Shown piece by piece: positions 1-64,000 of a DNA stretch of 64,000 nt; positions within the stretch are counted from its first letter, which is position 1, and every line of letters begins with the position of its first letter. Below the pieces are notes generated by a model. That model searched no databases. It was not told where the DNA came from and saw nothing but the letters and a program-made list of their open reading frames with translations. This stretch comes from Lactococcus garvieae (lineage in GTDB: Bacteria; Bacillota; Bacilli; Lactobacillales; Streptococcaceae), in the NCBI RefSeq assembly GCF_016027715.1, contig NZ_CP065691.1:248001-312000 (forward strand), given 5' to 3'. Both the position numbers and the translations under genes were made by a program.

Positions 1-136
1 AGGCGAGATGAGTAAAAGATATGGTATGATTTATGTGGACAGAAAAAATGATGGAACAGGTTCGCTTGCACGGATGAAGAAAAAGTCGTATGACTGGTAC
101 AAGTCTGTTATTGAATCAAATGGAAATAATTTATAA
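1..136 (+). CDS. 6-phospho-beta-glucosidase (GH1), C-terminal end only
   Basis: Reading from base 2, the frame gives 44 codons ending at TAA 134-136. The residues include KRYGMIYVDRKNDGTGSLAR followed by KKKSYDWYKSVIESNG, the characteristic C-terminus of family-1 glycosidases that split phosphorylated beta-glucosides imported by the PTS. The catalytic part lies outside the window, so aryl- versus cellobiose-type specificity cannot be judged. A hairpin terminator follows directly. Confidence 0.85.
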   Translation, partial: GEMSKRYGMIYVDRKNDGTGSLARMKKKSYDWYKSVIESNGNNL

Positions 137-142
137 AATAAT

Positions 143-168
143 AAGGCAGTGATCGCTTGCCTTTTTTT
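143..168 (+). terminator. Terminator after the GH1 gene
   Basis: Stem AAGGCA (143-148) pairs with TGCCTT (158-163), followed by a T run to 168. It ends only about a dozen bases before the gluconokinase start, so that gene either depends on read-through or on a promoter I cannot see. Confidence 0.7.
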
Positions 169-180
169 GAAAGGAAATAC

Positions 181-1680
181 ATGGATTACTTAGTAGGGAT
201 AGATTTAGGTACTACTGCGACAAAAGCAGTTCTCTATAATCAATCAGGAATTAAGATTGCCACAAGTTCTCAAGCCTATCCACTTTACCGCGATGCAAAA
301 GGTATGGCAGAAGAAGATTTAGATGAGATATTTTCAGCTATGGTTAGAGTTGTAAAAAAAGTAACGGGCCGATTAAAAGAAGGAGAATCTATTTTAGCAT
401 GTTCCTTTAGCACACAAATGCATGCATTAATAGCCTTTAATCAAGAATGGCAACCTTTGACTCGTGTATTAACGTGGGCTGACACTAGAGCTGAAAAATA
501 TAGTAATTCTTTAAAAATTAGAGACTCTTCAAATGATCTTTATCAAAAAACAGGAACACCTTTACATCCCATGTCACCTCTCGCCAAAATGTTATGGCTC
601 AAGAATGAAAGAGAGGAACTTTTCAAGAATGCCGCACATTTCATGGACTTAAAAGGAGCAATCTTCCAGCGTATTTTTCAAAGCAATACGATTGATTTGT
701 CAGTTGCTACAGGTACAGGTCTTTTTAATAATCAAGATATGGCATGGGATCGTGATATTTTAAACCTAGCAGGCGTTTCAGAAGCGCAACTTCCCAAAGT
801 TGTATCGCCTTATACAATAGAAAAAAATTTACCAGAAAAATGGATAAGAGAAATGGGCCTATCTCCGCACACAGTTTTTGTATATGGAGCTGGCGATGGG
901 CCAATGTCAAACCTTGGCCTAGGGGCAATTAAAAAAGGTGAAATAGCAATTACAGTGGGAACTTCAGGTGCACTTCGAATAATAAGTGATGCTCCTCAAC
1001 CAGATCGCTCAGCAAGAACTTTTAGCTATGCGCTTGACGAAGAGCATTGGGTAAACGGAGGAGCAGTAAACTCAGGTGGTGATGTTTTTCGTTGGCTAAA
1101 AGACAACTTATTTGAAACCTCACATGACTTTGCGACAATTACAGAGTTAGCAAGATTGGTGCCACCAGGTTCAGACGGACTAATCTTTCATCCTTATCTA
1201 GGTGGTGAACGGGCGCCTCTATGGAATGCAGCAGCTAGAGCTTCCTTTTTTGGGCTTAACTATAGTCATACGATAAGTCATATGTCGCGTGCAGTTCTAG
1301 AAGGAATTTCCTTTAACTTGCGTATGTTAGAAGAGACCCTCACAGAAAATTTAGATTTTATCACAAGAATCAAAGTGACAGGCGGTTTTTCTCAGTCGGA
1401 ACTTTGGTTGCAAATTCTGGCAGATATTTTTGAATTACCTATAACGGTTCAAAAAGATCATGAGGCAGGATGCTTTGCGGCTTGTATTATGGCGCAGAAA
1501 GCTTTAGGGATTATTGATAATATTGACACCGTAGCAGGTGAAATGTCGGAAATAACTTATAAACCTAACTCAGAAAATTTCAAATACTACCGCGCTTTGT
1601 ATCCTCTGTTCAAAAACTTAACAGAGCAATTTACAAAGAGTTATTCTGAAATCTCTAAGTATCAACAAGAGTTCGCATAA
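181..1680 (+). CDS. gntK: Gluconokinase, FGGY family
   Basis: Phosphorylates D-gluconate to 6-phosphogluconate in the cytoplasm, feeding the pentose phosphate route. The N-terminus carries the ATP-binding motif GIDLGTTATKAVLY; the block THWADTRA-like LTWADTRAEKY and TGTPLHPMSPLAK is typical of gluconate kinases; a C-terminal FGGY lobe contains VTGGFSQSELWLQILAD. Length (499 aa) is normal. I start at ATG 181 rather than the in-frame codon at 157 because AAAGGAAA sits just upstream of 181 and the family begins at this point. It follows the GH1 gene with a terminator between. No gluconate permease or GntR regulator is visible next to it. Another FGGY sugar kinase is possible but less likely. Confidence 0.85.
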   Translation: MDYLVGIDLGTTATKAVLYNQSGIKIATSSQAYPLYRDAKGMAEEDLDEIFSAMVRVVKKVTGRLKEGESILACSFSTQMHALIAFNQEWQPLTRVLTWADTRAEKYSNSLKIRDSSNDLYQKTGTPLHPMSPLAKMLWLKNEREELFKNAAHFMDLKGAIFQRIFQSNTIDLSVATGTGLFNNQDMAWDRDILNLAGVSEAQLPKVVSPYTIEKNLPEKWIREMGLSPHTVFVYGAGDGPMSNLGLGAIKKGEIAITVGTSGALRIISDAPQPDRSARTFSYALDEEHWVNGGAVNSGGDVFRWLKDNLFETSHDFATITELARLVPPGSDGLIFHPYLGGERAPLWNAAARASFFGLNYSHTISHMSRAVLEGISFNLRMLEETLTENLDFITRIKVTGGFSQSELWLQILADIFELPITVQKDHEAGCFAACIMAQKALGIIDNIDTVAGEMSEITYKPNSENFKYYRALYPLFKNLTEQFTKSYSEISKYQQEFA

Positions 1681-1719
1681 GCTTCATAAAGCTTGTGCAA
1701 GTATGGGAGAGAAATAGTG

Positions 1720-1725
1720 TATAAT
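1720..1725 (+). promoter_or_regulatory. -10 element of arsC-like gene
   Basis: TATAAT at 1720-1725, 28 nt before the start; no convincing -35 at normal spacing. Confidence 0.5.
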
Positions 1726-1752
1726 ATGTAAAAATAGTTTAGGAGAGTTACC

Positions 1753-2145
1753 ATGTTTAAAATCGCCTTTATCTGTGTGCATAACTCCTGTCGTTCACAA
1801 ATAGCAGAAGCTCTGGGAAAAAAACTGGTTGGGGACAAGTTTGAGTTTTATTCTGCAGGTACTGAGACCAAACCACACATTAATCAAGATGCTGTCCGCT
1901 TGATGAAAGAAATCTATGACATAGACATGGAAAAAACACAAGCTTCTAAGCTCTTACAAGATATCCCACATGTAGATCTTGTAATTACTATGGGATGTAA
2001 CGTGGACTGTCCTTATCTGCCTTGCAAGTATAGGGAAGATTGGGGCTTAGAAGATCCTACTGGGCAAAGTGATGCAGTCTTTAAAGAAACAATCAAGCAG
2101 ATTGAGACTAAAGTGCTTGCTTTAAGAACGCGAGACTTTGGTTAA
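1753..2145 (+). CDS. arsC: Arsenate reductase, thioredoxin-coupled ArsC type
   Basis: Low-molecular-weight phosphatase fold protein of 130 aa. The P-loop C8-x5-R14 (CVHNSCR) starts the protein, and cysteines 82, 86 and 91 (MGCNVDCPYLPC) provide the redox relay known from the plasmid pI258 ArsC class; D101 in DPTG is the expected general acid. It would reduce arsenate to arsenite using thioredoxin. SD AGGAGAG precedes ATG 1753. It is a lone gene with its own promoter and terminator, with no arsB or arsR alongside, so arsenite export must be encoded elsewhere or the true role may be a protein phosphatase. Confidence 0.8.
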   Translation: MFKIAFICVHNSCRSQIAEALGKKLVGDKFEFYSAGTETKPHINQDAVRLMKEIYDIDMEKTQASKLLQDIPHVDLVITMGCNVDCPYLPCKYREDWGLEDPTGQSDAVFKETIKQIETKVLALRTRDFG

Positions 2146-2149
2146 TAAT

Positions 2150-2176
2150 AAAAAAGCACTGAAACAGTGCTTTTTT
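2150..2176. terminator. Bidirectional terminator between arsC and pepQ
   Basis: Twelve-bp stem AAAAAAGCACTG / CAGTGCTTTTTT with a 3-nt loop; T runs on both strands serve the two convergent genes. Confidence 0.9.
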
Positions 2177-2190
2177 ATTTAAAGATAACC

Positions 2191-3276
2191 TTAGAAAATC
2201 ATCAGTTCTTTATTTGTTTTAGTTAAAGGTTCGCAGCCAGTTTCAGTAACATAGAGACAGTCCTCGATACGTACTCCAACTTTACCAGGAATGTAAATAC
2301 CAGGTTCATCTGAGAAGCACATGCCTTCTTCGATAATAATATCTTCCGATCCACCAATTGATGGGAACTCATGCACATCCATACCGATACCATGTCCTAG
2401 TCGGTGGACAAAGTATTCGCCATAACCAGCTTTAGTAATCACATCACGAGCTACTTTGTCAACTTCGAGAGCAGAGACTCCAGGTTTTACGAAGTCCATC
2501 GCAGCCATTTGTGCTTCAAGTACGATTTTATGAATATCAGCATCAAAATCAGAAGGCTTACCGATTGAGATTGTACGTGTGGCATCCGAAGCATAACCAT
2601 TTTTCATAACGCCAAGGTCGAAAAGCAAGAGCTTGTTGTCTTGGATTTTGACATCTTCTGGCATACCATGTGGGTTAGCCGCGCGTGCGCCTGAGAGAAC
2701 TATTGTTTCAAAACTCATTTGTGGCACGCCCATGCGTTTCATTTCGTATTCAATTTTGGCTACGACGTCAGTTTCAGTACGACCTGAATTTGCGTATTCA
2801 AAACCAATTTCGAAACATTTATCTGCATAATCACCAGAGATTTTCATTTTTTCAATTTCGTCAGCAGATTTGATCAAACGCATACGTTCAACCAAAGGTG
2901 TCAAGTTGACAAATTCCACACCAGAAAATTGTGATTTAAGTCCTTCAGTTTTTGATAAAGGGATATCAGAAAATTCAACCGCGATTTTTTTAATGCTTTT
3001 AGATCCTAAGTGTTCTTTAACAACTACCCAAGGATTTTGTGAATCTTCATAGCCAAAAATATCAAAACCAGTTGTGTTTTCTTTAGCTTTTTCCACTTCC
3101 AATGCCGGTGTAAAAAGAGAAGGGGCTTTGTCAGGGAAAACCATCAAACCTGCAATACGTTCATGCGGGTCAATGGCAAGACCTGTTAAATAATTCAAGG
3201 TCGTAGGATTAGTAATGAAGGTCATGTCGACTTCATTTTCGTTCAGAAAATTAGAGATACGTTCGAGTTTGCTCAT
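2191..3276 (-). CDS. pepQ: Xaa-Pro dipeptidase (prolidase)
   Basis: Cytoplasmic metallopeptidase of family M24 that splits Xaa-Pro dipeptides, the last step of casein/peptide use in lactic acid bacteria. The C-terminal pita-bread domain shows the metal ligands in order: [53 protein letters not shown] start at the ATG complementary to 3274-3276 (361 aa), which has AAAGGTGGA in front; the longer upstream frame runs through the promoter region. It is divergent from ccpA, as is usual in lactococci and streptococci, so the cre site at 3372-3385 may control both. Confidence 0.95.
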
Positions 3277-3306
3277 AGTATCCACCTTTCTATAATTATT
3301 ATCTCT

Positions 3307-3312
3307 ATTGTA
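3307..3312 (-). promoter_or_regulatory. Probable -10 of pepQ
   Basis: Reverse-strand TACAAT at 3312-3307, about 30 nt before the pepQ start; the -35 is weak. Confidence 0.45.
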
Positions 3313-3370
3313 CGCTAAATTCTGAAAAAAATCATGCTTTAAAATATGCACAATATGTTACCAATAATTA

Positions 3371-3399
3371 TTGAAACGGTTTTCAAAAAGTGATATAAT
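3371..3399 (+). promoter_or_regulatory. ccpA promoter with overlapping cre site
   Basis: -35 TTGAAA (3371-3376), 17-bp spacer, extended -10 TGATATAAT (3391-3399). A cre element TGAAACGGTTTTCA (3372-3385) matches the consensus TGWNANCGNTNWCA at 13 of 14 positions and covers the -35, implying autorepression by CcpA. Confidence 0.85.
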
Positions 3400-3477
3400 T
3401 AAATTTGGAAAAACTTTTCATAAACATTAAAAAATATATAAAAAGATAAACACTATTAAATTCGAGGTTTTAAGAGA

Positions 3478-4473
3478 ATGGAAGAATCAACAACAACAAT
3501 TTATGACGTTGCTCGAGTTGCTGGCGTGTCAATGGCTACCGTAAGTCGTGTAGTTAATGGTAATGCTAACGTCAAAGAGAAAACACGTCAAAAGGTCTTA
3601 GATGCAATCGAGGAGTTAGACTACCGTCCTAACGCTGTTGCACGTGGCCTTGCAAGCAAGCGCACAACGACAGTTGGGGTTGTTCTCCCAACCATAACAT
3701 CGCCATACTTTGCAGAGATTGCACGCGGTATTGATGATATTGCATCAATGTATCAATACAATGTTATCCTTGCAAACAGTGACGGAGAAGAAGAAAAAGA
3801 ACTTAAAGTTATCGAAAGCCTTTTTTCTAAACAAGTTGACGGTATTGTTTACATGGGAAGCTTTATGTCTGAAAAAGTACGTAAGCAACTCAAATCAACA
3901 CGTACACCTATTGTTCTTGCGGGAATGATTGATGTTGATAAACAGATGTCATCTGTAAATATTGATTATCATCTTGCTGCGCACCAAACAACTTCAAAAT
4001 TAGCTCAAAACAATAAACGTATTGCTTTTATTTCTGGCTCTTTAGAAGAAGTGGAAAATACAGAGCGCATGGTAGGTTACCAAGAAGCTCTTAATGAGGC
4101 TGGTGTTGAGTTTGATGAGTCTCTTGTTTTTGAAGGCAACTACAGCTTTGAAAATGGAGTAGCATTAGCTGAACAAATGTTAGCTAAAAAAATTGATGCA
4201 GCTATTGTTTCTTATGATACTGTAGCAATTGGTTTGCTTAATGCACTGTTGTCTAAAGGAGTGAAAGTTCCTGAAGACTTTGAGATTATTGCGGGTTCAA
4301 ACAGTCCAATCACGGCATATACATATCCAGGATTGACTTCTGTTAATCAACCTTTATATGACTTAGGAGCTGTTTCGATGCGTTTATTGACAAAATTAAT
4401 GCATAAAGAAGATGTTGAAGAAAACCAACTTATTCTTGCTCACCAAATCATTAATCGTGGGTCTACAAAATAA
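3478..4473 (+). CDS. ccpA: Catabolite control protein A
   Basis: LacI/GalR-family master regulator of carbon catabolite control; binds cre sites together with HPr-Ser-P. The N-terminal helix-turn-helix YDVARVAGVSMATVSRVVNG (residues about 9-28) and hinge RPNAVARGLASKRTTTVGVV are followed by a periplasmic-binding-protein-like domain (about 60-330). 331 aa is the normal length. The start ATG 3478 has GAGG 12 nt upstream; the leader is about 70 nt. Divergent from pepQ, with a cre over its own promoter. Cre-like sites elsewhere in this window (mup operon, pepV, PTS at 61 kb) are likely targets. Confidence 0.97.
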   Translation: MEESTTTIYDVARVAGVSMATVSRVVNGNANVKEKTRQKVLDAIEELDYRPNAVARGLASKRTTTVGVVLPTITSPYFAEIARGIDDIASMYQYNVILANSDGEEEKELKVIESLFSKQVDGIVYMGSFMSEKVRKQLKSTRTPIVLAGMIDVDKQMSSVNIDYHLAAHQTTSKLAQNNKRIAFISGSLEEVENTERMVGYQEALNEAGVEFDESLVFEGNYSFENGVALAEQMLAKKIDAAIVSYDTVAIGLLNALLSKGVKVPEDFEIIAGSNSPITAYTYPGLTSVNQPLYDLGAVSMRLLTKLMHKEDVEENQLILAHQIINRGSTK

Positions 4474-4485
4474 TAGTCTATAATT

Positions 4486-4518
4486 AGCATAGGTATGAGC
4501 TTTTAACCTGTGCTTTTT
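4486..4518 (+). terminator. ccpA terminator
   Basis: AGCATAGGT (4486-4494) pairs with ACCTGTGCT (4506-4514, one G-U), then five T. Confidence 0.75.
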
Positions 4519-4560
4519 GTATCGCCTATTCTTTATCTATGAGAAACTGATGAGATAGGG

Positions 4561-4589
4561 TTGACTTTGAAGCGAAAGCATGGTATTAT
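4561..4589 (+). promoter_or_regulatory. cspX promoter and long leader
   Basis: TTGACT (4561-4566), 17 bp, extended -10 TGGTATTAT (4581-4589). The predicted leader of about 80 nt before ATG 4677 fits the long untranslated regions through which cold-shock genes are controlled after transcription. Confidence 0.8.
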
Positions 4590-4676
4590 TAAGAGGTAAA
4601 TTTAGTCTAAGTTATATATTTTATATGTTTTCTTTCACACCATGATTTACAAATTTGACGAAAGGAAATATATACT

Positions 4677-4877
4677 ATGACAAAAGGAACTGTAAAATGG
4701 TTTAACGACTCTAAAGGTTTTGGCTTCATCACTGCTGAAGATGGTACTGATGTGTTTGCACACTTCACACAAATTCAAAGCGATGGCTTCAGAAAACTTG
4801 AAGAAGGCGAAAAAGTTACATTTGATATTGAACAAGGTCAACGTGGCCCTCAAGCATCAAACATTACTAAAGCATAA
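4677..4877 (+). CDS. Cold-shock protein, CspA family
   Basis: A 66-residue single OB-fold protein that binds single-stranded RNA/DNA and melts mRNA structure in the cold. RNP1-like KGFGFIT (residues 13-19) and RNP2-like VFAHF (about 26-30) are intact. SD AAAGGAAA lies 8-9 nt before the start. Monocistronic with strong promoter, long leader and terminator. Lactococci carry several csp paralogues, so I do not assign a letter. Confidence 0.95.
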
Positions 4878-4883
4878 TTAATA

Positions 4884-4907
4884 AGCACTCTTGGGAGTGC
4901 TTTTTTT
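4884..4907 (+). terminator. csp terminator
   Basis: AGCACTC / GAGTGCT with a TTGG loop and seven T. Confidence 0.9.
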
Positions 4908-4945
4908 GTTATTCTCAGCCCAAATTAGGATATTAACAAAAAGTG

Positions 4946-4954
4946 TGTTACAAT
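4946..4954 (+). promoter_or_regulatory. Extended -10 for the initiator tRNA
   Basis: TGTTACAAT, about 97 nt upstream of the mature tRNA; -35 not clear. Confidence 0.5.
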
Positions 4955-5051
4955 AAGTACACCATTTGGATACATCCATAATGGAAGATCTAGTTGTCTA
5001 AGTTATAGCGTGATTTAGGCAGAATAGTTCAATTTCTTCCATTTTTATTAT

Positions 5052-5125
<74 letters not shown>

Positions 5126-5134
5126 TATGCATAG

Positions 5135-5162
5135 AAATCCCTGAATTATCGGGGATTTTTTT
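5135..5162 (+). terminator. tRNA-fMet terminator
   Basis: AAATCCC (5135-5141) and GGGATTT (5152-5158), then T run. Confidence 0.8.
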
Positions 5163-5201
5163 ATTTTAAGATAAAAGGAATATACTTTATCAGGATTCTA
5201 T

Positions 5202-5237
5202 TTGGTGAGCTTAGTAATATATGCTAAACTTAAAAGT
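5202..5237 (+). promoter_or_regulatory. aroD promoter, leaderless type
   Basis: TTGGTG (5202-5207), 17 bp, extended -10 TGCTAAACT (5222-5230), then only 7 nt to ATG 5238. No Shine-Dalgarno sequence. Confidence 0.65.
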
Positions 5238-5927
5238 ATGAGGAAAACGAAAATTATAGTACCCGTTCTTCCGTCAAATATAGCGGAAGTGCAACAGTTG
5301 GATGTTAAAAAATACAGTAACGCCGATATTATCGAGTGGCGTGCTGATTTTTTAGAAAATGAAGCAGCAATTCTAGAAGCTGCGCCGCTAATGTTTGAAA
5401 AATTCAAAGACTTCTCCATACTTTTTACTGTGCGTACCGCTCATGAAGGTGGAAATTTATCCATTTCAAAAAAAGATTATGTGAAACTTTTACGCACCAT
5501 CTCGAAATTTGATCCAGACTATATTGATCTTGAGTATTTTTCTTATCGTAAAGCTTTGCCTCAGCTTCTGGATATTAAGGAAAAAATCGTTCTGTCTTAC
5601 CATAACTTTTTTGAATTTCCGACAGATTTGACAGCACGGATGATGAAAATGCAAAAGGAAGAAACAGGATTTGTTAAAGTTGCTATCATGGCTCAACGCG
5701 AATGTGATGTTCTCGATTTACTACAAATTACACGTGATTTTACTATGGAATATGGGCATAAATTTATTGGTATCGCGATGGGTGAGTTAGGAAAAATTAC
5801 ACGCGTTGCGGGAGGTTTGACGGGTTCGGTCTGGACTTTTGCGGCGCTAGAAGATAATGCTCAGAGTGCTCCAGGCCAAATAACTTTGCCTAAAATGGTA
5901 GAGGTTCTTGATGCCTTAGAGGGTTAA
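5238..5927 (+). CDS. aroD: 3-dehydroquinate dehydratase, type I
   Basis: Third step of the shikimate pathway: 3-dehydroquinate to 3-dehydroshikimate through a Schiff base. From ATG 5238 the protein is 229 aa; the catalytic His is H122 in LSYHNF and the Schiff-base Lys K148 in FVKVAIM; EWRADFLE (about 33-40) and the C-terminal GSVWTFAAL are family blocks. The in-frame codon at 5202 lies inside the -35 element, so 5238 is preferred and the mRNA would be leaderless. It is not next to other aro genes. Confidence 0.93.
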   Translation: MRKTKIIVPVLPSNIAEVQQLDVKKYSNADIIEWRADFLENEAAILEAAPLMFEKFKDFSILFTVRTAHEGGNLSISKKDYVKLLRTISKFDPDYIDLEYFSYRKALPQLLDIKEKIVLSYHNFFEFPTDLTARMMKMQKEETGFVKVAIMAQRECDVLDLLQITRDFTMEYGHKFIGIAMGELGKITRVAGGLTGSVWTFAALEDNAQSAPGQITLPKMVEVLDALEG

Positions 5928-6000
5928 TATTCGTCTTTTCCACATATTTAGACGATAAAATCCTAATACTTAAGAAAATCCCAACAAAAATTCTCCAAAA

Positions 6001-6009
6001 TGGTATAAT
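6001..6009 (+). promoter_or_regulatory. purB extended -10
   Basis: TGGTATAAT at 6001-6009; SD GGAGG at 6030-6034 follows. I see no PurR box. Confidence 0.6.
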
Positions 6010-6038
6010 TTATAGTAAGTTAGAAATTTGGAGGAACT

Positions 6039-7334
6039 ATGGTTATCAATCGTTACAGTCGCCCTGAAATGGCGGCAATCTGGTCGGACGAAAACAAGTA
6101 TAAAGCTTGGCTTGAAGTCGAAATTCTTGCGGATGAAGCTTGGGCAGAACTAGGAGAAATCCCTGTTGAAGATGTCAAGAAAATTCGTGAAAATGCGAGT
6201 TTCGATGTCGAACGCATCTTGGAAATCGAAAAAGAAACACGCCATGATGTTGTTGCCTTTACACGAGCTGTATCGGAAACACTCGGAGAAGAAAGCAAGT
6301 GGGTTCACTATGGTTTGACTTCCACAGATGTCGTTGATACAGCCTACGGATATCTTTACAAACAAGCGAATGATATTATTCGTCGTGACTTGGCGAACTT
6401 TTTGGAGATTATTGCTGATAAGGCACGTGAGCACAAATACACTGTCTGTATGGGTCGCACGCATGGAGTACACGCAGAACCCACAACTTTTGGTCTCAAA
6501 TTAGCGACTTGGTATTCTGAGATGAAACGTAATATTGAACGTTTTGAGCACGCAGCTAAAGCTGTAGAGGCTGGTAAAATTTCAGGTGCAGTGGGTACAT
6601 TTGCTAACATTCCACCATTTGTTGAAGAATATGTGTGTGGTAAACTGGGTATTCGTCCACAAGAAATTTCAACGCAGGTTCTTCCACGTGATTTGCATGC
6701 GGAATATTTCAGTGCGTTAGCTCTTATCGCCACATCGATTGAACGTATGGCAACAGAGATTCGTGGTTTGCAAAAATCTGAACAACGTGAAGTTGAAGAA
6801 TTCTTCGCTAAAGGTCAAAAAGGTAGTTCAGCAATGCCACATAAGCGTAACCCTATTGGTTCAGAAAACATGTCTGGACTTGCACGTGTTATTCGTGGGC
6901 ATGTGGTTACAGCTATGGAAGATGTCGTTTTATGGCATGAGCGTGATATTTCCCACAGCTCAGCTGAGCGTATCATCACACCAGATACAACGGAGCTCAT
7001 CAATTACATGTTGAACCGTTTTGGCAATATCGTGAAAAATCTGACCGTCTTTCCAGAAAACATGAAACGCAATATGGATGCGACTTTCGGATTGATTTAT
7101 AGCCAGCACGTTATGCTCATGTTGATTGAAAAAGGAATGACACGTGAAGAGGCTTACGACTTAGTTCAACCTTTGACAGCACAATCATGGGATGAGCAAA
7201 TCATGTTCCGTCCCCTTGTAGAAAACAATGAGAAAATACGTGAAAAACTCACTGATGCAGATATCGATGCTGCTTTTGATTATAACTATCACTTGTCACG
7301 TGTGGATGTGATTTTTGATCGTTTAGGATTATAA
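6039..7334 (+). CDS. purB: Adenylosuccinate lyase
   Basis: Cleaves SAICAR to AICAR and adenylosuccinate to AMP plus fumarate. The fumarase/aspartase superfamily signature is plain: [20 protein letters not shown] (near residue 262-281), with [13 protein letters not shown] and [15 protein letters not shown] as the other active-site regions. 431 aa is the usual length. SD GGAGG is 5 nt before ATG 6039. Single gene with its own promoter and terminator, away from the purine operon. Confidence 0.97.
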
Positions 7335-7343
7335 AAAGGAAAT

Positions 7344-7374
7344 GCTCTAAAACTTTTGTTTTAGTGCTTTTTTT
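7344..7374 (+). terminator. purB terminator
   Basis: GCTCTAAAAC / GTTTTAGTGC (one mismatch), loop TTTT, then T run. Confidence 0.85.
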
Positions 7375-7424
7375 GTACAAAAATTACAAAATATCCATTG
7401 TTTATATAAAATAACAATTCAGTA

Positions 7425-7472
7425 TTGACTAATATGTATAGCTTTGATAATATATTAGTATAAACTAATATA
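7425..7472 (+). promoter_or_regulatory. Promoter and operator of the cmtR-cadA pair
   Basis: TTGACT (7425-7430), 17 bp, TAATAT (7448-7453) preceded by TGA. A 9-bp-arm inverted repeat TATATTAGT / ACTAATATA (7451-7459, 7464-7472) overlaps the -10 and start point; the half-site ACTAATAT recurs over the -35 (7428-7435). This is the expected placing for an ArsR-family repressor. Confidence 0.8.
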
Positions 7473-7488
7473 AAGAGAAGAATAAATT

Positions 7489-7812
7489 ATGAATCTTACA
7501 GAAAAACGTCAAAAAGTGATTCACGCCTTATCCAATACCACACGACTTCTCGTTCTAGAAGCACTGAGAGATAAGGAAATGACCGTAACGGAGCTCTTAG
7601 AACAAACCAAATCGGGACAGTCTAACCTTTCACAACATCTCTCGTGTTTGAGAGACTGTGGATTAATCACAAGTCGTAAGGAAGGAAAGTATATTTACTA
7701 TTCTTTAACGACTCCTGAACTGAATCATCTATTAGAAGTCATTGATGCTACTGTAGAATCAATGCACTGGTCACCAACAGAAGATATCCATTGTGATACA
7801 TTTATAAATTAA
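7489..7812 (+). CDS. ArsR/SmtB-family metal-sensing repressor, CmtR-like
   Basis: 107 aa winged-helix repressor that should release DNA on binding a soft metal such as Cd(II) or Pb(II). In the recognition helix it has C53-LRD-C57 (LSCLRDCGLI) and a third cysteine at 102 near the C-terminus. That set matches the metal site known in mycobacterial CmtR (C57, C61, C102) rather than the ELCVCDL motif of staphylococcal CadC. It is the first gene of a two-gene operon, 12 nt before the P-type ATPase start, behind a promoter with an inverted repeat. Confidence 0.88.
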   Translation: MNLTEKRQKVIHALSNTTRLLVLEALRDKEMTVTELLEQTKSGQSNLSQHLSCLRDCGLITSRKEGKYIYYSLTTPELNHLLEVIDATVESMHWSPTEDIHCDTFIN

Positions 7813-7824
7813 AAGGAGTTTTAT

Positions 7825-9858
7825 ATGTTTAAATCTACACAAAAAAATGTAGGGCATCACACTGCACATGGTGTCAAAGACACTTGCAACTGTTTAAATC
7901 ATCAAGCTAAGGCTGCTATGTCGACAGAGAGCGGAGACAGCGTCAGCTGCTCGGAAATACCAGAGAGTTCCGATGATTCAGATCCTGCCTGTTGTAGCGT
8001 TAATCTGAGTTTAAATGCGGGCTTAGAGGATAAGGAGGAAGAAAATAATAGTGAACTGTGGATTATTATTATTTCTGCTCTGCTTTTAGCAGTATTGAGC
8101 TTTTTTGATTTTTCCTCAGAGCTCAAAATACTTCTCTTTATCTTGACCTATCTTTTAATTGGGCACAGTGTTTTATTCAAGGCTTGGAAACAACTGCTTA
8201 AAGGAGACATTTTTAATGAATTTTTCTTGATGAGTATCGCGACAGTCGGCGCATTTGCTCTAGGTGAATATGCAGAAGCAATTGCTGTCATGCTCTTTTA
8301 TCAAGTCGGCGAATATTTCCAAGATCGTGCTGTAGGTAAGAGCAAGAAATCTATAGTGGCCTTGATGGACCTCCGTCCCGAAGTCGCAACTGTTAAGAGG
8401 CAAGAAAAGCTAATAAATGTTTCACCTGAAGCGGTAGCTATCGGTGAGATAATCCAAGTTAAGCCGGGAGAAAAAGTGCCTCTTGATGGGCAAATCCAAT
8501 CTGGAAAATCAAGTGTGAATACAGCTGCGCTGACTGGTGAGTCTTTACCACGTACTGTGGAAAAAGGAGACGAAGTCTTGGCGGGATTTCTTAATATCAA
8601 TGGTGTACTAGAAGTCAGAGTCGAAAAAACATTTGGTGAATCTTCCGTCGCTAAAATTCTTAGTTTAGTAGAAAATGCTCAAGAAAATAAAGCACCCACA
8701 GAACAGTTCATTTCAAAATTTGCACGTTATTATACGCCGGTTGTTGTATTTGCTGCAGCGATAATTGCTTTGATTCCACCAATCTTCTTTCAACAAGATT
8801 GGTCTGATTGGCTGACGCGTGCCTTTACCTTTTTGATTATTTCTTGTCCTTGTGCCATGGTCGTTTCGATTCCTTTAGGTTTCTTTGCGGGGATAGGGGC
8901 AGCCTCAAAAAATGGTATTTTAGTCAAAGGTGGCAACCATCTGGAAGCTATGACTAAAATAAAACAAGTACTTTTTGATAAAACAGGTACCCTCACACAG
9001 GGAAATTTCAAGGTTACACAAGTATTGCCAAGTTCTGGTATTCCAAAGGAAGAAGTGTTGCGCCTCGCGGCAATTGGCGAACTTAATTCGAACCACCCCT
9101 TAGCACTTGCTCTGAAAGAAAATCAAAAACTTGAAGCACTGATAGTCACTGAATCAGAAGAAATATCAGGTCATGGTACACGCACGGTCTACGAGGGTGA
9201 TGAGATTCTTGTAGGTAATGCCAAACTGATGCAACAGTATAACATTGCCTTCCAAGAAAGTGATGAGATAGGCTCTCTGATTTATGTTGCCAAAAATGGC
9301 CAGTATCAAGGCGTCATACTCGTCTCTGATGTGCTAAAGGAAGATGCAGAAGAAGCAATAGCAGAGCTGAATAAGCTTCAAATTTCACAAACAATGCTGA
9401 CGGGAGACAGTCAGAAAGTAGCTGCACAGGTTGCTGAAAAATTGAAAATTTCAGATTATCATGCGAATCTTTTGCCCGAAGATAAAGTTACAATTTTAGA
9501 GGATGTTCTGAAAAAAGCACATGGTTTGACGGCCTTTGTAGGGGATGGAATCAACGATGCTCCAGTCATTGCCCGAGCAAATATTGGCTTTGCTATGGGA
9601 GGTTTAGGCTCGGATGCGGCTATTGAGACAGCTGATGTGGTACTGATGACGGATAAACCTTCCAGTATTGCTAAGTCAGTCAAAATCGCCAAGAAAACCA
9701 AACGTCTTGTCGTGCAAAATATTGTGCTAGCCTTAGGTGTGAAAGCTATTTTCCTCGTCCTTGCTGTCTTTGGGATTGCAACAATGTGGGAGGCTGTTAT
9801 AGCTGATGTTGGTGTCACTCTTTTAGCGATACTCAATGTTTTGAGACTTTTAAAATAA
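7825..9858 (+). CDS. cadA: Heavy-metal P1B-type ATPase (Cd/Zn/Pb exporter)
   Basis: Membrane ATPase that pumps soft divalent metals out of the cell. Seen: TM segments from about residue 77, TGES (near 238), the metal-binding CPC in ISCPCAMV, phosphorylation motif DKTGTLT, and GDGINDAP. The first 75 residues lack a normal GMxCxxC HMA domain; they are instead rich in His/Cys (HH, CNC, CC) and acidic residues, an alternative metal-binding tail. SD AAAGGAG lies before ATG 7825. Co-transcribed with the CmtR-like repressor. Exact metal preference cannot be read from the sequence. Confidence 0.9.
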   Translation: MFKSTQKNVGHHTAHGVKDTCNCLNHQAKAAMSTESGDSVSCSEIPESSDDSDPACCSVNLSLNAGLEDKEEENNSELWIIIISALLLAVLSFFDFSSELKILLFILTYLLIGHSVLFKAWKQLLKGDIFNEFFLMSIATVGAFALGEYAEAIAVMLFYQVGEYFQDRAVGKSKKSIVALMDLRPEVATVKRQEKLINVSPEAVAIGEIIQVKPGEKVPLDGQIQSGKSSVNTAALTGESLPRTVEKGDEVLAGFLNINGVLEVRVEKTFGESSVAKILSLVENAQENKAPTEQFISKFARYYTPVVVFAAAIIALIPPIFFQQDWSDWLTRAFTFLIISCPCAMVVSIPLGFFAGIGAASKNGILVKGGNHLEAMTKIKQVLFDKTGTLTQGNFKVTQVLPSSGIPKEEVLRLAAIGELNSNHPLALALKENQKLEALIVTESEEISGHGTRTVYEGDEILVGNAKLMQQYNIAFQESDEIGSLIYVAKNGQYQGVILVSDVLKEDAEEAIAELNKLQISQTMLTGDSQKVAAQVAEKLKISDYHANLLPEDKVTILEDVLKKAHGLTAFVGDGINDAPVIARANIGFAMGGLGSDAAIETADVVLMTDKPSSIAKSVKIAKKTKRLVVQNIVLALGVKAIFLVLAVFGIATMWEAVIADVGVTLLAILNVLRLLK

Positions 9859-9863
9859 AAATA

Positions 9864-9885
9864 AGCTCCGATCGGGAGCTTTTTT
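9864..9885 (+). terminator. cadA terminator
   Basis: AGCTCC / GGAGCT around GATCG, then T run. Confidence 0.85.
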
Positions 9886-9915
9886 ATATGGATATGGCTT
9901 TTTAAAATTGAAGTA

Positions 9916-9930
9916 TGCTAAAATTATGAG
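9916..9930 (+). promoter_or_regulatory. Leaderless-type promoter of the DUF817 gene
   Basis: Extended -10 TGCTAAAAT (9916-9924), then 6 nt to ATG 9931; no SD. Confidence 0.6.
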
Positions 9931-10713
9931 ATGAATGCTTTAAAAAAGAATGCAAGCTTACTTTTTAAATTTGCAAAAATTCAATCCATGTGCTGTATTT
10001 TTCCCCTCGCCGTCTTTTCTATTTTAGCGATAACCAGTGTCATACATATTCCTTATATTCCCCGTTATGACTTGATTTTTATCCTTTTACTTTTGGTCCA
10101 AATTCTGATGGTTAAACTAAAGTTAGAAACAATCGAAGAACTAAAGATTATTTGCTTATTTCATATCTTAGGCTTACTTCTCGAAATTTTTAAAGTGAAT
10201 ATAAGTCATAGCTGGACCTATCCAGAAGCATCTTATCTCAAAATTTTTAATGTACCTTTTTACTCAGGCTTTATGTACGCAAGTGTCGGGAGCTATGTTG
10301 TTCAGGCGTGGAAAAAATTAAAGTTAAATGTTGAACATTGGCCATCGCTAGGTCTGAGTTTTACACTTTCATTTGTTTTATATCTTAACTTTTTCACGAA
10401 CTATTTTATATATGATTTTAGATATTTTATTATTTTAGCGATTGTTGTCGTTTTTTGGCGAGCCCAATTTATTTTTAGCATTGATGAGTCAACCACTCAT
10501 AAAATGAAAGCTCTCCTCTCGTTTAGCTTGATTGGTTTCTTTATTTATATTGCGGAAAATATTGCTTCTTTTTTTAATGCTTACCGATATCCAAATCAAG
10601 CCGAGACTTGGCATTTGGTTGGTTTTGGTAAAATGTCATCCTGGTTTTTATTAGTTATTGTCAGTATTGTATTAGTAGTTAATCTCAAACAGGTGAAAGG
10701 GAGAAAACCGTAG
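9931..10713 (+). CDS. DUF817 family integral membrane protein
   Basis: 260 aa, with about seven to eight hydrophobic segments over almost the whole length. The central block with SHSWTYPE, FYSGFMYASVGSYVVQAW and the late IYIAENIASFFNAYRYP resemble the YoaT/DUF817 family, whose biochemical role is unknown. Conserved polar residues within membrane segments suggest a transporter or enzyme, but that is inference. It stands alone behind a promoter whose -10 abuts the start codon. Confidence 0.75.
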   Translation: MNALKKNASLLFKFAKIQSMCCIFPLAVFSILAITSVIHIPYIPRYDLIFILLLLVQILMVKLKLETIEELKIICLFHILGLLLEIFKVNISHSWTYPEASYLKIFNVPFYSGFMYASVGSYVVQAWKKLKLNVEHWPSLGLSFTLSFVLYLNFFTNYFIYDFRYFIILAIVVVFWRAQFIFSIDESTTHKMKALLSFSLIGFFIYIAENIASFFNAYRYPNQAETWHLVGFGKMSSWFLLVIVSIVLVVNLKQVKGRKP

Positions 10714-10797
10714 GTAGAGAATGAACTTTCACAAGGAGAATTAAAAAATATTATAACTAAGATAATTATATCCACAACACACCAAAGACTTCTGAAA

Positions 10798-10812
10798 TGT
10801 TATACTAAACCT
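10798..10812 (+). promoter_or_regulatory. Leaderless-type promoter of lipoprotein gene
   Basis: Extended -10 TGTTATACT (10798-10806), 6 nt before ATG 10813; no SD. Confidence 0.6.
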
Positions 10813-11790
10813 ATGAAAAAATTTTTGATTATTGGACTATCTGTCTTTTCGATGTTACTACTTACAGCTTGTACAAAAACACAGCAATTTTCACTTTCAG
10901 GAGAGTGGGTTTCATTCTCAGGTAATAAAATAGATTTACCACATGGTAATAGCGCAGCGGCTTCAAAGAAAATTCTTGAGTTTACTGCCTCGACCAGTGA
11001 CAAGATTAGTTTTACAAAAGATAAAGTAAAACTGTATGGGCATGAATTTGACTATAAGTTGGATAAGAAGCAAAAAAAGATAGACACTGAAACTTATACA
11101 TACGGTTATCAAATGCAAGAGTCTCAAGATATTCTTAAATTTGGAGCAGAAGGTACTTCTGAATCAGAATGGACAACTTACTATCGTGTAGGAAGTAAGG
11201 CCGAAAAAGAAAAACAAGAAGAGATTAAAAAAGAAGCAAGTAAGGACGAAGAAAGTGTGACAAAGCTCAATCAAACCTGGTTAGAAAAAGCCAACCAGAT
11301 TGATACACTTTTAAAGGAAGCCTTGGTAGGAACTTGGAGTGGATATTTCACATCCGTGCCTACAACCGGTCTTGGTGTGGCGTGGGCACCAGGTATTGAG
11401 ACAATATCTTTTGACCAAAATAGCAAGGTTTCTTTTCATGCCTCATCGGATGATTTGACAAATTTTGATAGTGAGAAGATGAATAATAGTCATGCAAATT
11501 ACCAAATCAATGGTATTTTAGGATTGGAACCTTCAGAGGTAATTCCAAAAGATCCAGAAAAAATATTGCGTATAATAAATAAATTAAGCTTTGAAGAAAT
11601 ATTCAACCGCATCAAACTAATCACTTTTTCATACGATGTAACCACTGAAGCTGGGACAATTTCTCAGTCACTCTCACCAATGAAGGTGGTTTATGAAGAT
11701 GGAAAATTGAATATTGATGAAGTTTTACTCATTACGCAATGCGGTGATGAAGGTGTACAACTTTCTGGAGATATTTCAAGGGTGGAGTAA
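10813..11790 (+). CDS. Lipoprotein, unknown function (intact paralogue)
   Basis: 325 aa with a lipoprotein signal peptide: KK at the start, hydrophobic core and lipobox LLTAC with acylated Cys at 20. Two similar beta-rich lobes appear to follow, one starting near FSLSGEWVSFSGN (about 29-41) and one at LVGTWSGYF (about 171-179), separated by a charged helical stretch (about 130-160). No enzyme motif recognised. It sits 2 nt before a paralogue sharing the same plan, so the pair arose by duplication and is probably co-transcribed. Confidence 0.8.
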   Translation: MKKFLIIGLSVFSMLLLTACTKTQQFSLSGEWVSFSGNKIDLPHGNSAAASKKILEFTASTSDKISFTKDKVKLYGHEFDYKLDKKQKKIDTETYTYGYQMQESQDILKFGAEGTSESEWTTYYRVGSKAEKEKQEEIKKEASKDEESVTKLNQTWLEKANQIDTLLKEALVGTWSGYFTSVPTTGLGVAWAPGIETISFDQNSKVSFHASSDDLTNFDSEKMNNSHANYQINGILGLEPSEVIPKDPEKILRIINKLSFEEIFNRIKLITFSYDVTTEAGTISQSLSPMKVVYEDGKLNIDEVLLITQCGDEGVQLSGDISRVE

Positions 11791-11792
11791 AA

Positions 11793-12722
11793 ATGAGAAA
11801 AGTAATTATAGGATTTCTCCTTATTATTGGTTTATTTAATTTATCAGCTTGTGGCAGATTTGGAAAATCTTATCAGAGTTTACTAAAGGGAGATTGGGTG
11901 CAGATGGCCAATCCAATGTTTGAAGCTGCAAGCGGTGACTTACTAAAGGTTTCTCCCATAGAAATGGACTTTAACAATGAAAAAGAATTTAAGTTCAATT
12001 CAAAAGAAAAAGAGTTAACCTATCCTAATGGAGAAAAAAGAAAAATAAGTTTTGACAGAACGGGGAATATATTAACGGTAAAAAATGTAGAAAACGATAA
12101 GGAAAGAAGATATTACCGTAAAGATTCTAACCAATACAAGGATGAGAAAGAAATTTTGCAGAAGCAGGTTGATTCTGTAAATGAAGTATGGAAAAAACAG
12201 TACCAGAGTTATTTACAATAATTTGAAAAAGCAATTGAAGGAACGTGGTCAAATGCCGAAGTGAATGCTCAAGTAGATTTAAAACGTGACTCTCCAGACC
12301 CAGACACAAAACTGGTAATATCAAGTCCAAAATTTTTTATCTTTGAAGCAAGCTTTTCAGGAGCAAACCGACGCAACACAATGTCCGCCAGTTTTGATAA
12401 TCAAAAAATAACGGATGCTGCTCTGAAGCTCACGGACACAGACCTTGTTAACCTTTTAGATGAAAGCTGGAGGAATCCTAACCATTTAGAGGAAACGAAG
12501 GAAAGTTTAGAAGATATGACCTTTAGAGACCTGTTTATGAGATTGGGTGAGTTGACATTAAGTTATAGCGTGCCCGATAAGCAATTGGGACAAGATATCA
12601 CCGTCTCTGCTTACGGCAACACTATTGCACCAAACTTATCAAGAATTAACAGCATTAGTGTAACAAGTACGGACTTAACAACTCAAAAATATTTTGAATC
12701 TCATCTTACTGTGGAAAAATAG
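11793..12722 (+). pseudogene. Lipoprotein paralogue interrupted by an in-frame TAA
   Basis: The first part (11793-12221, 142 aa) has a lipoprotein signal with Cys20 in NLSAC and a lobe beginning LLKGDWVQM. At 12219-12221 a TAA stops it, but the same frame continues without another stop to 12722, giving FEKAIEGTWSNAEV directly after the stop, the counterpart of LKEALVGTWSGYF in the neighbouring paralogue. One nonsense change has therefore split a gene of about 309 codons. A re-start at GTG 12261 is possible but would lack a signal peptide. Confidence 0.85.
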
Positions 12723-12747
12723 TCAATGTAGAGTTGACTATTTTTTT
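12720..12747 (+). terminator. Terminator of the lipoprotein pair
   Basis: TAGTCAA / TTGACTA with loop of 7 nt, then seven T. Confidence 0.85.
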
Positions 12748-12758
12748 ATTTTAAATTG

Positions 12759-12786
12759 AAACTTTGAGTTCGCAAAGTCAAAGTTT
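12759..12786. repeat. Inverted repeat upstream of uvrC
   Basis: Perfect 9-bp arms AAACTTTGA (12759-12767) and TCAAAGTTT (12778-12786) around a 10-nt centre. It overlaps the place of the -35, so it may be an operator. Confidence 0.7.
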
Positions 12787-12799
12787 AACTTCCTGAATA

Positions 12800-12814
12800 T
12801 GTTATAATAAGACC
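12800..12814 (+). promoter_or_regulatory. Leaderless-type promoter of uvrC
   Basis: Extended -10 TGTTATAAT (12800-12808), 6 nt before ATG 12815; no SD. Confidence 0.65.
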
Positions 12815-14593
12815 ATGAATAACACGATAAAAGCAAAGCTGGAACTCCTACCAGATAGTCCAGGATGCTATTTACATAAAGATAAAAATGGAACAGTTAT
12901 CTATGTGGGGAAAGCGAAAAATCTGAAGAATCGCGTGCGTTCCTATTTCCATGGTTCCCATAATACAAAAACTGAGCTTTTAGTTAGCGAGATTGAAGAT
13001 TTAGAGTGGATTGTTGTCGAGTCAAATATCGAATCACTAGTACTTGAGATCAACTTAATCCAGCGCTACAAACCTAAATACAACATCATGCTTAAGGATG
13101 ATAAATATTATCCTTTTTTGATGATAACAAATGAAAAATACCCTCGTTTGATGATTACACGTCGTGTAAAAAAAGACGGAGCCATGTATTTTGGCCCTTA
13201 TCCCGATGTCAAAGCAGCAAATGATGTGAAACGTCTTTTAGACCGAATTTTTCCTTTTCGTAAATGTGGCTTGCACGAAAAAAAGGTTTGCTTCTATTAC
13301 CATATCCATCAGTGCCTCTGCCCAGTAGTAAATCATGTGGATCCTCAAGTTTATAAGGACATGGCGCTAGAGGTCAAACATTTCTTAACTGGTGATGACA
13401 AGAAGATTATTAATGAATTAAAAAGCAGAATGATGGCAGCATCTGAAAAGTTAGAATTTGAGCAAGCAGGCGAATACCGTGATGTTATCAATGCCATTAG
13501 TACCTTGAGGACAAAACAACGTGTCATGAATCATGACCTCAAAGACCGCGATGTTTTTGGCTATTATGTGGATAAAGGCTGGATGTGTGTGCAGGTTTTC
13601 TTTGTAAGGCAAGGTAAGATGATTCAACGTGATGTGAATATGTTTCCGTACTACAATGAAGCGGAAGACGATTTTCTAACTTATATTGGTCAGTTTTATC
13701 AAGAAGCTGAACATATGGTACCTAAAGAAATTCTTATTCCGGCAGATGTTGATGTGCAATCAGTTGAAGCCGTGACACAAACAAAGGTGCTCAAACCGAG
13801 TCGAGGCGAAAAGAAACAATTGGTTGCTATGGCAATTAAGAATGCACGGACTCAGCTGCAGCTGAAATTTGATCTCTTAGAAAAAGATTTGATTAAAACT
13901 CAAGGTGCCATTGAAAATTTAGGAGAAATTCTTAATATCCCAACTCCTGTCCGAATCGAATCCTTCGATAACTCTAATATCATGGGGACTTCACCTGTAT
14001 CAGCCATGGTAGTTTTTATTAATGGTAAACCTTCGAAAAAAGATTACCGGAAATATAAGATAAAGACTGTTGAAGGTGCAGATGACTATGCTTCGATGCG
14101 TGAAGTGATTACGCGGCGATACAGTCGAGCTATGCGTGAAGGCACAGCCTTACCAGATCTTATCGCGATGGATGGTGGAGCAGGGCAAGTTAACGCAGCG
14201 AAGGCCATTTTGAAAGAACTCGGTTTAAACATCCCCGTTGCGGGTATGGCTAAAAATGACAAGCACCAAACCAGTGAATTACTTTTTGGGGATCCCTTGG
14301 AAATAGTGCCACTTAGTCGGCAATCACAGGAATTCTTCTTGTTACAAAGGATTCAAGATGAGGTGCATCGATTTGCGATAACTTTTCATAGACAAGTCCG
14401 GGGTAAAAATACCTTTTCTTCAAAATTGGATGGTATCACAGGGCTTGGTCCGAAGCGCAAGCAAAAATTAATGACGACTTTCAAGTCGCTTAAAGCAATT
14501 TCGGAAGCAGATGTCGCACAAGTTGCGGAAGCTGGTGTTCCCTATGAAGTAGCGGAACGTGTGAAGGAAGTTCTAAGCAAAGAAATAGAATGA
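12815..14593 (+). CDS. uvrC: Excinuclease ABC subunit C
   Basis: Makes both incisions in nucleotide-excision repair together with UvrA and UvrB. GIY-YIG domain at residues about 14-90 ([10 protein letters not shown]...[14 protein letters not shown]), UvrB-binding UVR motif near 200-235 ([15 protein letters not shown]), RNase H-like C-terminal nuclease ([32 protein letters not shown]) and terminal helix-hairpin-helix ([14 protein letters not shown]). 592 aa is normal. The -10 element ends 6 nt before the start, predicting a leaderless mRNA. Terminators bound the gene on both sides. Confidence 0.97.
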
Positions 14594-14608
14594 TACTTTT
14601 ATAGATTT

Positions 14609-14637
14609 AAAAAGCCAATCGACCTGATTGGCTTTTT
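14609..14637 (+). terminator. uvrC terminator
   Basis: AAAAAGCCAATC / GATTGGCTTTTT with loop GACCT. Confidence 0.9.
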
Positions 14638-14701
14638 GTAGTTGAGGGGAAATATTACTCTTTATTCAAGAGCTAAAGCAAAGAGTTTTTACATAAAAAC
14701 T

Positions 14702-14716
14702 TGTTATAATAGTTTC
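14702..14716 (+). promoter_or_regulatory. Leaderless-type promoter of mutY
   Basis: Extended -10 TGTTATAAT (14702-14710), 6 nt before ATG 14717; no SD. Confidence 0.65.
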
Positions 14717-15790
14717 ATGAACAAAACCGAAATAAAAAATTTTCAGCAGGATCTTCTGGAATGGTACAACATTCACAAAAAGCCATTGCCTTGGCGTAAA
14801 ACAACGGCTGCTTATTCTGTCTGGATTTCTGAAATTATGTCTCAGCAGACACAAGTTGAGACGGTTATGCCCTATTATCTCCGCTTTATAGAAAAATATC
14901 CAAGTATTGAAGCCTTAGCTGAAGCAGACGATGATGAGCTTTTAAAACTTTGGGAAGGCTTGGGCTATTATTCACGGGCTCGAAATTTAAAAATAGCTGC
15001 CCAGCAAGTAGTGACAAACTTTCATGGAACCTTTCCTGAAAGTTTGGAAGAGATCAAAAGCTTACAAGGCATTGGTCCTTATACAGCAGCAGCGATTGCC
15101 TCGATATCTTTTGGTCTACCAGAACCAGCTATTGATGGAAATTTGATGCGCGTGACTAGTCGTTTATTTGAAATCGATGCCGACATTTCTAAGGCTTCCT
15201 CAAGAAAAATATTTGACCAACAATTACGAGAATTAATTTCACAAGAACATCCAGGAGATTTTAATCAAGCATTGATGGATATAGGTTCTACGGTCTGCAC
15301 TCCGAAAATTGCCAAATGTGATATCTGTCCTTTGGCAGAATATTGCCAAGCAAGATTAGAGGGAACGCAACTTAAGTACCCAGTGAAAAGTAAAAAAATA
15401 AAGCAACAGCATCTTTACTATACAGCTTATGCTCTGAAAAATTCACGAGGAGAATACTATCTAGAACGACGTCCCTCTACAGGCTTACTTGCTAATATGT
15501 GGACTTTTCCCATGCAAGAAATGTCAAAAGAAGAGTTTGAAAGTGAAGTATTACCGGCTCCAAGTAACCTTCCTGATAGTATCTCGCGCCTGAGGAAAAT
15601 AGGTGAAATTACCCATGTTTTTTCTCACTTAAAATGGTTTGTCCAAGTGATTGAATGTACACCAGAAGAAAATTTTATGGTAAAAGAAGAGAAGTTGGAG
15701 GACAACCAGCTCTGGGTTAAAATTTCAGACCTTACCAAAGTCGCTCTTCCTACACCACAAGTCAAAATGTTTAAGCTTTTTAAAGATTAA
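14717..15790 (+). CDS. mutY: A/G-specific adenine DNA glycosylase
   Basis: Removes adenine mispaired with 8-oxoguanine. From ATG 14717 it has 357 aa. The helix-hairpin-helix [14 protein letters not shown], catalytic-loop Asp in [10 protein letters not shown], and a 4Fe-4S cluster motif (C-x6-C-x2-C-x5-C in [17 protein letters not shown]) are present, and a C-terminal NUDIX-like domain for 8-oxoG recognition follows. The longer frame from 14642 runs across the promoter, so I reject it. Adjacent to uvrC but separately transcribed. Confidence 0.96.
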
Positions 15791-15805
15791 TTTTCACTTG
15801 ATAAA

Positions 15806-15833
15806 TGCAAACGTTTTACTTTTTTGGTATAAT
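15806..15833 (+). promoter_or_regulatory. pepV promoter with cre-like site
   Basis: Extended -10 TGGTATAAT (15825-15833). A cre-like TGCAAACGTTTTAC (15806-15819) matches at 12 of 14 positions and lies in the -35 area. Confidence 0.55.
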
Positions 15834-15853
15834 TATAGGAGTTTAGAAAAAAC

Positions 15854-15881
15854 ACTTCTTGTGATTTTTTTATCAAGAAGT
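15854..15881 (+). repeat. Hairpin in the pepV leader
   Basis: Perfect 8-bp arms ACTTCTTG (15854-15861) and CAAGAAGT (15874-15881), 12-nt U-rich loop, ending 8 nt before the SD GGAGG. Confidence 0.65.
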
Positions 15882-15899
15882 AAAAAAATGGAGGCACTC

Positions 15900-17306
15900 A
15901 TGACAACTATTGATTTTACTGCAGAAGTAGAAAAGCGCAAAGACGCGATGCTCGAAGATTTGTTTGAACTTCTTCGTATTGATTCAGCGATGGACATGGA
16001 CAATGCGGACAAAGAAAACCCATTTGGCCCTGGCCCTCGTAAAGCCCTTGACAAATTCTTGGAATTGGCTGAACGTGATGGTTATGAAACTAAAAACTAT
16101 GACAACTACGTAGCTCATTTCGAATATGGTGACGGCGATGAAGTTTTGGGTATCTTTGGTCACTTGGACGTTGTTCCTGCTGGTTCTGGTTGGGATTCAA
16201 ATCCATTTGAACCTGAAATCCGTAACGGTAACCTCTATGCACGTGGTGCTTCAGATGATAAAGGCCCAACTATGGCTTGTTACTATGGTTTGAAAATCTT
16301 GAAAGACCTTGGCGTGCCATTGTCTAAAAAAATCCGTTTCATCGTTGGTACAAACGAAGAAACAGGTTGGAAAGATATGGATTACTACTTCGAACACTGT
16401 GAATTACCATTGCCAGACTTCGGATTCTCTCCAGATGCTGAATTCCCAATCATCAACGGTGAAAAAGGTAACGTTACAGAGTACATCCACTTTGACGGAA
16501 AAAATGCTGGTCCAGTAGTTCTTCATTCATTCAAAGCTGGTTTGGCTGAGAACATGGTTCCTGAATCTGCAACAGCAGTTATCTCAGGTGCTACTGACCT
16601 CCAAGAAAAATTGGAAGCTTTTGTTGCTGAAAATGCAGATAAAAACTTGCGTTTTGACCTTGAAGAAGCAGACGGTAAAGCAACAATCACAGTTTATGGT
16701 AAATCAGCACACGGTGCTATGCCATTTAAAGGAATCAATGGAGCAACTTACCTTGCTAAATTCCTTAACCAATTTGACTTTGAAGCTGGAGCAGCTGCTT
16801 ATATCAAACTTGGTGCTGAAACATTGATTGATGACCACGAAGGTGAAAAATTAGGTACTGCCTACAATGATGACCTTATGGGAGCAACATCAATGAATGC
16901 TGGTGTTTGGAACTTTGACGAAAATGGAGAAGGCACAATTGCGCTTAACTTCCGTTTCCCACAAGGAACTGATCAACACAAAATCAAAGCAGTTCTCGAA
17001 GCTCTTGAAGGCGTAAATGAAGTAACAATGAACGACCACGTTATGGAACCTCACTACGTACCAATGGAAGATGAACTTGTTTCTACATTGATTAGCGTTT
17101 ACGAAAAACACACTGGCCTCAAAGGTTACGAAACAGTAATCGGTGGTGGTACATTCGGTCGCCTCCTCAAACGTGGTGTCGCTTACGGTGCGATGTTTGA
17201 AGGTGAAGAAGACACAATGCACCAAGCTAACGAATACAAACCTTTGGATGCACTCTACAAATCAGCTGTAATCTATGCTGAAGCAATTTACGAATTAGCT
17301 AAATAA
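15900..17306 (+). CDS. pepV: Dipeptidase PepV, family M20
   Basis: Zinc dipeptidase with broad specificity (carnosine-type), cytoplasmic. From ATG 15900 with SD GGAGG it has 468 aa, matching known lactococcal and lactobacillar PepV. Metal site residues are seen in [23 protein letters not shown] and [11 protein letters not shown]; the C-terminal [10 protein letters not shown] and MHQANEY blocks are also conserved. The upstream in-frame extension to 15798 includes the promoter and is not coding. Single gene with its own terminator. Confidence 0.96.
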
Positions 17307-17316
17307 TAGGATAAGA

Positions 17317-17346
17317 AAATCTCTCGTTTATGAGAGATTTTTTATT
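17317..17346 (+). terminator. pepV terminator
   Basis: AAATCTCTC / GAGAGATTT with 6-nt loop and T run. Confidence 0.9.
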
Positions 17347-17357
17347 TGGAATTTAAT

Positions 17358-17398
17358 AAACTTGAAATGTTATCTAAGTGAAATTTCATTTCAAGTTT
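17358..17398. repeat. Nested inverted repeats upstream of the mup operon
   Basis: Perfect 12-bp arms AAACTTGAAATG (17358-17369) and CATTTCAAGTTT (17387-17398); within it the 10-bp palindrome TGAAATTTCA (17379-17388). The word ACTTGAAAT recurs over the mupG -35 (from about 17494). Confidence 0.85.
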
Positions 17399-17412
17399 GA
17401 CAAATTGTAGAA

Positions 17413-17456
17413 AAGTATAAAGCCTGTAAGATAGCCTCCTTACAGGCTTTATACTT
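17413..17456. repeat. 18-bp perfect hairpin without T run
   Basis: AAGTATAAAGCCTGTAAG (17413-17430) is the exact reverse complement of 17439-17456; loop of 8 nt. No poly-T on either side. Confidence 0.85.
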
Positions 17457-17495
17457 AACTTCAAAAATAAAAAACAAAAAAATACTATATAAAAC

Positions 17496-17537
17496 TTGAA
17501 ATAAACTTTCGGGTGTGATAAAATGAATGCGTTAACA
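17496..17537 (+). promoter_or_regulatory. mup operon promoter with cre
   Basis: TTGAAA (17496-17501), 17 bp, extended -10 TGATAAAAT (17516-17524). The cre TGAATGCGTTAACA (17524-17537; 13 of 14) covers the start point, so CcpA would block transcription in rich sugar. Confidence 0.85.
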
Positions 17538-17571
17538 AAAGAAATAAAATTTCAAGAAAGAGAGGGAATTT

Positions 17572-18633
17572 ATGTTTGGTTTTTCAATTTTTATGAATGA
17601 AGATCTATCTGAGCAAGATGTCCAGTATATCAAGGCAATGAAACAAGCTGGGTTTGTGGGAATCTTTACTTCGATGCATATTCCAGAAGATGATGTAAAA
17701 GCCTATAAAGACCGACTCGAAAGATTAGGAAATTGTGCAAAAAAGCATGGCTTGAAATTAATGGTAGATATTTCGGGTGAGGCTCTAGAAAGAGCAGGCT
17801 ATTCCTTCCAACGTCTGGGTGAGCTCCAAAAGATAGGTGTGACGGGATTACGGATGGATTATCATATTGATAACGAAAAAATCGCTAAAGCAAGTCATAA
17901 GATAAAGATTAGTTTAAATGCCAGCACGCTACAAGAAGAAGACATTGAGGAATTAGTTTCTCTAGGTGCTAATTTTGAAAACCTAGAGGCTTGGCACAAT
18001 TATTATCCACGGCCAGAGACGGGGTTAGATCCAAAATACTTTATAGCGCAGAACCAATGGCTACAAAAATATAATATGAAGCTAATTGCTTTTGTGGCTG
18101 GGGATGCCAAAAGACGGCTTCCTTTAAAACGAGGTTTACCCACACTGGAAAAACACAGAAATACACATCCTCTTGCTGCGGCTCTTGAACTTTTGGCAAT
18201 GGGAAGTGATGGCGTTTATATTGGGGATGGAGACCTGGAGGAACTTACGAGGACACAATTTGCAGCCTATATCCAATCTGACACCATCGTACTTCATGCA
18301 GAAAACAATAACTCCGCTTATTTTACGACCATTTTAGGGAACCACGAAAACAGAAATGACCAGTCGCCTCACTTGATTCGAAGTGCGAATGCACGGTTTA
18401 AAAAAGTTGAGCAAATAAAAAAAGAACATACAGGCAAGCGTATCAAAGGTGCCATAACGCTGGACAATGAACTGTACGGTCGTTATATGGGAGAAACTCA
18501 AATATGTAAAGAGGAGCTCTTAGCAGATCAAAAAGTTAATATTGTCGGCTATGTTACAAAAAAAGATAAAGATTTGTTAGATGTTATATATTCGAAGCAA
18601 AAATTTGAGATAAAAGAAAAGGGAAGAAAATGA
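17572..18633 (+). CDS. mupG: 6-phospho-N-acetylmuramidase MupG (DUF871)
   Basis: Cytoplasmic enzyme that releases MurNAc-6-phosphate from phosphorylated MurNAc-GlcNAc disaccharides, as shown for Staphylococcus aureus MupG of the same family. 353 aa, TIM-barrel-like N-terminal two thirds (FGFSIFMNEDL..., VGIFTSMHIPE, GLRMDYHID, EAWHNYYPRPETGLDP) and a smaller C-terminal domain. SD AGAGAGGGAA precedes the start. It overlaps murQ by 4 nt (ATGA) and is followed by the MurNAc PTS gene, the same order as the staphylococcal operon, which supports the role. Confidence 0.88.
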   Translation: MFGFSIFMNEDLSEQDVQYIKAMKQAGFVGIFTSMHIPEDDVKAYKDRLERLGNCAKKHGLKLMVDISGEALERAGYSFQRLGELQKIGVTGLRMDYHIDNEKIAKASHKIKISLNASTLQEEDIEELVSLGANFENLEAWHNYYPRPETGLDPKYFIAQNQWLQKYNMKLIAFVAGDAKRRLPLKRGLPTLEKHRNTHPLAAALELLAMGSDGVYIGDGDLEELTRTQFAAYIQSDTIVLHAENNNSAYFTTILGNHENRNDQSPHLIRSANARFKKVEQIKKEHTGKRIKGAITLDNELYGRYMGETQICKEELLADQKVNIVGYVTKKDKDLLDVIYSKQKFEIKEKGRK

Positions 18634-19520
18634 ATTTAGAGAGTTTAACTACAGAACGTCGTAACGAAGCAACATTTGGATTGGACGAAATGTCTGTATC
18701 TACTGCTTTAGCAAAGATGAATAATGAAGATAAAAAAGTAGCTGAAGCTGTGGAAAAAGCCTTGCCAATGATTGAGCCCGTTATTGAAAAAACTATTGAA
18801 AGTTTTAATAAAGGCGGACGCTTAATCTATCTTGGTGCAGGAACGAGTGGTCGTTTGGGTGTTCTTGATGCCGCAGAATGTGTACCAACTTTTGGGGTTG
18901 AAGCGAGTATGGTTGTGGGCTTAATTGCTGGAGGTGAAGAAGCAATGACGGTAGCAGTCGAAGGTGCAGAAGATGATTTTGAGCTTGGCAAACAAGATTT
19001 GATTGATCTTCAACTTACGACTAATGATATGGTGATTGGGATTGCTGCTAGTGGGCGTACACCTTATGTTATTGGAGCACTTGATTACGCGAGAGAGCTA
19101 GGCGCACATACTGGATCATTGGCTTGTAACTTCAATGCTGAGATTAGTAAACATGCAGAATTTCCGATTGAAGTTGACTGCGGAGCAGAATTTTTGACTG
19201 GCTCAACGCGACTAAAATCTGGTACAGCTCAAAAATTGATTTTGAATATGATTTCGACAATTTCAATGATTGGAATCGGAAAAGTATATAATAACTTAAT
19301 GGTGGATGTTCGACCAACTAATGAAAAATTAGTCGAACGCAGCAAACGCATTATTATGCAAGCAACTGAGTGTGATTATCAAGTGGCAGAAAAGACTTTT
19401 TATCAAGCTGATGAAGATGTCAAACTGGCAATTGTTATGATTTTAACAAATAGTGAGAAACAAGAAGCACAAGAAAAGCTAGTAGAAGCAAAGGGTTTTA
19501 TCAAAAAAACGTTGAGTTAA
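18630..19520 (+). CDS. murQ: N-acetylmuramic acid 6-phosphate etherase
   Basis: Removes lactate from MurNAc-6-P to give GlcNAc-6-P, which then enters amino-sugar metabolism. 296 aa SIS-domain protein with the signatures YLGAGTSGRLGVLDAAECVPTFG and IGIAASGRTPYVIGAL, and the family motif NLMVDVRPTNEKLVERSKRII. The start ATG overlaps the mupG stop, so translation is coupled. Middle gene of the mupG-murQ-murP operon. Confidence 0.96.
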   Translation: MNLESLTTERRNEATFGLDEMSVSTALAKMNNEDKKVAEAVEKALPMIEPVIEKTIESFNKGGRLIYLGAGTSGRLGVLDAAECVPTFGVEASMVVGLIAGGEEAMTVAVEGAEDDFELGKQDLIDLQLTTNDMVIGIAASGRTPYVIGALDYARELGAHTGSLACNFNAEISKHAEFPIEVDCGAEFLTGSTRLKSGTAQKLILNMISTISMIGIGKVYNNLMVDVRPTNEKLVERSKRIIMQATECDYQVAEKTFYQADEDVKLAIVMILTNSEKQEAQEKLVEAKGFIKKTLS

Positions 19521-19543
19521 GACATAAGGATTAGGAGACTAAG

Positions 19544-21463
19544 ATGGCAGAAGATAAAGTAACGCGCATTGCTCGGCAAATTTATGAAGAAATTGGTGGA
19601 GTAGAAAACGTACAAAGTTTAGTGCATTGTATGACCCGAGTGAGACTTTCAATGGTTGATGAAGAAAAAGTAAACATTGATGATCTCAAAGCAATTGATG
19701 GAGTTATGGGAGTAGTTAAAGGAGAAACGTTACAAGTTATCGTTGGTCCTGGTACAGTCAATAAAGTTGCCCAAAAAATGGTCGATATGGTCGGTGTAAA
19801 ACTGGGTGAACCATTCCCAACTGCAGCAGGTGGAAGCTTAGAAGATCGCACTGCTCAAATGAAAAAAGAAGCCAAAGAAAAATACAATAAGCCTTCAAAA
19901 ATTAAAGAAGTACTTAATTCCATTTCACGTATTTTCACACCGCTGATTCCAGCATTTGTTGGTGCGGGTCTTATTGGCGGGATTGCCTCAATCATGGCCA
20001 ATCTTATCACAGCGGGAACAATTGACGGTGCAACATTTACTCAGATTGTTGCTGTCTTAGGAGTTATCCAAAAAGGTATCTTTGCCTATCTCGTTATTTA
20101 TGTCGGTATTAATGCTGCGACTGAATTCGGTGCAACTCCTTCCTTAGGGGGTGTTATCGGAGCGGTAACCATGCTTACGGGGATTACTCCAGAAGCGCCG
20201 ATTAATAATATTTTTACAGGACAACCCTTATCAGCCCAACAAGGAGGGATTATTGGTGTAATCTTTGCTGTATGGCTCCTCTCTCTTGTAGAAAAGAACT
20301 TGCGAAAAGTTATTCCTGATTCTATTGATATTATTGTTACACCAACCCTTTCTTTACTTGCTATTGGGTTATTGACAATCTTTTTGATTATGCCTATTGC
20401 TGGAACTATTTCGACTTCACTTGTAGGTGCGATTAATGCTGTATTAAATGTCGGTGGCGGCTTTGCTGGTTTCTTATTAGGAGCACTCTTCCTTCCGATG
20501 GTTATGTTTGGTTTACACCAAATTTTGACTCCCATCCATATTGAAATGATTGATAAAACAGGCTCAACAACCTTACTTCCAATCCTTGCCATGGCAGGAG
20601 CAGGTCAAGTCGGTGCTTCTTTAGCCCTTTGGGTTCGCTTACGTAAAAATAAAGAATTTGCAGAAATCGTAAAAGGAGCTTTGCCTGTTGGTTTCTTAGG
20701 TATTGGGGAACCACTTATCTATGGTGTTACTCTTCCTATGGGGCGTCCATTTATCACAGCCTGTATCGGTGGGGGTATCGGAGGTGCCGTCATTGGATCT
20801 CTAGGTCATGTAGGCGCTATTGCTATTGGTCCTAGTGGTATTGCCTTGATTCCATTGATTGCGGATAATCGTTGGTTGATTTATATTTTTGGTTTAATTG
20901 GCGGTTATGTCGGTGGCTTTATTGCAACATATTTCTTCGGAATTCCACAGTCTGAAAAGGATAAAGCAGACAACTATGTGGACGAAAAAGAAACAACCGT
21001 ATTGCCAAATATGGAAAAAACGGTCGCTTCACCCATGTCAGGTAAAATTATTCCCTTGACTGAAGTAAAAGATGAAGTTTTCTCTAAAGGAATGCTAGGC
21101 CAAGGCTTTGCTATACAGCCCCAAGATGGAAAAGTTTTTGCTCCTTTTGAAGGTACTGTAACAACAATTTTCCCTACAAAACATGCGATTGGATTACTCA
21201 GTAATTCAGGAATCGAAGTTCTAATCCATGTTGGTTTAGATACAGTTTCCTTAGAAGGAAATCCTTTTACTGCTCGAGTGACTGAGGGAAGTAAAATTGC
21301 TAAAGGCGATTTACTTTTAGAAGCTGACTTGAAAGAGATTGAGGAAGCTCAATTATCACCTGTCACATTAGTGGTTATTACAAATTCAGATAGTTTCAAA
21401 CATATTTATATTGAAACACCTGAAAAGGTAACTTCTGGAGAACAAGTTATTATCGCAGAATAA
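19544..21463 (+). CDS. murP: PTS MurNAc-type transporter, EIIBCA fused
   Basis: Imports and phosphorylates an amino sugar or muropeptide disaccharide. Domain order is EIIB (residues 1-85, phospho-Cys C29 in VHCMTRVR), EIIC (about 115-465, many TM spans, [18 protein letters not shown]) and EIIA (about 490-639, phospho-His in [12 protein letters not shown]). Escherichia coli MurP lacks EIIA, so the fusion makes this permease independent of a shared Crr-type protein. Context with mupG and murQ indicates MurNAc or MurNAc-GlcNAc as substrate; sequence alone would also allow sucrose or beta-glucoside. Confidence 0.88.
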
Positions 21464-21499
21464 AAGATAGGCTGAAGGATTACTTCAGCCTATCTTTTT
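21462..21499 (+). terminator. mup operon terminator
   Basis: Fifteen-bp stem, AAAAGATAGGCTGAA with its exact complement at 21484-21498, 7-nt loop. Confidence 0.92.
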
Positions 21500-21552
21500 G
21501 TTGATACAGTAGTCGAGAAAAAGAATGATTTCAAATAAAGTAATTAAAAATT

Positions 21553-21567
21553 TGGTATAATAGAAAG
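21553..21567 (+). promoter_or_regulatory. Leaderless-type promoter of acpS
   Basis: Extended -10 TGGTATAAT (21553-21561), 6 nt (AGAAAG) before ATG 21568. The AGAAAG is too close to act as SD. Confidence 0.6.
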
Positions 21568-21930
21568 ATGATTTACGGTATAGGAACGGATAATGTTGAA
21601 ATATCTCGCATTGTCAAAGCATTAGAACGCAATGAGAAATTTGCCAAGCGGGTCTTAACTGCCAGCGAATTTACTCATTTTGAAAGTTTTACTTCAAAAG
21701 GACGCCAAGCGGAGTTTTTAGCGGGTCGATGGGCCGCGAAAGAAGCCTTTTCCAAAGCATTGGGAACAGGCTTTGATAGTCAACTTTCTTTTCAGCATAT
21801 AGAAATTTCTAAGAATGAAAAAGGAAAGCCTTACTTCCTAGAACATCCTTTTGCGGGACAAGCGCATTTGAGTATTTCGCATAGTAGCCTTGAAGCAGTC
21901 GCAATGGTTGTTTTGGAACGTAGAGATTGA
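21568..21930 (+). CDS. acpS: Holo-[acyl-carrier-protein] synthase
   Basis: Transfers 4'-phosphopantetheine from CoA to acyl carrier protein. 120 aa, with [12 protein letters not shown] at the start and [19 protein letters not shown], the two Mg/CoA-binding blocks, then HLSISHS near the end. Followed 24 nt later by alr, the usual Firmicute pair. Probably translated from a leaderless mRNA. Confidence 0.96.
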
Positions 21931-21954
21931 GAATAACAAAAGAGGATAGATATA

Positions 21955-23067
21955 ATGAAAGCAGCACCACATCGTCACACACCAGCTATTATTAAGTTGT
22001 CAGCAATTGAGAATAATGTCAAAAAAATGCGCGCGCATATTGGCGAAAAACCAGAACTTTGGGCAGTTGTCAAAGCGAATGCTTATGGTCATGGCGCTGT
22101 TGCGGTTGCGCAGCATATTGATGGTCTTGTAGATGGCTTTTGTGTGTCAAATTTTGATGAGGCGATTGAACTTCGTCAACAACTGATCATCAAACCAATC
22201 TTAGTATTGTCAGGTATTGTTCCTGATCATGCAGAGATTGCTGCCAGCCAGCACATCACTTTGACTGCTCCAAGCTTAGAGTGGCTTCAACAAGTGATTG
22301 ACTCAAACAAAAACAAGCACTTTTCACGGTTGAGAATTCATATTGCAGTAGACACTGGTATGGGACGTATTGGTGTAACAACTGCAGAAGAAGCCAATCA
22401 AATTATTGAGTTGGCAGATAAATACAAGATTAGTGTCCGTGGGATTTTCACTCACTATGCAACGGCAGATGAAGAGGATACAACTCAGTTTGAGAAACAA
22501 AAAGCTAAGTTTGAGGCATTGGTAAGTCAATTGAGTCGCCGGCCAAAATATGTTCACTCAACAAACTCTGCGGCAGGCTTATGGCAAAACAAATCAGTTC
22601 AAGATATAGAGCGTATTGGTCTTGCTATGTATGGTTTGAATCCAAGTGGCGATGAGCTAGAGCTACCTTATGAGGTAGAACCCGCTTTAAGTCTGCACTC
22701 AGAACTGACACATGTGAAAAAAATCCACAAAGGAGATACAGTTGGTTATGGAGCAACTTTCCGTGCCGAAGAAGATACTTATGTAGGAACAGTTTCTATT
22801 GGGTATGCGGATGGCTGGACACGGGATATGCAAGGGTTTAAAGTTTTGGTTGAGGGAGAATACTGTGAAATTATCGGTCGTATCTCTATGGACCAAATGA
22901 CGATTCGCTTACCTAAGGACTATGATCTAGGAACGACAGTTACTCTAATAGGTAAAAATGGCGATAAAGAAATCACTGTCCAAGACATTGCTAACTGGCG
23001 TAACACTATTGGTTACGAAGTTATCTGTCTTTTATCAGACCGAATTTATCGGGTATATGAAGAATAA
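21955..23067 (+). CDS. alr: Alanine racemase
   Basis: PLP enzyme making D-alanine for peptidoglycan and teichoic acids. PLP-lysine K40 in AVVKANAYGHG; C-terminal catalytic-Tyr region VGYGATF and SIGYADGW are present. 370 aa. SD AGAGGAT before ATG 21955. Co-transcribed with acpS and ended by a terminator. Confidence 0.97.
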   Translation: MKAAPHRHTPAIIKLSAIENNVKKMRAHIGEKPELWAVVKANAYGHGAVAVAQHIDGLVDGFCVSNFDEAIELRQQLIIKPILVLSGIVPDHAEIAASQHITLTAPSLEWLQQVIDSNKNKHFSRLRIHIAVDTGMGRIGVTTAEEANQIIELADKYKISVRGIFTHYATADEEDTTQFEKQKAKFEALVSQLSRRPKYVHSTNSAAGLWQNKSVQDIERIGLAMYGLNPSGDELELPYEVEPALSLHSELTHVKKIHKGDTVGYGATFRAEEDTYVGTVSIGYADGWTRDMQGFKVLVEGEYCEIIGRISMDQMTIRLPKDYDLGTTVTLIGKNGDKEITVQDIANWRNTIGYEVICLLSDRIYRVYEE

Positions 23068-23068
23068 G

Positions 23069-23091
23069 AGCTGCTTTTGTGCGGCTTTTTT
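23069..23091 (+). terminator. alr terminator
   Basis: AGCTGC / GCGGCT (one G-U), loop TTTTGT, T run. Confidence 0.75.
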
Positions 23092-23132
23092 CATTACATT
23101 TTCATTTTTAAATAATACAAAAAAGCACGAGT

Positions 23133-23160
23133 TTGACAATTAATTTAAAAATGATATAAT
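23133..23160 (+). promoter_or_regulatory. Strong promoter of the spx gene
   Basis: Consensus TTGACA (23133-23138), 16 bp, extended -10 TGATATAAT (23152-23160). Confidence 0.88.
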
Positions 23161-23208
23161 TAAATTAAATACAAATGAGATAAAGTTAAGAAAAGTAAGG
23201 AGAGAGAT

Positions 23209-23643
23209 ATGATTAAAGTATATACTGTCATGGCTTGCAGTTCTTGTAAAAAAGCTAAGGAATGGCTGACTAACCACGAATTAGAATTTGAAGAAGTTAA
23301 TTTAATAACAGACAAAATCGATCCTGAAGATTTTCTTAACATTCTTTCCTTAACTGAAAATGGCACTGAGGAGATAATCTCTACGAGAAGTCGAGCATAT
23401 AAACGATTGGCCTTAGACTTTGAAAAAATTTCACTTCATGAGTTGGTCAGTATTATTGAAGATAACCGCACTCTTTTGCGTCGTCCGTTGATTCTTGATG
23501 ATAAGCGTCTACAAGTTGGTTATAATGAAGATGATATTCGAAAATTTTTACCACGCTCTGTTCGCCGTGTGGAAATGTCTGAAGCGACTTATAATATTCG
23601 CCAAATGGACATAGAGCGGATGTTAGAAGATAAAGCACAATAA
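23209..23643 (+). CDS. Spx/ArsC-family transcriptional regulator
   Basis: 144 aa thioredoxin-fold protein that binds the RNA polymerase alpha C-terminal domain and redirects transcription in oxidative or envelope stress. The redox switch C10-SS-C13 (MACSSCKKAKEWL) is intact, and the RPLI block (residues about 92-95) is typical of Spx. A strong consensus promoter and terminator isolate it. Lactococci have several Spx paralogues (SpxB, TrmA and others); I cannot tell which this is. Confidence 0.9.
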   Translation: MIKVYTVMACSSCKKAKEWLTNHELEFEEVNLITDKIDPEDFLNILSLTENGTEEIISTRSRAYKRLALDFEKISLHELVSIIEDNRTLLRRPLILDDKRLQVGYNEDDIRKFLPRSVRRVEMSEATYNIRQMDIERMLEDKAQ

Positions 23644-23645
23644 AG

Positions 23646-23676
23646 AAAAAATGAAATACTATGTGTTTCATTTTTT
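23646..23676 (+). terminator. spx terminator
   Basis: AAAAAATGAAA / TTTCATTTTTT with 9-nt loop. Confidence 0.8.
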
Positions 23677-23801
23677 ATATACTTTTGGTTAGAAAAAAGA
23701 AATTTCACCCTTATATATCACTTGGCATCATACAAAATAATATACAAACTGTGTATAAATTTACCTATTTAATTTTTTCCTACACGCTGTGGGGAAATTT
23801 T

Positions 23802-23860
23802 TGTTATAATTTATAATTGATTAAGGAGCTAAAAAGTGAGACAGCTCCGCCCTTTTTAGC
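23802..23860 (+). promoter_or_regulatory. pnuC promoter and structured leader with possible 7-codon ORF
   Basis: Extended -10 TGTTATAAT (23802-23810) puts the start near 23817. The leader can form GGAGCT/AGCTCC (23825-23830 with 23843-23848) or, exclusive of it, GCTAAAAAG/CTTTTTAGC (23828-23836 with 23852-23860). AAGGAG followed by GTG 23836 opens a reading frame of 7 codons (MRQLRPF) closed by TAG 23857-23859, exactly inside the alternative helices. pnuC itself starts 77 nt further on. Confidence 0.55.
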
Positions 23861-23936
23861 CCTTTTATCTAACTTAAATATCATAAATTACTCAATATAG
23901 GGTTGTTTATTCACAATAAATTAGCAAGAGGGAACT

Positions 23937-24644
23937 ATGAAAAACTATATAATCTGGTTAAAACATGAACTCGCATCCATTAACACAGCTGGCAGTATAA
24001 TGCTAGCTTTTATCATAGGCGTACAGCTGGCTTTTTTCCTTACGGCGCCCATTACGCTACTTTCTGTCGTTACATTACTGGCTACGCTGGTGGGTTCGGC
24101 TTGCACAGTGTATATGATGATTGGGAGACCAATCAATGGTTTGCTTGGTCTGATTAGTGCATTTGGATTTATTTATATTAACTGGACAGCAGGGCATTAC
24201 GCTTCTGTTTTGGATCAGATTGTCTTTATCGCACTGATTGACATTCCATTGATTTTGACTTGGAAAACATGGGGTCATCGTATTGAGAATGGCGCAAAGT
24301 TTATGACGGCAAAAGGCTGGATGATAGCAATCATCTTGATGCTCGCAGCTTGGTGGCCGATGATGCAAGTGTATTATTACCTTGGGGATACTAACCCTTT
24401 GTGGGATTCAATTACGCTCATTATTGGAGCTACAGCTTCGCTTTTGGTCTTTAAAGGTTATGGAGACAGCTATTCTTTATGGCTGCTCTCAAATGTTGTA
24501 ACTATTGTCCTTTGGGCTACAGCCTTCACTCAAGGTTATTCTGCCAGTGCTCTCCCAATGTTGCTTACTATCATTTTTTATCTGGCCACAGCCATATATG
24601 GAAAATACTTTTCTGTGTGGAAAAGAAAGAGTAAAAAAGCCTAG
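23937..24644 (+). CDS. pnuC: PnuC-family nicotinamide riboside transporter
   Basis: 235 aa, about seven TM helices, with the C-terminal block SYSLWLLSNVVTIVLWATAF typical of PnuC. It would take up nicotinamide riboside (or a related vitamin nucleoside) by facilitated diffusion, with phosphorylation inside trapping it. SD AGAGGGAAC precedes ATG 23937. Monocistronic, with a long structured leader that hints at attenuation. No nadR-like kinase gene is nearby. Confidence 0.82.
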   Translation: MKNYIIWLKHELASINTAGSIMLAFIIGVQLAFFLTAPITLLSVVTLLATLVGSACTVYMMIGRPINGLLGLISAFGFIYINWTAGHYASVLDQIVFIALIDIPLILTWKTWGHRIENGAKFMTAKGWMIAIILMLAAWWPMMQVYYYLGDTNPLWDSITLIIGATASLLVFKGYGDSYSLWLLSNVVTIVLWATAFTQGYSASALPMLLTIIFYLATAIYGKYFSVWKRKSKKA

Positions 24645-24662
24645 TCTTGAACGAGGCTTTTT
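24634..24662. terminator. Bidirectional terminator between pnuC and the SMR gene
   Basis: AAAAAGCCT / AGGCTTTTT with 11-nt loop; T runs both ways serve the convergent genes. Confidence 0.88.
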
Positions 24663-24680
24663 ATTATACATATTAATGGT

Positions 24681-25001
24681 TTAATGTCCGCTGGTAACTT
24701 TTATACCGATAAGTCCTATGACAAGCATGAGAACAAAGACCCAGGTCAATGAAGGAACCTTGTCTTTGAAAAGGATAGCTCCGACCAAAATAGCACCAAC
24801 AGCCCCAATACCTGTCCAAATCGGATAAGCAATCCCTAAGGGCAATTTCTTCATTGCCAAAGTTAAAAAGCCAAAACTAACCAGCATTCCAATAACAGTT
24901 AGAACATCATACTTGAGGATGGAAAAGCCTTGACTTAACTTCATTGTTGAAGCCCAAACTACTTCAAAAATGCCTGCAAGAAATAAAAAAATCCACGCCA
25001 T
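24681..25001 (-). CDS. sugE: SMR-family guanidinium exporter, Gdx/SugE type
   Basis: 106 aa, four TM helices. The conserved proton/substrate glutamate is E13 (GIFEVVWAS), and the KLSQGF, LPLGIAYPIWTGIGAVGAI blocks place it in the SugE/Gdx branch, known to export guanidinium rather than bulky cations. SD AGAGGTG. The roughly 170-nt leader with a hairpin and intrinsic terminator suggests riboswitch control, which fits guanidinium sensing. Confidence 0.87.
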   Translation of the reverse strand: MAWIFLFLAGIFEVVWASTMKLSQGFSILKYDVLTVIGMLVSFGFLTLAMKKLPLGIAYPIWTGIGAVGAILVGAILFKDKVPSLTWVFVLMLVIGLIGIKVTSGH

Positions 25002-25071
25002 AATACACCTCTTTCTCCAAAAAAATTTTGTCAGTTTTTAAGGACAGAAACTGACTTGGTTTTCAATAAAT

Positions 25072-25152
25072 AAAAAGAGCCATGTCAACTAACCACAAGG
25101 CCTAAGGTTAGTTGGCATGACTCTGATAAGCACTACTCCGGCGAGTAATACT
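25072..25152 (-). ncRNA. Candidate guanidine-type riboswitch with terminator
   Basis: Read on the reverse strand: hairpin P1, AGTATTACTC / GAGTAGTGCT (25152-25143 with 25138-25129), 10 bp with a GCCG loop; then a long terminator hairpin (25123-25077) with GGTTAGTTG/CAACTAACC, an 11-nt loop containing AGGCC and a T run (25076-25072). The GCC of loop 1 can pair with GGC of loop 2. Two hairpins with a kissing interaction, the second a terminator, is what I recall of the guanidine-IV class, but I could not match a consensus. Confidence 0.5.
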
Positions 25153-25176
25153 CTGGTCCTTTTTTATTGTAGTATC

Positions 25177-25205
25177 ATTATTTCACATTTGAGTATAGAG
25201 GTCAA
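25177..25205 (-). promoter_or_regulatory. sugE promoter
   Basis: Reverse strand TTGACC (25205-25200), 17 bp, AATAAT (25182-25177) preceded by TGA. Confidence 0.75.
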
Positions 25206-25240
25206 GCTCTAGGTTCCTAAAATATAATTTAGGAAGTTTC

Positions 25241-25600
25241 TCAAATGAAAGTCGATAATAAAGCTAAGGCAGCTAATCCACCTTGTGTAAAGATGATTTT
25301 CTTGTCACTACTGATGCTCCCATAAGCAGCTACAAGCAGGATATAGACTAAGAGCATCCTGCTGATTAACAGAGGAGCTGAAGATAAGAATGCTCCATAA
25401 AGTAAACCAATCGCGATAAGCCCGTTGTAGACACCTTGATTTTTTAGCAAAGTATTTACACTCTCTCTTTTCAACTCTGCCTTGCTTAAATTGAATACTT
25501 TACTCGTTTGTGCTGATGTTGTAGCTAGTGTTTCTAAGTAAAGAATGTAAAAGAATTCTAGAGCAACGAGTATGATAAGTATGTGAGTAAATATTGACAT
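25241..25600 (-). CDS. DUF1304 family membrane protein
   Basis: 119 aa, four predicted TM helices, with the family pattern LVALEFFYILYLET near the start, LLKNQGVYNGLIAIGLLYG in the middle and FTQGGLAALALL at the end. Function unknown. SD AGGAAG before the ATG. A perfect 8-bp inverted repeat (25214-25235, TTCCTAAA/TTTAGGAA) lies just past its stop and may be a weak terminator. Monocistronic. Confidence 0.85.
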   Translation of the reverse strand: MSIFTHILIILVALEFFYILYLETLATTSAQTSKVFNLSKAELKRESVNTLLKNQGVYNGLIAIGLLYGAFLSSAPLLISRMLLVYILLVAAYGSISSDKKIIFTQGGLAALALLSTFI

Positions 25601-26146
25601 AATAATTTCTTCCTTTTATTTAAATATTATACCCTTTTTTTAGCACAACTCGGTAGGATAAGCTTACTTATTCATAAAACTGTTAATACAAGACTTAGAA
25701 GAAGTCTATAGAGGATTATTCAGCTTTAACAATGTTGAATGGTGAGGGCATTTTTACTTCACCACTACATCTTTTGGACGACCGATGCTTAAAGTACTGA
25801 ACAAAGGTAAAGGTGCTCCATTCAATACTCGCGAAAAACGTTTTGTCATTAAAAAGGAGCTTGCAGTAGTTTACTGTAAGCTCCAGGTTGATTTATACTT
25901 TTATTCTAACACTAATTTATTTTATTGACTGATAATTTGTTTTTCTTTTTTTTATGCTTTAAATAATTGGAAGATACACATGAATCTTTTGATGAAATCT
26001 ATTACTTATTCTTTCATGGATTGGCTGAAAAGCCAACTAAATTTATATCTTACAAGATACAACGAATTATTAAAAGGTAACTCAGTCTAAAGAAATTAAA
26101 AGTAAAATTTGTACGCTAACATAGCGTTTTTTCTATAGTACGGAAT
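25601..26146. other. Gene-poor remnant region
   Basis: No complete gene seen. Two short coding-like relics stand out: FTTTSFGRPMLKVLNKGKG onward encoded near 25757-25862 (plus strand), and the tail HESFDEIYYLFFHGLAEKPT followed by KFISYKIQRIIKR ending at TAA 26078-26080. Neither has a start with SD and I cannot name a parent. Between them lies a 13-bp inverted repeat (25856-25868 with 25872-25884, one G-U). Reads as decayed accessory DNA upstream of folD. Confidence 0.5.
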
Positions 26147-26190
26147 TTGCTTATTTTAGAGAGAAAGTACAGGATAGTCAAATATACTCA

Positions 26191-26227
26191 TTGGCACTTC
26201 TTTATTGAGTCTGATATAATAAATAAT
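26191..26227 (+). promoter_or_regulatory. folD promoter, leaderless type
   Basis: TTGGCA (26191-26196), 18 bp, extended -10 TGATATAAT (26212-26220), 7 nt before ATG 26228; no SD. Confidence 0.7.
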
Positions 26228-27073
26228 ATGAAAATTATTGATGGAAAAGCCCTTGCTGAAAAGATGCAAGAAGAACTCAAAGATAGAGTTATAAAATTAA
26301 AAGAAAAAGGCATTCAGCCAGGACTCGCTGTCATTTTGATTGGAGAAAATCCAGCAAGTCAAGTTTATGTACGAAATAAAGAACGTGTGGCAGCAAAACT
26401 TGGTTTTAAATCAGAAGTTGTTCGCTTGTCTGAAAATATTTCAGAAGCTGAGTTACTAAGTATGATTGAGGACTACAATACTGATGATTCATGGCATGGT
26501 ATTTTAGTGCAATTACCACTTCCTGCGCATATCTCTGAGGAAAAAGTTTTGTTAGCAGTCTCACCTGAAAAAGATGTTGATGGCTTCCATCCTATTAATA
26601 TGGGGAAACTCTGGAGCGGTGCACCGTTGATGATTCCCTCAACGCCTGCGGGTATTATGGAAATGTTTCGGGCTTATGATGTAGATCTTGCCGGTAAAAA
26701 AGCAGTTGTAGTCGGACGCTCAAACATCGTTGGTAAGCCTATGGCTCAATTAATGATGATGGCCAATGCGACTGTAACCATTGCACATTCACGCACAGAA
26801 AATCTATCTGAACTTACACGATCCGCAGATATTTTAGTTGTGGCTATCGGACAAGATCGTTTTATTAAGGCCGAAGATGTAAAACCAGATGCAGTAGTAA
26901 TTGACGTTGGTATGAATCGGGACGAAAATGGCAAACTACACGGAGATGTTGATTTTGATCAAGTGAAGGAAGTCGCGAGTCTCATTACCCCAGTCCCAGG
27001 AGGAGTGGGCCCTATGACGATTACGATGCTGATGGAACAAACTGTGCGTGCAGCTGAAGCTTCTGTAAGATAA
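26228..27073 (+). CDS. folD: Bifunctional methylene-THF dehydrogenase/cyclohydrolase
   Basis: Interconverts 5,10-methylene-THF and 10-formyl-THF. 281 aa from ATG 26228. Catalytic block [17 protein letters not shown], second signature [16 protein letters not shown], and the Rossmann stretch [13 protein letters not shown] are clear. The longer in-frame extension to 26147 covers the promoter and is rejected. First gene of the folD-xseA-xseB group typical of Lactobacillales. Confidence 0.96.
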
Positions 27074-27105
27074 AAAATCACACATATTTTAGAAAGAATA
27101 AAAGC

Positions 27106-28359
27106 ATGACAGAGTATTTAACAGTATCAACTCTAACCAAATACCTGAAAGCAAAGTTTGATCGCGATCCTTACTTGGAGCGCGTTTATTTGACGGGAGA
27201 AATTTCAAACTTTCGTCAGCGACCAAGCCATCAATATTTTGCCATTAAAGATGAAAAATCTGTTATACAGGCAACAATGTGGGCGGGGCAATTTAAAAAA
27301 CTCGATTTCAAACTAGAAGATGGAATGAAAGTTCTTGTTACAGGACGAATCAGTCTTTACGCCCCATCAGGGTCTTATTCTATCAATATCGAAAACATCG
27401 TACCCGATGGTATTGGTGCCCTAGCGGTCAAGTTTGAACAGTTGAAAAAGAAATTGACAGCAGAAGGGCTTTTTAACCAGCAATGGAAGCAAGAGTTACC
27501 ACTTTTTTCCAAAAAAATTGCGGTAATTACAAGCCCTTCAGGTGCAGTCATTAGGGATATTATTACAACTGTTAACCGGCGTTTTCCTATGAGCCAGATT
27601 TTACTCTATCCGACCAAAGTCCAAGGTGCGGGGTCTGCCGAAGAAATTGCAGCTAATATTGAAATTGTAAACGAACGCTCAGATATTGATGTGCTCATTG
27701 TGGGACGGGGCGGTGGCTCTATTGAAGACTTGTGGTCATTTAATGAAGAAATTGTCGTACGTGCTATTTTTGAGTCACGGATTCCTATCATTTCTTCCGT
27801 GGGACACGAAACAGATACAACCTTGGCGGACTTTGTTGCAGACCGTCGCGCAGCTACTCCGACTGCAGCGGCAGAGCTCGCAACGCCTAATACAAAGCTA
27901 GATCTGTTAACGTGGAGTAATGATCAAGAACGCCGTATGAGAAATCGAGTGGCGCATCTCATTAAAGTTCAAAGGGATCGAGTAGAAAAATTATCAAATT
28001 CAGTAGTTTTTCGTCAGCCAGAGCGTCTTTATGATGGTCATATTCAGAAAATAGATCATTTAACGAGCCGACTCCAAAACTTGACTGAAAACAAAATAAA
28101 CCGCGAAAAATATCGTTATGAATTATCGGCAGGCAAATTAGTACCAGCTTTTGCGAAAATCTACGAAAAAAAGCAAAATCAGGTAAACCATCTCGTTCAA
28201 GCCCTTCTTTTAATGGATATTAGTAAAATTAAGGCACGAGGTTTTTCGGTCGTCACAGCCCGTGATGGCAAGATTATTAAGAGTGTCCATGAGATTCAGT
28301 CTGGCGATCAGGTGAACTTAGAACTAAGTGATGGCACAGCTCGTGCAGAAATAAAATAA
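27106..28359 (+). CDS. xseA: Exodeoxyribonuclease VII large subunit
   Basis: Catalytic subunit of ExoVII, degrading single-stranded DNA. 417 aa: N-terminal OB-fold (residues about 1-100, [22 protein letters not shown]), then the nuclease domain with [21 protein letters not shown] and [28 protein letters not shown], and a coiled-coil. Lies 33 nt after folD and 10 nt before xseB. Confidence 0.96.
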
Positions 28360-28368
28360 AGGATAAAT

Positions 28369-28593
28369 ATGGCTACAAAAAAAGAAGCAAAATTTGAAGA
28401 AAATTTAGTTGAACTTGAAACTATCGTCAAAAAACTCGAAAGCGGAGATGTTGCCTTAGAGGATGCAATCTCTGAATTTCAAAAAGGAATGCTACTTTCT
28501 GAAAAACTTAAAACTACTTTAAATGAAGCAGAAAAAACATTGGTAAAAATAGTTGGCAAAGATGGTTCAGAAGCAGAATTTACAGGAGAATAA
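28369..28593 (+). CDS. xseB: Exodeoxyribonuclease VII small subunit
   Basis: 74-aa helical subunit that coats XseA. The family signature [35 protein letters not shown] is recognisable. SD AAAGGAT before ATG 28369. Ends with its own terminator, so ispA downstream is not in the same transcript. Confidence 0.95.
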
Positions 28594-28594
28594 A

Positions 28595-28620
28595 AAGATT
28601 GCTTAGGGCAGTCTTTTTTT
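28595..28620 (+). terminator. xseB terminator
   Basis: AAGATTGC / GCAGTCTT (one G-U), T run. Confidence 0.8.
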
Positions 28621-28662
28621 GTTTACTTAGTCCGTAAATGGGTCGGTTATTTCTAGATTCGG

Positions 28663-28671
28663 TGCTATAAT
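28663..28671 (+). promoter_or_regulatory. Extended -10 of glycerate kinase gene
   Basis: TGCTATAAT at 28663-28671, about 28 nt before the start. Confidence 0.55.
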
Positions 28672-28698
28672 ATTAATAGAAAGAAAGTGAGACGGGAT

Positions 28699-29754
28699 AT
28701 GAAAATTGTAGTAGCGATAGATTCTTTCAAAGGCTCTGCCACAAGTTCAGAGTTAAATCAAACAGTAAAATCAGCAATTATATCTTCCTTTCCCGAAACA
28801 AACGTAGAAACTTTTGAAGTAGCTGACGGCGGTGAAGGAAGTATTTCAGCTTTGAAATCCAAATTAGGTGGAAGTCTGATACCGGTTGAAACAGTAGATT
28901 TATTAGAACGCCCTCTTCAGGCTTCCTATCTCTTAGTGGACCACAAACTAGCTTTCATTGAAGCGGCTGAGGTTGTAGGAATTGATAAGATTGTACCCAG
29001 TGAGGAAACAATCCAACACGCGACAACTTTTGGTTTAGGTGCCTTATTTAAAGATGCGAAACAGCGAGGAGCCACAGAAATTATCCTCAGTCTTGGCGGG
29101 ACTGGGACTTCAGATGGAGGTTTAGGATTACTGACCGCCTTAGAAAATGAGGACTTTTCGCATCTTAAAATTACAGGTTTAGCGGATGTTACCAATGTAT
29201 ATGCTGGTCAAGAAGGTTATGCAAAATTTTTCGGTAAGCAAAAAGGGGGAACCTCAGAAATTTTAGAAAAGCAAGATATAGCTGCACAAAGTTTTGTAAA
29301 AAAAATAAAGGCGGAGAGAAAGATTGACCTCCAGCAGATACCAGGTACGGGAGCAGCTGGAGGCCTTGGGGCAGCAATTGTTTTACTTGGAGGACATCTT
29401 GAATCAGGATTTACGAAGATTGCTCAACTTTTGAAGATGGAAGAAAGTATCAGGGATGCGGACTTGATTATTACGGGTGAGGGACGTATGGATTTTCAAA
29501 CAGCAAATGGTAAAGTACCTTTTGGAATGGCTAAGTTGGGAGAAAAATATGGCTTACCTACTGTGGCTTTTTGTGGTGCTCTAGCAGATGATTTAGGTGA
29601 AATGAACCAGGTTTTACTTGCCAGCTACAGCATCCAACGTGAGGTGCTTCCACTGGAAAAAGCGATGAACAAAGAAGTTACATTAAAGAATATCAAAGCC
29701 CTCACAGAAAATGTGATTAAGACATGGTTCTACGCTCGGAAAACAAAAAGATAA
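28699..29754 (+). CDS. glxK: Glycerate kinase, type 1
   Basis: Phosphorylates D-glycerate. 351 aa from ATG 28699; MKIVVAIDSFKGSATSSELN, EVADGGEGS, LSLGGTGTSDGGLGLLTAL, GTGAAGGLGAAIV and ITGEGRMDFQTANGKVPFG are the family blocks. An in-frame GTG at 28687 lacks SD spacing. It has its own promoter and sits inside the otherwise conserved xseB-ispA interval, so it is an insertion into that cluster. Confidence 0.93.
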   Translation: MKIVVAIDSFKGSATSSELNQTVKSAIISSFPETNVETFEVADGGEGSISALKSKLGGSLIPVETVDLLERPLQASYLLVDHKLAFIEAAEVVGIDKIVPSEETIQHATTFGLGALFKDAKQRGATEIILSLGGTGTSDGGLGLLTALENEDFSHLKITGLADVTNVYAGQEGYAKFFGKQKGGTSEILEKQDIAAQSFVKKIKAERKIDLQQIPGTGAAGGLGAAIVLLGGHLESGFTKIAQLLKMEESIRDADLIITGEGRMDFQTANGKVPFGMAKLGEKYGLPTVAFCGALADDLGEMNQVLLASYSIQREVLPLEKAMNKEVTLKNIKALTENVIKTWFYARKTKR

Positions 29755-29809
29755 AGGAATTTGCTGCGAAACATAAACCCCTTAGTTTTATCAAAGCTCT
29801 GTTATAATA

Positions 29810-29818
29810 GGAATAACA
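29810..29818 (+). promoter_or_regulatory. Extended -10 of the 58-aa gene
   Basis: TGTTATAAT at 29810-29818, 19 nt before the start codon. Confidence 0.6.
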
Positions 29819-29837
29819 AAAAAACAGGAGCACAAGT

Positions 29838-30014
29838 ATGGATTGGAACAACTTAGTAGATAAAGCAAAAGAGCTTGCAGAAAATGTACCTGATGACATG
29901 AAGCAAAAAGCTGAAGAAGTAATGAGTGAGCAAGTCGAGCAACATGCACCAGAAAACTTGAAAGATCAAGCACAAGGACTTATAGACGGTTTGAAGGGTA
30001 AACTTGGCTTGTAG
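29838..30014 (+). CDS. Small acidic helical protein, 58 aa
   Basis: ATG 29838 to TAG 30014, below usual ORF cut-offs. SD AGGAG lies 8-9 nt upstream and a good extended -10 precedes it. Residues such as MDWNNLVDKAKELAENVP and the repeated pattern K-Q-K-A-E-E / L-K-D-Q-A-Q-G-L suggest two or three amphipathic helices, no Cys, no membrane span. I do not recognise a family with certainty; it resembles short stress-type helical proteins. A 14-bp palindrome AAAGAACGTTCTTT (30023-30036) follows the stop. Confidence 0.8.
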   Translation: MDWNNLVDKAKELAENVPDDMKQKAEEVMSEQVEQHAPENLKDQAQGLIDGLKGKLGL

Positions 30015-30116
30015 ATTAGAAAAAAGAACGTTCTTTACTTATGAGCGTTTTTTATATTAAGGAAATGAATCAAGCTAGGGAGTATTATTTTTCTAGTGGA
30101 CTTTATTTCTTTGAAA

Positions 30117-30132
30117 TGGGATAATATAAGTA
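30117..30132 (+). promoter_or_regulatory. Leaderless-type promoter of ispA
   Basis: Extended -10 TGGGATAAT (30117-30125), 7 nt before ATG 30133; no SD. Confidence 0.5.
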
Positions 30133-30984
30133 ATGAATACCGATATGAAAAGGCTTAATACAGAGCTAACAAAATTTTATAAAAAAACTGAAATTCCAAA
30201 ACATTTGACGGATTCGATTGTTTACTCACTAGGAGCTGGTGGTAAAAGAATCCGCCCCCTTTTATTCTTAAAAATGCTTGAATCTTTTGGAATAACACTT
30301 GAAACTTACCACTATCAAGTGGCTGCTACAGTCGAGATGATTCATGCAGGAAGCTTAATTCATGATGATTTGCCTGCGATGGATGATGACGATTACCGTC
30401 GGGGACAGCTTACCAACCATAAAAAGTTTGATGAAGCAACAGCTATTTTAGCAGGTGATTCCCTCTTTTTAGATCCCTACTATATCTTGGCAACAGCAAA
30501 TCTACCAGCTGCAACAATTGTAGCTTTAGTCAAAGAACTATCCTATGCGAGTGGTTCATTGGGTATGGTAGCAGGCCAAATTTTAGATATGGATGGCGAA
30601 GGAAAAAACTTATCTTTGGAACAAGTCAAAGAAATACATACTCTTAAAACAGGGAGGATGCTAACTTTTCCTTTTGTAGCAGCTGGTATTATAGCCGAAA
30701 AATCAGAAAAAGTTATTACCACTCTACGAAAAATTGGTCAAAACTTGGGATTAGCCTTTCAAATACGTGATGACATCATTGATGTGACAGGTACATTTGA
30801 AGAAATTGGAAAAACACCAGGCAAAGATATTCTTGAAGAAAAGTCGACGTATGTGGCTTTACTCGGTTTAGAAGGAGCGCAAGAAGCTCTAGATAAATTA
30901 TTGAATAGTGTAAAATATGAATTAGCACAGATTACATCAAGTGTTGAAATCATCGAAATTATAGAAAGTTTAGAAATAAAATGA
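30133..30984 (+). CDS. ispA: Polyprenyl (farnesyl/geranyl) diphosphate synthase
   Basis: Condenses isopentenyl diphosphate units to supply undecaprenyl and quinone precursors. 283 aa. First Asp-rich motif HDDLPAMDDDDYRRG, second QIRDDIIDVTG, and GGKRIRPLLF at the start. The ATG of tlyA overlaps its stop (ATGA at 30981). Together with tlyA, argR and recN it forms the standard Lactobacillales cluster. Confidence 0.93.
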   Translation: MNTDMKRLNTELTKFYKKTEIPKHLTDSIVYSLGAGGKRIRPLLFLKMLESFGITLETYHYQVAATVEMIHAGSLIHDDLPAMDDDDYRRGQLTNHKKFDEATAILAGDSLFLDPYYILATANLPAATIVALVKELSYASGSLGMVAGQILDMDGEGKNLSLEQVKEIHTLKTGRMLTFPFVAAGIIAEKSEKVITTLRKIGQNLGLAFQIRDDIIDVTGTFEEIGKTPGKDILEEKSTYVALLGLEGAQEALDKLLNSVKYELAQITSSVEIIEIIESLEIK

Positions 30985-31790
30985 AAGAAAGAGTAGATGT
31001 TTTAGCGACAAACCAAGGACTGTTCGAAACAAGAGAGCAGGCCAAACGTGGCGTTATGGCAGGCTTAGTGGTAGATGCTAAATCAGGAGAACGTTTTGAC
31101 AAGCCGGGTCAAAAAATCGAAGATAGTGTAGAACTTAGACTTAAAGGAGAGAAGCTTAAATATGTGAGTCGTGGTGGCCTAAAACTAGAAAAAGCGCTCC
31201 ATGAATTTGGTCTTTTAGTAGAAGATAAAACTTGTCTAGACATTGGTGCCTCAACAGGTGGCTTTACCGATGTTATGCTACAAAATGGGGCAAAGCGAGT
31301 TTACGCTTTAGATGTTGGAACAAACCAGCTGGCTTGGAAGCTTCGTAAAGATGCACGTGTGGTTGTAATGGAGCAGTTTAATTTTCGTAAAGCAGTTTTA
31401 TCTGACTTTGATCAAGGGCAGCCAGAATTTGCTTCCATCGATGTGAGCTTTATATCCCTTGATTTGATTTTACCTCCATTATTTGATATTTTAGCAGATG
31501 GGGGAGATGTTGCTGCTTTGATTAAACCTCAGTTTGAAGCTGGTCGAGATCAAGTAGGTAAAAACGGAATTATTAAAGATCCAAAAATCCATCGCCTAAC
31601 CATTGAAAAAGTAGTAAATAAGGCTTTAAGTATAGGATTTTCAGTAAAAAACTTAACTTTCTCACCAATTAAAGGTGGGGCAGGGAATGTTGAATTTTTG
31701 GTACATCTTAAAAAAGAAAAGACAGCTGAAATTGCTCCTCGTGTTGATATTGAAGCTGTACTCGAAACAGAAAAGGAAACATTAGCATGA
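30981..31790 (+). CDS. tlyA: TlyA-family rRNA methyltransferase
   Basis: 269 aa. N-terminal S4 RNA-binding domain (residues 1-60), then an FtsJ-like Rossmann methyltransferase (CLDIGASTGGFTDVMLQNGA, KPQFEAGRDQVGKNGII). TlyA proteins 2'-O-methylate 16S/23S rRNA; some family members are described as haemolysins. Overlaps both ispA and argR by 4 nt, so it is translationally coupled. Confidence 0.93.
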   Translation: MKERVDVLATNQGLFETREQAKRGVMAGLVVDAKSGERFDKPGQKIEDSVELRLKGEKLKYVSRGGLKLEKALHEFGLLVEDKTCLDIGASTGGFTDVMLQNGAKRVYALDVGTNQLAWKLRKDARVVVMEQFNFRKAVLSDFDQGQPEFASIDVSFISLDLILPPLFDILADGGDVAALIKPQFEAGRDQVGKNGIIKDPKIHRLTIEKVVNKALSIGFSVKNLTFSPIKGGAGNVEFLVHLKKEKTAEIAPRVDIEAVLETEKETLA

Positions 31791-32233
31791 GAAGAGAAGA
31801 AAGACTTGACTTTATTTCAAGACTCATCACTGCAAAAGAAGTACAAACACAAGATGAGCTTGTACATGAACTTTTGGAAAATGATATTGATGTGACACAA
31901 GCCACAGTTTCACGCGATATCAAAACTTTAGCCCTCATAAAAATCCCAGGAAGTCGAGGAGGTTATCGCTATGCTTTGCCACAGCAGCATGATGATGAAC
32001 AAAAAGATCTCCTCCATAAAGAGTTAGCAAGTGAAGCTATTCTTGAGATGAAAATACAAGAAAATATGATTTCGATTATAGCTCGACCTGGGACAACAAG
32101 TGTCATAAAAAAAAGTTTAATTAGTCGTTATAACACGAAGATATTTTCTGTCATGACGGATGATGACAGTATTCTGGTTATCTGTGAAACAAGACGACAA
32201 GCGAACACAATTTATGACGAATTAAGTTTATAA
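31787..32233 (+). CDS. argR: Arginine repressor family regulator
   Basis: 148 aa, with a winged-helix N-terminal domain (residues about 1-65, TQATVSRDIKTLALIKI) and C-terminal oligomerisation/arginine-binding domain (MISIIARPGTTSVIKK). Lactococci need two ArgR-type proteins (ArgR and AhrC); the copy beside recN is usually called AhrC or ArgR by context. Fourth gene in the ispA operon. Confidence 0.92.
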   Translation: MRREERLDFISRLITAKEVQTQDELVHELLENDIDVTQATVSRDIKTLALIKIPGSRGGYRYALPQQHDDEQKDLLHKELASEAILEMKIQENMISIIARPGTTSVIKKSLISRYNTKIFSVMTDDDSILVICETRRQANTIYDELSL

Positions 32234-32243
32234 AGGAAACAGT

Positions 32244-33908
32244 ATGCTACAAGAAATTTCGATCAAAAACTTTGCAATTATCGAAGAAATTCATCTCTCT
32301 TTTGAAAGTGGGATGACTATTTTGACTGGGGAAACTGGTGCTGGGAAATCCATTATTATTGATGCTATGGGTCTTTTACTGGGCGGACGTAGCTCTAGCG
32401 ATTTTGTACGTACAGGAAAAGACAAGGCTGAAATTGAAGGACTTTTCTTTGCAGGAAAAAATAAAGAACTTGATCAAAAACTAGAAAATCTAGGTCTTGA
32501 AAGTAGCAGCGAGCTTATTTTACGACGAGATATTTTTGCTAATGGCCGTTCAGTCTGCCGTGTAAATGGTCAGATGGTTAATTTGACTACTCTGCGAGAA
32601 ATAGGGGAACTTCTGGTTGATATTCATGGTCAGCATGATAACCAAGAATTGATGAATGCAAAGCATCACTTACGTTTGTTGGATGAGTTTGGTGATGAAA
32701 CTTTTGAACAGATTAAAGCGGAATACCAAGTCAAGTTTGAATACTATAAAAAAATTCGTCAGTCATTAGAAACTCGGCAAAAAAATGAGCAAGAATTCGC
32801 TCAACGCATCGAAATCCTACAATTTCAAGTGGAAGAAATTGAAGCAGCTGATATAAATTTGAAAGAGGATGAACAACTCCAAACACGTAGAGATAAGCTG
32901 ACAAATGCTAAAAATATTGCTGACGCGCTTAATACAGCCTACTTAGCTTTAGATGATGAAGAAGGTGACTTCTCAAGTCTTAGTGGAATTCGCACGGCCA
33001 TGTCTGAGCTAGAATCAGTGGCTGAATTTGATCAAGATTATCAAGATTTATCAGATAAAACGATGGATGCTTATTATCTGCTTGAAGAAGTGTCTACAAA
33101 ATTAGCGATATCCCTTGATACGATAGAATTTAATCCAACAGAACTTTTGCAAATTGAAGAAAGAATCCTGACTTTGAACACTTTACGTAAAAAGTATGGG
33201 CCCGAACTTTCCGATGTTTTGAAAACCTTGGAAAAAATCCAGCTGGAACTTTCCGATTTAACAGGTGGTACAGAGGATAGTGAAAGTCTGGAAGAAGCTC
33301 TTAAAAAGGCACAAGCAGACCTTTTAGTAGCGAGTGACCATCTTAACAGCGCACGCCATGCTATAGCAAAAGAACTAGAAGCAGATATCAAAAAAGAACT
33401 TGCGGATCTTTACATGGAGAAAGCCGACTTTTCGGTCCACTTTGAGAGTGGAAAATTCTCTAGCAAAGGCAATGAGCAAGTAGAATTTTACATTCAAACT
33501 AATCCTGGCGAAGGATTTAAGCCTCTAGCTAAAACAGCTTCAGGAGGAGAACTTTCACGCTTAATGTTAGCGATTAAATCGAGTTTTTCAAGACGTGAAA
33601 ATAAAACTTCTATTGTGTTTGATGAAGTAGACACAGGCGTTTCTGGGCGTGTTGCTCAGGCTATTGCTCAAAAAATTTATAAAATTGCACGTGCAGGACA
33701 GGTATTAGCAATCTCTCATCTGCCACAAGTGGTAGCAATTGCGGATACACAGTTTTATATTGAAAAAGCCTCAACAGACGATGTGACAACTTCTACAGTG
33801 CGAAAACTTGAATTAGAAGAACGGATTGAAGAAGTTGCGAAAATGTTAGCTGGAGATGATGTAACCGTAGAAGCGCTGGCACAAGCAAAACGATTACTAA
33901 CGGAATGA
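32244..33908 (+). CDS. recN: DNA repair ATPase RecN
   Basis: SMC-like protein acting early in double-strand-break repair. 554 aa: Walker A GETGAGKS (near residue 30), coiled coil about 150-370, ABC signature TASGGELSRLMLAIK, Walker B TSIVFDEVDTGVSG and switch LAISHLPQVVAIAD. SD AAAGGAAA before ATG 32244. Last of the conserved cluster; the next gene begins at its stop. Confidence 0.96.
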   Translation: MLQEISIKNFAIIEEIHLSFESGMTILTGETGAGKSIIIDAMGLLLGGRSSSDFVRTGKDKAEIEGLFFAGKNKELDQKLENLGLESSSELILRRDIFANGRSVCRVNGQMVNLTTLREIGELLVDIHGQHDNQELMNAKHHLRLLDEFGDETFEQIKAEYQVKFEYYKKIRQSLETRQKNEQEFAQRIEILQFQVEEIEAADINLKEDEQLQTRRDKLTNAKNIADALNTAYLALDDEEGDFSSLSGIRTAMSELESVAEFDQDYQDLSDKTMDAYYLLEEVSTKLAISLDTIEFNPTELLQIEERILTLNTLRKKYGPELSDVLKTLEKIQLELSDLTGGTEDSESLEEALKKAQADLLVASDHLNSARHAIAKELEADIKKELADLYMEKADFSVHFESGKFSSKGNEQVEFYIQTNPGEGFKPLAKTASGGELSRLMLAIKSSFSRRENKTSIVFDEVDTGVSGRVAQAIAQKIYKIARAGQVLAISHLPQVVAIADTQFYIEKASTDDVTTSTVRKLELEERIEEVAKMLAGDDVTVEALAQAKRLLTE

Positions 33909-33916
33909 GGAAAAGT

Positions 33917-34876
33917 ATGTTTACGTTAAAAGATTTCAAACAGGCCTACCAAAAATTTTGGGTGGGTTACATGTCCTTTAAAGAAAGAACCAACCGCAAA
34001 GATTACTGGTTAGCCATGCTTGGGCACGGTTTACTTACTCTGATCTTACTTTTGCTTTCTTTCTTATTTGAGGCTTTATCAAACGATGTATTACCAGATA
34101 TCTGGTCTGTTTTTTCATATTTTTTCCTTGGGTTATGGGTAGTCTATGTGTTATTAACAATGTTACCTTTTTGGGCGATTGCTGTGCGACGTTTACGCGA
34201 TGCGGGTCTCCCTTGGGAATTGATTTTTATTCTCTTAGCACCAGTTGGTGGACTTTTAGGGATGTTTGTTCTGAACGCTCTACCTTCTACTCAGTTTCAA
34301 AGGCAGTTGCCAGAATTTTCCGAGGCCGCTTATCGCAAGCCTAAGATTCAAGAAACTGGGCATGAGACATTTTTCCAAGCATGGAAGAATTATTTTATTG
34401 GTTATGTATCGTTCACAGGCCGTACAAGTCGTATTAGCTTTTGGATGGTACAACTGGTCTTTGCTGTACTCTTTGCCATTTTTGGCATTTTGCTTGTAGG
34501 CGTTCATTTGTTTGAAATGGCACTCTTTGGTGGTGCATTTCTTGCCACTTGGATGCTTATAGCACTAATTTTCTTAATCGGCATGGGGTTATTACTGCCC
34601 ACACTGGCTCTATTTGCACGTCGTTTTCGTGATGTGGGTTTATCAGACTTTGCGATTGGCTTAATCTTTCTAGTAGCCATAATGTTGATACTCTTGAGCA
34701 ATATCACACATGCTGTAGATGTAGCAAGCTTTGGGATATACGATTTCGCGCTACTAAATTATCTTTTATTCTTGCTTGATTTTGTCTTTGTCCTGCTCAT
34801 TATTTTTGTGACTACCCAAGACAAGAATCAACTGGTACAGAAGGAAAAAACACTTTTGTTTAGAAGAGAGGGCTGA
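33917..34876 (+). CDS. Tandem DUF805 membrane protein
   Basis: 319 aa from ATG 33917, which has AGGAAAAG in front (an in-frame ATG at 33905 overlaps the recN stop). Two copies of the DUF805 unit: FKQAYQKFWVGYMSFKERTNR...RRLRDAGL (residues about 6-110) and FFQAWKNYFIGYVSFTGRTSR...RRFRDVGL (about 150-250), each with three to four TM helices. Function unknown; DUF805 proteins often occur as single units, so this is an internal duplication. Translationally linked to recN. Confidence 0.88.
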   Translation: MFTLKDFKQAYQKFWVGYMSFKERTNRKDYWLAMLGHGLLTLILLLLSFLFEALSNDVLPDIWSVFSYFFLGLWVVYVLLTMLPFWAIAVRRLRDAGLPWELIFILLAPVGGLLGMFVLNALPSTQFQRQLPEFSEAAYRKPKIQETGHETFFQAWKNYFIGYVSFTGRTSRISFWMVQLVFAVLFAIFGILLVGVHLFEMALFGGAFLATWMLIALIFLIGMGLLLPTLALFARRFRDVGLSDFAIGLIFLVAIMLILLSNITHAVDVASFGIYDFALLNYLLFLLDFVFVLLIIFVTTQDKNQLVQKEKTLLFRREG

Positions 34877-34933
34877 AATATTCAGTCTTTTTTGCTATAA
34901 TAAATAAAATCACTAAAGAAATAAGGATATGTT

Positions 34934-36151
34934 TTGAATTATAAATTAAGAGAAATTTCCGCTGAAGAATTCGCTCAATTCAATGAAAATGTAAGCCAAG
35001 GGAGCTTTTTACAAACTCCCGAAATGGCAGAGCTGATGACGGCAAATGGCTGGGAAGTAACTTTATTGGCTGTCCAATCAGATAAAATCGAAATGGCCGC
35101 TCTTTTAGGAGCGAAAAATATGACTGGTGGTAAGCATTATGAAATCCAGTACGGCCCCATTTTCCAGACATATCAGGAAGATGTTGAACAGTTTTTCTAT
35201 CAAGAGTTACGTCAGTTTGTCAAAGAGCATGGTGGGATGGAGCTTTTAGTCATTCCGAATACAAACTATCAAGAATTCGATAGTACTGGACAGCCTCTTA
35301 CAGAAGAAAACAAGAAATTCATCACGGCTATGCAGAATCTTGACTACGCACATACAGGTTTAGAAGTAGGGTATAACAAGCGGGGCGAATCTACTTGGCA
35401 CTATATCAAGGATTTATCAGAAATCGCTGATGAGAAGAAGTTGCTCAAGTCTTACTCTAAAGATGGACAATACTCTGTTAAGAAAACACAACAATTTGGG
35501 ATTCGTGTGCGCCCCTTAGCTTATGAAGAGTTAGATAAATTCAAGAAAATTACGTCTGAAACTTCTGAGCGTCGGGGATACGATGATCATGATTTAGCTT
35601 ACTATCAAAGCCTTTACAAGACATTTGGAGATAAGGCAGAATTTTTAGTTGCGGAGATTAACTTTGCGGACTATGAAGAAGCTATTTTAGCTCAAATTGA
35701 TAAACTTACCGGGCAAATTGAAAAAACGAAAAAAGAAGGCAAGCGAAAAGAACTAGAGAGCCAATTGGAAACGCAAAAAGTTCGTTTAACAGAGGCGCGT
35801 GAATTCATTGAACAGCATGGTCGTGAAGACATTATTTTAGCAGGTTCGCTTTTCATTTATGGAGCCAGTGAAACCATTTATCTTTTTAGTGGGTCTTATG
35901 AAGCCTTTAAGAAATTATATGCTCCATTCGCTATTCAACATTATGTGATGAAAAAAACATTGGCTAGTGGCGTGAAGAGTTATAATTTCTTTGGTATTGC
36001 AGGAACTTTTGATGGAACAGATGGTGTTTTGCACTTTAAACAAAACTTTGCAGGATATGTCGTACGTAAAGTTGGTTATTTCAATTATTATCCAAAACCA
36101 CTTAAACATAAAGTTTTAAGTACAATCAAAACAATGTTAGGTAGAAAATAA
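34934..36151 (+). CDS. FemABX-family peptidyltransferase (first)
   Basis: Adds an amino acid from aminoacyl-tRNA to the lipid II stem lysine to build the interpeptide bridge. 405 aa, two GNAT-like domains with a coiled-coil arm inserted (residues about 250-295, LTGQIEKTKKEGKRKELESQ), as in FemA and MurM. Starts at TTG 34934 with AAGGA 7 nt upstream; the upstream ATG 34930 is followed by a stop. Its stop overlaps the next gene's ATG. Related to MurM/MurN/FemX, but which residue is added cannot be read. Confidence 0.85.
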   Translation: MNYKLREISAEEFAQFNENVSQGSFLQTPEMAELMTANGWEVTLLAVQSDKIEMAALLGAKNMTGGKHYEIQYGPIFQTYQEDVEQFFYQELRQFVKEHGGMELLVIPNTNYQEFDSTGQPLTEENKKFITAMQNLDYAHTGLEVGYNKRGESTWHYIKDLSEIADEKKLLKSYSKDGQYSVKKTQQFGIRVRPLAYEELDKFKKITSETSERRGYDDHDLAYYQSLYKTFGDKAEFLVAEINFADYEEAILAQIDKLTGQIEKTKKEGKRKELESQLETQKVRLTEAREFIEQHGREDIILAGSLFIYGASETIYLFSGSYEAFKKLYAPFAIQHYVMKKTLASGVKSYNFFGIAGTFDGTDGVLHFKQNFAGYVVRKVGYFNYYPKPLKHKVLSTIKTMLGRK

Positions 36152-37197
36152 TGGAATTCTTAGAAATCTCGCAAGAACAATTTGCAGCATTTGCAGCTGA
36201 AGAAACGGAGTCTTTTTTACAAACAGCCGAAATGGCAGAAATGCTTGCAAAACGTGGCTACAAGACACATTTTTTAGCTGTAAAAATAAATGATAAAATT
36301 AAGATGGCAGCGCTTATGACTTCTATCGCTGTTTCAGGCGGAGCAAGGCTTGAAATTAATTTTGGTCCAATCGGCAACTTTGACCAAATGGTCTTTAATT
36401 GTTTTATCCAAGAACTTAAAAAATATGCTAAAGCACACCAAGTTCTAGAAGTGAAAGTTCGTCCAGCAGTTAACTATATGACTTTTGACAGTAAAGGACA
36501 AGAGCTTGGAGAAGTAAATGCGTCCTTTATTGACGAAATGAAAAAACTCGGCTTGACTTACAATGGTCGACACACAGGTTATGAGGAACAAGATGCGGTA
36601 GCAGAATGGCAATATATCAAGGATCTTTCGGAAATAAATAATGAAGAAGAACTTTTGAAAAGCTATAACTCGAATGCAAAGCGAAATGTAAAAAAAGCGA
36701 TAAAAAATGAAGTTCTTGTGAAAGTAGCTACATATGATGAACTTTTCGAAGTTGAACGTTTGGTTGGCAACACAGGTGAGAAACGACACTTTGCGACAAA
36801 AGATTTAGAATATTATCAAGAGCTTTATACAGCTTTTGGAGATAAAATTGAATTCTTGATAACTTATCATGAATCAACTGCTATTGCTGCTGGTGTATTT
36901 ATAGAAGTTAATCAAGAGTTTCTCTACCTTTATGGAGGATCAGATGGAGCTTATGGTAAACTTGGAGGGCCTTTCCTCATGCAACATACCGCAATGTTAC
37001 ATGCACTGGAGCGGGGAATGAAGACCTACAATTTCTATGGTATCTCTGGTAATTTTGATGGGAGTGATGGCGTTTTGAAGTTTAAGCAAAACTTTGGTGG
37101 CTATATCACTCAAAAAGTTGGTGAATTTTCATATTATCCACAACCCATGAAATATAAACTCATTCAAGGAATGAAAAAAGTCTTAGGACGTGGTTAA
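36151..37197 (+). CDS. FemABX-family peptidyltransferase (second, no coiled-coil arm)
   Basis: 348 aa paralogue of the preceding gene, start codon shared by 1 nt with its stop. Key blocks repeat: FLQTAEMAEMLAKRG, EWQYIKDLSEI, ELLKSYNSNAKRNVKKA, GVFIEVNQEFLYLYGGSDG and YNFYGISGNFDGSDGVLKFKQNFGG. The coiled-coil arm (about 50 aa) found in the other two is missing, as in FemX-type first-residue ligases of some species. Probably adds one residue of the cross-bridge. Confidence 0.85.
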   Translation: MEFLEISQEQFAAFAAEETESFLQTAEMAEMLAKRGYKTHFLAVKINDKIKMAALMTSIAVSGGARLEINFGPIGNFDQMVFNCFIQELKKYAKAHQVLEVKVRPAVNYMTFDSKGQELGEVNASFIDEMKKLGLTYNGRHTGYEEQDAVAEWQYIKDLSEINNEEELLKSYNSNAKRNVKKAIKNEVLVKVATYDELFEVERLVGNTGEKRHFATKDLEYYQELYTAFGDKIEFLITYHESTAIAAGVFIEVNQEFLYLYGGSDGAYGKLGGPFLMQHTAMLHALERGMKTYNFYGISGNFDGSDGVLKFKQNFGGYITQKVGEFSYYPQPMKYKLIQGMKKVLGRG

Positions 37198-37202
37198 ATA
37201 AT

Positions 37203-37242
37203 AAAAAGGCTCTATGGAAAGTTTCTCCATAAAGCCTTTTTT
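37203..37242 (+). terminator. Terminator after the FemABX pair
   Basis: AAAAAGGCT...AGCCTTTTTT with an inner TATGGA/TCCATA stem. Confidence 0.88.
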
Positions 37243-37294
37243 ATTTTAAAAGTCGATAATAAAATCTCACAATGTAAAAAACTTTTGACAAATT

Positions 37295-37309
37295 TGCTAT
37301 AATGAATGC
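37295..37309 (+). promoter_or_regulatory. Leaderless-type promoter of the ferredoxin reductase gene
   Basis: Extended -10 TGCTATAAT (37295-37303), 6 nt before ATG 37310; no SD. A TTGACA lies only 7 bp upstream of the -10 and cannot serve as -35. Confidence 0.65.
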
Positions 37310-38290
37310 ATGGAAACTTTATACGATTTAACAATTATTGGTGCAGGTCCTGTTGGTCTCTACGCTGGATTTTATGCTGGAATGCGTGGTATGTCTGTTA
37401 AGATTATTGAGGCTTTAGAAGAAGCCGGTGGTCAACCTCAAACCCTCTATCCTGAAAAAATGATATATGATATAGCGGGACTCCCTGAAATTTCAGGAGC
37501 AGACTTGACAGTAAACCTTTTGACGCAGCTCGCGCGTGTGCCTCATGAACTTTACTTAAATGAGAAAGTCGAAAATATTAGTCAAGATGAAGTTGACGGT
37601 ACTTTCAAACTTCAAACAGATAAGAGAACACATAAGTCAAAAGCAGTTTTACTGACGACTGGGTCGGGATTGTTAAGTCCACGAAAACTTAATCTTGAAG
37701 GTGAAGATGAACTCCATAATGTAGGAAAACTTAACTACTTCATTAAGAGTTTAGAAGAATATCGAGGAAAAGAAGTTGCGGTTCTTGGTGGGGGAGACAG
37801 TGCTTTAGACTGGGCATTAATGTTAGAAAAAGTAGCCAGTAAAGTTCATTTGATTCATCGTCGTCCTTCATTTAGAGCGCACGCCCTCACTGTGGCAGAG
37901 CTTGAACAATCAACAGTTAAAGTCCATACACCTTATTTGCCGAATCATTTATCTACAAAAGGTCTCCACCTTCAACGTGTGAAGTCAGAAGAAATACATC
38001 CTTTGGAAGTAGAAAAAATATTAGTAAATTATGGTATGATGACAAATCATGTGAATCTTAGTGAAGAACTAGAAATGAGCCGTCGAGGAAGAATTCAATC
38101 CAATCGTCAGCAGCAAACAAATATTTCAGGCTTATATGTAGCGGGTGACGCCAGTGATTATGAAGGAAAAGCACCTTTGATGTCTGTCGGTTTTGGTGAA
38201 GCCGTACTGGCTATCAATGATATGACCCAAAAGTTAGAGTTCAGTCACAGCTTACAAAAAGGTCATTCTTCAAGCCTATTTGGTAAATGA
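37310..38290 (+). CDS. Ferredoxin/flavodoxin-NADP+ reductase, TrxB-like
   Basis: 326 aa flavoprotein. FAD site IIGAGPVGLYAGFYAG at the start and NADPH site VAVLGGGDSALDWAL near residue 160, with YVAGDASDYEGKAPLMSVGFGEA near the end. The CxxC pair of true thioredoxin reductase is absent, which places it with the YumC-type ferredoxin-NADP+ reductases. Stands alone behind a leaderless-type promoter. Confidence 0.9.
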   Translation: METLYDLTIIGAGPVGLYAGFYAGMRGMSVKIIEALEEAGGQPQTLYPEKMIYDIAGLPEISGADLTVNLLTQLARVPHELYLNEKVENISQDEVDGTFKLQTDKRTHKSKAVLLTTGSGLLSPRKLNLEGEDELHNVGKLNYFIKSLEEYRGKEVAVLGGGDSALDWALMLEKVASKVHLIHRRPSFRAHALTVAELEQSTVKVHTPYLPNHLSTKGLHLQRVKSEEIHPLEVEKILVNYGMMTNHVNLSEELEMSRRGRIQSNRQQQTNISGLYVAGDASDYEGKAPLMSVGFGEAVLAINDMTQKLEFSHSLQKGHSSSLFGK

Positions 38291-38303
38291 CAGGAAAATA
38301 AGG

Positions 38304-38309
38304 TATAAT
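38304..38309 (+). promoter_or_regulatory. -10 of cvpA-mutS2
   Basis: TATAAT at 38304-38309; -35 not clear. SD AGGAAAAC before cvpA. Confidence 0.5.
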
Positions 38310-38351
38310 GGGTAGGAATACGAATGATTTACAGGAATTTAGGAAAACATT

Positions 38352-38906
38352 ATGCTTATTAACTTACTCATTTTAATATTACTTGTATGGTCTTTTATAG
38401 TTGGCTATTCTCGCGGTTTGATTTTGCAAGCTCTCTATAGTTTGGGAATAATTATTTCGGCTATTATTGCCTTCTTAAATTATAAGGAATTAGCTTCCCA
38501 TCTGACGATGTGGGTGCCTTTTTCCAGTGCTACTGCTGATTCTCGACTGCTTTTCTTTGATAACAGTATGCTTTTCCAGATTGATGATGCTTTCTACGCC
38601 GGACTTGCTTTTATCCTAATTTTTGTGGTGTCCTATGTGATTATTCGTTTGATTGGGCTTTTTGTGCATATCACGCGTCTCCAGCCGCTTGGAAAAAACG
38701 GGAAAATTATTGCAGGTGTTTTGGCAGTGGGGGCGACTTATTTTGGTCTACAAATGGCCGTTACCTTATTGGCGCTTGTACCTATGCCAGTGGTACAAAA
38801 TCATTTGAATGCTTCGGCACTCGTCCGCCTTATGGTAAGTCATACCCCAATTTCTTCGGGAATGCTGAAAAATATCTTTATTGAGAACATAATAGGTAAT
38901 CTTTAA
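38352..38906 (+). CDS. cvpA: CvpA family membrane protein
   Basis: 184 aa with four TM helices; N-terminal INLLILILLVWSFIVGYSRGL is the CvpA start. In enterobacteria CvpA is needed for colicin V production and envelope homeostasis; in Firmicutes it commonly precedes mutS2, as here (5 nt apart). Biochemical role not established. Confidence 0.9.
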   Translation: MLINLLILILLVWSFIVGYSRGLILQALYSLGIIISAIIAFLNYKELASHLTMWVPFSSATADSRLLFFDNSMLFQIDDAFYAGLAFILIFVVSYVIIRLIGLFVHITRLQPLGKNGKIIAGVLAVGATYFGLQMAVTLLALVPMPVVQNHLNASALVRLMVSHTPISSGMLKNIFIENIIGNL

Positions 38907-38911
38907 AACTT

Positions 38912-41248
38912 ATGAATAAAAAAATTATCCAAATTTTAGAATTTGACAAGGTCAAAGAGCAATTCTTGGCCTTTTTAACAACAGCTCAGGGAAAAAAAGA
39001 GTTGGCTGAATTAGAGCCACTTTCTGATCCTAAAAAAATCCAAACATTGTTTGATGAATTAGCTGAATTTGAAAATTTAGCGCAAGAAAATGGGCAAATT
39101 CATCTTTCTAAAACAGCAGATATCAGTGAAATACTACGACGTCTAGAACTTGATGCACAGCTTAGTGGCCGTGAATTTGTTGAAATTAAAAAAATTGTCC
39201 AACAAGGATTAAATATTCTGCGTTATTTTGATGAAGCAGAGAATGTAAATATTCCTACTCTAGAAGAACTTATCAGTAAATTTGCAGAACTTTCTTCTGT
39301 TAACAAGGAACTAGAAATATTTGACAATTCTGGCACACTCTATGATAATGCTTCATCTGAGCTAATGCACATACGCTCTGCAATTAAACGTTATCAGTCC
39401 GACATAAAAAAAGTGATGCAAGAGCTTTTGTCTAAAAATGCAGGGGCTTTAACAGAAAACTTGATTACAGTTCGTAATGATCGACAAGTGTTACCTGTCC
39501 GTGCGGATAGCAAGAATAAAATCTCTGGTGTCGTTCATGATATGTCAGCAACAGGTCAAACGCTCTATATTGAACCTAACGCTGTCGTTTCGCTTAATAA
39601 CAATCTGAACCAAAAGAAAATTGAAGAGAAAAATGAAATCATTCGCATCTTCCGCGAATTAAGCGAGAAGTTAAAACCATTCACTCCAGATATCCGACAA
39701 AATGCTTGGTTGCAGGGGCATTTAGATTTAATTAAAGCGAAGTACAATTATCTATTGAAATACAAAGCAAGTATTCCGGAATTGGCAGCTGATAATGACA
39801 TATGTTTCTATGAGGCGCGTCACCCGCTGATTGATCCCAAAGTTGTTGTGGCAAATGACATAAAGTTTGACAGTAAACTAAATACGATTGTAATCACTGG
39901 ACCCAATACTGGTGGTAAAACGATTACCTTGAAGACAGTCGGCCTTTTGACTATAATGGCACAGTCTGGTTTGCCTATTTTGACCAGTGCGGGAAGTCGG
40001 GCACACATTTTTTCTGAAATCTTTGCGGACATTGGAGACGAACAATCCATTGAGCAAAGCCTCTCAACTTTCTCAAGTCATATGACAAATATTGTCGAAA
40101 TTTTAGAAAAAGCTGATCATACATCATTGGTTCTTTTTGATGAGCTGGGTGCAGGTACAGATCCTAAAGAAGGAGCTGCCTTGGCCATTGCTATTTTAGA
40201 ATTTTTGCGTAAAAAACATGTGAAAACACTGGCGAGTACCCACTATCCAGAACTTAAGGCTTACGGTGTAGAAACACCAGAGGTTATTAATGCCAGCATG
40301 GAATTTGATATTGATAAGATGCGCCCAGTTTTTCGTCTACAGCTTGGTGTGCCAGGTCGGTCAAATGCTTTAGAAATCTCACGACGCATAGGTTTATCAG
40401 ATCAGATTATTCAGGAAGCCAGCAATATGGTCTCGGATGAAGAACATGACGTGAACCATATGATTGCGAGCCTTGAAGAGAAAACCAAGGAAGTTACAGA
40501 AGCAGCAGCAAATATCAAAAGGCTGGAAAGAGAGAATATTAACCTCCACAAGGATTTAACTCGAGTTTATGATCAAGTGAATCGAGAACGTGATTTAGAA
40601 CTTCAAAAAGCAAAACAAGAAGCCCAAGAAGTTGTGAAAAAAGCAAGCCAAGAGGCTCAAGATATTCTCAAAAATCTCAATGAAAAAGCGCAACTTAAGC
40701 CCCATGAAATTATTGCTGCTCGTGGTGAACTCGAGAATCTAGTTCCTTCTGTTGATTACAGTAAGAATAAAATTTTGAAAAAAGCAAAAGCTCAGCGCGG
40801 TCTTAAACAAGGCGCAGAAGTTGTTGTTACGGCTTATGGACAACGTGGTAAGCTTATTCGCCTGGAAAAAGACGGGCGTTGGCAAGTTCAGATGGGTTCA
40901 ATAATGACCAAACTGCAAGAAGATGAATTTGAGCTGACAGAAGAAGAAATTGCGAAAAGCCAACCCGCCAAGACAAAAGCTGTTACACGGAAAGTAAGCA
41001 ATAAAGTTAAAGCACAATTAGATTTACGTGGCATGCGTTATGAAGAAGCAGAACTTGAGCTGGATAATTACATTGACCAAGCATTGCTTGCTAATCTTTT
41101 ACAAATCACAATTGTGCATGGTATTGGTACTGGCGTAATTCGTGAAATGGTGCAGAAAAAGTTGCAAAAACACCGTCATATTAAGAGTTATGAATATGCT
41201 CCTGTAAATGCTGGTGGAAGTGGCGCAACAATTGCTACTTTAAAATGA
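38912..41248 (+). CDS. mutS2: MutS2 endonuclease / ribosome rescue factor
   Basis: 778 aa. MutS-type ATPase with GPNTGGKT (Walker A, residue about 330), STFSSHMTNI and VLFDELGAGTDPKEGAALAIAILE, a long coiled coil (about 510-600), and a C-terminal Smr domain (LDLRGMRYEEAELELDNYID, IVHGIGTGVIREMV). MutS2 suppresses recombination and, in Bacillus, splits collided ribosomes via Smr. Paired with cvpA. Confidence 0.95.
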   Translation: MNKKIIQILEFDKVKEQFLAFLTTAQGKKELAELEPLSDPKKIQTLFDELAEFENLAQENGQIHLSKTADISEILRRLELDAQLSGREFVEIKKIVQQGLNILRYFDEAENVNIPTLEELISKFAELSSVNKELEIFDNSGTLYDNASSELMHIRSAIKRYQSDIKKVMQELLSKNAGALTENLITVRNDRQVLPVRADSKNKISGVVHDMSATGQTLYIEPNAVVSLNNNLNQKKIEEKNEIIRIFRELSEKLKPFTPDIRQNAWLQGHLDLIKAKYNYLLKYKASIPELAADNDICFYEARHPLIDPKVVVANDIKFDSKLNTIVITGPNTGGKTITLKTVGLLTIMAQSGLPILTSAGSRAHIFSEIFADIGDEQSIEQSLSTFSSHMTNIVEILEKADHTSLVLFDELGAGTDPKEGAALAIAILEFLRKKHVKTLASTHYPELKAYGVETPEVINASMEFDIDKMRPVFRLQLGVPGRSNALEISRRIGLSDQIIQEASNMVSDEEHDVNHMIASLEEKTKEVTEAAANIKRLERENINLHKDLTRVYDQVNRERDLELQKAKQEAQEVVKKASQEAQDILKNLNEKAQLKPHEIIAARGELENLVPSVDYSKNKILKKAKAQRGLKQGAEVVVTAYGQRGKLIRLEKDGRWQVQMGSIMTKLQEDEFELTEEEIAKSQPAKTKAVTRKVSNKVKAQLDLRGMRYEEAELELDNYIDQALLANLLQITIVHGIGTGVIREMVQKKLQKHRHIKSYEYAPVNAGGSGATIATLK

Positions 41249-41275
41249 CTTAAATTGTAAAGAAAATCATAATAT

Positions 41276-41304
41276 TTGTAAAGCAGTTAAAAATTCGCTA
41301 GAAT
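41276..41304 (+). promoter_or_regulatory. trxA promoter
   Basis: TTGTAA (41276-41281), 17 bp, TAGAAT (41299-41304). Confidence 0.7.
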
Positions 41305-41334
41305 GTAGTCATAATAAAGAACGAGGAAATAAAA

Positions 41335-41649
41335 ATGGAATATAATATCACTGATGCTACTTTTAAAGAAGAAATTAAAGATGGACTAGTACTTGTAGAT
41401 TTTTGGGCAACATGGTGTGGTCCTTGTCGTATGCAAGCACCTATTTTGGAACAATTGGGAGAAGAACTTGACGAGTCAGAACTTAAAATTTGTAAACTTG
41501 ATGTCGATGAAAATCCTGAAACACCACAAGCTTTCGGTGTAATGAGCATTCCTACATTGATTTTCTTTAAAGATGGTCAAATGGTTAAACAAGTAGTTGG
41601 AGTTCAAACTAAAGCTCAACTCAAAGCTGCTGTTGCAGAATTATCATAA
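41335..41649 (+). CDS. trxA: Thioredoxin
   Basis: 104 aa with the redox site WCGPCR (C28, C31) and cis-Pro in [20 protein letters not shown]. Serves as disulphide reductant, including for the ArsC-type enzyme earlier in the window. Single gene with promoter and terminator. Confidence 0.97.
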
Positions 41650-41660
41650 AATAAAATTAT

Positions 41661-41691
41661 AAGAAATACCATGGCCGGTATTTCTTTTTTT
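41661..41691 (+). terminator. trxA terminator
   Basis: AAGAAATACC / GGTATTTCTT, loop ATGGCC, T run. Confidence 0.9.
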
Positions 41692-41742
41692 GTAATATAA
41701 TTTGTCTCTTCAAGTGATAGACAGCATTTCTCGTAAAACAGC

Positions 41743-41771
41743 GTGACAAATAGCGAGCAAAATGGTATCAT
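41743..41771 (+). promoter_or_regulatory. Promoter of the DUF2969 gene
   Basis: GTGACA (41743-41748), 17 bp, extended -10 TGGTATCAT (41763-41771). Confidence 0.7.
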
Positions 41772-41820
41772 GGAAAAGTTGAGGTTAAATTCTCTATATT
41801 TAAAGTTAAAGGAGTTTAAA

Positions 41821-42024
41821 ATGTCTAAGAAAAAAGATACAGAAATTGAAATTATTGATACAAAAACTGGTGTTCAAGTCAAATCAGGCAAAAAAATCAT
41901 CGCTGAAATTAATGAAGAAAATGGCAATTTTGTCGTCCTTACTTCTGGAAAAGAACTTACAGTAACGCGTAATTTTGCGGATGCCTTGGAAGAAGCAATT
42001 AAAGCTTACAATTTGGGTGCCTAA
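41821..42024 (+). CDS. DUF2969 family protein
   Basis: 67 aa from ATG 41821 with SD AAAGGAG; the longer in-frame extension to 41743 begins inside the promoter and is not coding. Sequence MSKKKDTEIEIIDTKTG with ITEINEENGNFVV-like beta strands fits the small Lactobacillales-specific DUF2969 family of unknown function. A 9-bp inverted repeat (42010-42018 with 42029-42037) covers the stop codon. Confidence 0.8.
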   Translation: MSKKKDTEIEIIDTKTGVQVKSGKKIIAEINEENGNFVVLTSGKELTVTRNFADALEEAIKAYNLGA

Positions 42025-42070
42025 ACTTACCCAAATTACCATCTTATACTTATAAATGAATAGTAAATTC

Positions 42071-42099
42071 TTGAAAACTATTTATTAATTTGATAAAAT
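42071..42099 (+). promoter_or_regulatory. tRNA-Gln promoter
   Basis: TTGAAA (42071-42076), 17 bp, extended -10 TGATAAAAT (42091-42099). Confidence 0.8.
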
Positions 42100-42125
42100 A
42101 TTTACTGTTGTCGAAAGATAGACAG

Positions 42126-42197
42126 TGGGGTATAGCCAAGCGGTAAGGCAAGGGACTTTGACTCCCTCATGCGTTGGTTCGAATCCAGCTACCCCAG
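42126..42197 (+). tRNA. tRNA-Gln (TTG)
   Basis: 72-nt cloverleaf: acceptor TGGGGTA / TACCCCA with discriminator G, anticodon TTG in GACTTTGACTC, T-arm GGTTCGAATCC. CCA is not encoded. Own promoter and terminator. Confidence 0.95.
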
Positions 42198-42205
42198 TTA
42201 TGCAG

Positions 42206-42233
42206 ACAGGTTCAAACTGAGCCTGTTTTTTTT
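42206..42233 (+). terminator. tRNA-Gln terminator
   Basis: ACAGGTTC / GAGCCTGT (one G-U), eight T. Confidence 0.88.
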
Positions 42234-42242
42234 AATAATTTT

Positions 42243-42257
42243 TGATAGAATAGAGAT
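42243..42257 (+). promoter_or_regulatory. Leaderless-type promoter of the third FemABX gene
   Basis: Extended -10 TGATAGAAT (42243-42251), 6 nt before ATG 42258; no SD. Confidence 0.6.
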
Positions 42258-43427
42258 ATGTATACAGTAAAAATTGGACTTGATGCTCATCTTCATGATG
42301 AGTTTGTTGCTGCCTCGGGCATGCCAAACCTCTTACAAACGTCAAAATGGGCTACAATTAAAAGTAGTTGGAAATCAGAAATCATTGGTTTTTATAAAGA
42401 TAAAAGATTGGTTGCTAGTAGTTTAGTTTTAATTCGCCCGCTTCCCCTTGGATTTACGATGCTGTATATTCCGCGTGGGATTTTGATGGATTATACAGAT
42501 AAAGCTTTATTAAAGTTTGTTTTGTTAGAATTGAAAAAATTTGGGAAAAGACAGAAAGCACTTTTCATCAAATTTGACCCTGCTTATAAATTTGATGATG
42601 CGTATGATATCATGACAAATTTAACAAATGCTGGCGTTGAATATACTGGACGTACTACAGAAATGCACGATACAATTCAACCAAGGTATAATGCTGTCAT
42701 TTATAAAGAAGATTTTTCAGAAGAAGTTCTGGATAAAAAAACACGTCAATTTATTCGCAAGGCAAGAAATTCTTACCCAGAAGTTATTTTTGGGGGAAAG
42801 GAGCTAGTCCCTGTATTTGCTGAATTAATGAAAAAGACAGAGGCCCGCAAAAATGTAAGCCTTCGTAATGCCGACTACTATACCAAACTTTTGGACACAT
42901 ATGGTTCAGATGCCTTCATAACTTTAGTGAAATTTGATATGTCTAAAGTGAAGGCTGACATGGAAGCCAATGTGGAAAAAATCAAAGATAATCAATCAAA
43001 AGCGAAGAATGAAAAGCGCCTAAAAACTCTAACTGAAGAGCTGGCAATTGCGGAAAAAAATGTTTCTGATATTTCTGCTTTTATTGCTGAAAAAGGCGCA
43101 GTTATTCCTGTAGCTGGCACTTTATCTATTAATGCTTTTGGTGCCGCAGAGACTCTGTATGCGGGAACAGACACAGCTTTTCAAAAGTATTATCCTTCTT
43201 ACCTCGTATGGTTTGAAACCATTCAACATGCTTTTGAAAAGGGTGCAAATACCCTTAATATGGGTGGTTTGGAAAATTCTCTTTCGGAAAAAGATGGACT
43301 TTTGAAATTCAAAAAGCATTTCAATCCTCGTATAGAAGAATATGTGGGCGAATTTGACTTACCTGTGAGCAAACTCCTCTATAAAATGGCGAATTCATTG
43401 TATATGCGCCGGAAGACAAAACATTGA
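42258..43427 (+). CDS. FemABX-family peptidyltransferase (third)
   Basis: 389 aa, more distant from the two at 35-37 kb. Domains: GNAT-like halves around a coiled-coil arm (residues about 236-275, MEANVEKIKDNQSKAKNEKR). Blocks LLQTSKWATIKSSW, YIPRGILMDYTD, IRKARNSYPEV and LNMGGLENSLSEKDGLLKFKKHF match the FemA/MurN type. Sits just before the cell-division cluster. Predicted leaderless. Residue specificity unknown. Confidence 0.85.
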   Translation: MYTVKIGLDAHLHDEFVAASGMPNLLQTSKWATIKSSWKSEIIGFYKDKRLVASSLVLIRPLPLGFTMLYIPRGILMDYTDKALLKFVLLELKKFGKRQKALFIKFDPAYKFDDAYDIMTNLTNAGVEYTGRTTEMHDTIQPRYNAVIYKEDFSEEVLDKKTRQFIRKARNSYPEVIFGGKELVPVFAELMKKTEARKNVSLRNADYYTKLLDTYGSDAFITLVKFDMSKVKADMEANVEKIKDNQSKAKNEKRLKTLTEELAIAEKNVSDISAFIAEKGAVIPVAGTLSINAFGAAETLYAGTDTAFQKYYPSYLVWFETIQHAFEKGANTLNMGGLENSLSEKDGLLKFKKHFNPRIEEYVGEFDLPVSKLLYKMANSLYMRRKTKH

Positions 43428-43442
43428 GGACTGACAGAAAAA

Positions 43443-43462
43443 GTTTACAAGAGGTTGTAAAC
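43443..43462. repeat. Inverted repeat upstream of rsmH promoter
   Basis: GTTTACAA (43443-43450) and TTGTAAAC (43455-43462), perfect 8-bp arms, 4-bp spacer GAGG. The same half-site TTGTAAAC recurs at 43538-43545 next to the rsmH ATG, with TGTAAAC at 43531-43537. Confidence 0.85.
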
Positions 43463-43484
43463 TACTATACATTTTTGAGAAAAA

Positions 43485-43493
43485 TGTTATAAT
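43485..43493 (+). promoter_or_regulatory. Promoter of the division cluster
   Basis: Extended -10 TGTTATAAT (43485-43493); weak -35. Confidence 0.65.
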
Positions 43494-43545
43494 GAATATT
43501 AGCTATTAGGGAAGGATGGCGTTTTTCGCCTGTAAACTTGTAAAC

Positions 43546-44487
43546 ATGGAATTCAAGCATGACACTGTAATGCTACACGAAACCGTTGATATGCTTGAGG
43601 TTAAACCTGATGGCATCTATGTTGATGCAACTCTTGGTGGAGCAGGACATAGTGAATATCTTTTGAGTAAGTTGACAACAGGTCATCTCTATTCATTTGA
43701 TCAAGACGAAACAGCACATGAAAATGCTAAGATACGTTTAAAAACAGCTCTAGAAGAAGAGAAAGTCACATTAATAAAAAGTAATTTCCGATATTTGCGC
43801 TCTAGCTTAGCCGAACTAGGAGTTACAAAAATTGATGGAATTCTCTATGATCTCGGCGTTTCTAGCCCACAATTTGATGATACTCAGCGTGGTTTTTCTT
43901 ATAAAAAAGAAGCACGTTTGGACATGAGAATGAATCAATCTCAAGCACTTTCTGCTTATGAAGTCGTCAATGACTATCCTTATGAAGACTTGGTTCGAAT
44001 TTTTTATCGCTATGGTGAAGAAAAATTTTCTAAACAAATTGCGCGCAAGATTGAGCAAGCAAGAAAGCTAAAGCCTATTGAATTAACAACAGAGTTAGCA
44101 GATTTGATAAAAACTGCCTTACCTCAAAAAGAGCTTAAGAAAAAAGGCCATCCGGCAAAGCGTATTTTTCAAGCGATTCGGATTGAAGTTAATGATGAGC
44201 TTGGCGCTGCTGAAGAATCTATTGAAGAAGCTATTGATCTCCTTAAAGTTTCAGGACGGATAAGTGTAATCACGTTCCATTCTTTAGAAGATCGCTTAAC
44301 CAAAACGATTTTCAAAGAATATAGTACGGTTGATGTACCTAAAGGACTTCCGATGATTCCTAAAGATATGGAAGCTAAACTAAAATTAGTAAATCGTAAA
44401 CCAATCCTTGCAAGCTCTGAGGAACTTGCATTTAATAACCGGGCCCATAGTGCTAAGTTGCGTGTGGCCGAAAAACAAAAAGATTAA
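43546..44487 (+). CDS. rsmH: 16S rRNA m4C1402 methyltransferase RsmH (MraW)
   Basis: Methylates C1402 in the ribosomal decoding centre. 313 aa from ATG 43546; [24 protein letters not shown] (SAM site), [31 protein letters not shown] and [15 protein letters not shown] are all conserved. An in-frame ATG at 43516 is close to GGGAAGG but a small hairpin (GGCG/CGCC, 43518-43530) and the family's usual start favour 43546. First gene of the cluster. Confidence 0.95.
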
Positions 44488-44521
44488 ATCCTGAAAATGA
44501 AAGTAGAGAGGGGAGATAAAT

Positions 44522-44902
44522 ATGGCAGCACAACCAAAAGAATATTTTGATATTGAAACGGCAGCTAAAAAGGACAGCTATGCAATCTCAAAAGACTCGT
44601 TAGCACCGGAAGTTTTAGCTAAAAAATTCAAAAGCTTTTCTGGGGTTGAAAAAGCATTTTATCTTTCTATGGTTGTGGTTGCTTTAATGTTAGCAATAAC
44701 CCAACTCTTCATTCAAACAAAAACACAGGAAATTGAAAGCAGTACTTTGCACTATAACAGTCAAATCACTGTTAAAGAGCAAAAAAATTCTGAATATGAT
44801 CAGAAAATACAGGAGCTAACATCCCAAGCCAAACTTCAAAAAGTTACGGATAAATATGGTATCTCCTACAACCCTGATAATGTATTGAAAGCGACAAAAT
44901 GA
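44522..44902 (+). CDS. ftsL: Cell-division protein FtsL
   Basis: 126 aa bitopic protein: cytoplasmic N-terminus, one TM helix (about residues 46-66), then an extracellular coiled coil (EIESSTLHYNSQITVKEQKN) that pairs with DivIC. Sequence is poorly conserved in this family, so position between rsmH and pbpX and the topology are the main evidence. Overlaps pbpX by 4 nt. SD AGAGGGGAG. Confidence 0.9.
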   Translation: MAAQPKEYFDIETAAKKDSYAISKDSLAPEVLAKKFKSFSGVEKAFYLSMVVVALMLAITQLFIQTKTQEIESSTLHYNSQITVKEQKNSEYDQKIQELTSQAKLQKVTDKYGISYNPDNVLKATK

Positions 44903-47193
44903 AAACTATTTTTCGAATAATTACTCTCCCTTTCAGACGTATTTCGAAAAAAGCGAAAAAAAGTCATCAAAGACCTGAACAAAATCGTAAACGTGTCGGT
45001 AAGAGTCTATTTGTAGTAGCTATTGCTCTGTTTGCGATTTTTATATTTCGCTTTGTCTGGATTATAACAGTTAACCAAATCGGTGGTGTGAATATCTCCG
45101 AGATGGCCAAAACAAACTATTTAAACACAACTACTGTCTATGCTAAGCGCGGAACGATTTATGATAGGAATGGAATTCCCTTAGCCGTTGATGCCAGTGA
45201 TTATACGGTCTATGCAGTGCTGGATGAAACACAAGTAGATAATAACAATAATAAACTTTATGTTGACAAGTCAGATTTTGGTAAAGTGACAGACTTTTTG
45301 AATAAAGAGTTAGGTATTGACAAAACACTGATTGAGCAACAGCTTAATTCTGGAAAATCTCAAGTTCAATTTGGTTCAGCAGGAACAAAGATTCCTTTGG
45401 AAAAAATGGAACAAATGAAAAAGGATGCAGAAAATGCAGGCTTAGTTGGGATTGGCTTTACGCCTAACTTGACGCGTTCCTATCCAGAGCCTAACTATGC
45501 TTCACAATTTATTGGAATTGCGCAGCTTAAGACACCAGGTGATTCGGGTTCAGGTTTGGTAGGTATCAATGGTTTGGAAGCTTCATTTAATAATATCCTT
45601 AGTGGTACAAATGGCGAAGAAACTTATGAAAAAGACCGTTATGGTCGTCCTTTACCAGGAACAACAACTGTAAGTAAGCAAGTTAGAAATGGACAAGATT
45701 TATATACAACCTTAGATGCCCGTCTACAAAGTAATCTTGAAACACTCATGGATACAGCTGTGAAAAATTCAGGAGGTCAGCAACTCTCTGCTACCTTGAT
45801 GGATGCCCATACAGGCGACATCCTTGCTACAACACAACGGCCAACATTTACTGCCAAAAACTTCAATGATAAAGCAACCAGAGAGCAACCACACTTTACG
45901 GAAAACAGTATGCTTTATCAGTCACAGTTTGAACCTGGTTCAGTAATGAAAACTTTCCTCATGGCATCAGCACTTGACAGTAATAAAGTGGATTTGAATT
46001 CAAGTTATTTCCGTCGTGTAAATCTATACGATGTTGTGATCAATGACTGGGATGTCAATGAAAGTGAAGATAGTACCTTTAAGTTACCGTCAACAGTGAC
46101 TTATGCTCAAGGCTTTATGATGTCAAGTAATACGGGTATGAGCCGTATTGTTCAAAATATGGGTAAAGACCTTTGGGATAGCTACTTGCGTCGCTTCAAA
46201 TTTGGTGTACCCACACGTATCGGTATGGGGGGAGAACAATTCGGTTCTCTTCCGGATGATAATGCAGTTTCTCAAGTTCAGTCTTCATTTGGACAAGGTA
46301 TTAGTACCACGCAGATTCAACTCTTACGTGGCTGGACAAGCTTTGGTAATAAAGGGGAGATGCTTGAGCCTCATGTTGTAAGTAAGATTGTCGATAAAGA
46401 CAAAAATACTTATCTGGAAGCACAAAAAGAAGTTATCGGTCGTCCTGTTTCGGAAAGTGCGATTAGTCAAACCAACAACCTCATGGTAGGTGTGAATACA
46501 GACCCAATATGGGGAACGTCTTATTTGACGGTGGATTCTCAAGGTCATGAGCCTGGACCACTTTTCATGGTAAACGGAAATAGTATGGCTGTGAAGACAG
46601 GTACAGCTCAGATTGCCTCAGAAAAAGGTGGCTACCTTGAGGGTATGCAGGATAACATCTACTCTGCTGTAGCTATGTACCCTGCAGAGAATCCAGACTT
46701 TATCTTCTACATGAACATTAAGATTCCATCTAGCACTTGGTCTTTGACTTATATTTCTGATGTTGCCAATCCGTTGATAACACGTGCAGAACAAATCAAG
46801 AATCAAGAAGCGGCTGCTTCGGATACTTCAGGTTTGAAAGAAGGTAAAGTTACCATTGCTGACTACAAAGATAAATCACCTGGTAATGTTTCAGATGAGC
46901 TACGTCGTAGTCTCTTATCACCAATAGTTATCGGACAAGGTGCTAAGGTAACTGCTCAATCGATAGCTAAAGGTGAAGAAGTTAGTGCCAATACACGCAT
47001 TATGCTTCTCACTGAAGGAGATCATATCATGCCAGATATGTTCAAGTGGTCGAAAGAACAAGTTGAACAGCTTGCTAAATGGTACAATCTAAAAATTGAT
47101 TATCAAGGTTCTGGTGACCAAGTTAACACCCAAAGTGTTGTGATGGGAACTAAACTAAAAAATAATCAGACAATCACAGTAACGATGAATTAG
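44899..47193 (+). CDS. pbpX: Penicillin-binding protein 2X, division transpeptidase
   Basis: Septal class B transpeptidase. 764 aa: TM near residues 37-58, dimerisation region from about 90, transpeptidase with SVMK (catalytic Ser), SSN (MMSSNTG) and KTGT (AVKTGTAQ), and two C-terminal PASTA repeats. Works with FtsW and FtsL at the septum; target of beta-lactams. All three active-site motifs are standard. Confidence 0.96.
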   Translation: MKTIFRIITLPFRRISKKAKKSHQRPEQNRKRVGKSLFVVAIALFAIFIFRFVWIITVNQIGGVNISEMAKTNYLNTTTVYAKRGTIYDRNGIPLAVDASDYTVYAVLDETQVDNNNNKLYVDKSDFGKVTDFLNKELGIDKTLIEQQLNSGKSQVQFGSAGTKIPLEKMEQMKKDAENAGLVGIGFTPNLTRSYPEPNYASQFIGIAQLKTPGDSGSGLVGINGLEASFNNILSGTNGEETYEKDRYGRPLPGTTTVSKQVRNGQDLYTTLDARLQSNLETLMDTAVKNSGGQQLSATLMDAHTGDILATTQRPTFTAKNFNDKATREQPHFTENSMLYQSQFEPGSVMKTFLMASALDSNKVDLNSSYFRRVNLYDVVINDWDVNESEDSTFKLPSTVTYAQGFMMSSNTGMSRIVQNMGKDLWDSYLRRFKFGVPTRIGMGGEQFGSLPDDNAVSQVQSSFGQGISTTQIQLLRGWTSFGNKGEMLEPHVVSKIVDKDKNTYLEAQKEVIGRPVSESAISQTNNLMVGVNTDPIWGTSYLTVDSQGHEPGPLFMVNGNSMAVKTGTAQIASEKGGYLEGMQDNIYSAVAMYPAENPDFIFYMNIKIPSSTWSLTYISDVANPLITRAEQIKNQEAAASDTSGLKEGKVTIADYKDKSPGNVSDELRRSLLSPIVIGQGAKVTAQSIAKGEEVSANTRIMLLTEGDHIMPDMFKWSKEQVEQLAKWYNLKIDYQGSGDQVNTQSVVMGTKLKNNQTITVTMN

Positions 47194-47281
47194 GCGAAAT
47201 TTTTCGCCTCTTTCAATTTTGAGCCACATAAAGCTCTATAAATAAAAGAAACACAGTTTCTAAGTAACAGTCGGAGGCACT

Positions 47282-48274
47282 ATGTTAATCACTGCATTTT
47301 TAGCAGCTCTAGTCGCGATGGTTTTAACCGTAATCGGAATTCCACGCTTTATCATGTTTTTTCACAAGAAAAAACTTGGGGGACAACCCACTCTTGAAGA
47401 AGTAAAACAACACGCCAGTAAGTCAGGTACGCCTACAATGGGAGGTCTCGTCTTTGTAGTCACAGCGCTTGTTGTTTCAGCAGTGTTTGCCTTAATCTTC
47501 GCACAGTTTACACCGATGTTTATTACTGCATGGTGGGTGTTAGCCATGTACTCTTTGATTGGCTTCTTAGATGATTTCATGAAGATATTTAGTCAAAAGA
47601 ATCATGGAGGTCTTAAAGCGAGCCATAAACTTTTGGCACAGATAGCTACGGGTATTGTTTCCTATTTGATACTCGTACAAGTAGATAGCACTAACGTTCT
47701 TAATATTTTAGGCTGGCAAATTGACTTAGGTTGGTTCTTTGCTCTCTTTATCATCTTTTGGCTCGTGGGCTGGTCAAATGCTGTAAATCTTACAGATGGT
47801 ATTGATGGTTTAGCCAGTATCACAGTTACCATCTCTTTAGGTGCCTATGCTATAATTGCTGCGACTCAAGGACGCTATGATGTACTCCTCATTATATTAT
47901 CTGTTATTGGTGGTTTGCTTGCTTTCTTTTTCTTCAACCGCAAACCAGCAAAAATATTTATGGGTGATGTGGGAAGTCTCGGGCTAGGCGGATTTATTGC
48001 TATTGTTTCGATACTTTTACATGTAGAATGGTCTCTTCTTTTAATCGGATTTATCTACATTCTAGAAACAGTTTCAGTTATGATGCAAGTCTCATACTTC
48101 AAGGTCACACATGGAAAACGTATTTTTCGGATGACCCCCATTCACCATCATTTCGAACTAGGCGGTTTTTCTGGTAAGGGAAAAGGCTGGAGTGAATGGA
48201 AAATAGATATTGTCTTTTGGTGTGTAACCTTAGTTTTGTCAACTGCAGCTTTACTCATTTATTTCAATATATAA
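47282..48274 (+). CDS. mraY: Phospho-MurNAc-pentapeptide translocase
   Basis: Makes lipid I at the membrane. 330 aa, about ten TM helices; [29 protein letters not shown]-like [35 protein letters not shown] and [19 protein letters not shown]. Last gene of the rsmH-ftsL-pbpX-mraY cluster. Confidence 0.97.
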
Positions 48275-48281
48275 AATTTAT

Positions 48282-48309
48282 AAAGATGAATCTTGGTTCG
48301 TCTTTTTTT
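48282..48309 (+). terminator. mraY terminator
   Basis: AAAGATGAA / TTCGTCTTT (one G-U), T run. Confidence 0.85.
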
Positions 48310-48356
48310 GTGTGTAAAATCACTTTAAATTAAAATTTCTTTTTCTTTTAGGAAAG

Positions 48357-48400
48357 CTTAAGTTCTACTTGAGTACCTCTTAAGTTAATAAATATATAAT
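48357..48400 (+). promoter_or_regulatory. Three direct repeats and -10 upstream of ABC transporter
   Basis: CTTAAGTT (48357-48364), CTTGAGTA (48368-48375), CTTAAGTT (48379-48386): an exact 11-bp period. The -10 TATAAT is at 48395-48400, with no -35, so the repeats lie where an activator would bind. Confidence 0.75.
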
Positions 48401-48433
48401 CTTTTTATTAAAGAAAAGGAAGGAAAAAGAACA

Positions 48434-48481
48434 ATGAACTTATTCTTAAAAAAATTAATTACGTTCACAAAGATGCAGTGA
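48434..48481 (+). CDS. Possible 15-codon leader or truncated ABC-permease start
   Basis: ATG 48434 preceded by GGAAGGAAA, then MNLFLKKLITFTKMQ and TGA. The residues resemble the N-terminus of the permease that follows 50 nt later (MDFIRRAWLFTKAK), so this is either a leader peptide or the stub of a deleted paralogue. No other support. Confidence 0.35.
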   Translation: MNLFLKKLITFTKMQ

Positions 48482-48530
48482 AAGGCAAAATAAAAAAAAA
48501 CACTAGAACAGAAATATTGAGGATTAATAC

Positions 48531-50041
48531 ATGGATTTTATAAGACGGGCTTGGCTTTTTACGAAAGCCAAAATATCAAGAACGATTCTACTTACTGTTG
48601 CTTTTTCAGCAATACTCGTTTTTGTCCTTTCGGGATTGGTTATTAATACAGCAGCCAATCGCTCAATTGAAAACGCCAAAAAAAGCGCAGGCGCAACAGT
48701 AACTTTATCGGTAAACCGACAAGCAATAATGGAAAAAGCTAGAAGTGCTAGTCAAAGTTCGAGTTCAGGCAACAACAGTAGAACGCCGATTGAAATGCCT
48801 GATATTACTAAAGCAGATGCGGACAAAATAGCAAAGCTTTCTGGAGTAAAATCTTATTCTTACACCAAACAAGCTACTGCTGATGCAAGTAAGGGTATAG
48901 AAGCCGTAAGTACTACGGATTCTACATCTGACGCCAGCAGCGATCAGCCTAGTGGATTTGGTGGAGGACCAGCAATGCCTGACTCTGCTAATCAAGAATC
49001 TGGTGATTTCCAAATCATTGGTACAAATGATTTAGGGGCTTCTTCAGATTTTTCTGGAGGAACAATACAATCACAACAGGCCGAGCCATTAATGCCTCAG
49101 ATGAAGGAACAAACAACGTTGTAATTGAAGAAAGTTTAGCTGATCAAAATAAACTAAAGGTAAATTCAACCTTTACACTTAAAGATAGTAATGATAAAAC
49201 CTATAAGATGACCATTGTGGGTATTTATAAATCTGGCTCAACAGGAAGTGACTTGTCTTCCAACTTTAGTTTTATGGAGCCAGCAAACCAACTTTATACA
49301 GCACTTAGCGTCCCTAATGCTATTCAAGAAACCACCAATACTATCAGTAGTGCAGTTTTTAACCTAGAGAATCCAGAAGCTACCAGTGATTTTGTTACAA
49401 AAGCCAACAAACTCATAGATACAGATCAATTTGAAGTTCAATCAAATGATGCTATTTATAAGCAAATGCTCCAACCCTTGAATAACATCAGTAGTTTTGC
49501 GAAGAATATTGTTATCCTCGTTGCTATAGCTGGAGCCCTTATACTTGCGCTTATCGTTATGCTTATGGTACGTGAACGAAGATTTGAAATCGGGGTACTT
49601 ATGAGCTTGGGTGAGACAAAAGGTAAAATACTTGCTCAATTCTTTACGGAACTCTTTATGATAATGATTGTTTCGATTGGTATTGCTTCGGCTGCAGGGA
49701 ATTTTGTGGGAAATGCAGTTGGGCAACAGCTCCTTAAGCAAGAAACGCAAACGAGTCAAACCAATGATAAAGAACAGAAAGCTGGGCCAGAAGGACAAGG
49801 TAGCCCTACTGAAGCAGGAAACGGAGCACCAGGAAATGGGGGCGAAAATGCGATACGTTCTACTTTAGGCATAGGGCAAAGTGCAAGCCAAAAAGAAGCT
49901 GTAAATAAGCTTGAAGTCAAAACATCAGCCCAACAAATTGCTACACTAGCGGCTATTGCACTTTTAATTACTTTGGTCGCAGTAGGACTCGCTGCTATCG
50001 GTATTTTACGATTGAATCCTAAACAGGTACTGACCAATTAA
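48531..50041 (+). pseudogene. ABC transporter permease (FtsX/MacB type), frameshifted
   Basis: The first part (48531-49124, 197 aa) has TM1 and a Ser/Gln-rich extracellular stretch; the second (49208-50041) carries the remaining extracellular region, three TM helices and the FtsX-like RERRFEIGVLMSLGETKGKILAQFF block. The frames join if one copy of a tandem ACAAT (49062-49066, 49067-49071) is removed: the coding then reads GGTITTGRAINASDEGTNNV and continues through 49208. The intact gene would have about 501 codons. Paired with the ATPase at 50058. Confidence 0.88.
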
Positions 50042-50057
50042 GGAAAGAGGAAAAAAT

Positions 50058-50720
50058 ATGGCATTAGAAATAGAAAAACTGACTTATTACTACACCAATC
50101 CTGAAGACTATCTCTTTCAAGATGTAACAGAGACCTTCCATCAAGGAAAATTGTATACGATTCTCGGACAATCCGGAAGTGGAAAAACAACACTCTTATC
50201 CTTACTGGCTGGTTTAGACCTCCCCAAATCAGGACAAATCAAATTTGAAGGGAAAGAAATCAAAGCTAGCGACTTGACGAATTATCGTAAAAAAATCGTT
50301 TCGACAGTGTTTCAAGCCTATAACTTATTGACCTATATGTCTGCTTTTGAAAATGTTAAGACCGCTGTTCGTATTTCAAAGGTACAATTCGAGGACGAAG
50401 AACATACTATTGTAGAAAGTTTAGCAAAAGTTGGATTAACTGAAGACATGATTTATAAGCCAGTCAGTAAGCTTTCTGGGGGACAACAGCAACGTGTTGC
50501 TATTGCTCGTGCTCTTGTTTTAAACCACGATATAATTATTGCCGATGAGCCTACGGGAAATCTTGATGAGAAAACGACACAGCAAATTGTCGACTTGTTT
50601 AAAAAGATTGCCCATGAGGACAATAAAATAGTTATCATTGTTACACATGAGACAGAGGTCGCACGGGCTTCGGATACAGTATTTCAGTTAAAAAACAGGA
50701 AATTTGAAGAAGTAACATGA
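50058..50720 (+). CDS. ABC transporter ATP-binding protein (MacB/LolD type)
   Basis: 220 aa. Walker [11 protein letters not shown]-loop [11 protein letters not shown], signature [15 protein letters not shown], Walker [17 protein letters not shown]-loop VTHETEVA. The TGNLD word is typical of the FtsE/MacB/bacitracin-resistance group. With the split permease just upstream, the system is likely inactive in this strain unless reading is corrected. Confidence 0.93.
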
Positions 50721-50729
50721 AAAGGAAGA

Positions 50730-50757
50730 AAAGGAGCGAGAGCTCCTTTCATTTTAT
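50730..50757 (+). terminator. Terminator after the ABC operon
   Basis: AAAGGAGC / GCTCCTTT with loop GAGA, followed by a broken T run (CATTTTAT). Confidence 0.6.
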
Positions 50758-50815
50758 CAGTACGTTCAAAGCGGGAAGAAATCTGGTTGCCAAATAGGAT
50801 AAATTTTACAGCCTT

Positions 50816-50833
50816 TGGTATAATAGAGGTATG
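50816..50833 (+). promoter_or_regulatory. relP promoter with overlapping ATG-TGA/GTG
   Basis: Extended -10 TGGTATAAT (50816-50824). Six nt later comes ATG 50831 followed at once by TGA; the relP GTG (50833) overlaps both. Confidence 0.65.
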
Positions 50834-51516
50834 TGAAAAGACTTTCAAGAATGGAATTTGATATGAATAAAAAAATAATAACCACCCGCTTTGAAGTTGA
50901 GGAATTTGAAAAACTTAAGCGTAATTTGGTCAAATATGAATGTGCTTTAGCCGTAATCATGACTGAATTATCTAACCTCAATGCTTACTATAATGCTTAT
51001 GAGCCCGTTAACCCCATTGAGCATATTAAAAAGAGAATCAAATCCCCAGAAAGTATCGCAGGCAAATTAAAGAAAAAAGATTTACCTATAACGGCGGAAG
51101 CAGCTGCTCATTATTTATCCGATATAGCAGGTGTTAGAATCATTTGTGCCTATGCCAAAAATATTTATGAAATTGTAGAGATCATTAAAAACCAAGAAGC
51201 TTTTAATGTTGTGAGTGAAAAAGATTATTTGAATCATCCAAAACCTAGTGGTTATCGCTCATACCACATGATTTTAGAAGTGGATCTTGGCCCACTTTTT
51301 AACAATGAGTGCTGTCGGGTGGAAATACAACTTCGTACTTCGGCAATGGACTTTTGGGCTACTTTAGAGCACAAGGTACGTTACAAATATGGTGGAGAAA
51401 TGCCGGATCATCTCAGTAATGAACTTCAAGTCTGTGCGGAACAAATTCATGCTTTGGATAATCGGATGTATCTTATTCATGAGCTGGTAGACATGATTAA
51501 TGAGGAGGAAATCTAA
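50833..51516 (+). CDS. relP: Small alarmone synthetase RelP
   Basis: Makes (p)ppGpp from GTP/GDP and ATP; no hydrolase domain. 227 aa from GTG 50833, or 217 aa from ATG 50863. Synthetase motifs: NPIEHIKKRIKSPESIAGKL, DIAGVRIICAY, HPKPSGYRSYHMILEV and RVEIQLRTSAMDFWATLEHKVRYKYGG. Genomic linkage to a response regulator and kinase matches the relPRS operon of Streptococcus mutans, which favours RelP over RelQ. Ends 1 nt into the next ATG. Confidence 0.9.
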   Translation: MKRLSRMEFDMNKKIITTRFEVEEFEKLKRNLVKYECALAVIMTELSNLNAYYNAYEPVNPIEHIKKRIKSPESIAGKLKKKDLPITAEAAAHYLSDIAGVRIICAYAKNIYEIVEIIKNQEAFNVVSEKDYLNHPKPSGYRSYHMILEVDLGPLFNNECCRVEIQLRTSAMDFWATLEHKVRYKYGGEMPDHLSNELQVCAEQIHALDNRMYLIHELVDMINEEEI

Positions 51517-51911
51517 TGGCTAAAACAATATATATTGCGGATGACGATGACAACATACGCTTGGCAATCAAAGCTTTTTTGGAAAAAGAAGAATTTGTAG
51601 TAGAAGATTTTTCTACAGGAGATGAATTACTGGAACGCTTTAATGAACAAGCTAGTGATTTTGTTATACTTGATGTGATGATGCCCGGTTCCAATGGCTT
51701 TACAATTTTGAAAGCTCTCCGTGCTCAAAGTATTGTTCCAATTATTATGCTGACTGCACGTGATAGTGACCTTGATTACGCCACTGGCTTGGATTTGGGG
51801 AGTGATGATTACTTTACTAAACCCTTTAGTCCGATGGAACTAGTAATGCGTGTAAAAGCAATTTTCCGTCGCATTGAGTTTGAAAAGCAAAAAAATGAAG
51901 AAGTAGAGTAG
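51516..51911 (+). CDS. relR: Response regulator, receiver domain only
   Basis: 131 aa. Receiver with acidic pocket DDDD (9-12), phosphorylated Asp D53 (ILDVMMPG), T80 and K102 (FTKPF). After about residue 120 only a short charged tail remains; the winged-helix DNA-binding domain of OmpR-type regulators is absent, and the kinase starts 8 nt after the stop, so no room exists for it. Either output is by protein contact, or the domain was lost. Named by operon position. Confidence 0.85.
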   Translation: MAKTIYIADDDDNIRLAIKAFLEKEEFVVEDFSTGDELLERFNEQASDFVILDVMMPGSNGFTILKALRAQSIVPIIMLTARDSDLDYATGLDLGSDDYFTKPFSPMELVMRVKAIFRRIEFEKQKNEEVE

Positions 51912-51919
51912 GAGACAAT

Positions 51920-53302
51920 ATGATAAGAAGACCACCGAGTATTAAAACACGCTTGCTTCTTACAAATATTGGATTTGTTTTTTTTGCCTTTCTTTGGATT
52001 ATATTGATTTTTAATCTTTTGATTAATAGTTATATTAGTAATTCTGCTGCAAAGCAGCTGTCCCAAGTGAGAGTTTATCAGACCGAAGCTACGGCTCCTT
52101 CAGGTAGCATATCGGCGGATTTAGATGATGCGCCACGAGGTAGCTTAAACACTCATCCGATGGCTTTCGACATTAATGAGGACTATGAAGTTCAGAATTT
52201 AGCAGAAGTAGGTAACTTTGAAAAAGAAACAGCAAATAATATTGCTCAAGCTCTAAAAAATCAAAAAGTATCTCTGAGTAAAATTAAAAATTATCGACTG
52301 GATACTTCAGGAAGTACTTTTTATATTGAAACAATTCAGCAAGGTGCAGGGCAGTATCAAATTTTATATGTTGATATAACAGGAATCATTAATTTCACAA
52401 ATTCGGTTAATTTATTCTTGGTTTCCGTGGCGCTAGCTGTAGTTGTGATTCTTGGTTTAGCAGTGACTTTTGTGACACAAAGACTAATTAAACCATTATC
52501 TATCTTGGCACAATTTGCGACACGTATCGGGCAAGGGGACTTTACTCAATATGAAGGGACATTCCAAGATCGTGAGTTGGCTATTTTGGCTCATAATATG
52601 AATGTAGCCGCACGGCAGCTAGATAATAATGATAAAAACCAAAAAATGTTCTTCCAAAATGCCTCTCACGAACTTCGTACTCCTTTAATGGCCATTAAAA
52701 GTTATGCAGAAGGTATTTCCTATGAGGTAATGGAGCCGAAAAAAGCCAGTGAAACCATTCTTTATGAAACAGATCGGATGAGTGAACTCGTGGAAGACCT
52801 GCTTACCCTCTCTCGTCTGGATAGTCTTAGCGCACATCAAGAGATGTTGAGCCAAGATGTGCGCGTGATTATGCGCGATATTGCTAAAGAACAAGAAATC
52901 TTTGCTCAGCAAAGAGGAATAAAAATAAGAACCAACTTTGACAAAAAAGCAGTGATGCTGACATGCGATTATAAAGCTTTGCGTCGAGCCATCAGTAATC
53001 TTGTATCAAACGCTATGCGCTATGTAGAGTCGGAAATTGTCTTGACCTGTCTCAATAAGGGACAAGAAATTACTATTTCTGTGGCAAATGACGGTACAAT
53101 AATAGACCCAGAAACACTGCCTCATATTTTTGAAAGATTTTATAAGGGTTCAGGCGGCGTTCATGGTATTGGCTTAGCTATTGTAAAGACAATCGTTGAG
53201 CAGCACCAAGGAAAAATTTTTGTTGAGAGTGAAGCGAACCAAACGGTATTTACAATGGTTTTTACCAAAACTTCAAGAAAAACGCTTGAAAAGAAACAAT
53301 AA
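51920..53302 (+). CDS. relS: Sensor histidine kinase of the relP operon
   Basis: 460 aa. Two TM helices (about 11-35 and 163-185) enclose an extracellular sensor of about 125 aa; HAMP about 186-240; phospho-His H250 in NASHELRTPLMAIKSY; N box RRAISNLVSNAMRY, G boxes VANDGTI and GVHGIGLAIVKTIV. SD GGAGA. Its promoter region is not separate; translated with relP and relR. rplS promoter lies across its stop. Confidence 0.9.
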   Translation: MIRRPPSIKTRLLLTNIGFVFFAFLWIILIFNLLINSYISNSAAKQLSQVRVYQTEATAPSGSISADLDDAPRGSLNTHPMAFDINEDYEVQNLAEVGNFEKETANNIAQALKNQKVSLSKIKNYRLDTSGSTFYIETIQQGAGQYQILYVDITGIINFTNSVNLFLVSVALAVVVILGLAVTFVTQRLIKPLSILAQFATRIGQGDFTQYEGTFQDRELAILAHNMNVAARQLDNNDKNQKMFFQNASHELRTPLMAIKSYAEGISYEVMEPKKASETILYETDRMSELVEDLLTLSRLDSLSAHQEMLSQDVRVIMRDIAKEQEIFAQQRGIKIRTNFDKKAVMLTCDYKALRRAISNLVSNAMRYVESEIVLTCLNKGQEITISVANDGTIIDPETLPHIFERFYKGSGGVHGIGLAIVKTIVEQHQGKIFVESEANQTVFTMVFTKTSRKTLEKKQ

Positions 53303-53314
53303 ATTTGATAGAAT
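53286..53314 (+). promoter_or_regulatory. rplS promoter
   Basis: TTGAAA (53286-53291), 17 bp, extended -10 TGATAGAAT (53306-53314), overlapping the relS stop. Confidence 0.8.
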
Positions 53315-53320
53315 GTTAGA

Positions 53321-53395
53321 AGTGCCAATTTGGCATAAATAAAACTGTTTATCCGCTGGGCCTAAGGCTTTATTGATGAGCAAAAGGAGAAAAAA
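53321..53395 (+). ncRNA. Candidate L19 leader
   Basis: About 75 nt from the predicted start to ATG 53396, with TGCCAATTTGGCA near its 5' end, then CCGCTGGGCC...AAGG and a GATGAGCAAAAGGAG end that covers the SD. Length, place and the CCGCTGG and GAGCAAAAGGAG parts resemble the autoregulatory L19 leader of Firmicutes. Not checked against the covariance model. Confidence 0.55.
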
Positions 53396-53746
53396 ATGTC
53401 TATTTCATTGATCGAATCTATCAATGCAGGTCAACTTCGTTCAGATATCCCTGAATTCCGCGCTGGAGACACTGTACGTGTTCACGCTAAAGTTGTCGAA
53501 GGAACTCGCGAACGTATCCAAATGTTCGAAGGTGTCGTTATCGCTCGTAAAGGTTCTGGTATCTCAGAAACTTACACTGTTCGTAAAATCTCAAACGGTG
53601 TTGGTGTAGAACGTATCTTCCCACTTCACACTCCACGTGTTGAAAAAATCGAAGTTATCCGTCACGGTCGTGTACGTCGTGCTAAACTTTACTACTTGCG
53701 TGCATTGCAAGGTAAAGCAGCTCGTATCCCTGAACGTCGTAAATAA
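53396..53746 (+). CDS. rplS: 50S ribosomal protein L19
   Basis: 116 aa, standard length; [54 protein letters not shown], ending ARIPERRK. Lies at the 30S-50S interface. Strong SD AAAGGAG. The end of the gene with its terminator is copied 1852 bp downstream (see the repeat entries). Confidence 0.98.
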
Positions 53747-53780
53747 TTTTGGCTTGTCTAACCGCTCTGTTGAGCGGTTT
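53732..53780 (+). repeat. rplS 3'-end repeat, left copy (possible attL)
   Basis: 49 bp from GAACGTCGTAAATAA through the terminator hairpin to GCGGTTT. Matches 55584-55632 at 45 of 49 positions without gaps. Confidence 0.85.
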
Positions 53781-53785
53781 TTCTT
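53760..53785 (+). terminator. rplS terminator
   Basis: AACCGCTC / GAGCGGTT, loop TGTT, T run. Confidence 0.92.
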
Positions 53786-53844
53786 TTTATTTTAATGACT
53801 TAGAAAAGACATGGAATTATTGGAATTAAAAAAAGGGGGCAATT

Positions 53845-53879
53845 AAAAAACTCACTAGAGTAGTTCTAGTAAGTTTTTT
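53845..53879. terminator. Bidirectional terminator at island left end
   Basis: AAAAAACT-C-ACTAGA (53845-53859) with TCTAGT-A-AGTTTTTT (53865-53879), 5-nt loop. Serves the reverse-strand gene at 54022. Confidence 0.8.
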
Positions 53880-54021
53880 GTTTTTTCCTTCATTCTTCCT
53901 GTAATATGTAAATAAATATCTTGTGTTATTCCACGATATTTTTTCAGAAATTTTGAGAATAATATTTTTGTGTTAATCTCGTGATTTCTTGAGTATTTTT
54001 CGGAAATGCTGTAACTTCAAT

Positions 54022-54711
54022 TTATTCTTTAGATGAGTGATGCAAGTTTTGATTTAGTGCAGTTTTTTCTGACATAATAATTATTTGAGATTGGTTAACA
54101 GGATTACCTACTTTATTCCCATAGTCAATAAGTGCTTTGCGACTATACCAATATACTTTTGAATCTTTGCCAGCTACATATACAGTTGTAGTTGATGGAT
54201 CAGCTGCATACCAAGCTATTCCTTCGTATTTCCATCCACGAGAAGAAAGACTATTTTTTTCGTAGGCATCCATTGTAGTAAAATGTGCACCAATGCCTGC
54301 CGCTGGATTGTATAAACGATAAACAGGTTTAGTAGATTTAATTTGAGAATAGAAGGCCACACCCTCTTTTCTCCAACCATTTTTAGTTGTCAGAACTCTA
54401 ACTTCATAGTTATCAGATGTATAAAGGTGTTCACCAGAACGAGGGTTATATACTCGGAAAATTGCTTTTGTGCTTTGACCTGAAGTACCTTGTGCTCTAA
54501 AGTTAATACCTTCCTGTTTCCAGTCTTTAGAAATTTTAGGTAAAGATTTGTATTCATTTTTGCTGGCAGTATACAAATGTTCCATCGAGACTTTATTATA
54601 TAAACGGTAAACATTTACGGAATCTGCTTTGGTATTTGTAGCAAATATCAAGCTAGCTGTTAGAGTAGTAACAGCAATGAATAATAAAGACAGTGTTTTT
54701 TTCCACTTCAT
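54022..54711 (-). CDS. Secreted DUF5648-type repeat protein
   Basis: 229 aa with an N-terminal signal peptide (KKTLSLLFIAVTTLTASLIF, cleaved after about ATNTKA). The mature part holds three related units of about 45 residues with the pattern VYRLYN...EHLYT...E...L....W..EGI.FY, seen at about 34, 82 and 130, which is the DUF5648 beta-propeller-like unit found on secreted hydrolases. The tail (KVYWYSRKALIDYG...LNQNLHHSSKE) is common in lactococcal secreted proteins. SD AAGGAG. No catalytic domain; possibly cell-wall or carbohydrate binding. Confidence 0.82.
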   Translation of the reverse strand: MKWKKTLSLLFIAVTTLTASLIFATNTKADSVNVYRLYNKVSMEHLYTASKNEYKSLPKISKDWKQEGINFRAQGTSGQSTKAIFRVYNPRSGEHLYTSDNYEVRVLTTKNGWRKEGVAFYSQIKSTKPVYRLYNPAAGIGAHFTTMDAYEKNSLSSRGWKYEGIAWYAADPSTTTVYVAGKDSKVYWYSRKALIDYGNKVGNPVNQSQIIIMSEKTALNQNLHHSSKE

Positions 54712-54874
54712 AAAATTTCTCCTTACCCTTTTATCGTGGTTAGCGCACGTGCTTATTTTAAAATAAAGTACTATTGTATGTTTTAGAGGGTTTTCTCGCT
54801 TTTATACCAAAGTTCTCTTATACTGTTTCACTTTTCCAGAGTTTAAGGAATAAGAATTCTTGTTCTTGTTATCC

Positions 54875-55240
54875 TTATGGTTCACTGATATTCCTATTTT
54901 TTATTTCTTTATTTATAGCAGCTTTCTTAGCCTCAATAATAATACGTAACATTTCACGATCGGACTCATTTAATTCACCACCAGAATAGTTTTCTATACT
55001 GTCTAATATTTGTTCTACTGTCAAGTACGGTATATCAGCAATTTCTTCACGTCCTAGAAGATAATCGACGGAAACGTGGAAGTAGTCGGCTACCTTAGTT
55101 AGTATTTCCGAAGAGGGTGAAGATTGGGTATTTTTCATATTATAAAAATAATTTTCACTAAAACCAAGGTTTGATGCGAGAGATTTCAAGTTTATTTTTC
55201 GTTTCTCTGCTAATATTTTTATTCTTTCAAAAGTAGTCAT
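54875..55240 (-). CDS. Phage-type HTH repressor (Xre family)
   Basis: 121 aa. N-terminal helix-turn-helix (LKSLASNLGFSENYFYNMKN, residues about 17-36) followed by VADYFHVSVDYLLGRE, the common end of Cro/CI-type domains; the short C-terminal part has no peptidase motif. SD GAGAGGATTGAC. Upstream lie two identical ACTAAATATAGT sites (55304-55315, 55436-55447), the first overlapping its own likely -10, so it probably represses itself and a rightward promoter. Confidence 0.85.
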   Translation of the reverse strand: MTTFERIKILAEKRKINLKSLASNLGFSENYFYNMKNTQSSPSSEILTKVADYFHVSVDYLLGREEIADIPYLTVEQILDSIENYSGGELNESDREMLRIIIEAKKAAINKEIKNRNISEP

Positions 55241-55303
55241 GTCAATCCTCTCAAAGGTAGGACAAAAATAAAAGTACTTTTTTAGTATCTATCGATTAAA
55301 TAA

Positions 55304-55315
55304 ACTAAATATAGT
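55304..55315. promoter_or_regulatory. Repressor operator, site 1
   Basis: ACTAAATATAGT, near-palindrome; on the reverse strand it overlaps the candidate -10 TACTAT of the repressor gene. Confidence 0.65.
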
Positions 55316-55422
55316 ACAATTATTTTTGTAAAGAGCTACCCTACAAATTTGGCAATAAACTAAATAAATACAACAAAACACGCCATAAAATAGACTTGAA
55401 AGTATTTTAAGCGCTTTCTTTC

Positions 55423-55447
55423 TATACTATATGGTACTAAATATAGT
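55423..55447 (+). promoter_or_regulatory. Rightward -10 and repressor operator, site 2
   Basis: TATACT (55423-55428) followed by ACTAAATATAGT (55436-55447), identical to site 1 and 132 bp from it. The rightward transcript would run into GGAGGGAG (about 55523-55530) and a short frame ending in PERCK, echoing the L19 C-terminus PERRK, at the right repeat. Confidence 0.6.
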
Positions 55448-55583
55448 TATAGAAGTCAAGTATGAGCTAATAGAAATGCTCACTAATTTATATGTGTTAA
55501 GTAAATTAGGAGTCTTTAATCTGGAGGGAGAAAAATTTATCAAGAAATATTGTTGGTCTCTGTTTGTGCAGACAAGGCGCCCA

Positions 55584-55632
55584 GAACGCTGTAAATAATT
55601 TTGACTTGTCTAACCACTCTGTTGAGCGGTTT
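55584..55632 (+). repeat. rplS 3'-end repeat, right copy (possible attR)
   Basis: 45 of 49 positions identical to 53732-53780, including stop codon and terminator stem (one arm now has a mismatch). Marks the right end of a 1.85-kb island with a secreted protein and a phage repressor; no integrase remains. Confidence 0.8.
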
Positions 55633-55665
55633 CCTTTTCCTAGCTTACGCAAAAGCAAACAAAAA

Positions 55666-55689
55666 GTACCTATATCAAAATAGGTACTG
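55666..55689 (-). terminator. Terminator of the small reverse-strand gene
   Basis: On the reverse strand AGTACCTAT / ATAGGTACT with 6-nt loop followed by TTTTTG. Confidence 0.8.
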
Positions 55690-55693
55690 TCAG

Positions 55694-55852
55694 TTATGCT
55701 ATCGCTTCTAAATTATACACGGCTTCTTCAATGGTATTACCCAAACTGCTTAATGGAGCAGAAGTACTAACCAGAGAAGCTTTAAATAAGTTCGTTGAAG
55801 TATCTAGAGATACTGTGTATTTGAAGTTTTTAGTGTTGTTAGTGAATGTCAT
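55694..55852 (-). CDS. Small protein of 52 aa, unknown
   Basis: Start codon at 55852-55850, stop at 55696-55694. AAAGGGG lies 7 nt before the ATG and a clear terminator begins 5 nt after the stop, so this is very probably a real gene although it is short. The protein starts MTFTNNTKNFKYTVSLDTS and ends NTIEEAVYNLEAIA: no Cys, no TM, Thr/Ser/Asn-rich first half, acidic helical end. I do not recognise the family. Just outside the right rplS repeat. Confidence 0.75.
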   Translation of the reverse strand: MTFTNNTKNFKYTVSLDTSTNLFKASLVSTSAPLSSLGNTIEEAVYNLEAIA

Positions 55853-56083
55853 ATGCATTCCCCTTTCTTGTTTCTCATCGAAAGGACACTATAACGAATA
55901 TAACGAAATTCTATTGCTATTGTAGCACACTATCTTCAAAACACCAAAAAGACCGCTCACAAAGATTGAGAGTTAAACTCTAAGCACGTATTGGATACTG
56001 ATTTATAAGGCTTTATCGTTGCGCGTTGTACTATTAAATGTTAGGATTGAACTTTGCTGTTTATACACAGAATGGGAGATTAT
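55853..56083. other. Intergenic region between the small gene and CPBP gene
   Basis: Contains the likely reverse-strand promoter of the 52-aa gene (TACAAT preceded by TGC, about 55916-55925, or TATATT further in) and a direct repeat ATAACGAA (55890s and 55900s). Nothing else recognised; the CPBP gene has no obvious promoter. Confidence 0.4.
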
Positions 56084-56764
56084 ATGTTAGAACTTTTTAA
56101 AACAACAAAAATAAATCTGTGGTCATTTTTAGCTGCTACAGGTATTATAGCATTAGGCGATTGGGGAGTCATGACTGCTCAGGGCGAAAGTGTGTTGAGT
56201 TTATTTAACTTTACATTTTTAACAATAGCAGGGCTTCTTTCCTTAACCATCTTGCTTGGCTGGCCCGGTGTAAAAAAATTATTTAAAAAAATGAGTAAAG
56301 GTGATTGGAAATGGATAGCTTTTGCCATTCTTGCAGAAATAATTTTGACATACGGCTTTGCGTTTATAGGGGACTTTTTCAAACAGTCGCTGGCTGATAA
56401 TGCAGGTGTAGAAGAGCTCGGTTCAATATTTGATTTGTTCATTTCCATTCCCTTTATAAGTATGAGTCTTGTGGGAGAAGAGTTATTTATTGCTACCTTA
56501 TTTATTTTAGTCTTCATGATAGCGAATAAATTTGGAGGAGAAAAACAAACAATCATAATCGCAGCAATAGCTTCATTAGCAATATTTGGTCTCAGTCATT
56601 ATGGTGTTTATGACGGAAATTTATATCAATGTATTGTGGTAATTGGAATGGCCCATATCCCCACGATGTATGCCTGGTTAAAAACTGAAACACTATGGGT
56701 GCCTATCCTCATACATGTTATATATGATGTGTTGCTGCTTTCGCTTTCTACATTATTAGCTTAG
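56084..56764 (+). CDS. CPBP family intramembrane protease homologue
   Basis: 226 aa from ATG 56084 with GGGAG upstream. About six TM helices. Motif 1 has the paired glutamates E132-E133 (VGEELFIATLF) but lacks the Arg normally four residues later; motif 2 GLSHYGVYDGN and motif 3 HVIYDVLLL supply the histidines and Asp. Such proteins often act in bacteriocin self-immunity or prenyl-protein processing; no bacteriocin gene is seen except possibly the small gene at 55694. Confidence 0.85.
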   Translation: MLELFKTTKINLWSFLAATGIIALGDWGVMTAQGESVLSLFNFTFLTIAGLLSLTILLGWPGVKKLFKKMSKGDWKWIAFAILAEIILTYGFAFIGDFFKQSLADNAGVEELGSIFDLFISIPFISMSLVGEELFIATLFILVFMIANKFGGEKQTIIIAAIASLAIFGLSHYGVYDGNLYQCIVVIGMAHIPTMYAWLKTETLWVPILIHVIYDVLLLSLSTLLA

Positions 56765-56788
56765 ATAATTCAGAAAAAGTTATATCTT

Positions 56789-56815
56789 AAAGTCGTCACA
56801 AATGATGGCTTTTTT
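56789..56815 (+). terminator. CPBP gene terminator
   Basis: AAAGTCGTCA / TGATGGCTTT (two G-U), loop CAAA, T run. Confidence 0.75.
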
Positions 56816-56970
56816 GTATACCTAAAAGGGAAAGTCAGGGCGCAATTTTAGATGAAGGAGAAATAAAAGAGTTTATATAATTCTTTCTTACAAATATGTA
56901 AGAAGAGGTAAGCTAAAAGAGAGTAAAATAATAGTTGTTAAACAAACTAGAGAATCAGGAGCATACAAAA

Positions 56971-57318
56971 ATGAAAAAAGTATTACTAGGTTTAGTTGCA
57001 GTGGCACTATTACTTATTGGCGGTGGTTATACATGGTATCACTCACAATATGGAGGACAAGATTACTATATACAAATACATAAAGATGGAGAAAAACTGA
57101 CGCAGAAAACCCAAGATGGTGGGACTTGGCACGGTTTTGGCTATGATGAAAAAGCATACAGTAAAACAGGGCAAGAAAAAGAGTTGAAATTTACGACTGT
57201 TCGCAATCTCAGACAGGAGGCTTACCTGAAGCTCATCTGGAATCGAAAAAATGGGGTCATAAGCTGGGAAGAAGTTCAAAAGAAAGATGTACCAGAAAAA
57301 GCACTAAATAATATTTAG
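56971..57318 (+). CDS. YxeA-like protein (DUF1093)
   Basis: 115 aa from ATG 56971 with AGGAG upstream. N-terminal TM or uncleaved signal (VLLGLVAVALLLIGGGYTWY), then a small beta domain YYIQIHKDGEKL...YDEKAYSKTGQEKELKFTT, typical of the YxeA/DUF1093 family, which is predicted to adopt an OB-like fold. Role unknown; in bacilli such genes often accompany antimicrobial-peptide transporters. Confidence 0.85.
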   Translation: MKKVLLGLVAVALLLIGGGYTWYHSQYGGQDYYIQIHKDGEKLTQKTQDGGTWHGFGYDEKAYSKTGQEKELKFTTVRNLRQEAYLKLIWNRKNGVISWEEVQKKDVPEKALNNI

Positions 57319-57503
57319 AAAGAAGACTAGATAGATGGAACCGACCAAACAATAAACTAATCGGCTCTAAGTAGACGTATCAGTTTATTTTTAAAAAGCA
57401 AATGCAGAAAGTTCTTATCTCTGGATGGCGAAACTTTCTGTCACGTTTTTCCACCGTGACTTTTTTATTATCAAAAGTTAACACTACCCTTCTAAAATTT
57501 TGC
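57319..57503 (+). other. 3' region of the yxeA-like gene
   Basis: No ORF of note. Contains a hairpin CAGAAAGTT / AACTTTCTG (57404-57439) and a terminator GTCACG / CGTGAC (57440-57460) with TTTTTT, which probably ends the upstream transcript about 150 nt past the stop. Confidence 0.6.
57440..57466 (+). terminator. Terminator
   Basis: GTCACG (57440-57445) / CGTGAC (57455-57460), six T. Confidence 0.8.
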
Positions 57504-57625
57504 TATACTCATTTTAAGTCAGATATAGGGGCAGATCCCCGAAATAAACTATTTACTATCTTTGCTACAAATGTCTGTCTTCGCTTTCTCTAAGTGTCTC
57601 GGTAATATTTAGAGGAGGCTTTTTT
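57501..57625 (+). ncRNA. Candidate small RNA
   Basis: Extended -10 TGCTATACT (57501-57509) gives a start near 57516. A small hairpin GGGG/CCCC (57528-57540) follows, and the RNA would end at a 15-bp stem (57583-57597 with 57605-57619, four G-U) and TTTTTT (57620-57625). Length about 110 nt. No ORF with an SD inside. Flanked by terminators. Confidence 0.5.
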
Positions 57626-57711
57626 AGTAACATAAGCTAACATGTGTGTTGTATGAATATGTTATCTTAGAAAAGGCAAATTAATTATATAGATTAAAAT
57701 TTCCTGAATGC

Positions 57712-57743
57712 AAAAGTCGTACCTTGCCAATACGACTTTTTTT
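57712..57743 (+). terminator. Strong terminator in intergenic region
   Basis: AAAAGTCGTA / TACGACTTTT, 9-nt loop, seven T. The 57626-57711 stretch before it has no gene, so it may end another short RNA or guard the next promoter. Confidence 0.85.
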
Positions 57744-57793
57744 GTCACTTATTTTACAAAATAGGGAAAGCTTTCCTATTTAACAGTTTATAT

Positions 57794-57843
57794 AAGAAAA
57801 CGGAAACCGCTTTCTTGTAAGTCTCAAAGCTCTATGTTAAAAT
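57794..57843 (+). promoter_or_regulatory. Palindromic operator and promoter of lipoprotein gene
   Basis: Interrupted palindrome AAGAAA-A-CGG-AAA-CCG-C-TTTCTT (57794-57816). Inside it GGAAACCGCTTTCT (57802-57815) matches cre at 12 of 14. It abuts -35 TTGTAA (57815-57820), 17 bp, extended -10 TGTTAAAAT (57835-57843). Confidence 0.75.
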
Positions 57844-57869
57844 GAAAGAAAAGAAAAAGGGAGAGTTTT

Positions 57870-58442
57870 ATGAACAAAAAAATTATCTCATTATTGGCTA
57901 CTTCTGTTTTATCATTGGGAGTACTGACTGCTTGCGGTTCTAGTACGGATAAAACTGAAGAATCAAAAACTGAACAATCTGCAGAAGTTTTCGCTGGAGC
58001 AACTGCGGGTACTGATAGTTTTGACACTCTGTCTAAGGGACTTTCTAAGGATGGAGCTTGGATTGCTGCAATTACTAAAGATTTAGATGCTGCAGATAAG
58101 ACGTTGAAAGTAGACGGTGATTTTAAAAACAAAGAAGGAGAAACTGCTCGGAAACTTGCTCTTTATACCCAAGACGCTGAAAGAAAAGTGACCGATCGTT
58201 ATACTTTAACTGTAGATACTTTAGAAGTTAATTCCCCTAATTTTTATATTTCCAATGGTACAGTAAAAGGAAATGTTGAAGTTAATGCCGAAGGCTTCCA
58301 TGGTCAAACTGGAAAGGGAGTTGAAGGAGAAGCTATGATCGATGGTGATCTTATCTTTAAAAATAAAGATTTAATGGATACTTATAATAAGCTTCCTAGT
58401 GAAGAACAAGTTAAAGTAACAGGGGAAACAAAAGTAAAATAA
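57870..58442 (+). CDS. Lipoprotein, unknown function
   Basis: 190 aa. Signal peptide with lipobox VLTAC, acylated Cys 22, then a Ser/Thr/Glu/Lys-rich linker to about residue 40 and a compact domain rich in D-x-D and V-x-V patterns (TKDLDAADKTLKVDGDFKNK, VKGNVEVNAEGFHG). No catalytic motif. SD AAAGGGAGA. Its promoter is overlapped by a palindrome, so expression is probably repressed by a specific factor or CcpA. Confidence 0.82.
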   Translation: MNKKIISLLATSVLSLGVLTACGSSTDKTEESKTEQSAEVFAGATAGTDSFDTLSKGLSKDGAWIAAITKDLDAADKTLKVDGDFKNKEGETARKLALYTQDAERKVTDRYTLTVDTLEVNSPNFYISNGTVKGNVEVNAEGFHGQTGKGVEGEAMIDGDLIFKNKDLMDTYNKLPSEEQVKVTGETKVK

Positions 58443-58464
58443 AAAAGGGGGAAATCCCTTTTTT
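58441..58464 (+). terminator. Lipoprotein gene terminator
   Basis: AAAAAAGGG / CCCTTTTTT, 6-7 nt loop. Confidence 0.85.
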
Positions 58465-58637
58465 ATTACACAAACATATGGCATTTACTATGCCCTAATA
58501 TCAATAAAAGTTTTACGATTCTAATTCCTTGTTTTCCTAATTGTAAAATTATAGAATTTTATTATGAGTAATATTCAGAAAATTTATAGAGTGCTAGAGT
58601 TATAACGTTGGCTACTGTAACCAGAAAGGAGTTAAGT

Positions 58638-59135
58638 ATGATGCAAGTCTTGACAGCAGTGAAGAACAGATATTTATATAAGAAAGTAAAAAAAGCAAGA
58701 GAAGGTTGGCATCCATATTTAACTTTAGATAACTCAAAAGAAGCGCTTAAGTATTATGAAGAAGTTTTTGGAGCTCAAAGTATCACTCAAGTGCCGCTTC
58801 ACAGCGATTTTGCAGATGATTTTGGAGTAGAAGCTGACAAGACAAGTGATTGGACGGTACACTCGCAATTTGAAGTTTTGGGTACGACAATTATGGCTGC
58901 AGATAATTTTCACAAGGATAGACTGTCTTACAGTCAACCCGCAGTGTTAATAGATCTGCACACAGAAGATGAGCGAGCAATGACTCAAGCAAAAGAATTT
59001 TGGGAAAAAATTGTAAGGTCTGATAGAGTAACGATAAACACCAAATTTGAAAAACAATTTTGGGGTGGCACTATGGGTCATATAACAGATGAATATGGCG
59101 TCTGTTGGCTTATCCATGTCCATCCTTGCTTATAA
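58638..59135 (+). CDS. VOC/PhnB-like glyoxalase-fold protein
   Basis: 165 aa from ATG 58638 with AAAGGAG upstream (an in-frame start at 58608 has none). HPYLTLDNSKEALKYYEEVFGA is the first beta-alpha unit of the vicinal-oxygen-chelate fold, and the end FWGGTMGHITDEYGVCWLIHV is typical of PhnB-like proteins. Substrate unknown. Ends 20 nt before the esterase gene, so the two are probably one operon. Confidence 0.85.
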   Translation: MMQVLTAVKNRYLYKKVKKAREGWHPYLTLDNSKEALKYYEEVFGAQSITQVPLHSDFADDFGVEADKTSDWTVHSQFEVLGTTIMAADNFHKDRLSYSQPAVLIDLHTEDERAMTQAKEFWEKIVRSDRVTINTKFEKQFWGGTMGHITDEYGVCWLIHVHPCL

Positions 59136-59155
59136 AAATATTTTGGAGGTATCAA

Positions 59156-60109
59156 ATGGTTAAAAGAATTTCTTTAGAACAAGCAGCGCTCGAATTTAGT
59201 GAAGCAAATGCACCTCACCCGCGTATTTATGAACTTCCTGTTGATGAAGGCAGAGACTTATTGAATGAGGTACAGGATTCACCTGTGGAAAAAGCAGAAG
59301 TGAATATTGAAGATATAGATGTTGATACAGGTGAATGGGGAAAAATTAATGTCCGTTTTGTTCGCCCTCTTGATCAAAATAAAAAATTACCCGTCATATT
59401 TTATATTCACGGGGCAGGTTGGGTCTTTGGCAATGCACATACGCATGACAAACTTATCCGTGAATTAGCTGTGAGTACGAATTCGGTTGTCGTTTTTCCA
59501 GAGTATTCGCTCTCTCCCGAAGCAAAATATCCCACAGCAATAGAGCAAAACTATGCTGTATTACAGAGTTTAAAGAATCTTGCAGAAGAGAAACAGCTTG
59601 ACCTGAGTCGTTTAACTGTGGCAGGTGATTCTGTGGGTGGAAATATGGCCACTGTCATGACTATTATGACAAAGCAAAGAGGTGGTCAAAGCATTAAGCA
59701 ACAGCTTTTATATTATCCGGTCACTGATGCGAACTTTGACACAGAGTCTTATAATGAATTCGGGGAAAATTATTTTTTAACTAAAGAAGGTATGAAATGG
59801 TTCTGGGATCAATATACGACAAGTGATAAAGAGAGAGCAGAAATAACTGCCTCACCACTTCAAGCAACAAAAGAAGATTTGACAAGCCTTCCACCCGCTC
59901 TAATTATAACTGGAGAAGCAGATGTACTTCGAGACGAAGGCGAAAACTATGCGCGCAAGTTAAGAGAAGCTGGTGTAGAAGTGACTCAAGTTCGTTTTCA
60001 AGCGATCATCCATGACTTTGTAATGGTAAATTCAATGAACGAAACAAATGCTACACGTGGGGCAATGCTACTTTCTACAAATTGGCTTAAGAGTCAGAAT
60101 AACAAGTAA
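59156..60109 (+). CDS. Alpha/beta-hydrolase, HSL-type esterase
   Basis: 317 aa from ATG 59156 with GGAGG. Oxyanion-hole motif HGAGWVFG (about 85-92), nucleophile S159 in GDSVGG, Asp in ADVLRDEGE and His in IIHDFVMVN complete the triad of the hormone-sensitive-lipase family. Expected to split short-chain esters. The in-frame start at 59105 lies inside the previous gene. Second gene of a two-gene operon with terminator. Confidence 0.9.
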   Translation: MVKRISLEQAALEFSEANAPHPRIYELPVDEGRDLLNEVQDSPVEKAEVNIEDIDVDTGEWGKINVRFVRPLDQNKKLPVIFYIHGAGWVFGNAHTHDKLIRELAVSTNSVVVFPEYSLSPEAKYPTAIEQNYAVLQSLKNLAEEKQLDLSRLTVAGDSVGGNMATVMTIMTKQRGGQSIKQQLLYYPVTDANFDTESYNEFGENYFLTKEGMKWFWDQYTTSDKERAEITASPLQATKEDLTSLPPALIITGEADVLRDEGENYARKLREAGVEVTQVRFQAIIHDFVMVNSMNETNATRGAMLLSTNWLKSQNNK

Positions 60110-60115
60110 GTGTAT

Positions 60116-60144
60116 AGAACATCAAGGATTTGATGTTCTTTTTT
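60116..60144 (+). terminator. Esterase operon terminator
   Basis: AGAACATCAA / TTGATGTTCT, loop GGAT, T run. Confidence 0.9.
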
Positions 60145-60272
60145 TGTGCTTAATCTCCTCTGAAAAGTGAAAAGAAGCTGATTTAAATTATCAAAGCATT
60201 TTTGTTTTGAAAAGATAGTGTGATAGAATGAAAGATAGGTAAAAATCGTCAAAAGTGATGAAGAGGATAGAC

Positions 60273-61001
60273 ATGCTGAACTTTCAGGAACGTGTAAAAA
60301 ATAAAGAAAATAAGTTAACCGAGTTGGAAGAAGATTTGGTGGACTATATTCTGAAAAACAAAGAAGAAATTAGCCAAACAAAGATTGTTATATTGTCACA
60401 AAAATTTTACACAGTGCCAAATACAATCACGCGCTTCTGTAAGAAACTAGGCTATGATAATTTCTCTGAATTTAAGCTTAATCTCAAGCAAGAATTATTA
60501 ACGCCAGAAATAACAAATCCTCATAGGGAAATTATTTTAAAGAACTTTGATCTTATCGATAAAGAGCGAGAACTTAGAGTGGTTCAATTAATGCACAGGG
60601 CTAAGTCGGTTAATTTCTATGCTTTAGATCAGACGGGACTTTTGACTAAAATGTATGTAAAGAGTCTTTTTGCTTTGGATGACAAGTTTCAATTTTTTGA
60701 ATATCAACAAGAGATGAAAAAGAAAATACTAAACTCATCTAACGAACTTTTCTTTTTTGTTTCTTTATCGGGAGAAACTTCATCTGTTTTGGAATTGGCA
60801 GAAATGGCCAAAGAAAGACACCATAAGATTATTAGTCTTACTACTCTAAAAGAGAACCCATTAGTTCAAATATCCGATATTCCGCTTTATTGCTTAACAA
60901 AAAAGGAAGAAGTGAATGGCTATGACACAACCGACAAAACGCCATTACTTTTAATTTTACAGTCTCTTTATTATGCTTATCGTGGAATTTTACACATCTA
61001 A
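60273..61001 (+). CDS. RpiR-family transcriptional regulator
   Basis: 242 aa from ATG 60273 with AGAGGAT upstream (GTG 60255 has no SD). N-terminal HTH-6 domain (VILSQKFYTVPNTITRFCKKLGYDNFSEFK, about 40-70) and a C-terminal SIS domain (FFFVSLSGETSSVLELAEMAKE). RpiR proteins sense sugar phosphates. It directly precedes the PTS gene and is its likely regulator. Confidence 0.9.
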   Translation: MLNFQERVKNKENKLTELEEDLVDYILKNKEEISQTKIVILSQKFYTVPNTITRFCKKLGYDNFSEFKLNLKQELLTPEITNPHREIILKNFDLIDKERELRVVQLMHRAKSVNFYALDQTGLLTKMYVKSLFALDDKFQFFEYQQEMKKKILNSSNELFFFVSLSGETSSVLELAEMAKERHHKIISLTTLKENPLVQISDIPLYCLTKKEEVNGYDTTDKTPLLLILQSLYYAYRGILHI

Positions 61002-61005
61002 AAAT

Positions 61006-61033
61006 ACACTTTTTCTAGGGGAAGTGTTTTTTT
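61006..61033 (+). terminator. rpiR gene terminator
   Basis: ACACTT / AAGTGT with a U/G-rich loop and seven T. Confidence 0.7.
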
Positions 61034-61044
61034 AGTAGTTTAAC

Positions 61045-61071
61045 TGAAAGCGCTTTACATTGTGGTACTAT
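61045..61071 (+). promoter_or_regulatory. PTS gene promoter with cre-like site
   Basis: Cre-like TGAAAGCGCTTTACA (61045-61059; symmetric but one base longer than the 14-bp consensus) overlaps the -35 region; extended -10 TGGTACTAT (61063-61071). Confidence 0.65.
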
Positions 61072-61106
61072 TTACTTAGTAACAAAAATAAAAAAAGGTA
61101 GGTTAA

Positions 61107-63164
61107 ATGATGAGTAACCAAAAGAACCTCTATTCTCCTTTTGATGGAGAAATCATTAAGCTAGAAAGTGTTAAAGACCCTATTTTCTCTGAGAAGACAA
61201 TGGGAGATGGGTATGCTGTTGAGCCAACAGGCGAAACAATTTATGCACCAGTTTCTGGTACCGTAAGAATGGTTCAAGGTCATGCTGCAGGATTTAGTAC
61301 AGCTGAGGATTTGCAAGTTTTATTGCATATTGGTATTGATACAGTTAGTCTTGACAAGTCAGTGTTTGAATTTAATATTAAAGAAGATGACACTGTGAAA
61401 GCAGGACAAGCTATTGGGCGCGTGAACTGGAAGGCAGTGGAAGACGCTGGACTTGAAAAAACGGCTATTGTAGTCATTACAAATACAGCTGAAAAGCTAG
61501 AAAGCATTCAGATTAGCGACTCGGGTAGTGTTAAAGGAGGCAGCCCAATTGGTAACGCGGTAGCTAAAGGTGTCAAAGTCGCGTCTGCAGCTCCTAAACC
61601 CCTTAAGAAAAAGAAAAAATTTGCACTCGGTGGTTTCTTCCAAGAATTAGGAAAAACCTTTATGCTTCCTGTTGCCTTAATGGCTTTCATGGGCTTACTT
61701 TTAGGTTTAGGTAGTTCCTTCTCAAGTCAATCAACAATTGATGCTTTTCCTTTCTTAGGAAATGAAGTCCTACAAGTTGTTTTCCGTTTCTTCTCGGCTA
61801 TTGGTGGTTTTGCATTCAGTAACCTCCCAGTGATGTTTGCTATGGCAATTCCTCTCGGATTGGCTAAGAAAGAAAAGGGAGTCGCTGCTTTTTCTGGGTT
61901 TGTAGGCTATATGGTCATGAACTTGTCTATCAACTTCTTTTTGACAGAACGAGGCCAAATTGCTGATCCAGAAATGATGCAAAAAGCCGGTCAAGGCATG
62001 GCTTTGGGTGTTCAAACAATTGAGATGGGCGTTCTTGGGGGTATTATTACCGGTATTATTGTTTACAACCTACACAAGAAATTCTATAACATTCAACTTT
62101 CAGACAGCTTTGCTTTCTTTGGGGGAGCAAGATTCGTTCCTATTATTACAGCTTTAGTCATGTCTGTAGTGGGAATTCTTATTCCAATCATCTGGCCTCT
62201 CTTTGCACTCCTTATCCGCGAAGTAGGGAACTTGATTCAAGGCGCAGGAATCTTTGGACCTTTCCTATTCTTCTCTGGTGAGCGCTTGCTTTTACCATTT
62301 GGTTTGCATCACATCTTAGTAGCGACCATTCGTTTTACTCAAGCAGGAGGGTCAGCTCTTATTGATGGGCATGAAGTATATGGCGCTTTAAATATTTTCT
62401 ATGCGGAACTTTCTAACCGTTTGCCAATTTCAGGTTCAGCAACAGCTTTCTTGTCACAAGGTAAAATGCCAACATTTATGTTTGGTCTTCCAGCAGCAGC
62501 TCTTGCGATGTATCGTACAGCTAAACCAGAAAATCGTGCAAAAATAAAAGGGCTCTTGATTTCTGGGGTTATCGCAACTTTCGTTACAGGTATTACAGAA
62601 CCAATTGAGTTTCTCTTCCTATTCATCAGTCCTTTCCTCTGGATTTTCCATGTGTTTATGACAGGTCTAGGAGCTATGGTCGTCAGCCTTCTCGGTGTGA
62701 AAATCGGTAATACAGATGGAGGGGTCCTTGATTTCCTTATCTTTGGTGTAATGCAAGGTTCTTACACACAATGGTTCTTGATTCCTCTAGTTGGGGCTCT
62801 GTGGTTCGCAGCCTACTATTTCATGTTCAAGAAAGTTATCCTTTGGAAAAACTTGAAAACACCAGGTCGTGAAGAAATTTTAGAGCCAGAATATTCAGAT
62901 CAAGAAATGGCACACACAGGAGGCGCTTCGGGCTATAATGCAGAAGCAATATTGGCAGCCTTAGGTGGAAAAGAAAATATTGTCACTTTAGATAACTGTA
63001 TTACACGCCTACGATTGATATTGAATGATGGTGAAATTGTCGAAGATGACAAATTGAAGTCTTTAGGTGCATTAGGTGTTGTTCACCTAGATGATACCAG
63101 TGTTCAAGTTATTATTGGCACAAAAGTAACAACCGTCCGAAATGCTTTGGACAATTTGATTTAG
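61107..63164 (+). CDS. PTS glucose/maltose-family transporter, EIIA-EIIC-EIIB
   Basis: 685 aa with the unusual order EIIA (residues 1-150, phospho-His H74 in VLLHIGIDTV), lysine-rich linker, EIIC (about 180-580, about ten TM, GITEPIEFLFLFISP) and EIIB (about 610-685, phospho-Cys C631 in LDNCITRLRL). The EIIC resembles the MalX/PtsG glucose family. Located between an rpiR-type regulator and a malY-like gene. Substrate is likely maltose, trehalose-like or glucoside; not decidable here. Confidence 0.9.
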   Translation: MMSNQKNLYSPFDGEIIKLESVKDPIFSEKTMGDGYAVEPTGETIYAPVSGTVRMVQGHAAGFSTAEDLQVLLHIGIDTVSLDKSVFEFNIKEDDTVKAGQAIGRVNWKAVEDAGLEKTAIVVITNTAEKLESIQISDSGSVKGGSPIGNAVAKGVKVASAAPKPLKKKKKFALGGFFQELGKTFMLPVALMAFMGLLLGLGSSFSSQSTIDAFPFLGNEVLQVVFRFFSAIGGFAFSNLPVMFAMAIPLGLAKKEKGVAAFSGFVGYMVMNLSINFFLTERGQIADPEMMQKAGQGMALGVQTIEMGVLGGIITGIIVYNLHKKFYNIQLSDSFAFFGGARFVPIITALVMSVVGILIPIIWPLFALLIREVGNLIQGAGIFGPFLFFSGERLLLPFGLHHILVATIRFTQAGGSALIDGHEVYGALNIFYAELSNRLPISGSATAFLSQGKMPTFMFGLPAAALAMYRTAKPENRAKIKGLLISGVIATFVTGITEPIEFLFLFISPFLWIFHVFMTGLGAMVVSLLGVKIGNTDGGVLDFLIFGVMQGSYTQWFLIPLVGALWFAAYYFMFKKVILWKNLKTPGREEILEPEYSDQEMAHTGGASGYNAEAILAALGGKENIVTLDNCITRLRLILNDGEIVEDDKLKSLGALGVVHLDDTSVQVIIGTKVTTVRNALDNLI

Positions 63165-63173
63165 AAGGGGAAC

Positions 63174-63204
63174 GGTAAAGCAAGACGATTTGTCTTGCTT
63201 TACC
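63174..63204 (+). repeat. 13-bp hairpin between PTS and malY genes
   Basis: GGTAAAGCAAGAC (63174-63186) and its exact complement (63192-63204), 5-nt loop. It separates GAAGGGG (63164-63170) from ATG 63215. Confidence 0.85.
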
Positions 63205-63214
63205 ATTTAATGAT

Positions 63215-64000
63215 ATGACAGAATTTGATAAAATAATTGACCGTAAAGGTACCTTTTGTACTCAATGGGATTTTGTGGAAGATCGCTTTGGCCAGAAAGA
63301 TTTGTTGCCTTTTACCATCTCAGACACAGACTTTGCGATCCCTGAGACGGTTAACAAAGTGCTTCAAGAAAGACTCCAACACCCTATTTATGGATATACA
63401 CGTTGGAATCACAAACATTTCAAATCTGCTGTCACAAACTGGTATCGTAAACAATTCGAATTTGAAATTAATGAAGATTGGATTCTATATAGTCCAAGTG
63501 TGATTTACTCGCTCTCACAGCTGATTGAAATTAAATCTGAACCGGGACAAGGCATTGTACTTCAAACTCCAGCTTACGATGCTTTCTTTAAAACAGTGAC
63601 AGCAAATGAAAGACTATATGTTGAAAATCCTTTGATTTTTAAAGATGGAAAATACCATATTGATTTTCAAGACTTAGAGGAAAAACTATCAAATCCGAAT
63701 AATAAAATTCTCCTCTTTTGCTCGCCACATAATCCCACAGGACGTGTTTGGTCAAATGAAGAATTGGAAAAAGTTGCTTTGCTTTGTCAAAAGTATAATG
63801 TATTTCTGATTTCCGATGAAATTCATATGGATATTTTGCGTAAAGAAACCCAGCATCATCCCATTTTGCAATATGGTACGGAGAATGTAGCACTTTTAAC
63901 CTCGGCAAGTAAGACCTTTAACTTCCCAGGACTGATTTTTTCTTACCTCTTGTTGCCTGATGCGAAACTACGTGATACTTTTTGTAAACATTTAAAAGAC
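63215..64000 (+). CDS. MalY/PatB-type PLP-dependent C-S lyase, 5' part
   Basis: 262 codons to the window end, C-terminus missing. PLP-fold blocks: LPFTISDTDFAIPETV, YGYTRWN, SPHNPTGRVWSNEEL, ISDEIHMDIL, and the PLP-lysine in TSASKTFNFPGL. Enzymes of this family act as cystathionine beta-lyase/aminotransferase; E. coli MalY also curbs the maltose regulator. ATG 63215 is the only start in frame before an upstream stop and has no adjacent SD. Follows the PTS gene, as malX-malY do in E. coli. Confidence 0.9.
   Translation, partial: MTEFDKIIDRKGTFCTQWDFVEDRFGQKDLLPFTISDTDFAIPETVNKVLQERLQHPIYGYTRWNHKHFKSAVTNWYRKQFEFEINEDWILYSPSVIYSLSQLIEIKSEPGQGIVLQTPAYDAFFKTVTANERLYVENPLIFKDGKYHIDFQDLEEKLSNPNNKILLFCSPHNPTGRVWSNEELEKVALLCQKYNVFLISDEIHMDILRKETQHHPILQYGTENVALLTSASKTFNFPGLIFSYLLLPDAKLRDTFCKHLKD

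Follow-up and report, generated by a model that had tools for sequence, protein, structure and literature searches.

The relPRS operon of this Lactococcus genome pairs a small alarmone synthetase and a membrane histidine kinase with a response regulator, RelR, that consists of a receiver without an output domain. The loss of the output domain is real, old, and conserved, being neither an error of the strain nor a recent event. We tentatively propose, with a probability of about 0.42, that RelR relays the signal of RelS through contact with another protein, most likely RelP, and not by gene activation. A further proposition, plausible but held more loosely, is that two-component control of RelP is direct, with RelR as a detachable regulatory subunit whose output domain was lost after linkage to relP. 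The features of the locus in the window (the whole stretch of 64,000 nucleotides that was analyzed) are as follows.

50730..50749, + strand: terminator-like hairpin (terminator scan), between the upstream ABC transporter genes and relPRS
50815..50823, + strand: extended -10 element TGGTATAAT, the likely relPRS promoter, from reading of the sequence
50863..51516, + strand: relP, small alarmone synthetase of the RelP/YwaC (SasA) type, 217 amino acids (aa); PF04607 at 113 bits
51516..51911, + strand: relR, single-domain receiver of the OmpR lineage, 131 aa, with D53, T80, and K102; PF00072 only
51920..53302, + strand: relS, membrane histidine kinase, 460 aa

The order synthetase, response regulator, and histidine kinase is that of the relPRS operon of the Streptococcus mutans type. 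The stop codon of relP and the start codon of relR overlap by 1 nucleotide (nt) (TAATG), and 8 nt lie between the relR stop codon and relS, a spacing given correctly in the preliminary description; the relP start proposed there, a GTG at 50833, gives way to the ATG at 50863, which fits the relatives of relP. A consensus promoter scan around the operon returned matches near chance level, and TGGTATAAT, which has no good -35 element at the correct spacing, was missing from its output. An Rfam search near the operon yielded zero RNA elements at Rfam thresholds. The gene downstream is rplS, the window covers 248001-312000 of contig 2 in a genome of 2.11 Mb, and the closest named relatives at the locus are Lactococcus formosensis, L. 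petauri, L. ileimucosae, and L. garvieae. The ABC transporter permease 5' of relP (48531-50041) is read in two frames of 197 and 277 aa, through either a frameshift or a sequencing error; it is a single gene of 507 aa in L. taiwanensis and is also in two pieces in L. fujiensis.

RelR is a complete receiver and nothing more. Pfam places PF00072 at residues 5 to 113 (95 bits) and finds no PF00486, the C-terminal winged helix (Trans_reg_C) that OmpR/PhoB regulators carry. The phosphoacceptor-site residues D53, T80, and K102, noted from the outset, are invariant across 12 sequences of relatives, as is the acidic pocket D9/D10, and these features make RelR a single-domain response regulator. The protein does end shortly past the receiver, as first described, but its tail measures 12 residues (after residue ∼119) and not about 10. 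This short tail varies among relatives. The best matches of RelR in PDB, NCBIfam, and fold searches are OmpR/PhoB-family receivers, which places it in the OmpR lineage, and the AlphaFold2 model (pLDDT 89) is that of a complete receiver in which alpha5 runs as one unbroken helix up to residue 130. RelR alone among the nine response regulators of the genome has no output domain.

Places where an output domain might hide were also considered. None of the three frames 3' of relR resembles a winged helix, intact or frameshifted, in agreement with the initial reading of the locus, and a hidden domain was likewise absent from the 211-nt gap between relR and relS in one relative (L063). A separate DNA-binding protein as the other half of a split regulator was rejected: each of the seven Trans_reg_C domains encoded in the genome belongs to a full-length OmpR-type regulator, and no orphan OmpR-type DNA-binding domain was found in it. 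The genome encodes no Hpt protein either, and a phosphorelay via Hpt was rejected.

The two partners of RelR appear intact. RelP is a lone SYNTH (RelA_SpoT) domain, matching PF04607 only, with neither hydrolase nor C-terminal regulatory domains, and it is one of three RSH enzymes in the genome, alongside a long Rel and another small synthetase (RelQ). Its best PDB match is Bacillus subtilis YwaC (6fgk; E value, 1.4e-48), followed by Staphylococcus aureus RelP (6ewz), ahead of the RelQ entries. The conserved G-loop tyrosine is retained, and RelP is predicted to synthesize (p)ppGpp without stimulation by pppGpp (PMC5794853). RelS has a transmembrane helix, an extracytoplasmic alpha/beta domain (residues ∼40 to 155), a second transmembrane helix, a HAMP-like region, HisKA, and HATPase_c, the topology being taken from a low-confidence AF2 model. 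HisKA carries H250 and an ExxT motif, and H250, E251, and T254 are invariant among 14 relatives. As RelS and RelR both retain all residues for phosphotransfer and dephosphorylation, the kinase-receiver pair should work, and transfer of phosphate from RelS to RelR is soundly predicted from the intact catalytic residues. The only hint of an envelope signal is the build of RelS, which sits in the membrane and has an extracytoplasmic domain.

The single-domain form is widespread among close relatives and under selection. The preliminary description had held that a winged helix at this locus in close relatives would speak against its interpretation; none has one, and those with relR at this locus share the single-domain form, as does each Lactococcus genome in which relRS was found. 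In the garvieae group, RelR is 131 aa long in five further genomes (93 to 95% identity), and two deeper lineages, L. termiticola and a Lactococcus-like metagenome-assembled genome (MAG), carry it at 81 to 84% identity. Another Streptococcaceae genus, represented by one genome (G019), has a single-domain RelR with an aminotransferase gene between relP and relR. RelP of that genome (L139, 5444-7042) has an extra tail of ∼310 residues, rich in Pro, Glu, Thr, and Ala and with no Pfam match. Weissella muntiaci and W. oryzae have relPRS with single-domain RelR in a different chromosomal place, and their relP/relR overlap, like that of L. termiticola, is 8 nt. In three termite-gut Clostridia MAGs (L074, L075, and L080), the order is relR-relS-relP and RelR is still single domain. 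Wider samples of 400 Bacilli genomes (E value, 1e-48) and 399 Bacillota genomes contained no further single-domain RelR.

RelR dN/dS was 0.013 to 0.029 among garvieae-group pairs and 0.073 against the MAG, rough values in that many dS estimates are saturated, and RelR is under strong purifying selection. Between the genome studied here and L. garvieae, dN was 0.039 for RelR, 0.047 for RelP, and 0.105 for RelS, so that amino acid change in RelR is about that of RelP and one-third to one-half of that of RelS. Chance is excluded by the recurrence of the RelR length in relRS-bearing Lactococcus together with the dN/dS range of 0.013 to 0.073. Nine other lactococci, including L. cremoris and genomes of the L. 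taiwanensis and L. fujiensis types, have relP without relRS, and in L. taiwanensis and L. fujiensis this relP likewise sits between ABC genes and rplS. One complete Lactococcus genome (G024) has no relP, and a RelQ-like match alone remains.

Given this record, it is very improbable that RelR is what is left of a full-length regulator in decay, retained merely for the downstream relS: winged-helix relatives do exist and species of the L. lactis type have dispensed with relRS altogether, but RelR is under strong purifying selection, its active site is invariant over Lactobacillales and Clostridia, and its C termini are clean, of similar lengths, and free of leftover winged-helix sequence.

The origin of RelR can be traced in the receiver tree, where its group also holds ordinary full-length regulators that occur in Enterococcaceae-like genomes, in Clostridia, and in some streptococci (support, 98/90). 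Members of this group, recognizable by the motif DSDxDYATG (e.g., L143 to L156 from Enterococcaceae-like genomes and L198 to L200 from Clostridia), have receivers at most 68% identical to RelR and partner kinases that resemble RelS in build; unlike RelR, they retain the winged helix and have no relP alongside. The regulators linked to relP (13 single domain and 2 full length) form one group (88/82), within which the single-domain RelRs alone are weakly supported (82/0), so that one or several domain losses would fit the tree. The two full-length members come from termite-gut Propionibacteriaceae MAGs (L072 and L073; contig G+C content, 60%) with the order relP-relR-relS and a RelR of 250 aa with Trans_reg_C; a full-length RelR beside relP is a possible intermediate in domain loss. 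These two apart, the nearest kin of RelR are winged-helix regulators unlinked to relP. In searches starting from RelR, 9/9 single-domain members lay in relP operons (counting G019, with its intervening gene), whereas relP was within ∼1.5 kb of 0/42 full-length relatives, a count over lineages that are not phylogenetically independent and that shows association, not cause. An ordinary two-component system would on this evidence have been recruited to relP, with its DNA-binding domain lost afterwards. Other, unrelated two-component systems adjoin small alarmone synthetase genes in Clostridia (L103, L118, L138, and L074); the one in L074 (6901-7578) is a second, full-length system on the opposite strand directly after relP. 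Small alarmone synthetases thus seem to have become paired with kinases on several occasions.

Streptococcal relPRS, best known from S. mutans, shares with the present operon the three functions, their order, and co-transcription (PMC4963387, PMC7545056), and it has been described simply as a synthetase plus a two-component system (PMC4963387, PMC7545056). RelR lengths, whose comparison across relPRS operons had been recommended, are 224 to 240 aa in 30/30 streptococcal operons examined, compared to 131 aa here. The form of S. mutans RelR had been left open; judged from these streptococcal operons, the S. mutans type is full length and of another lineage. Streptococcal RelR has a winged helix, belongs to a different receiver lineage, falls outside the receiver-tree group of the RelR described here, and is 34 to 40% identical to it, and the two do not qualify as orthologues. 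The two pairings of relP with a two-component system look independent. Two-component systems also govern small alarmone synthetases in S. aureus (VraRS) and B. subtilis (WalKR), where they act on relP/relQ (PMC10117726); such control is known only at the level of transcription, with DNA-binding regulators encoded elsewhere, whereas RelR is encoded in the operon and has no DNA-binding domain.

The single-domain form of RelR is itself not new, since such regulators are common, making up about a quarter of all response regulators (PMC8995066). CheY, Spo0F, DivK, VemR, McvR, and MrrA are receiver only, like RelR, and act by contact or phosphotransfer (PMC8995066, PMC9923393, PMC5964349), but the papers cited pair none of them with a (p)ppGpp synthetase, while RelR is derived from the OmpR lineage and sits in a relP operon. 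In the open-licence literature, we found no description of an output-less RelR or of a receiver that targets a small alarmone synthetase. Nor does the searchable literature appear to describe the pairing with a synthetase, the conservation, or the derivation of RelR by domain loss.

A receiver that lacks an output domain has two ways to act, contact or the onward transfer of phosphate, and action by contact is established for single-domain regulators such as CheY and VemR (PMC8995066, PMC9923393). RelP is favored as the target by linkage in two gene orders, coupled translation, and domain loss only beside relP. We envisage the following. (i) RelS would sense something outside the membrane and phosphorylate, or dephosphorylate, RelR at D53. 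(ii) RelR would be made in step with RelP through overlapping translation; the relP/relR overlap favors such matched production. (iii) RelR would bind RelP, most likely via its alpha4-beta5-alpha5 face, and thereby alter (p)ppGpp synthesis. (iv) The likelier sign would be that RelR restrains RelP and that phosphorylation lifts the restraint, since RelP enzymes are active on their own; they need no pppGpp activator, and activation by pppGpp of the RelQ type is absent (PMC5794853).

Several observations count against RelP as the target. First, no RelP residue follows the presence of RelR: 8 sites fixed in relR-bearing lactic acid bacteria are changed in one relR-less clade, and none is changed in both relR-less Lactococcus clades. 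Second, many lactococci keep relP without relRS, and RelP does not need RelR. Third, the face of RelR proposed for contact, invariant at 43/45 positions in 11 sequences, is equally conserved in full-length relatives (98% invariant, versus 93% in enterococcal-type kin) and is not diagnostic, while the tail is variable. In addition, no receiver-synthetase fusion that would support contact was seen, and co-transcription with relP would equally suit a RelRS with another target. The G-loop region HPKPSGYRS (RelP position 126) reads NVKKTGYRS in several relR-less lactococci (L. lactis clade); its proline is also missing from some relR-bearing lactococci, and there is no clear link to relR.

Among other explanations, the one that fares best, though we consider it unlikely, is that RelR stays within the kinase circuit, serving RelS or a different kinase/regulator pair as a phosphate sink, a shuttle, or a feedback element, with relP merely co-expressed. 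Spo0F and DivK are single-domain regulators of that kind (PMC8995066), Foldseek matches of the RelR model include Spo0F (6ifh), although OmpR-family receivers score higher, and the catalytic residues of RelR and RelS are all kept, including the ExxT motif that serves phosphatase action. The genome has no Hpt protein, however, and a general sink needs no linkage to relP, yet every single-domain form found to date stands in an operon linked to relP.

We regard as rather improbable a role in which RelR pairs through alpha4-beta5-alpha5 with a full-length OmpR-type regulator, so that the output is transcription, perhaps of relP itself. The near invariance of that face would suit such pairing, and RelR keeps most of the dimer-face residues of PhoB, except at the R91 position, where it has a tyrosine. 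There are seven full-length OmpR-type regulators in the genome for RelR to pair with, and VemR works by binding the full-length regulator HrpG (PMC9923393). Nevertheless, the genome has none of the closest full-length kin of RelR, its own other regulators match at ≤41%, and domain loss solely beside relP would be left unexplained. Contact with another protein, be it RelQ, the long Rel enzyme, or a cell envelope protein, is improbable: the genome carries two more RSH enzymes and it is common for single-domain regulators to have several partners (PMC9923393, PMC8995066), but linkage is conserved in two gene orders with relP and not with other genes.

RelP enzymes are known to be controlled mainly by expression, via DNA-binding regulators such as VraR and WalR (PMC10117726). 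In the operon described here, the only possible regulator within a conserved unit has no DNA-binding domain, which makes a transcription-free route testable with three small proteins. The relatives form a domain-loss series, i.e., full-length regulators unlinked to relP, full-length regulators linked to relP, single-domain regulators linked to relP, and relP alone, and this series is a path by which a transcription factor may have turned into something else. If direct control of RelP by RelR is true, a signal from outside the cell would feed directly into the stringent response, with alarmone synthesis switched without a transcription step.
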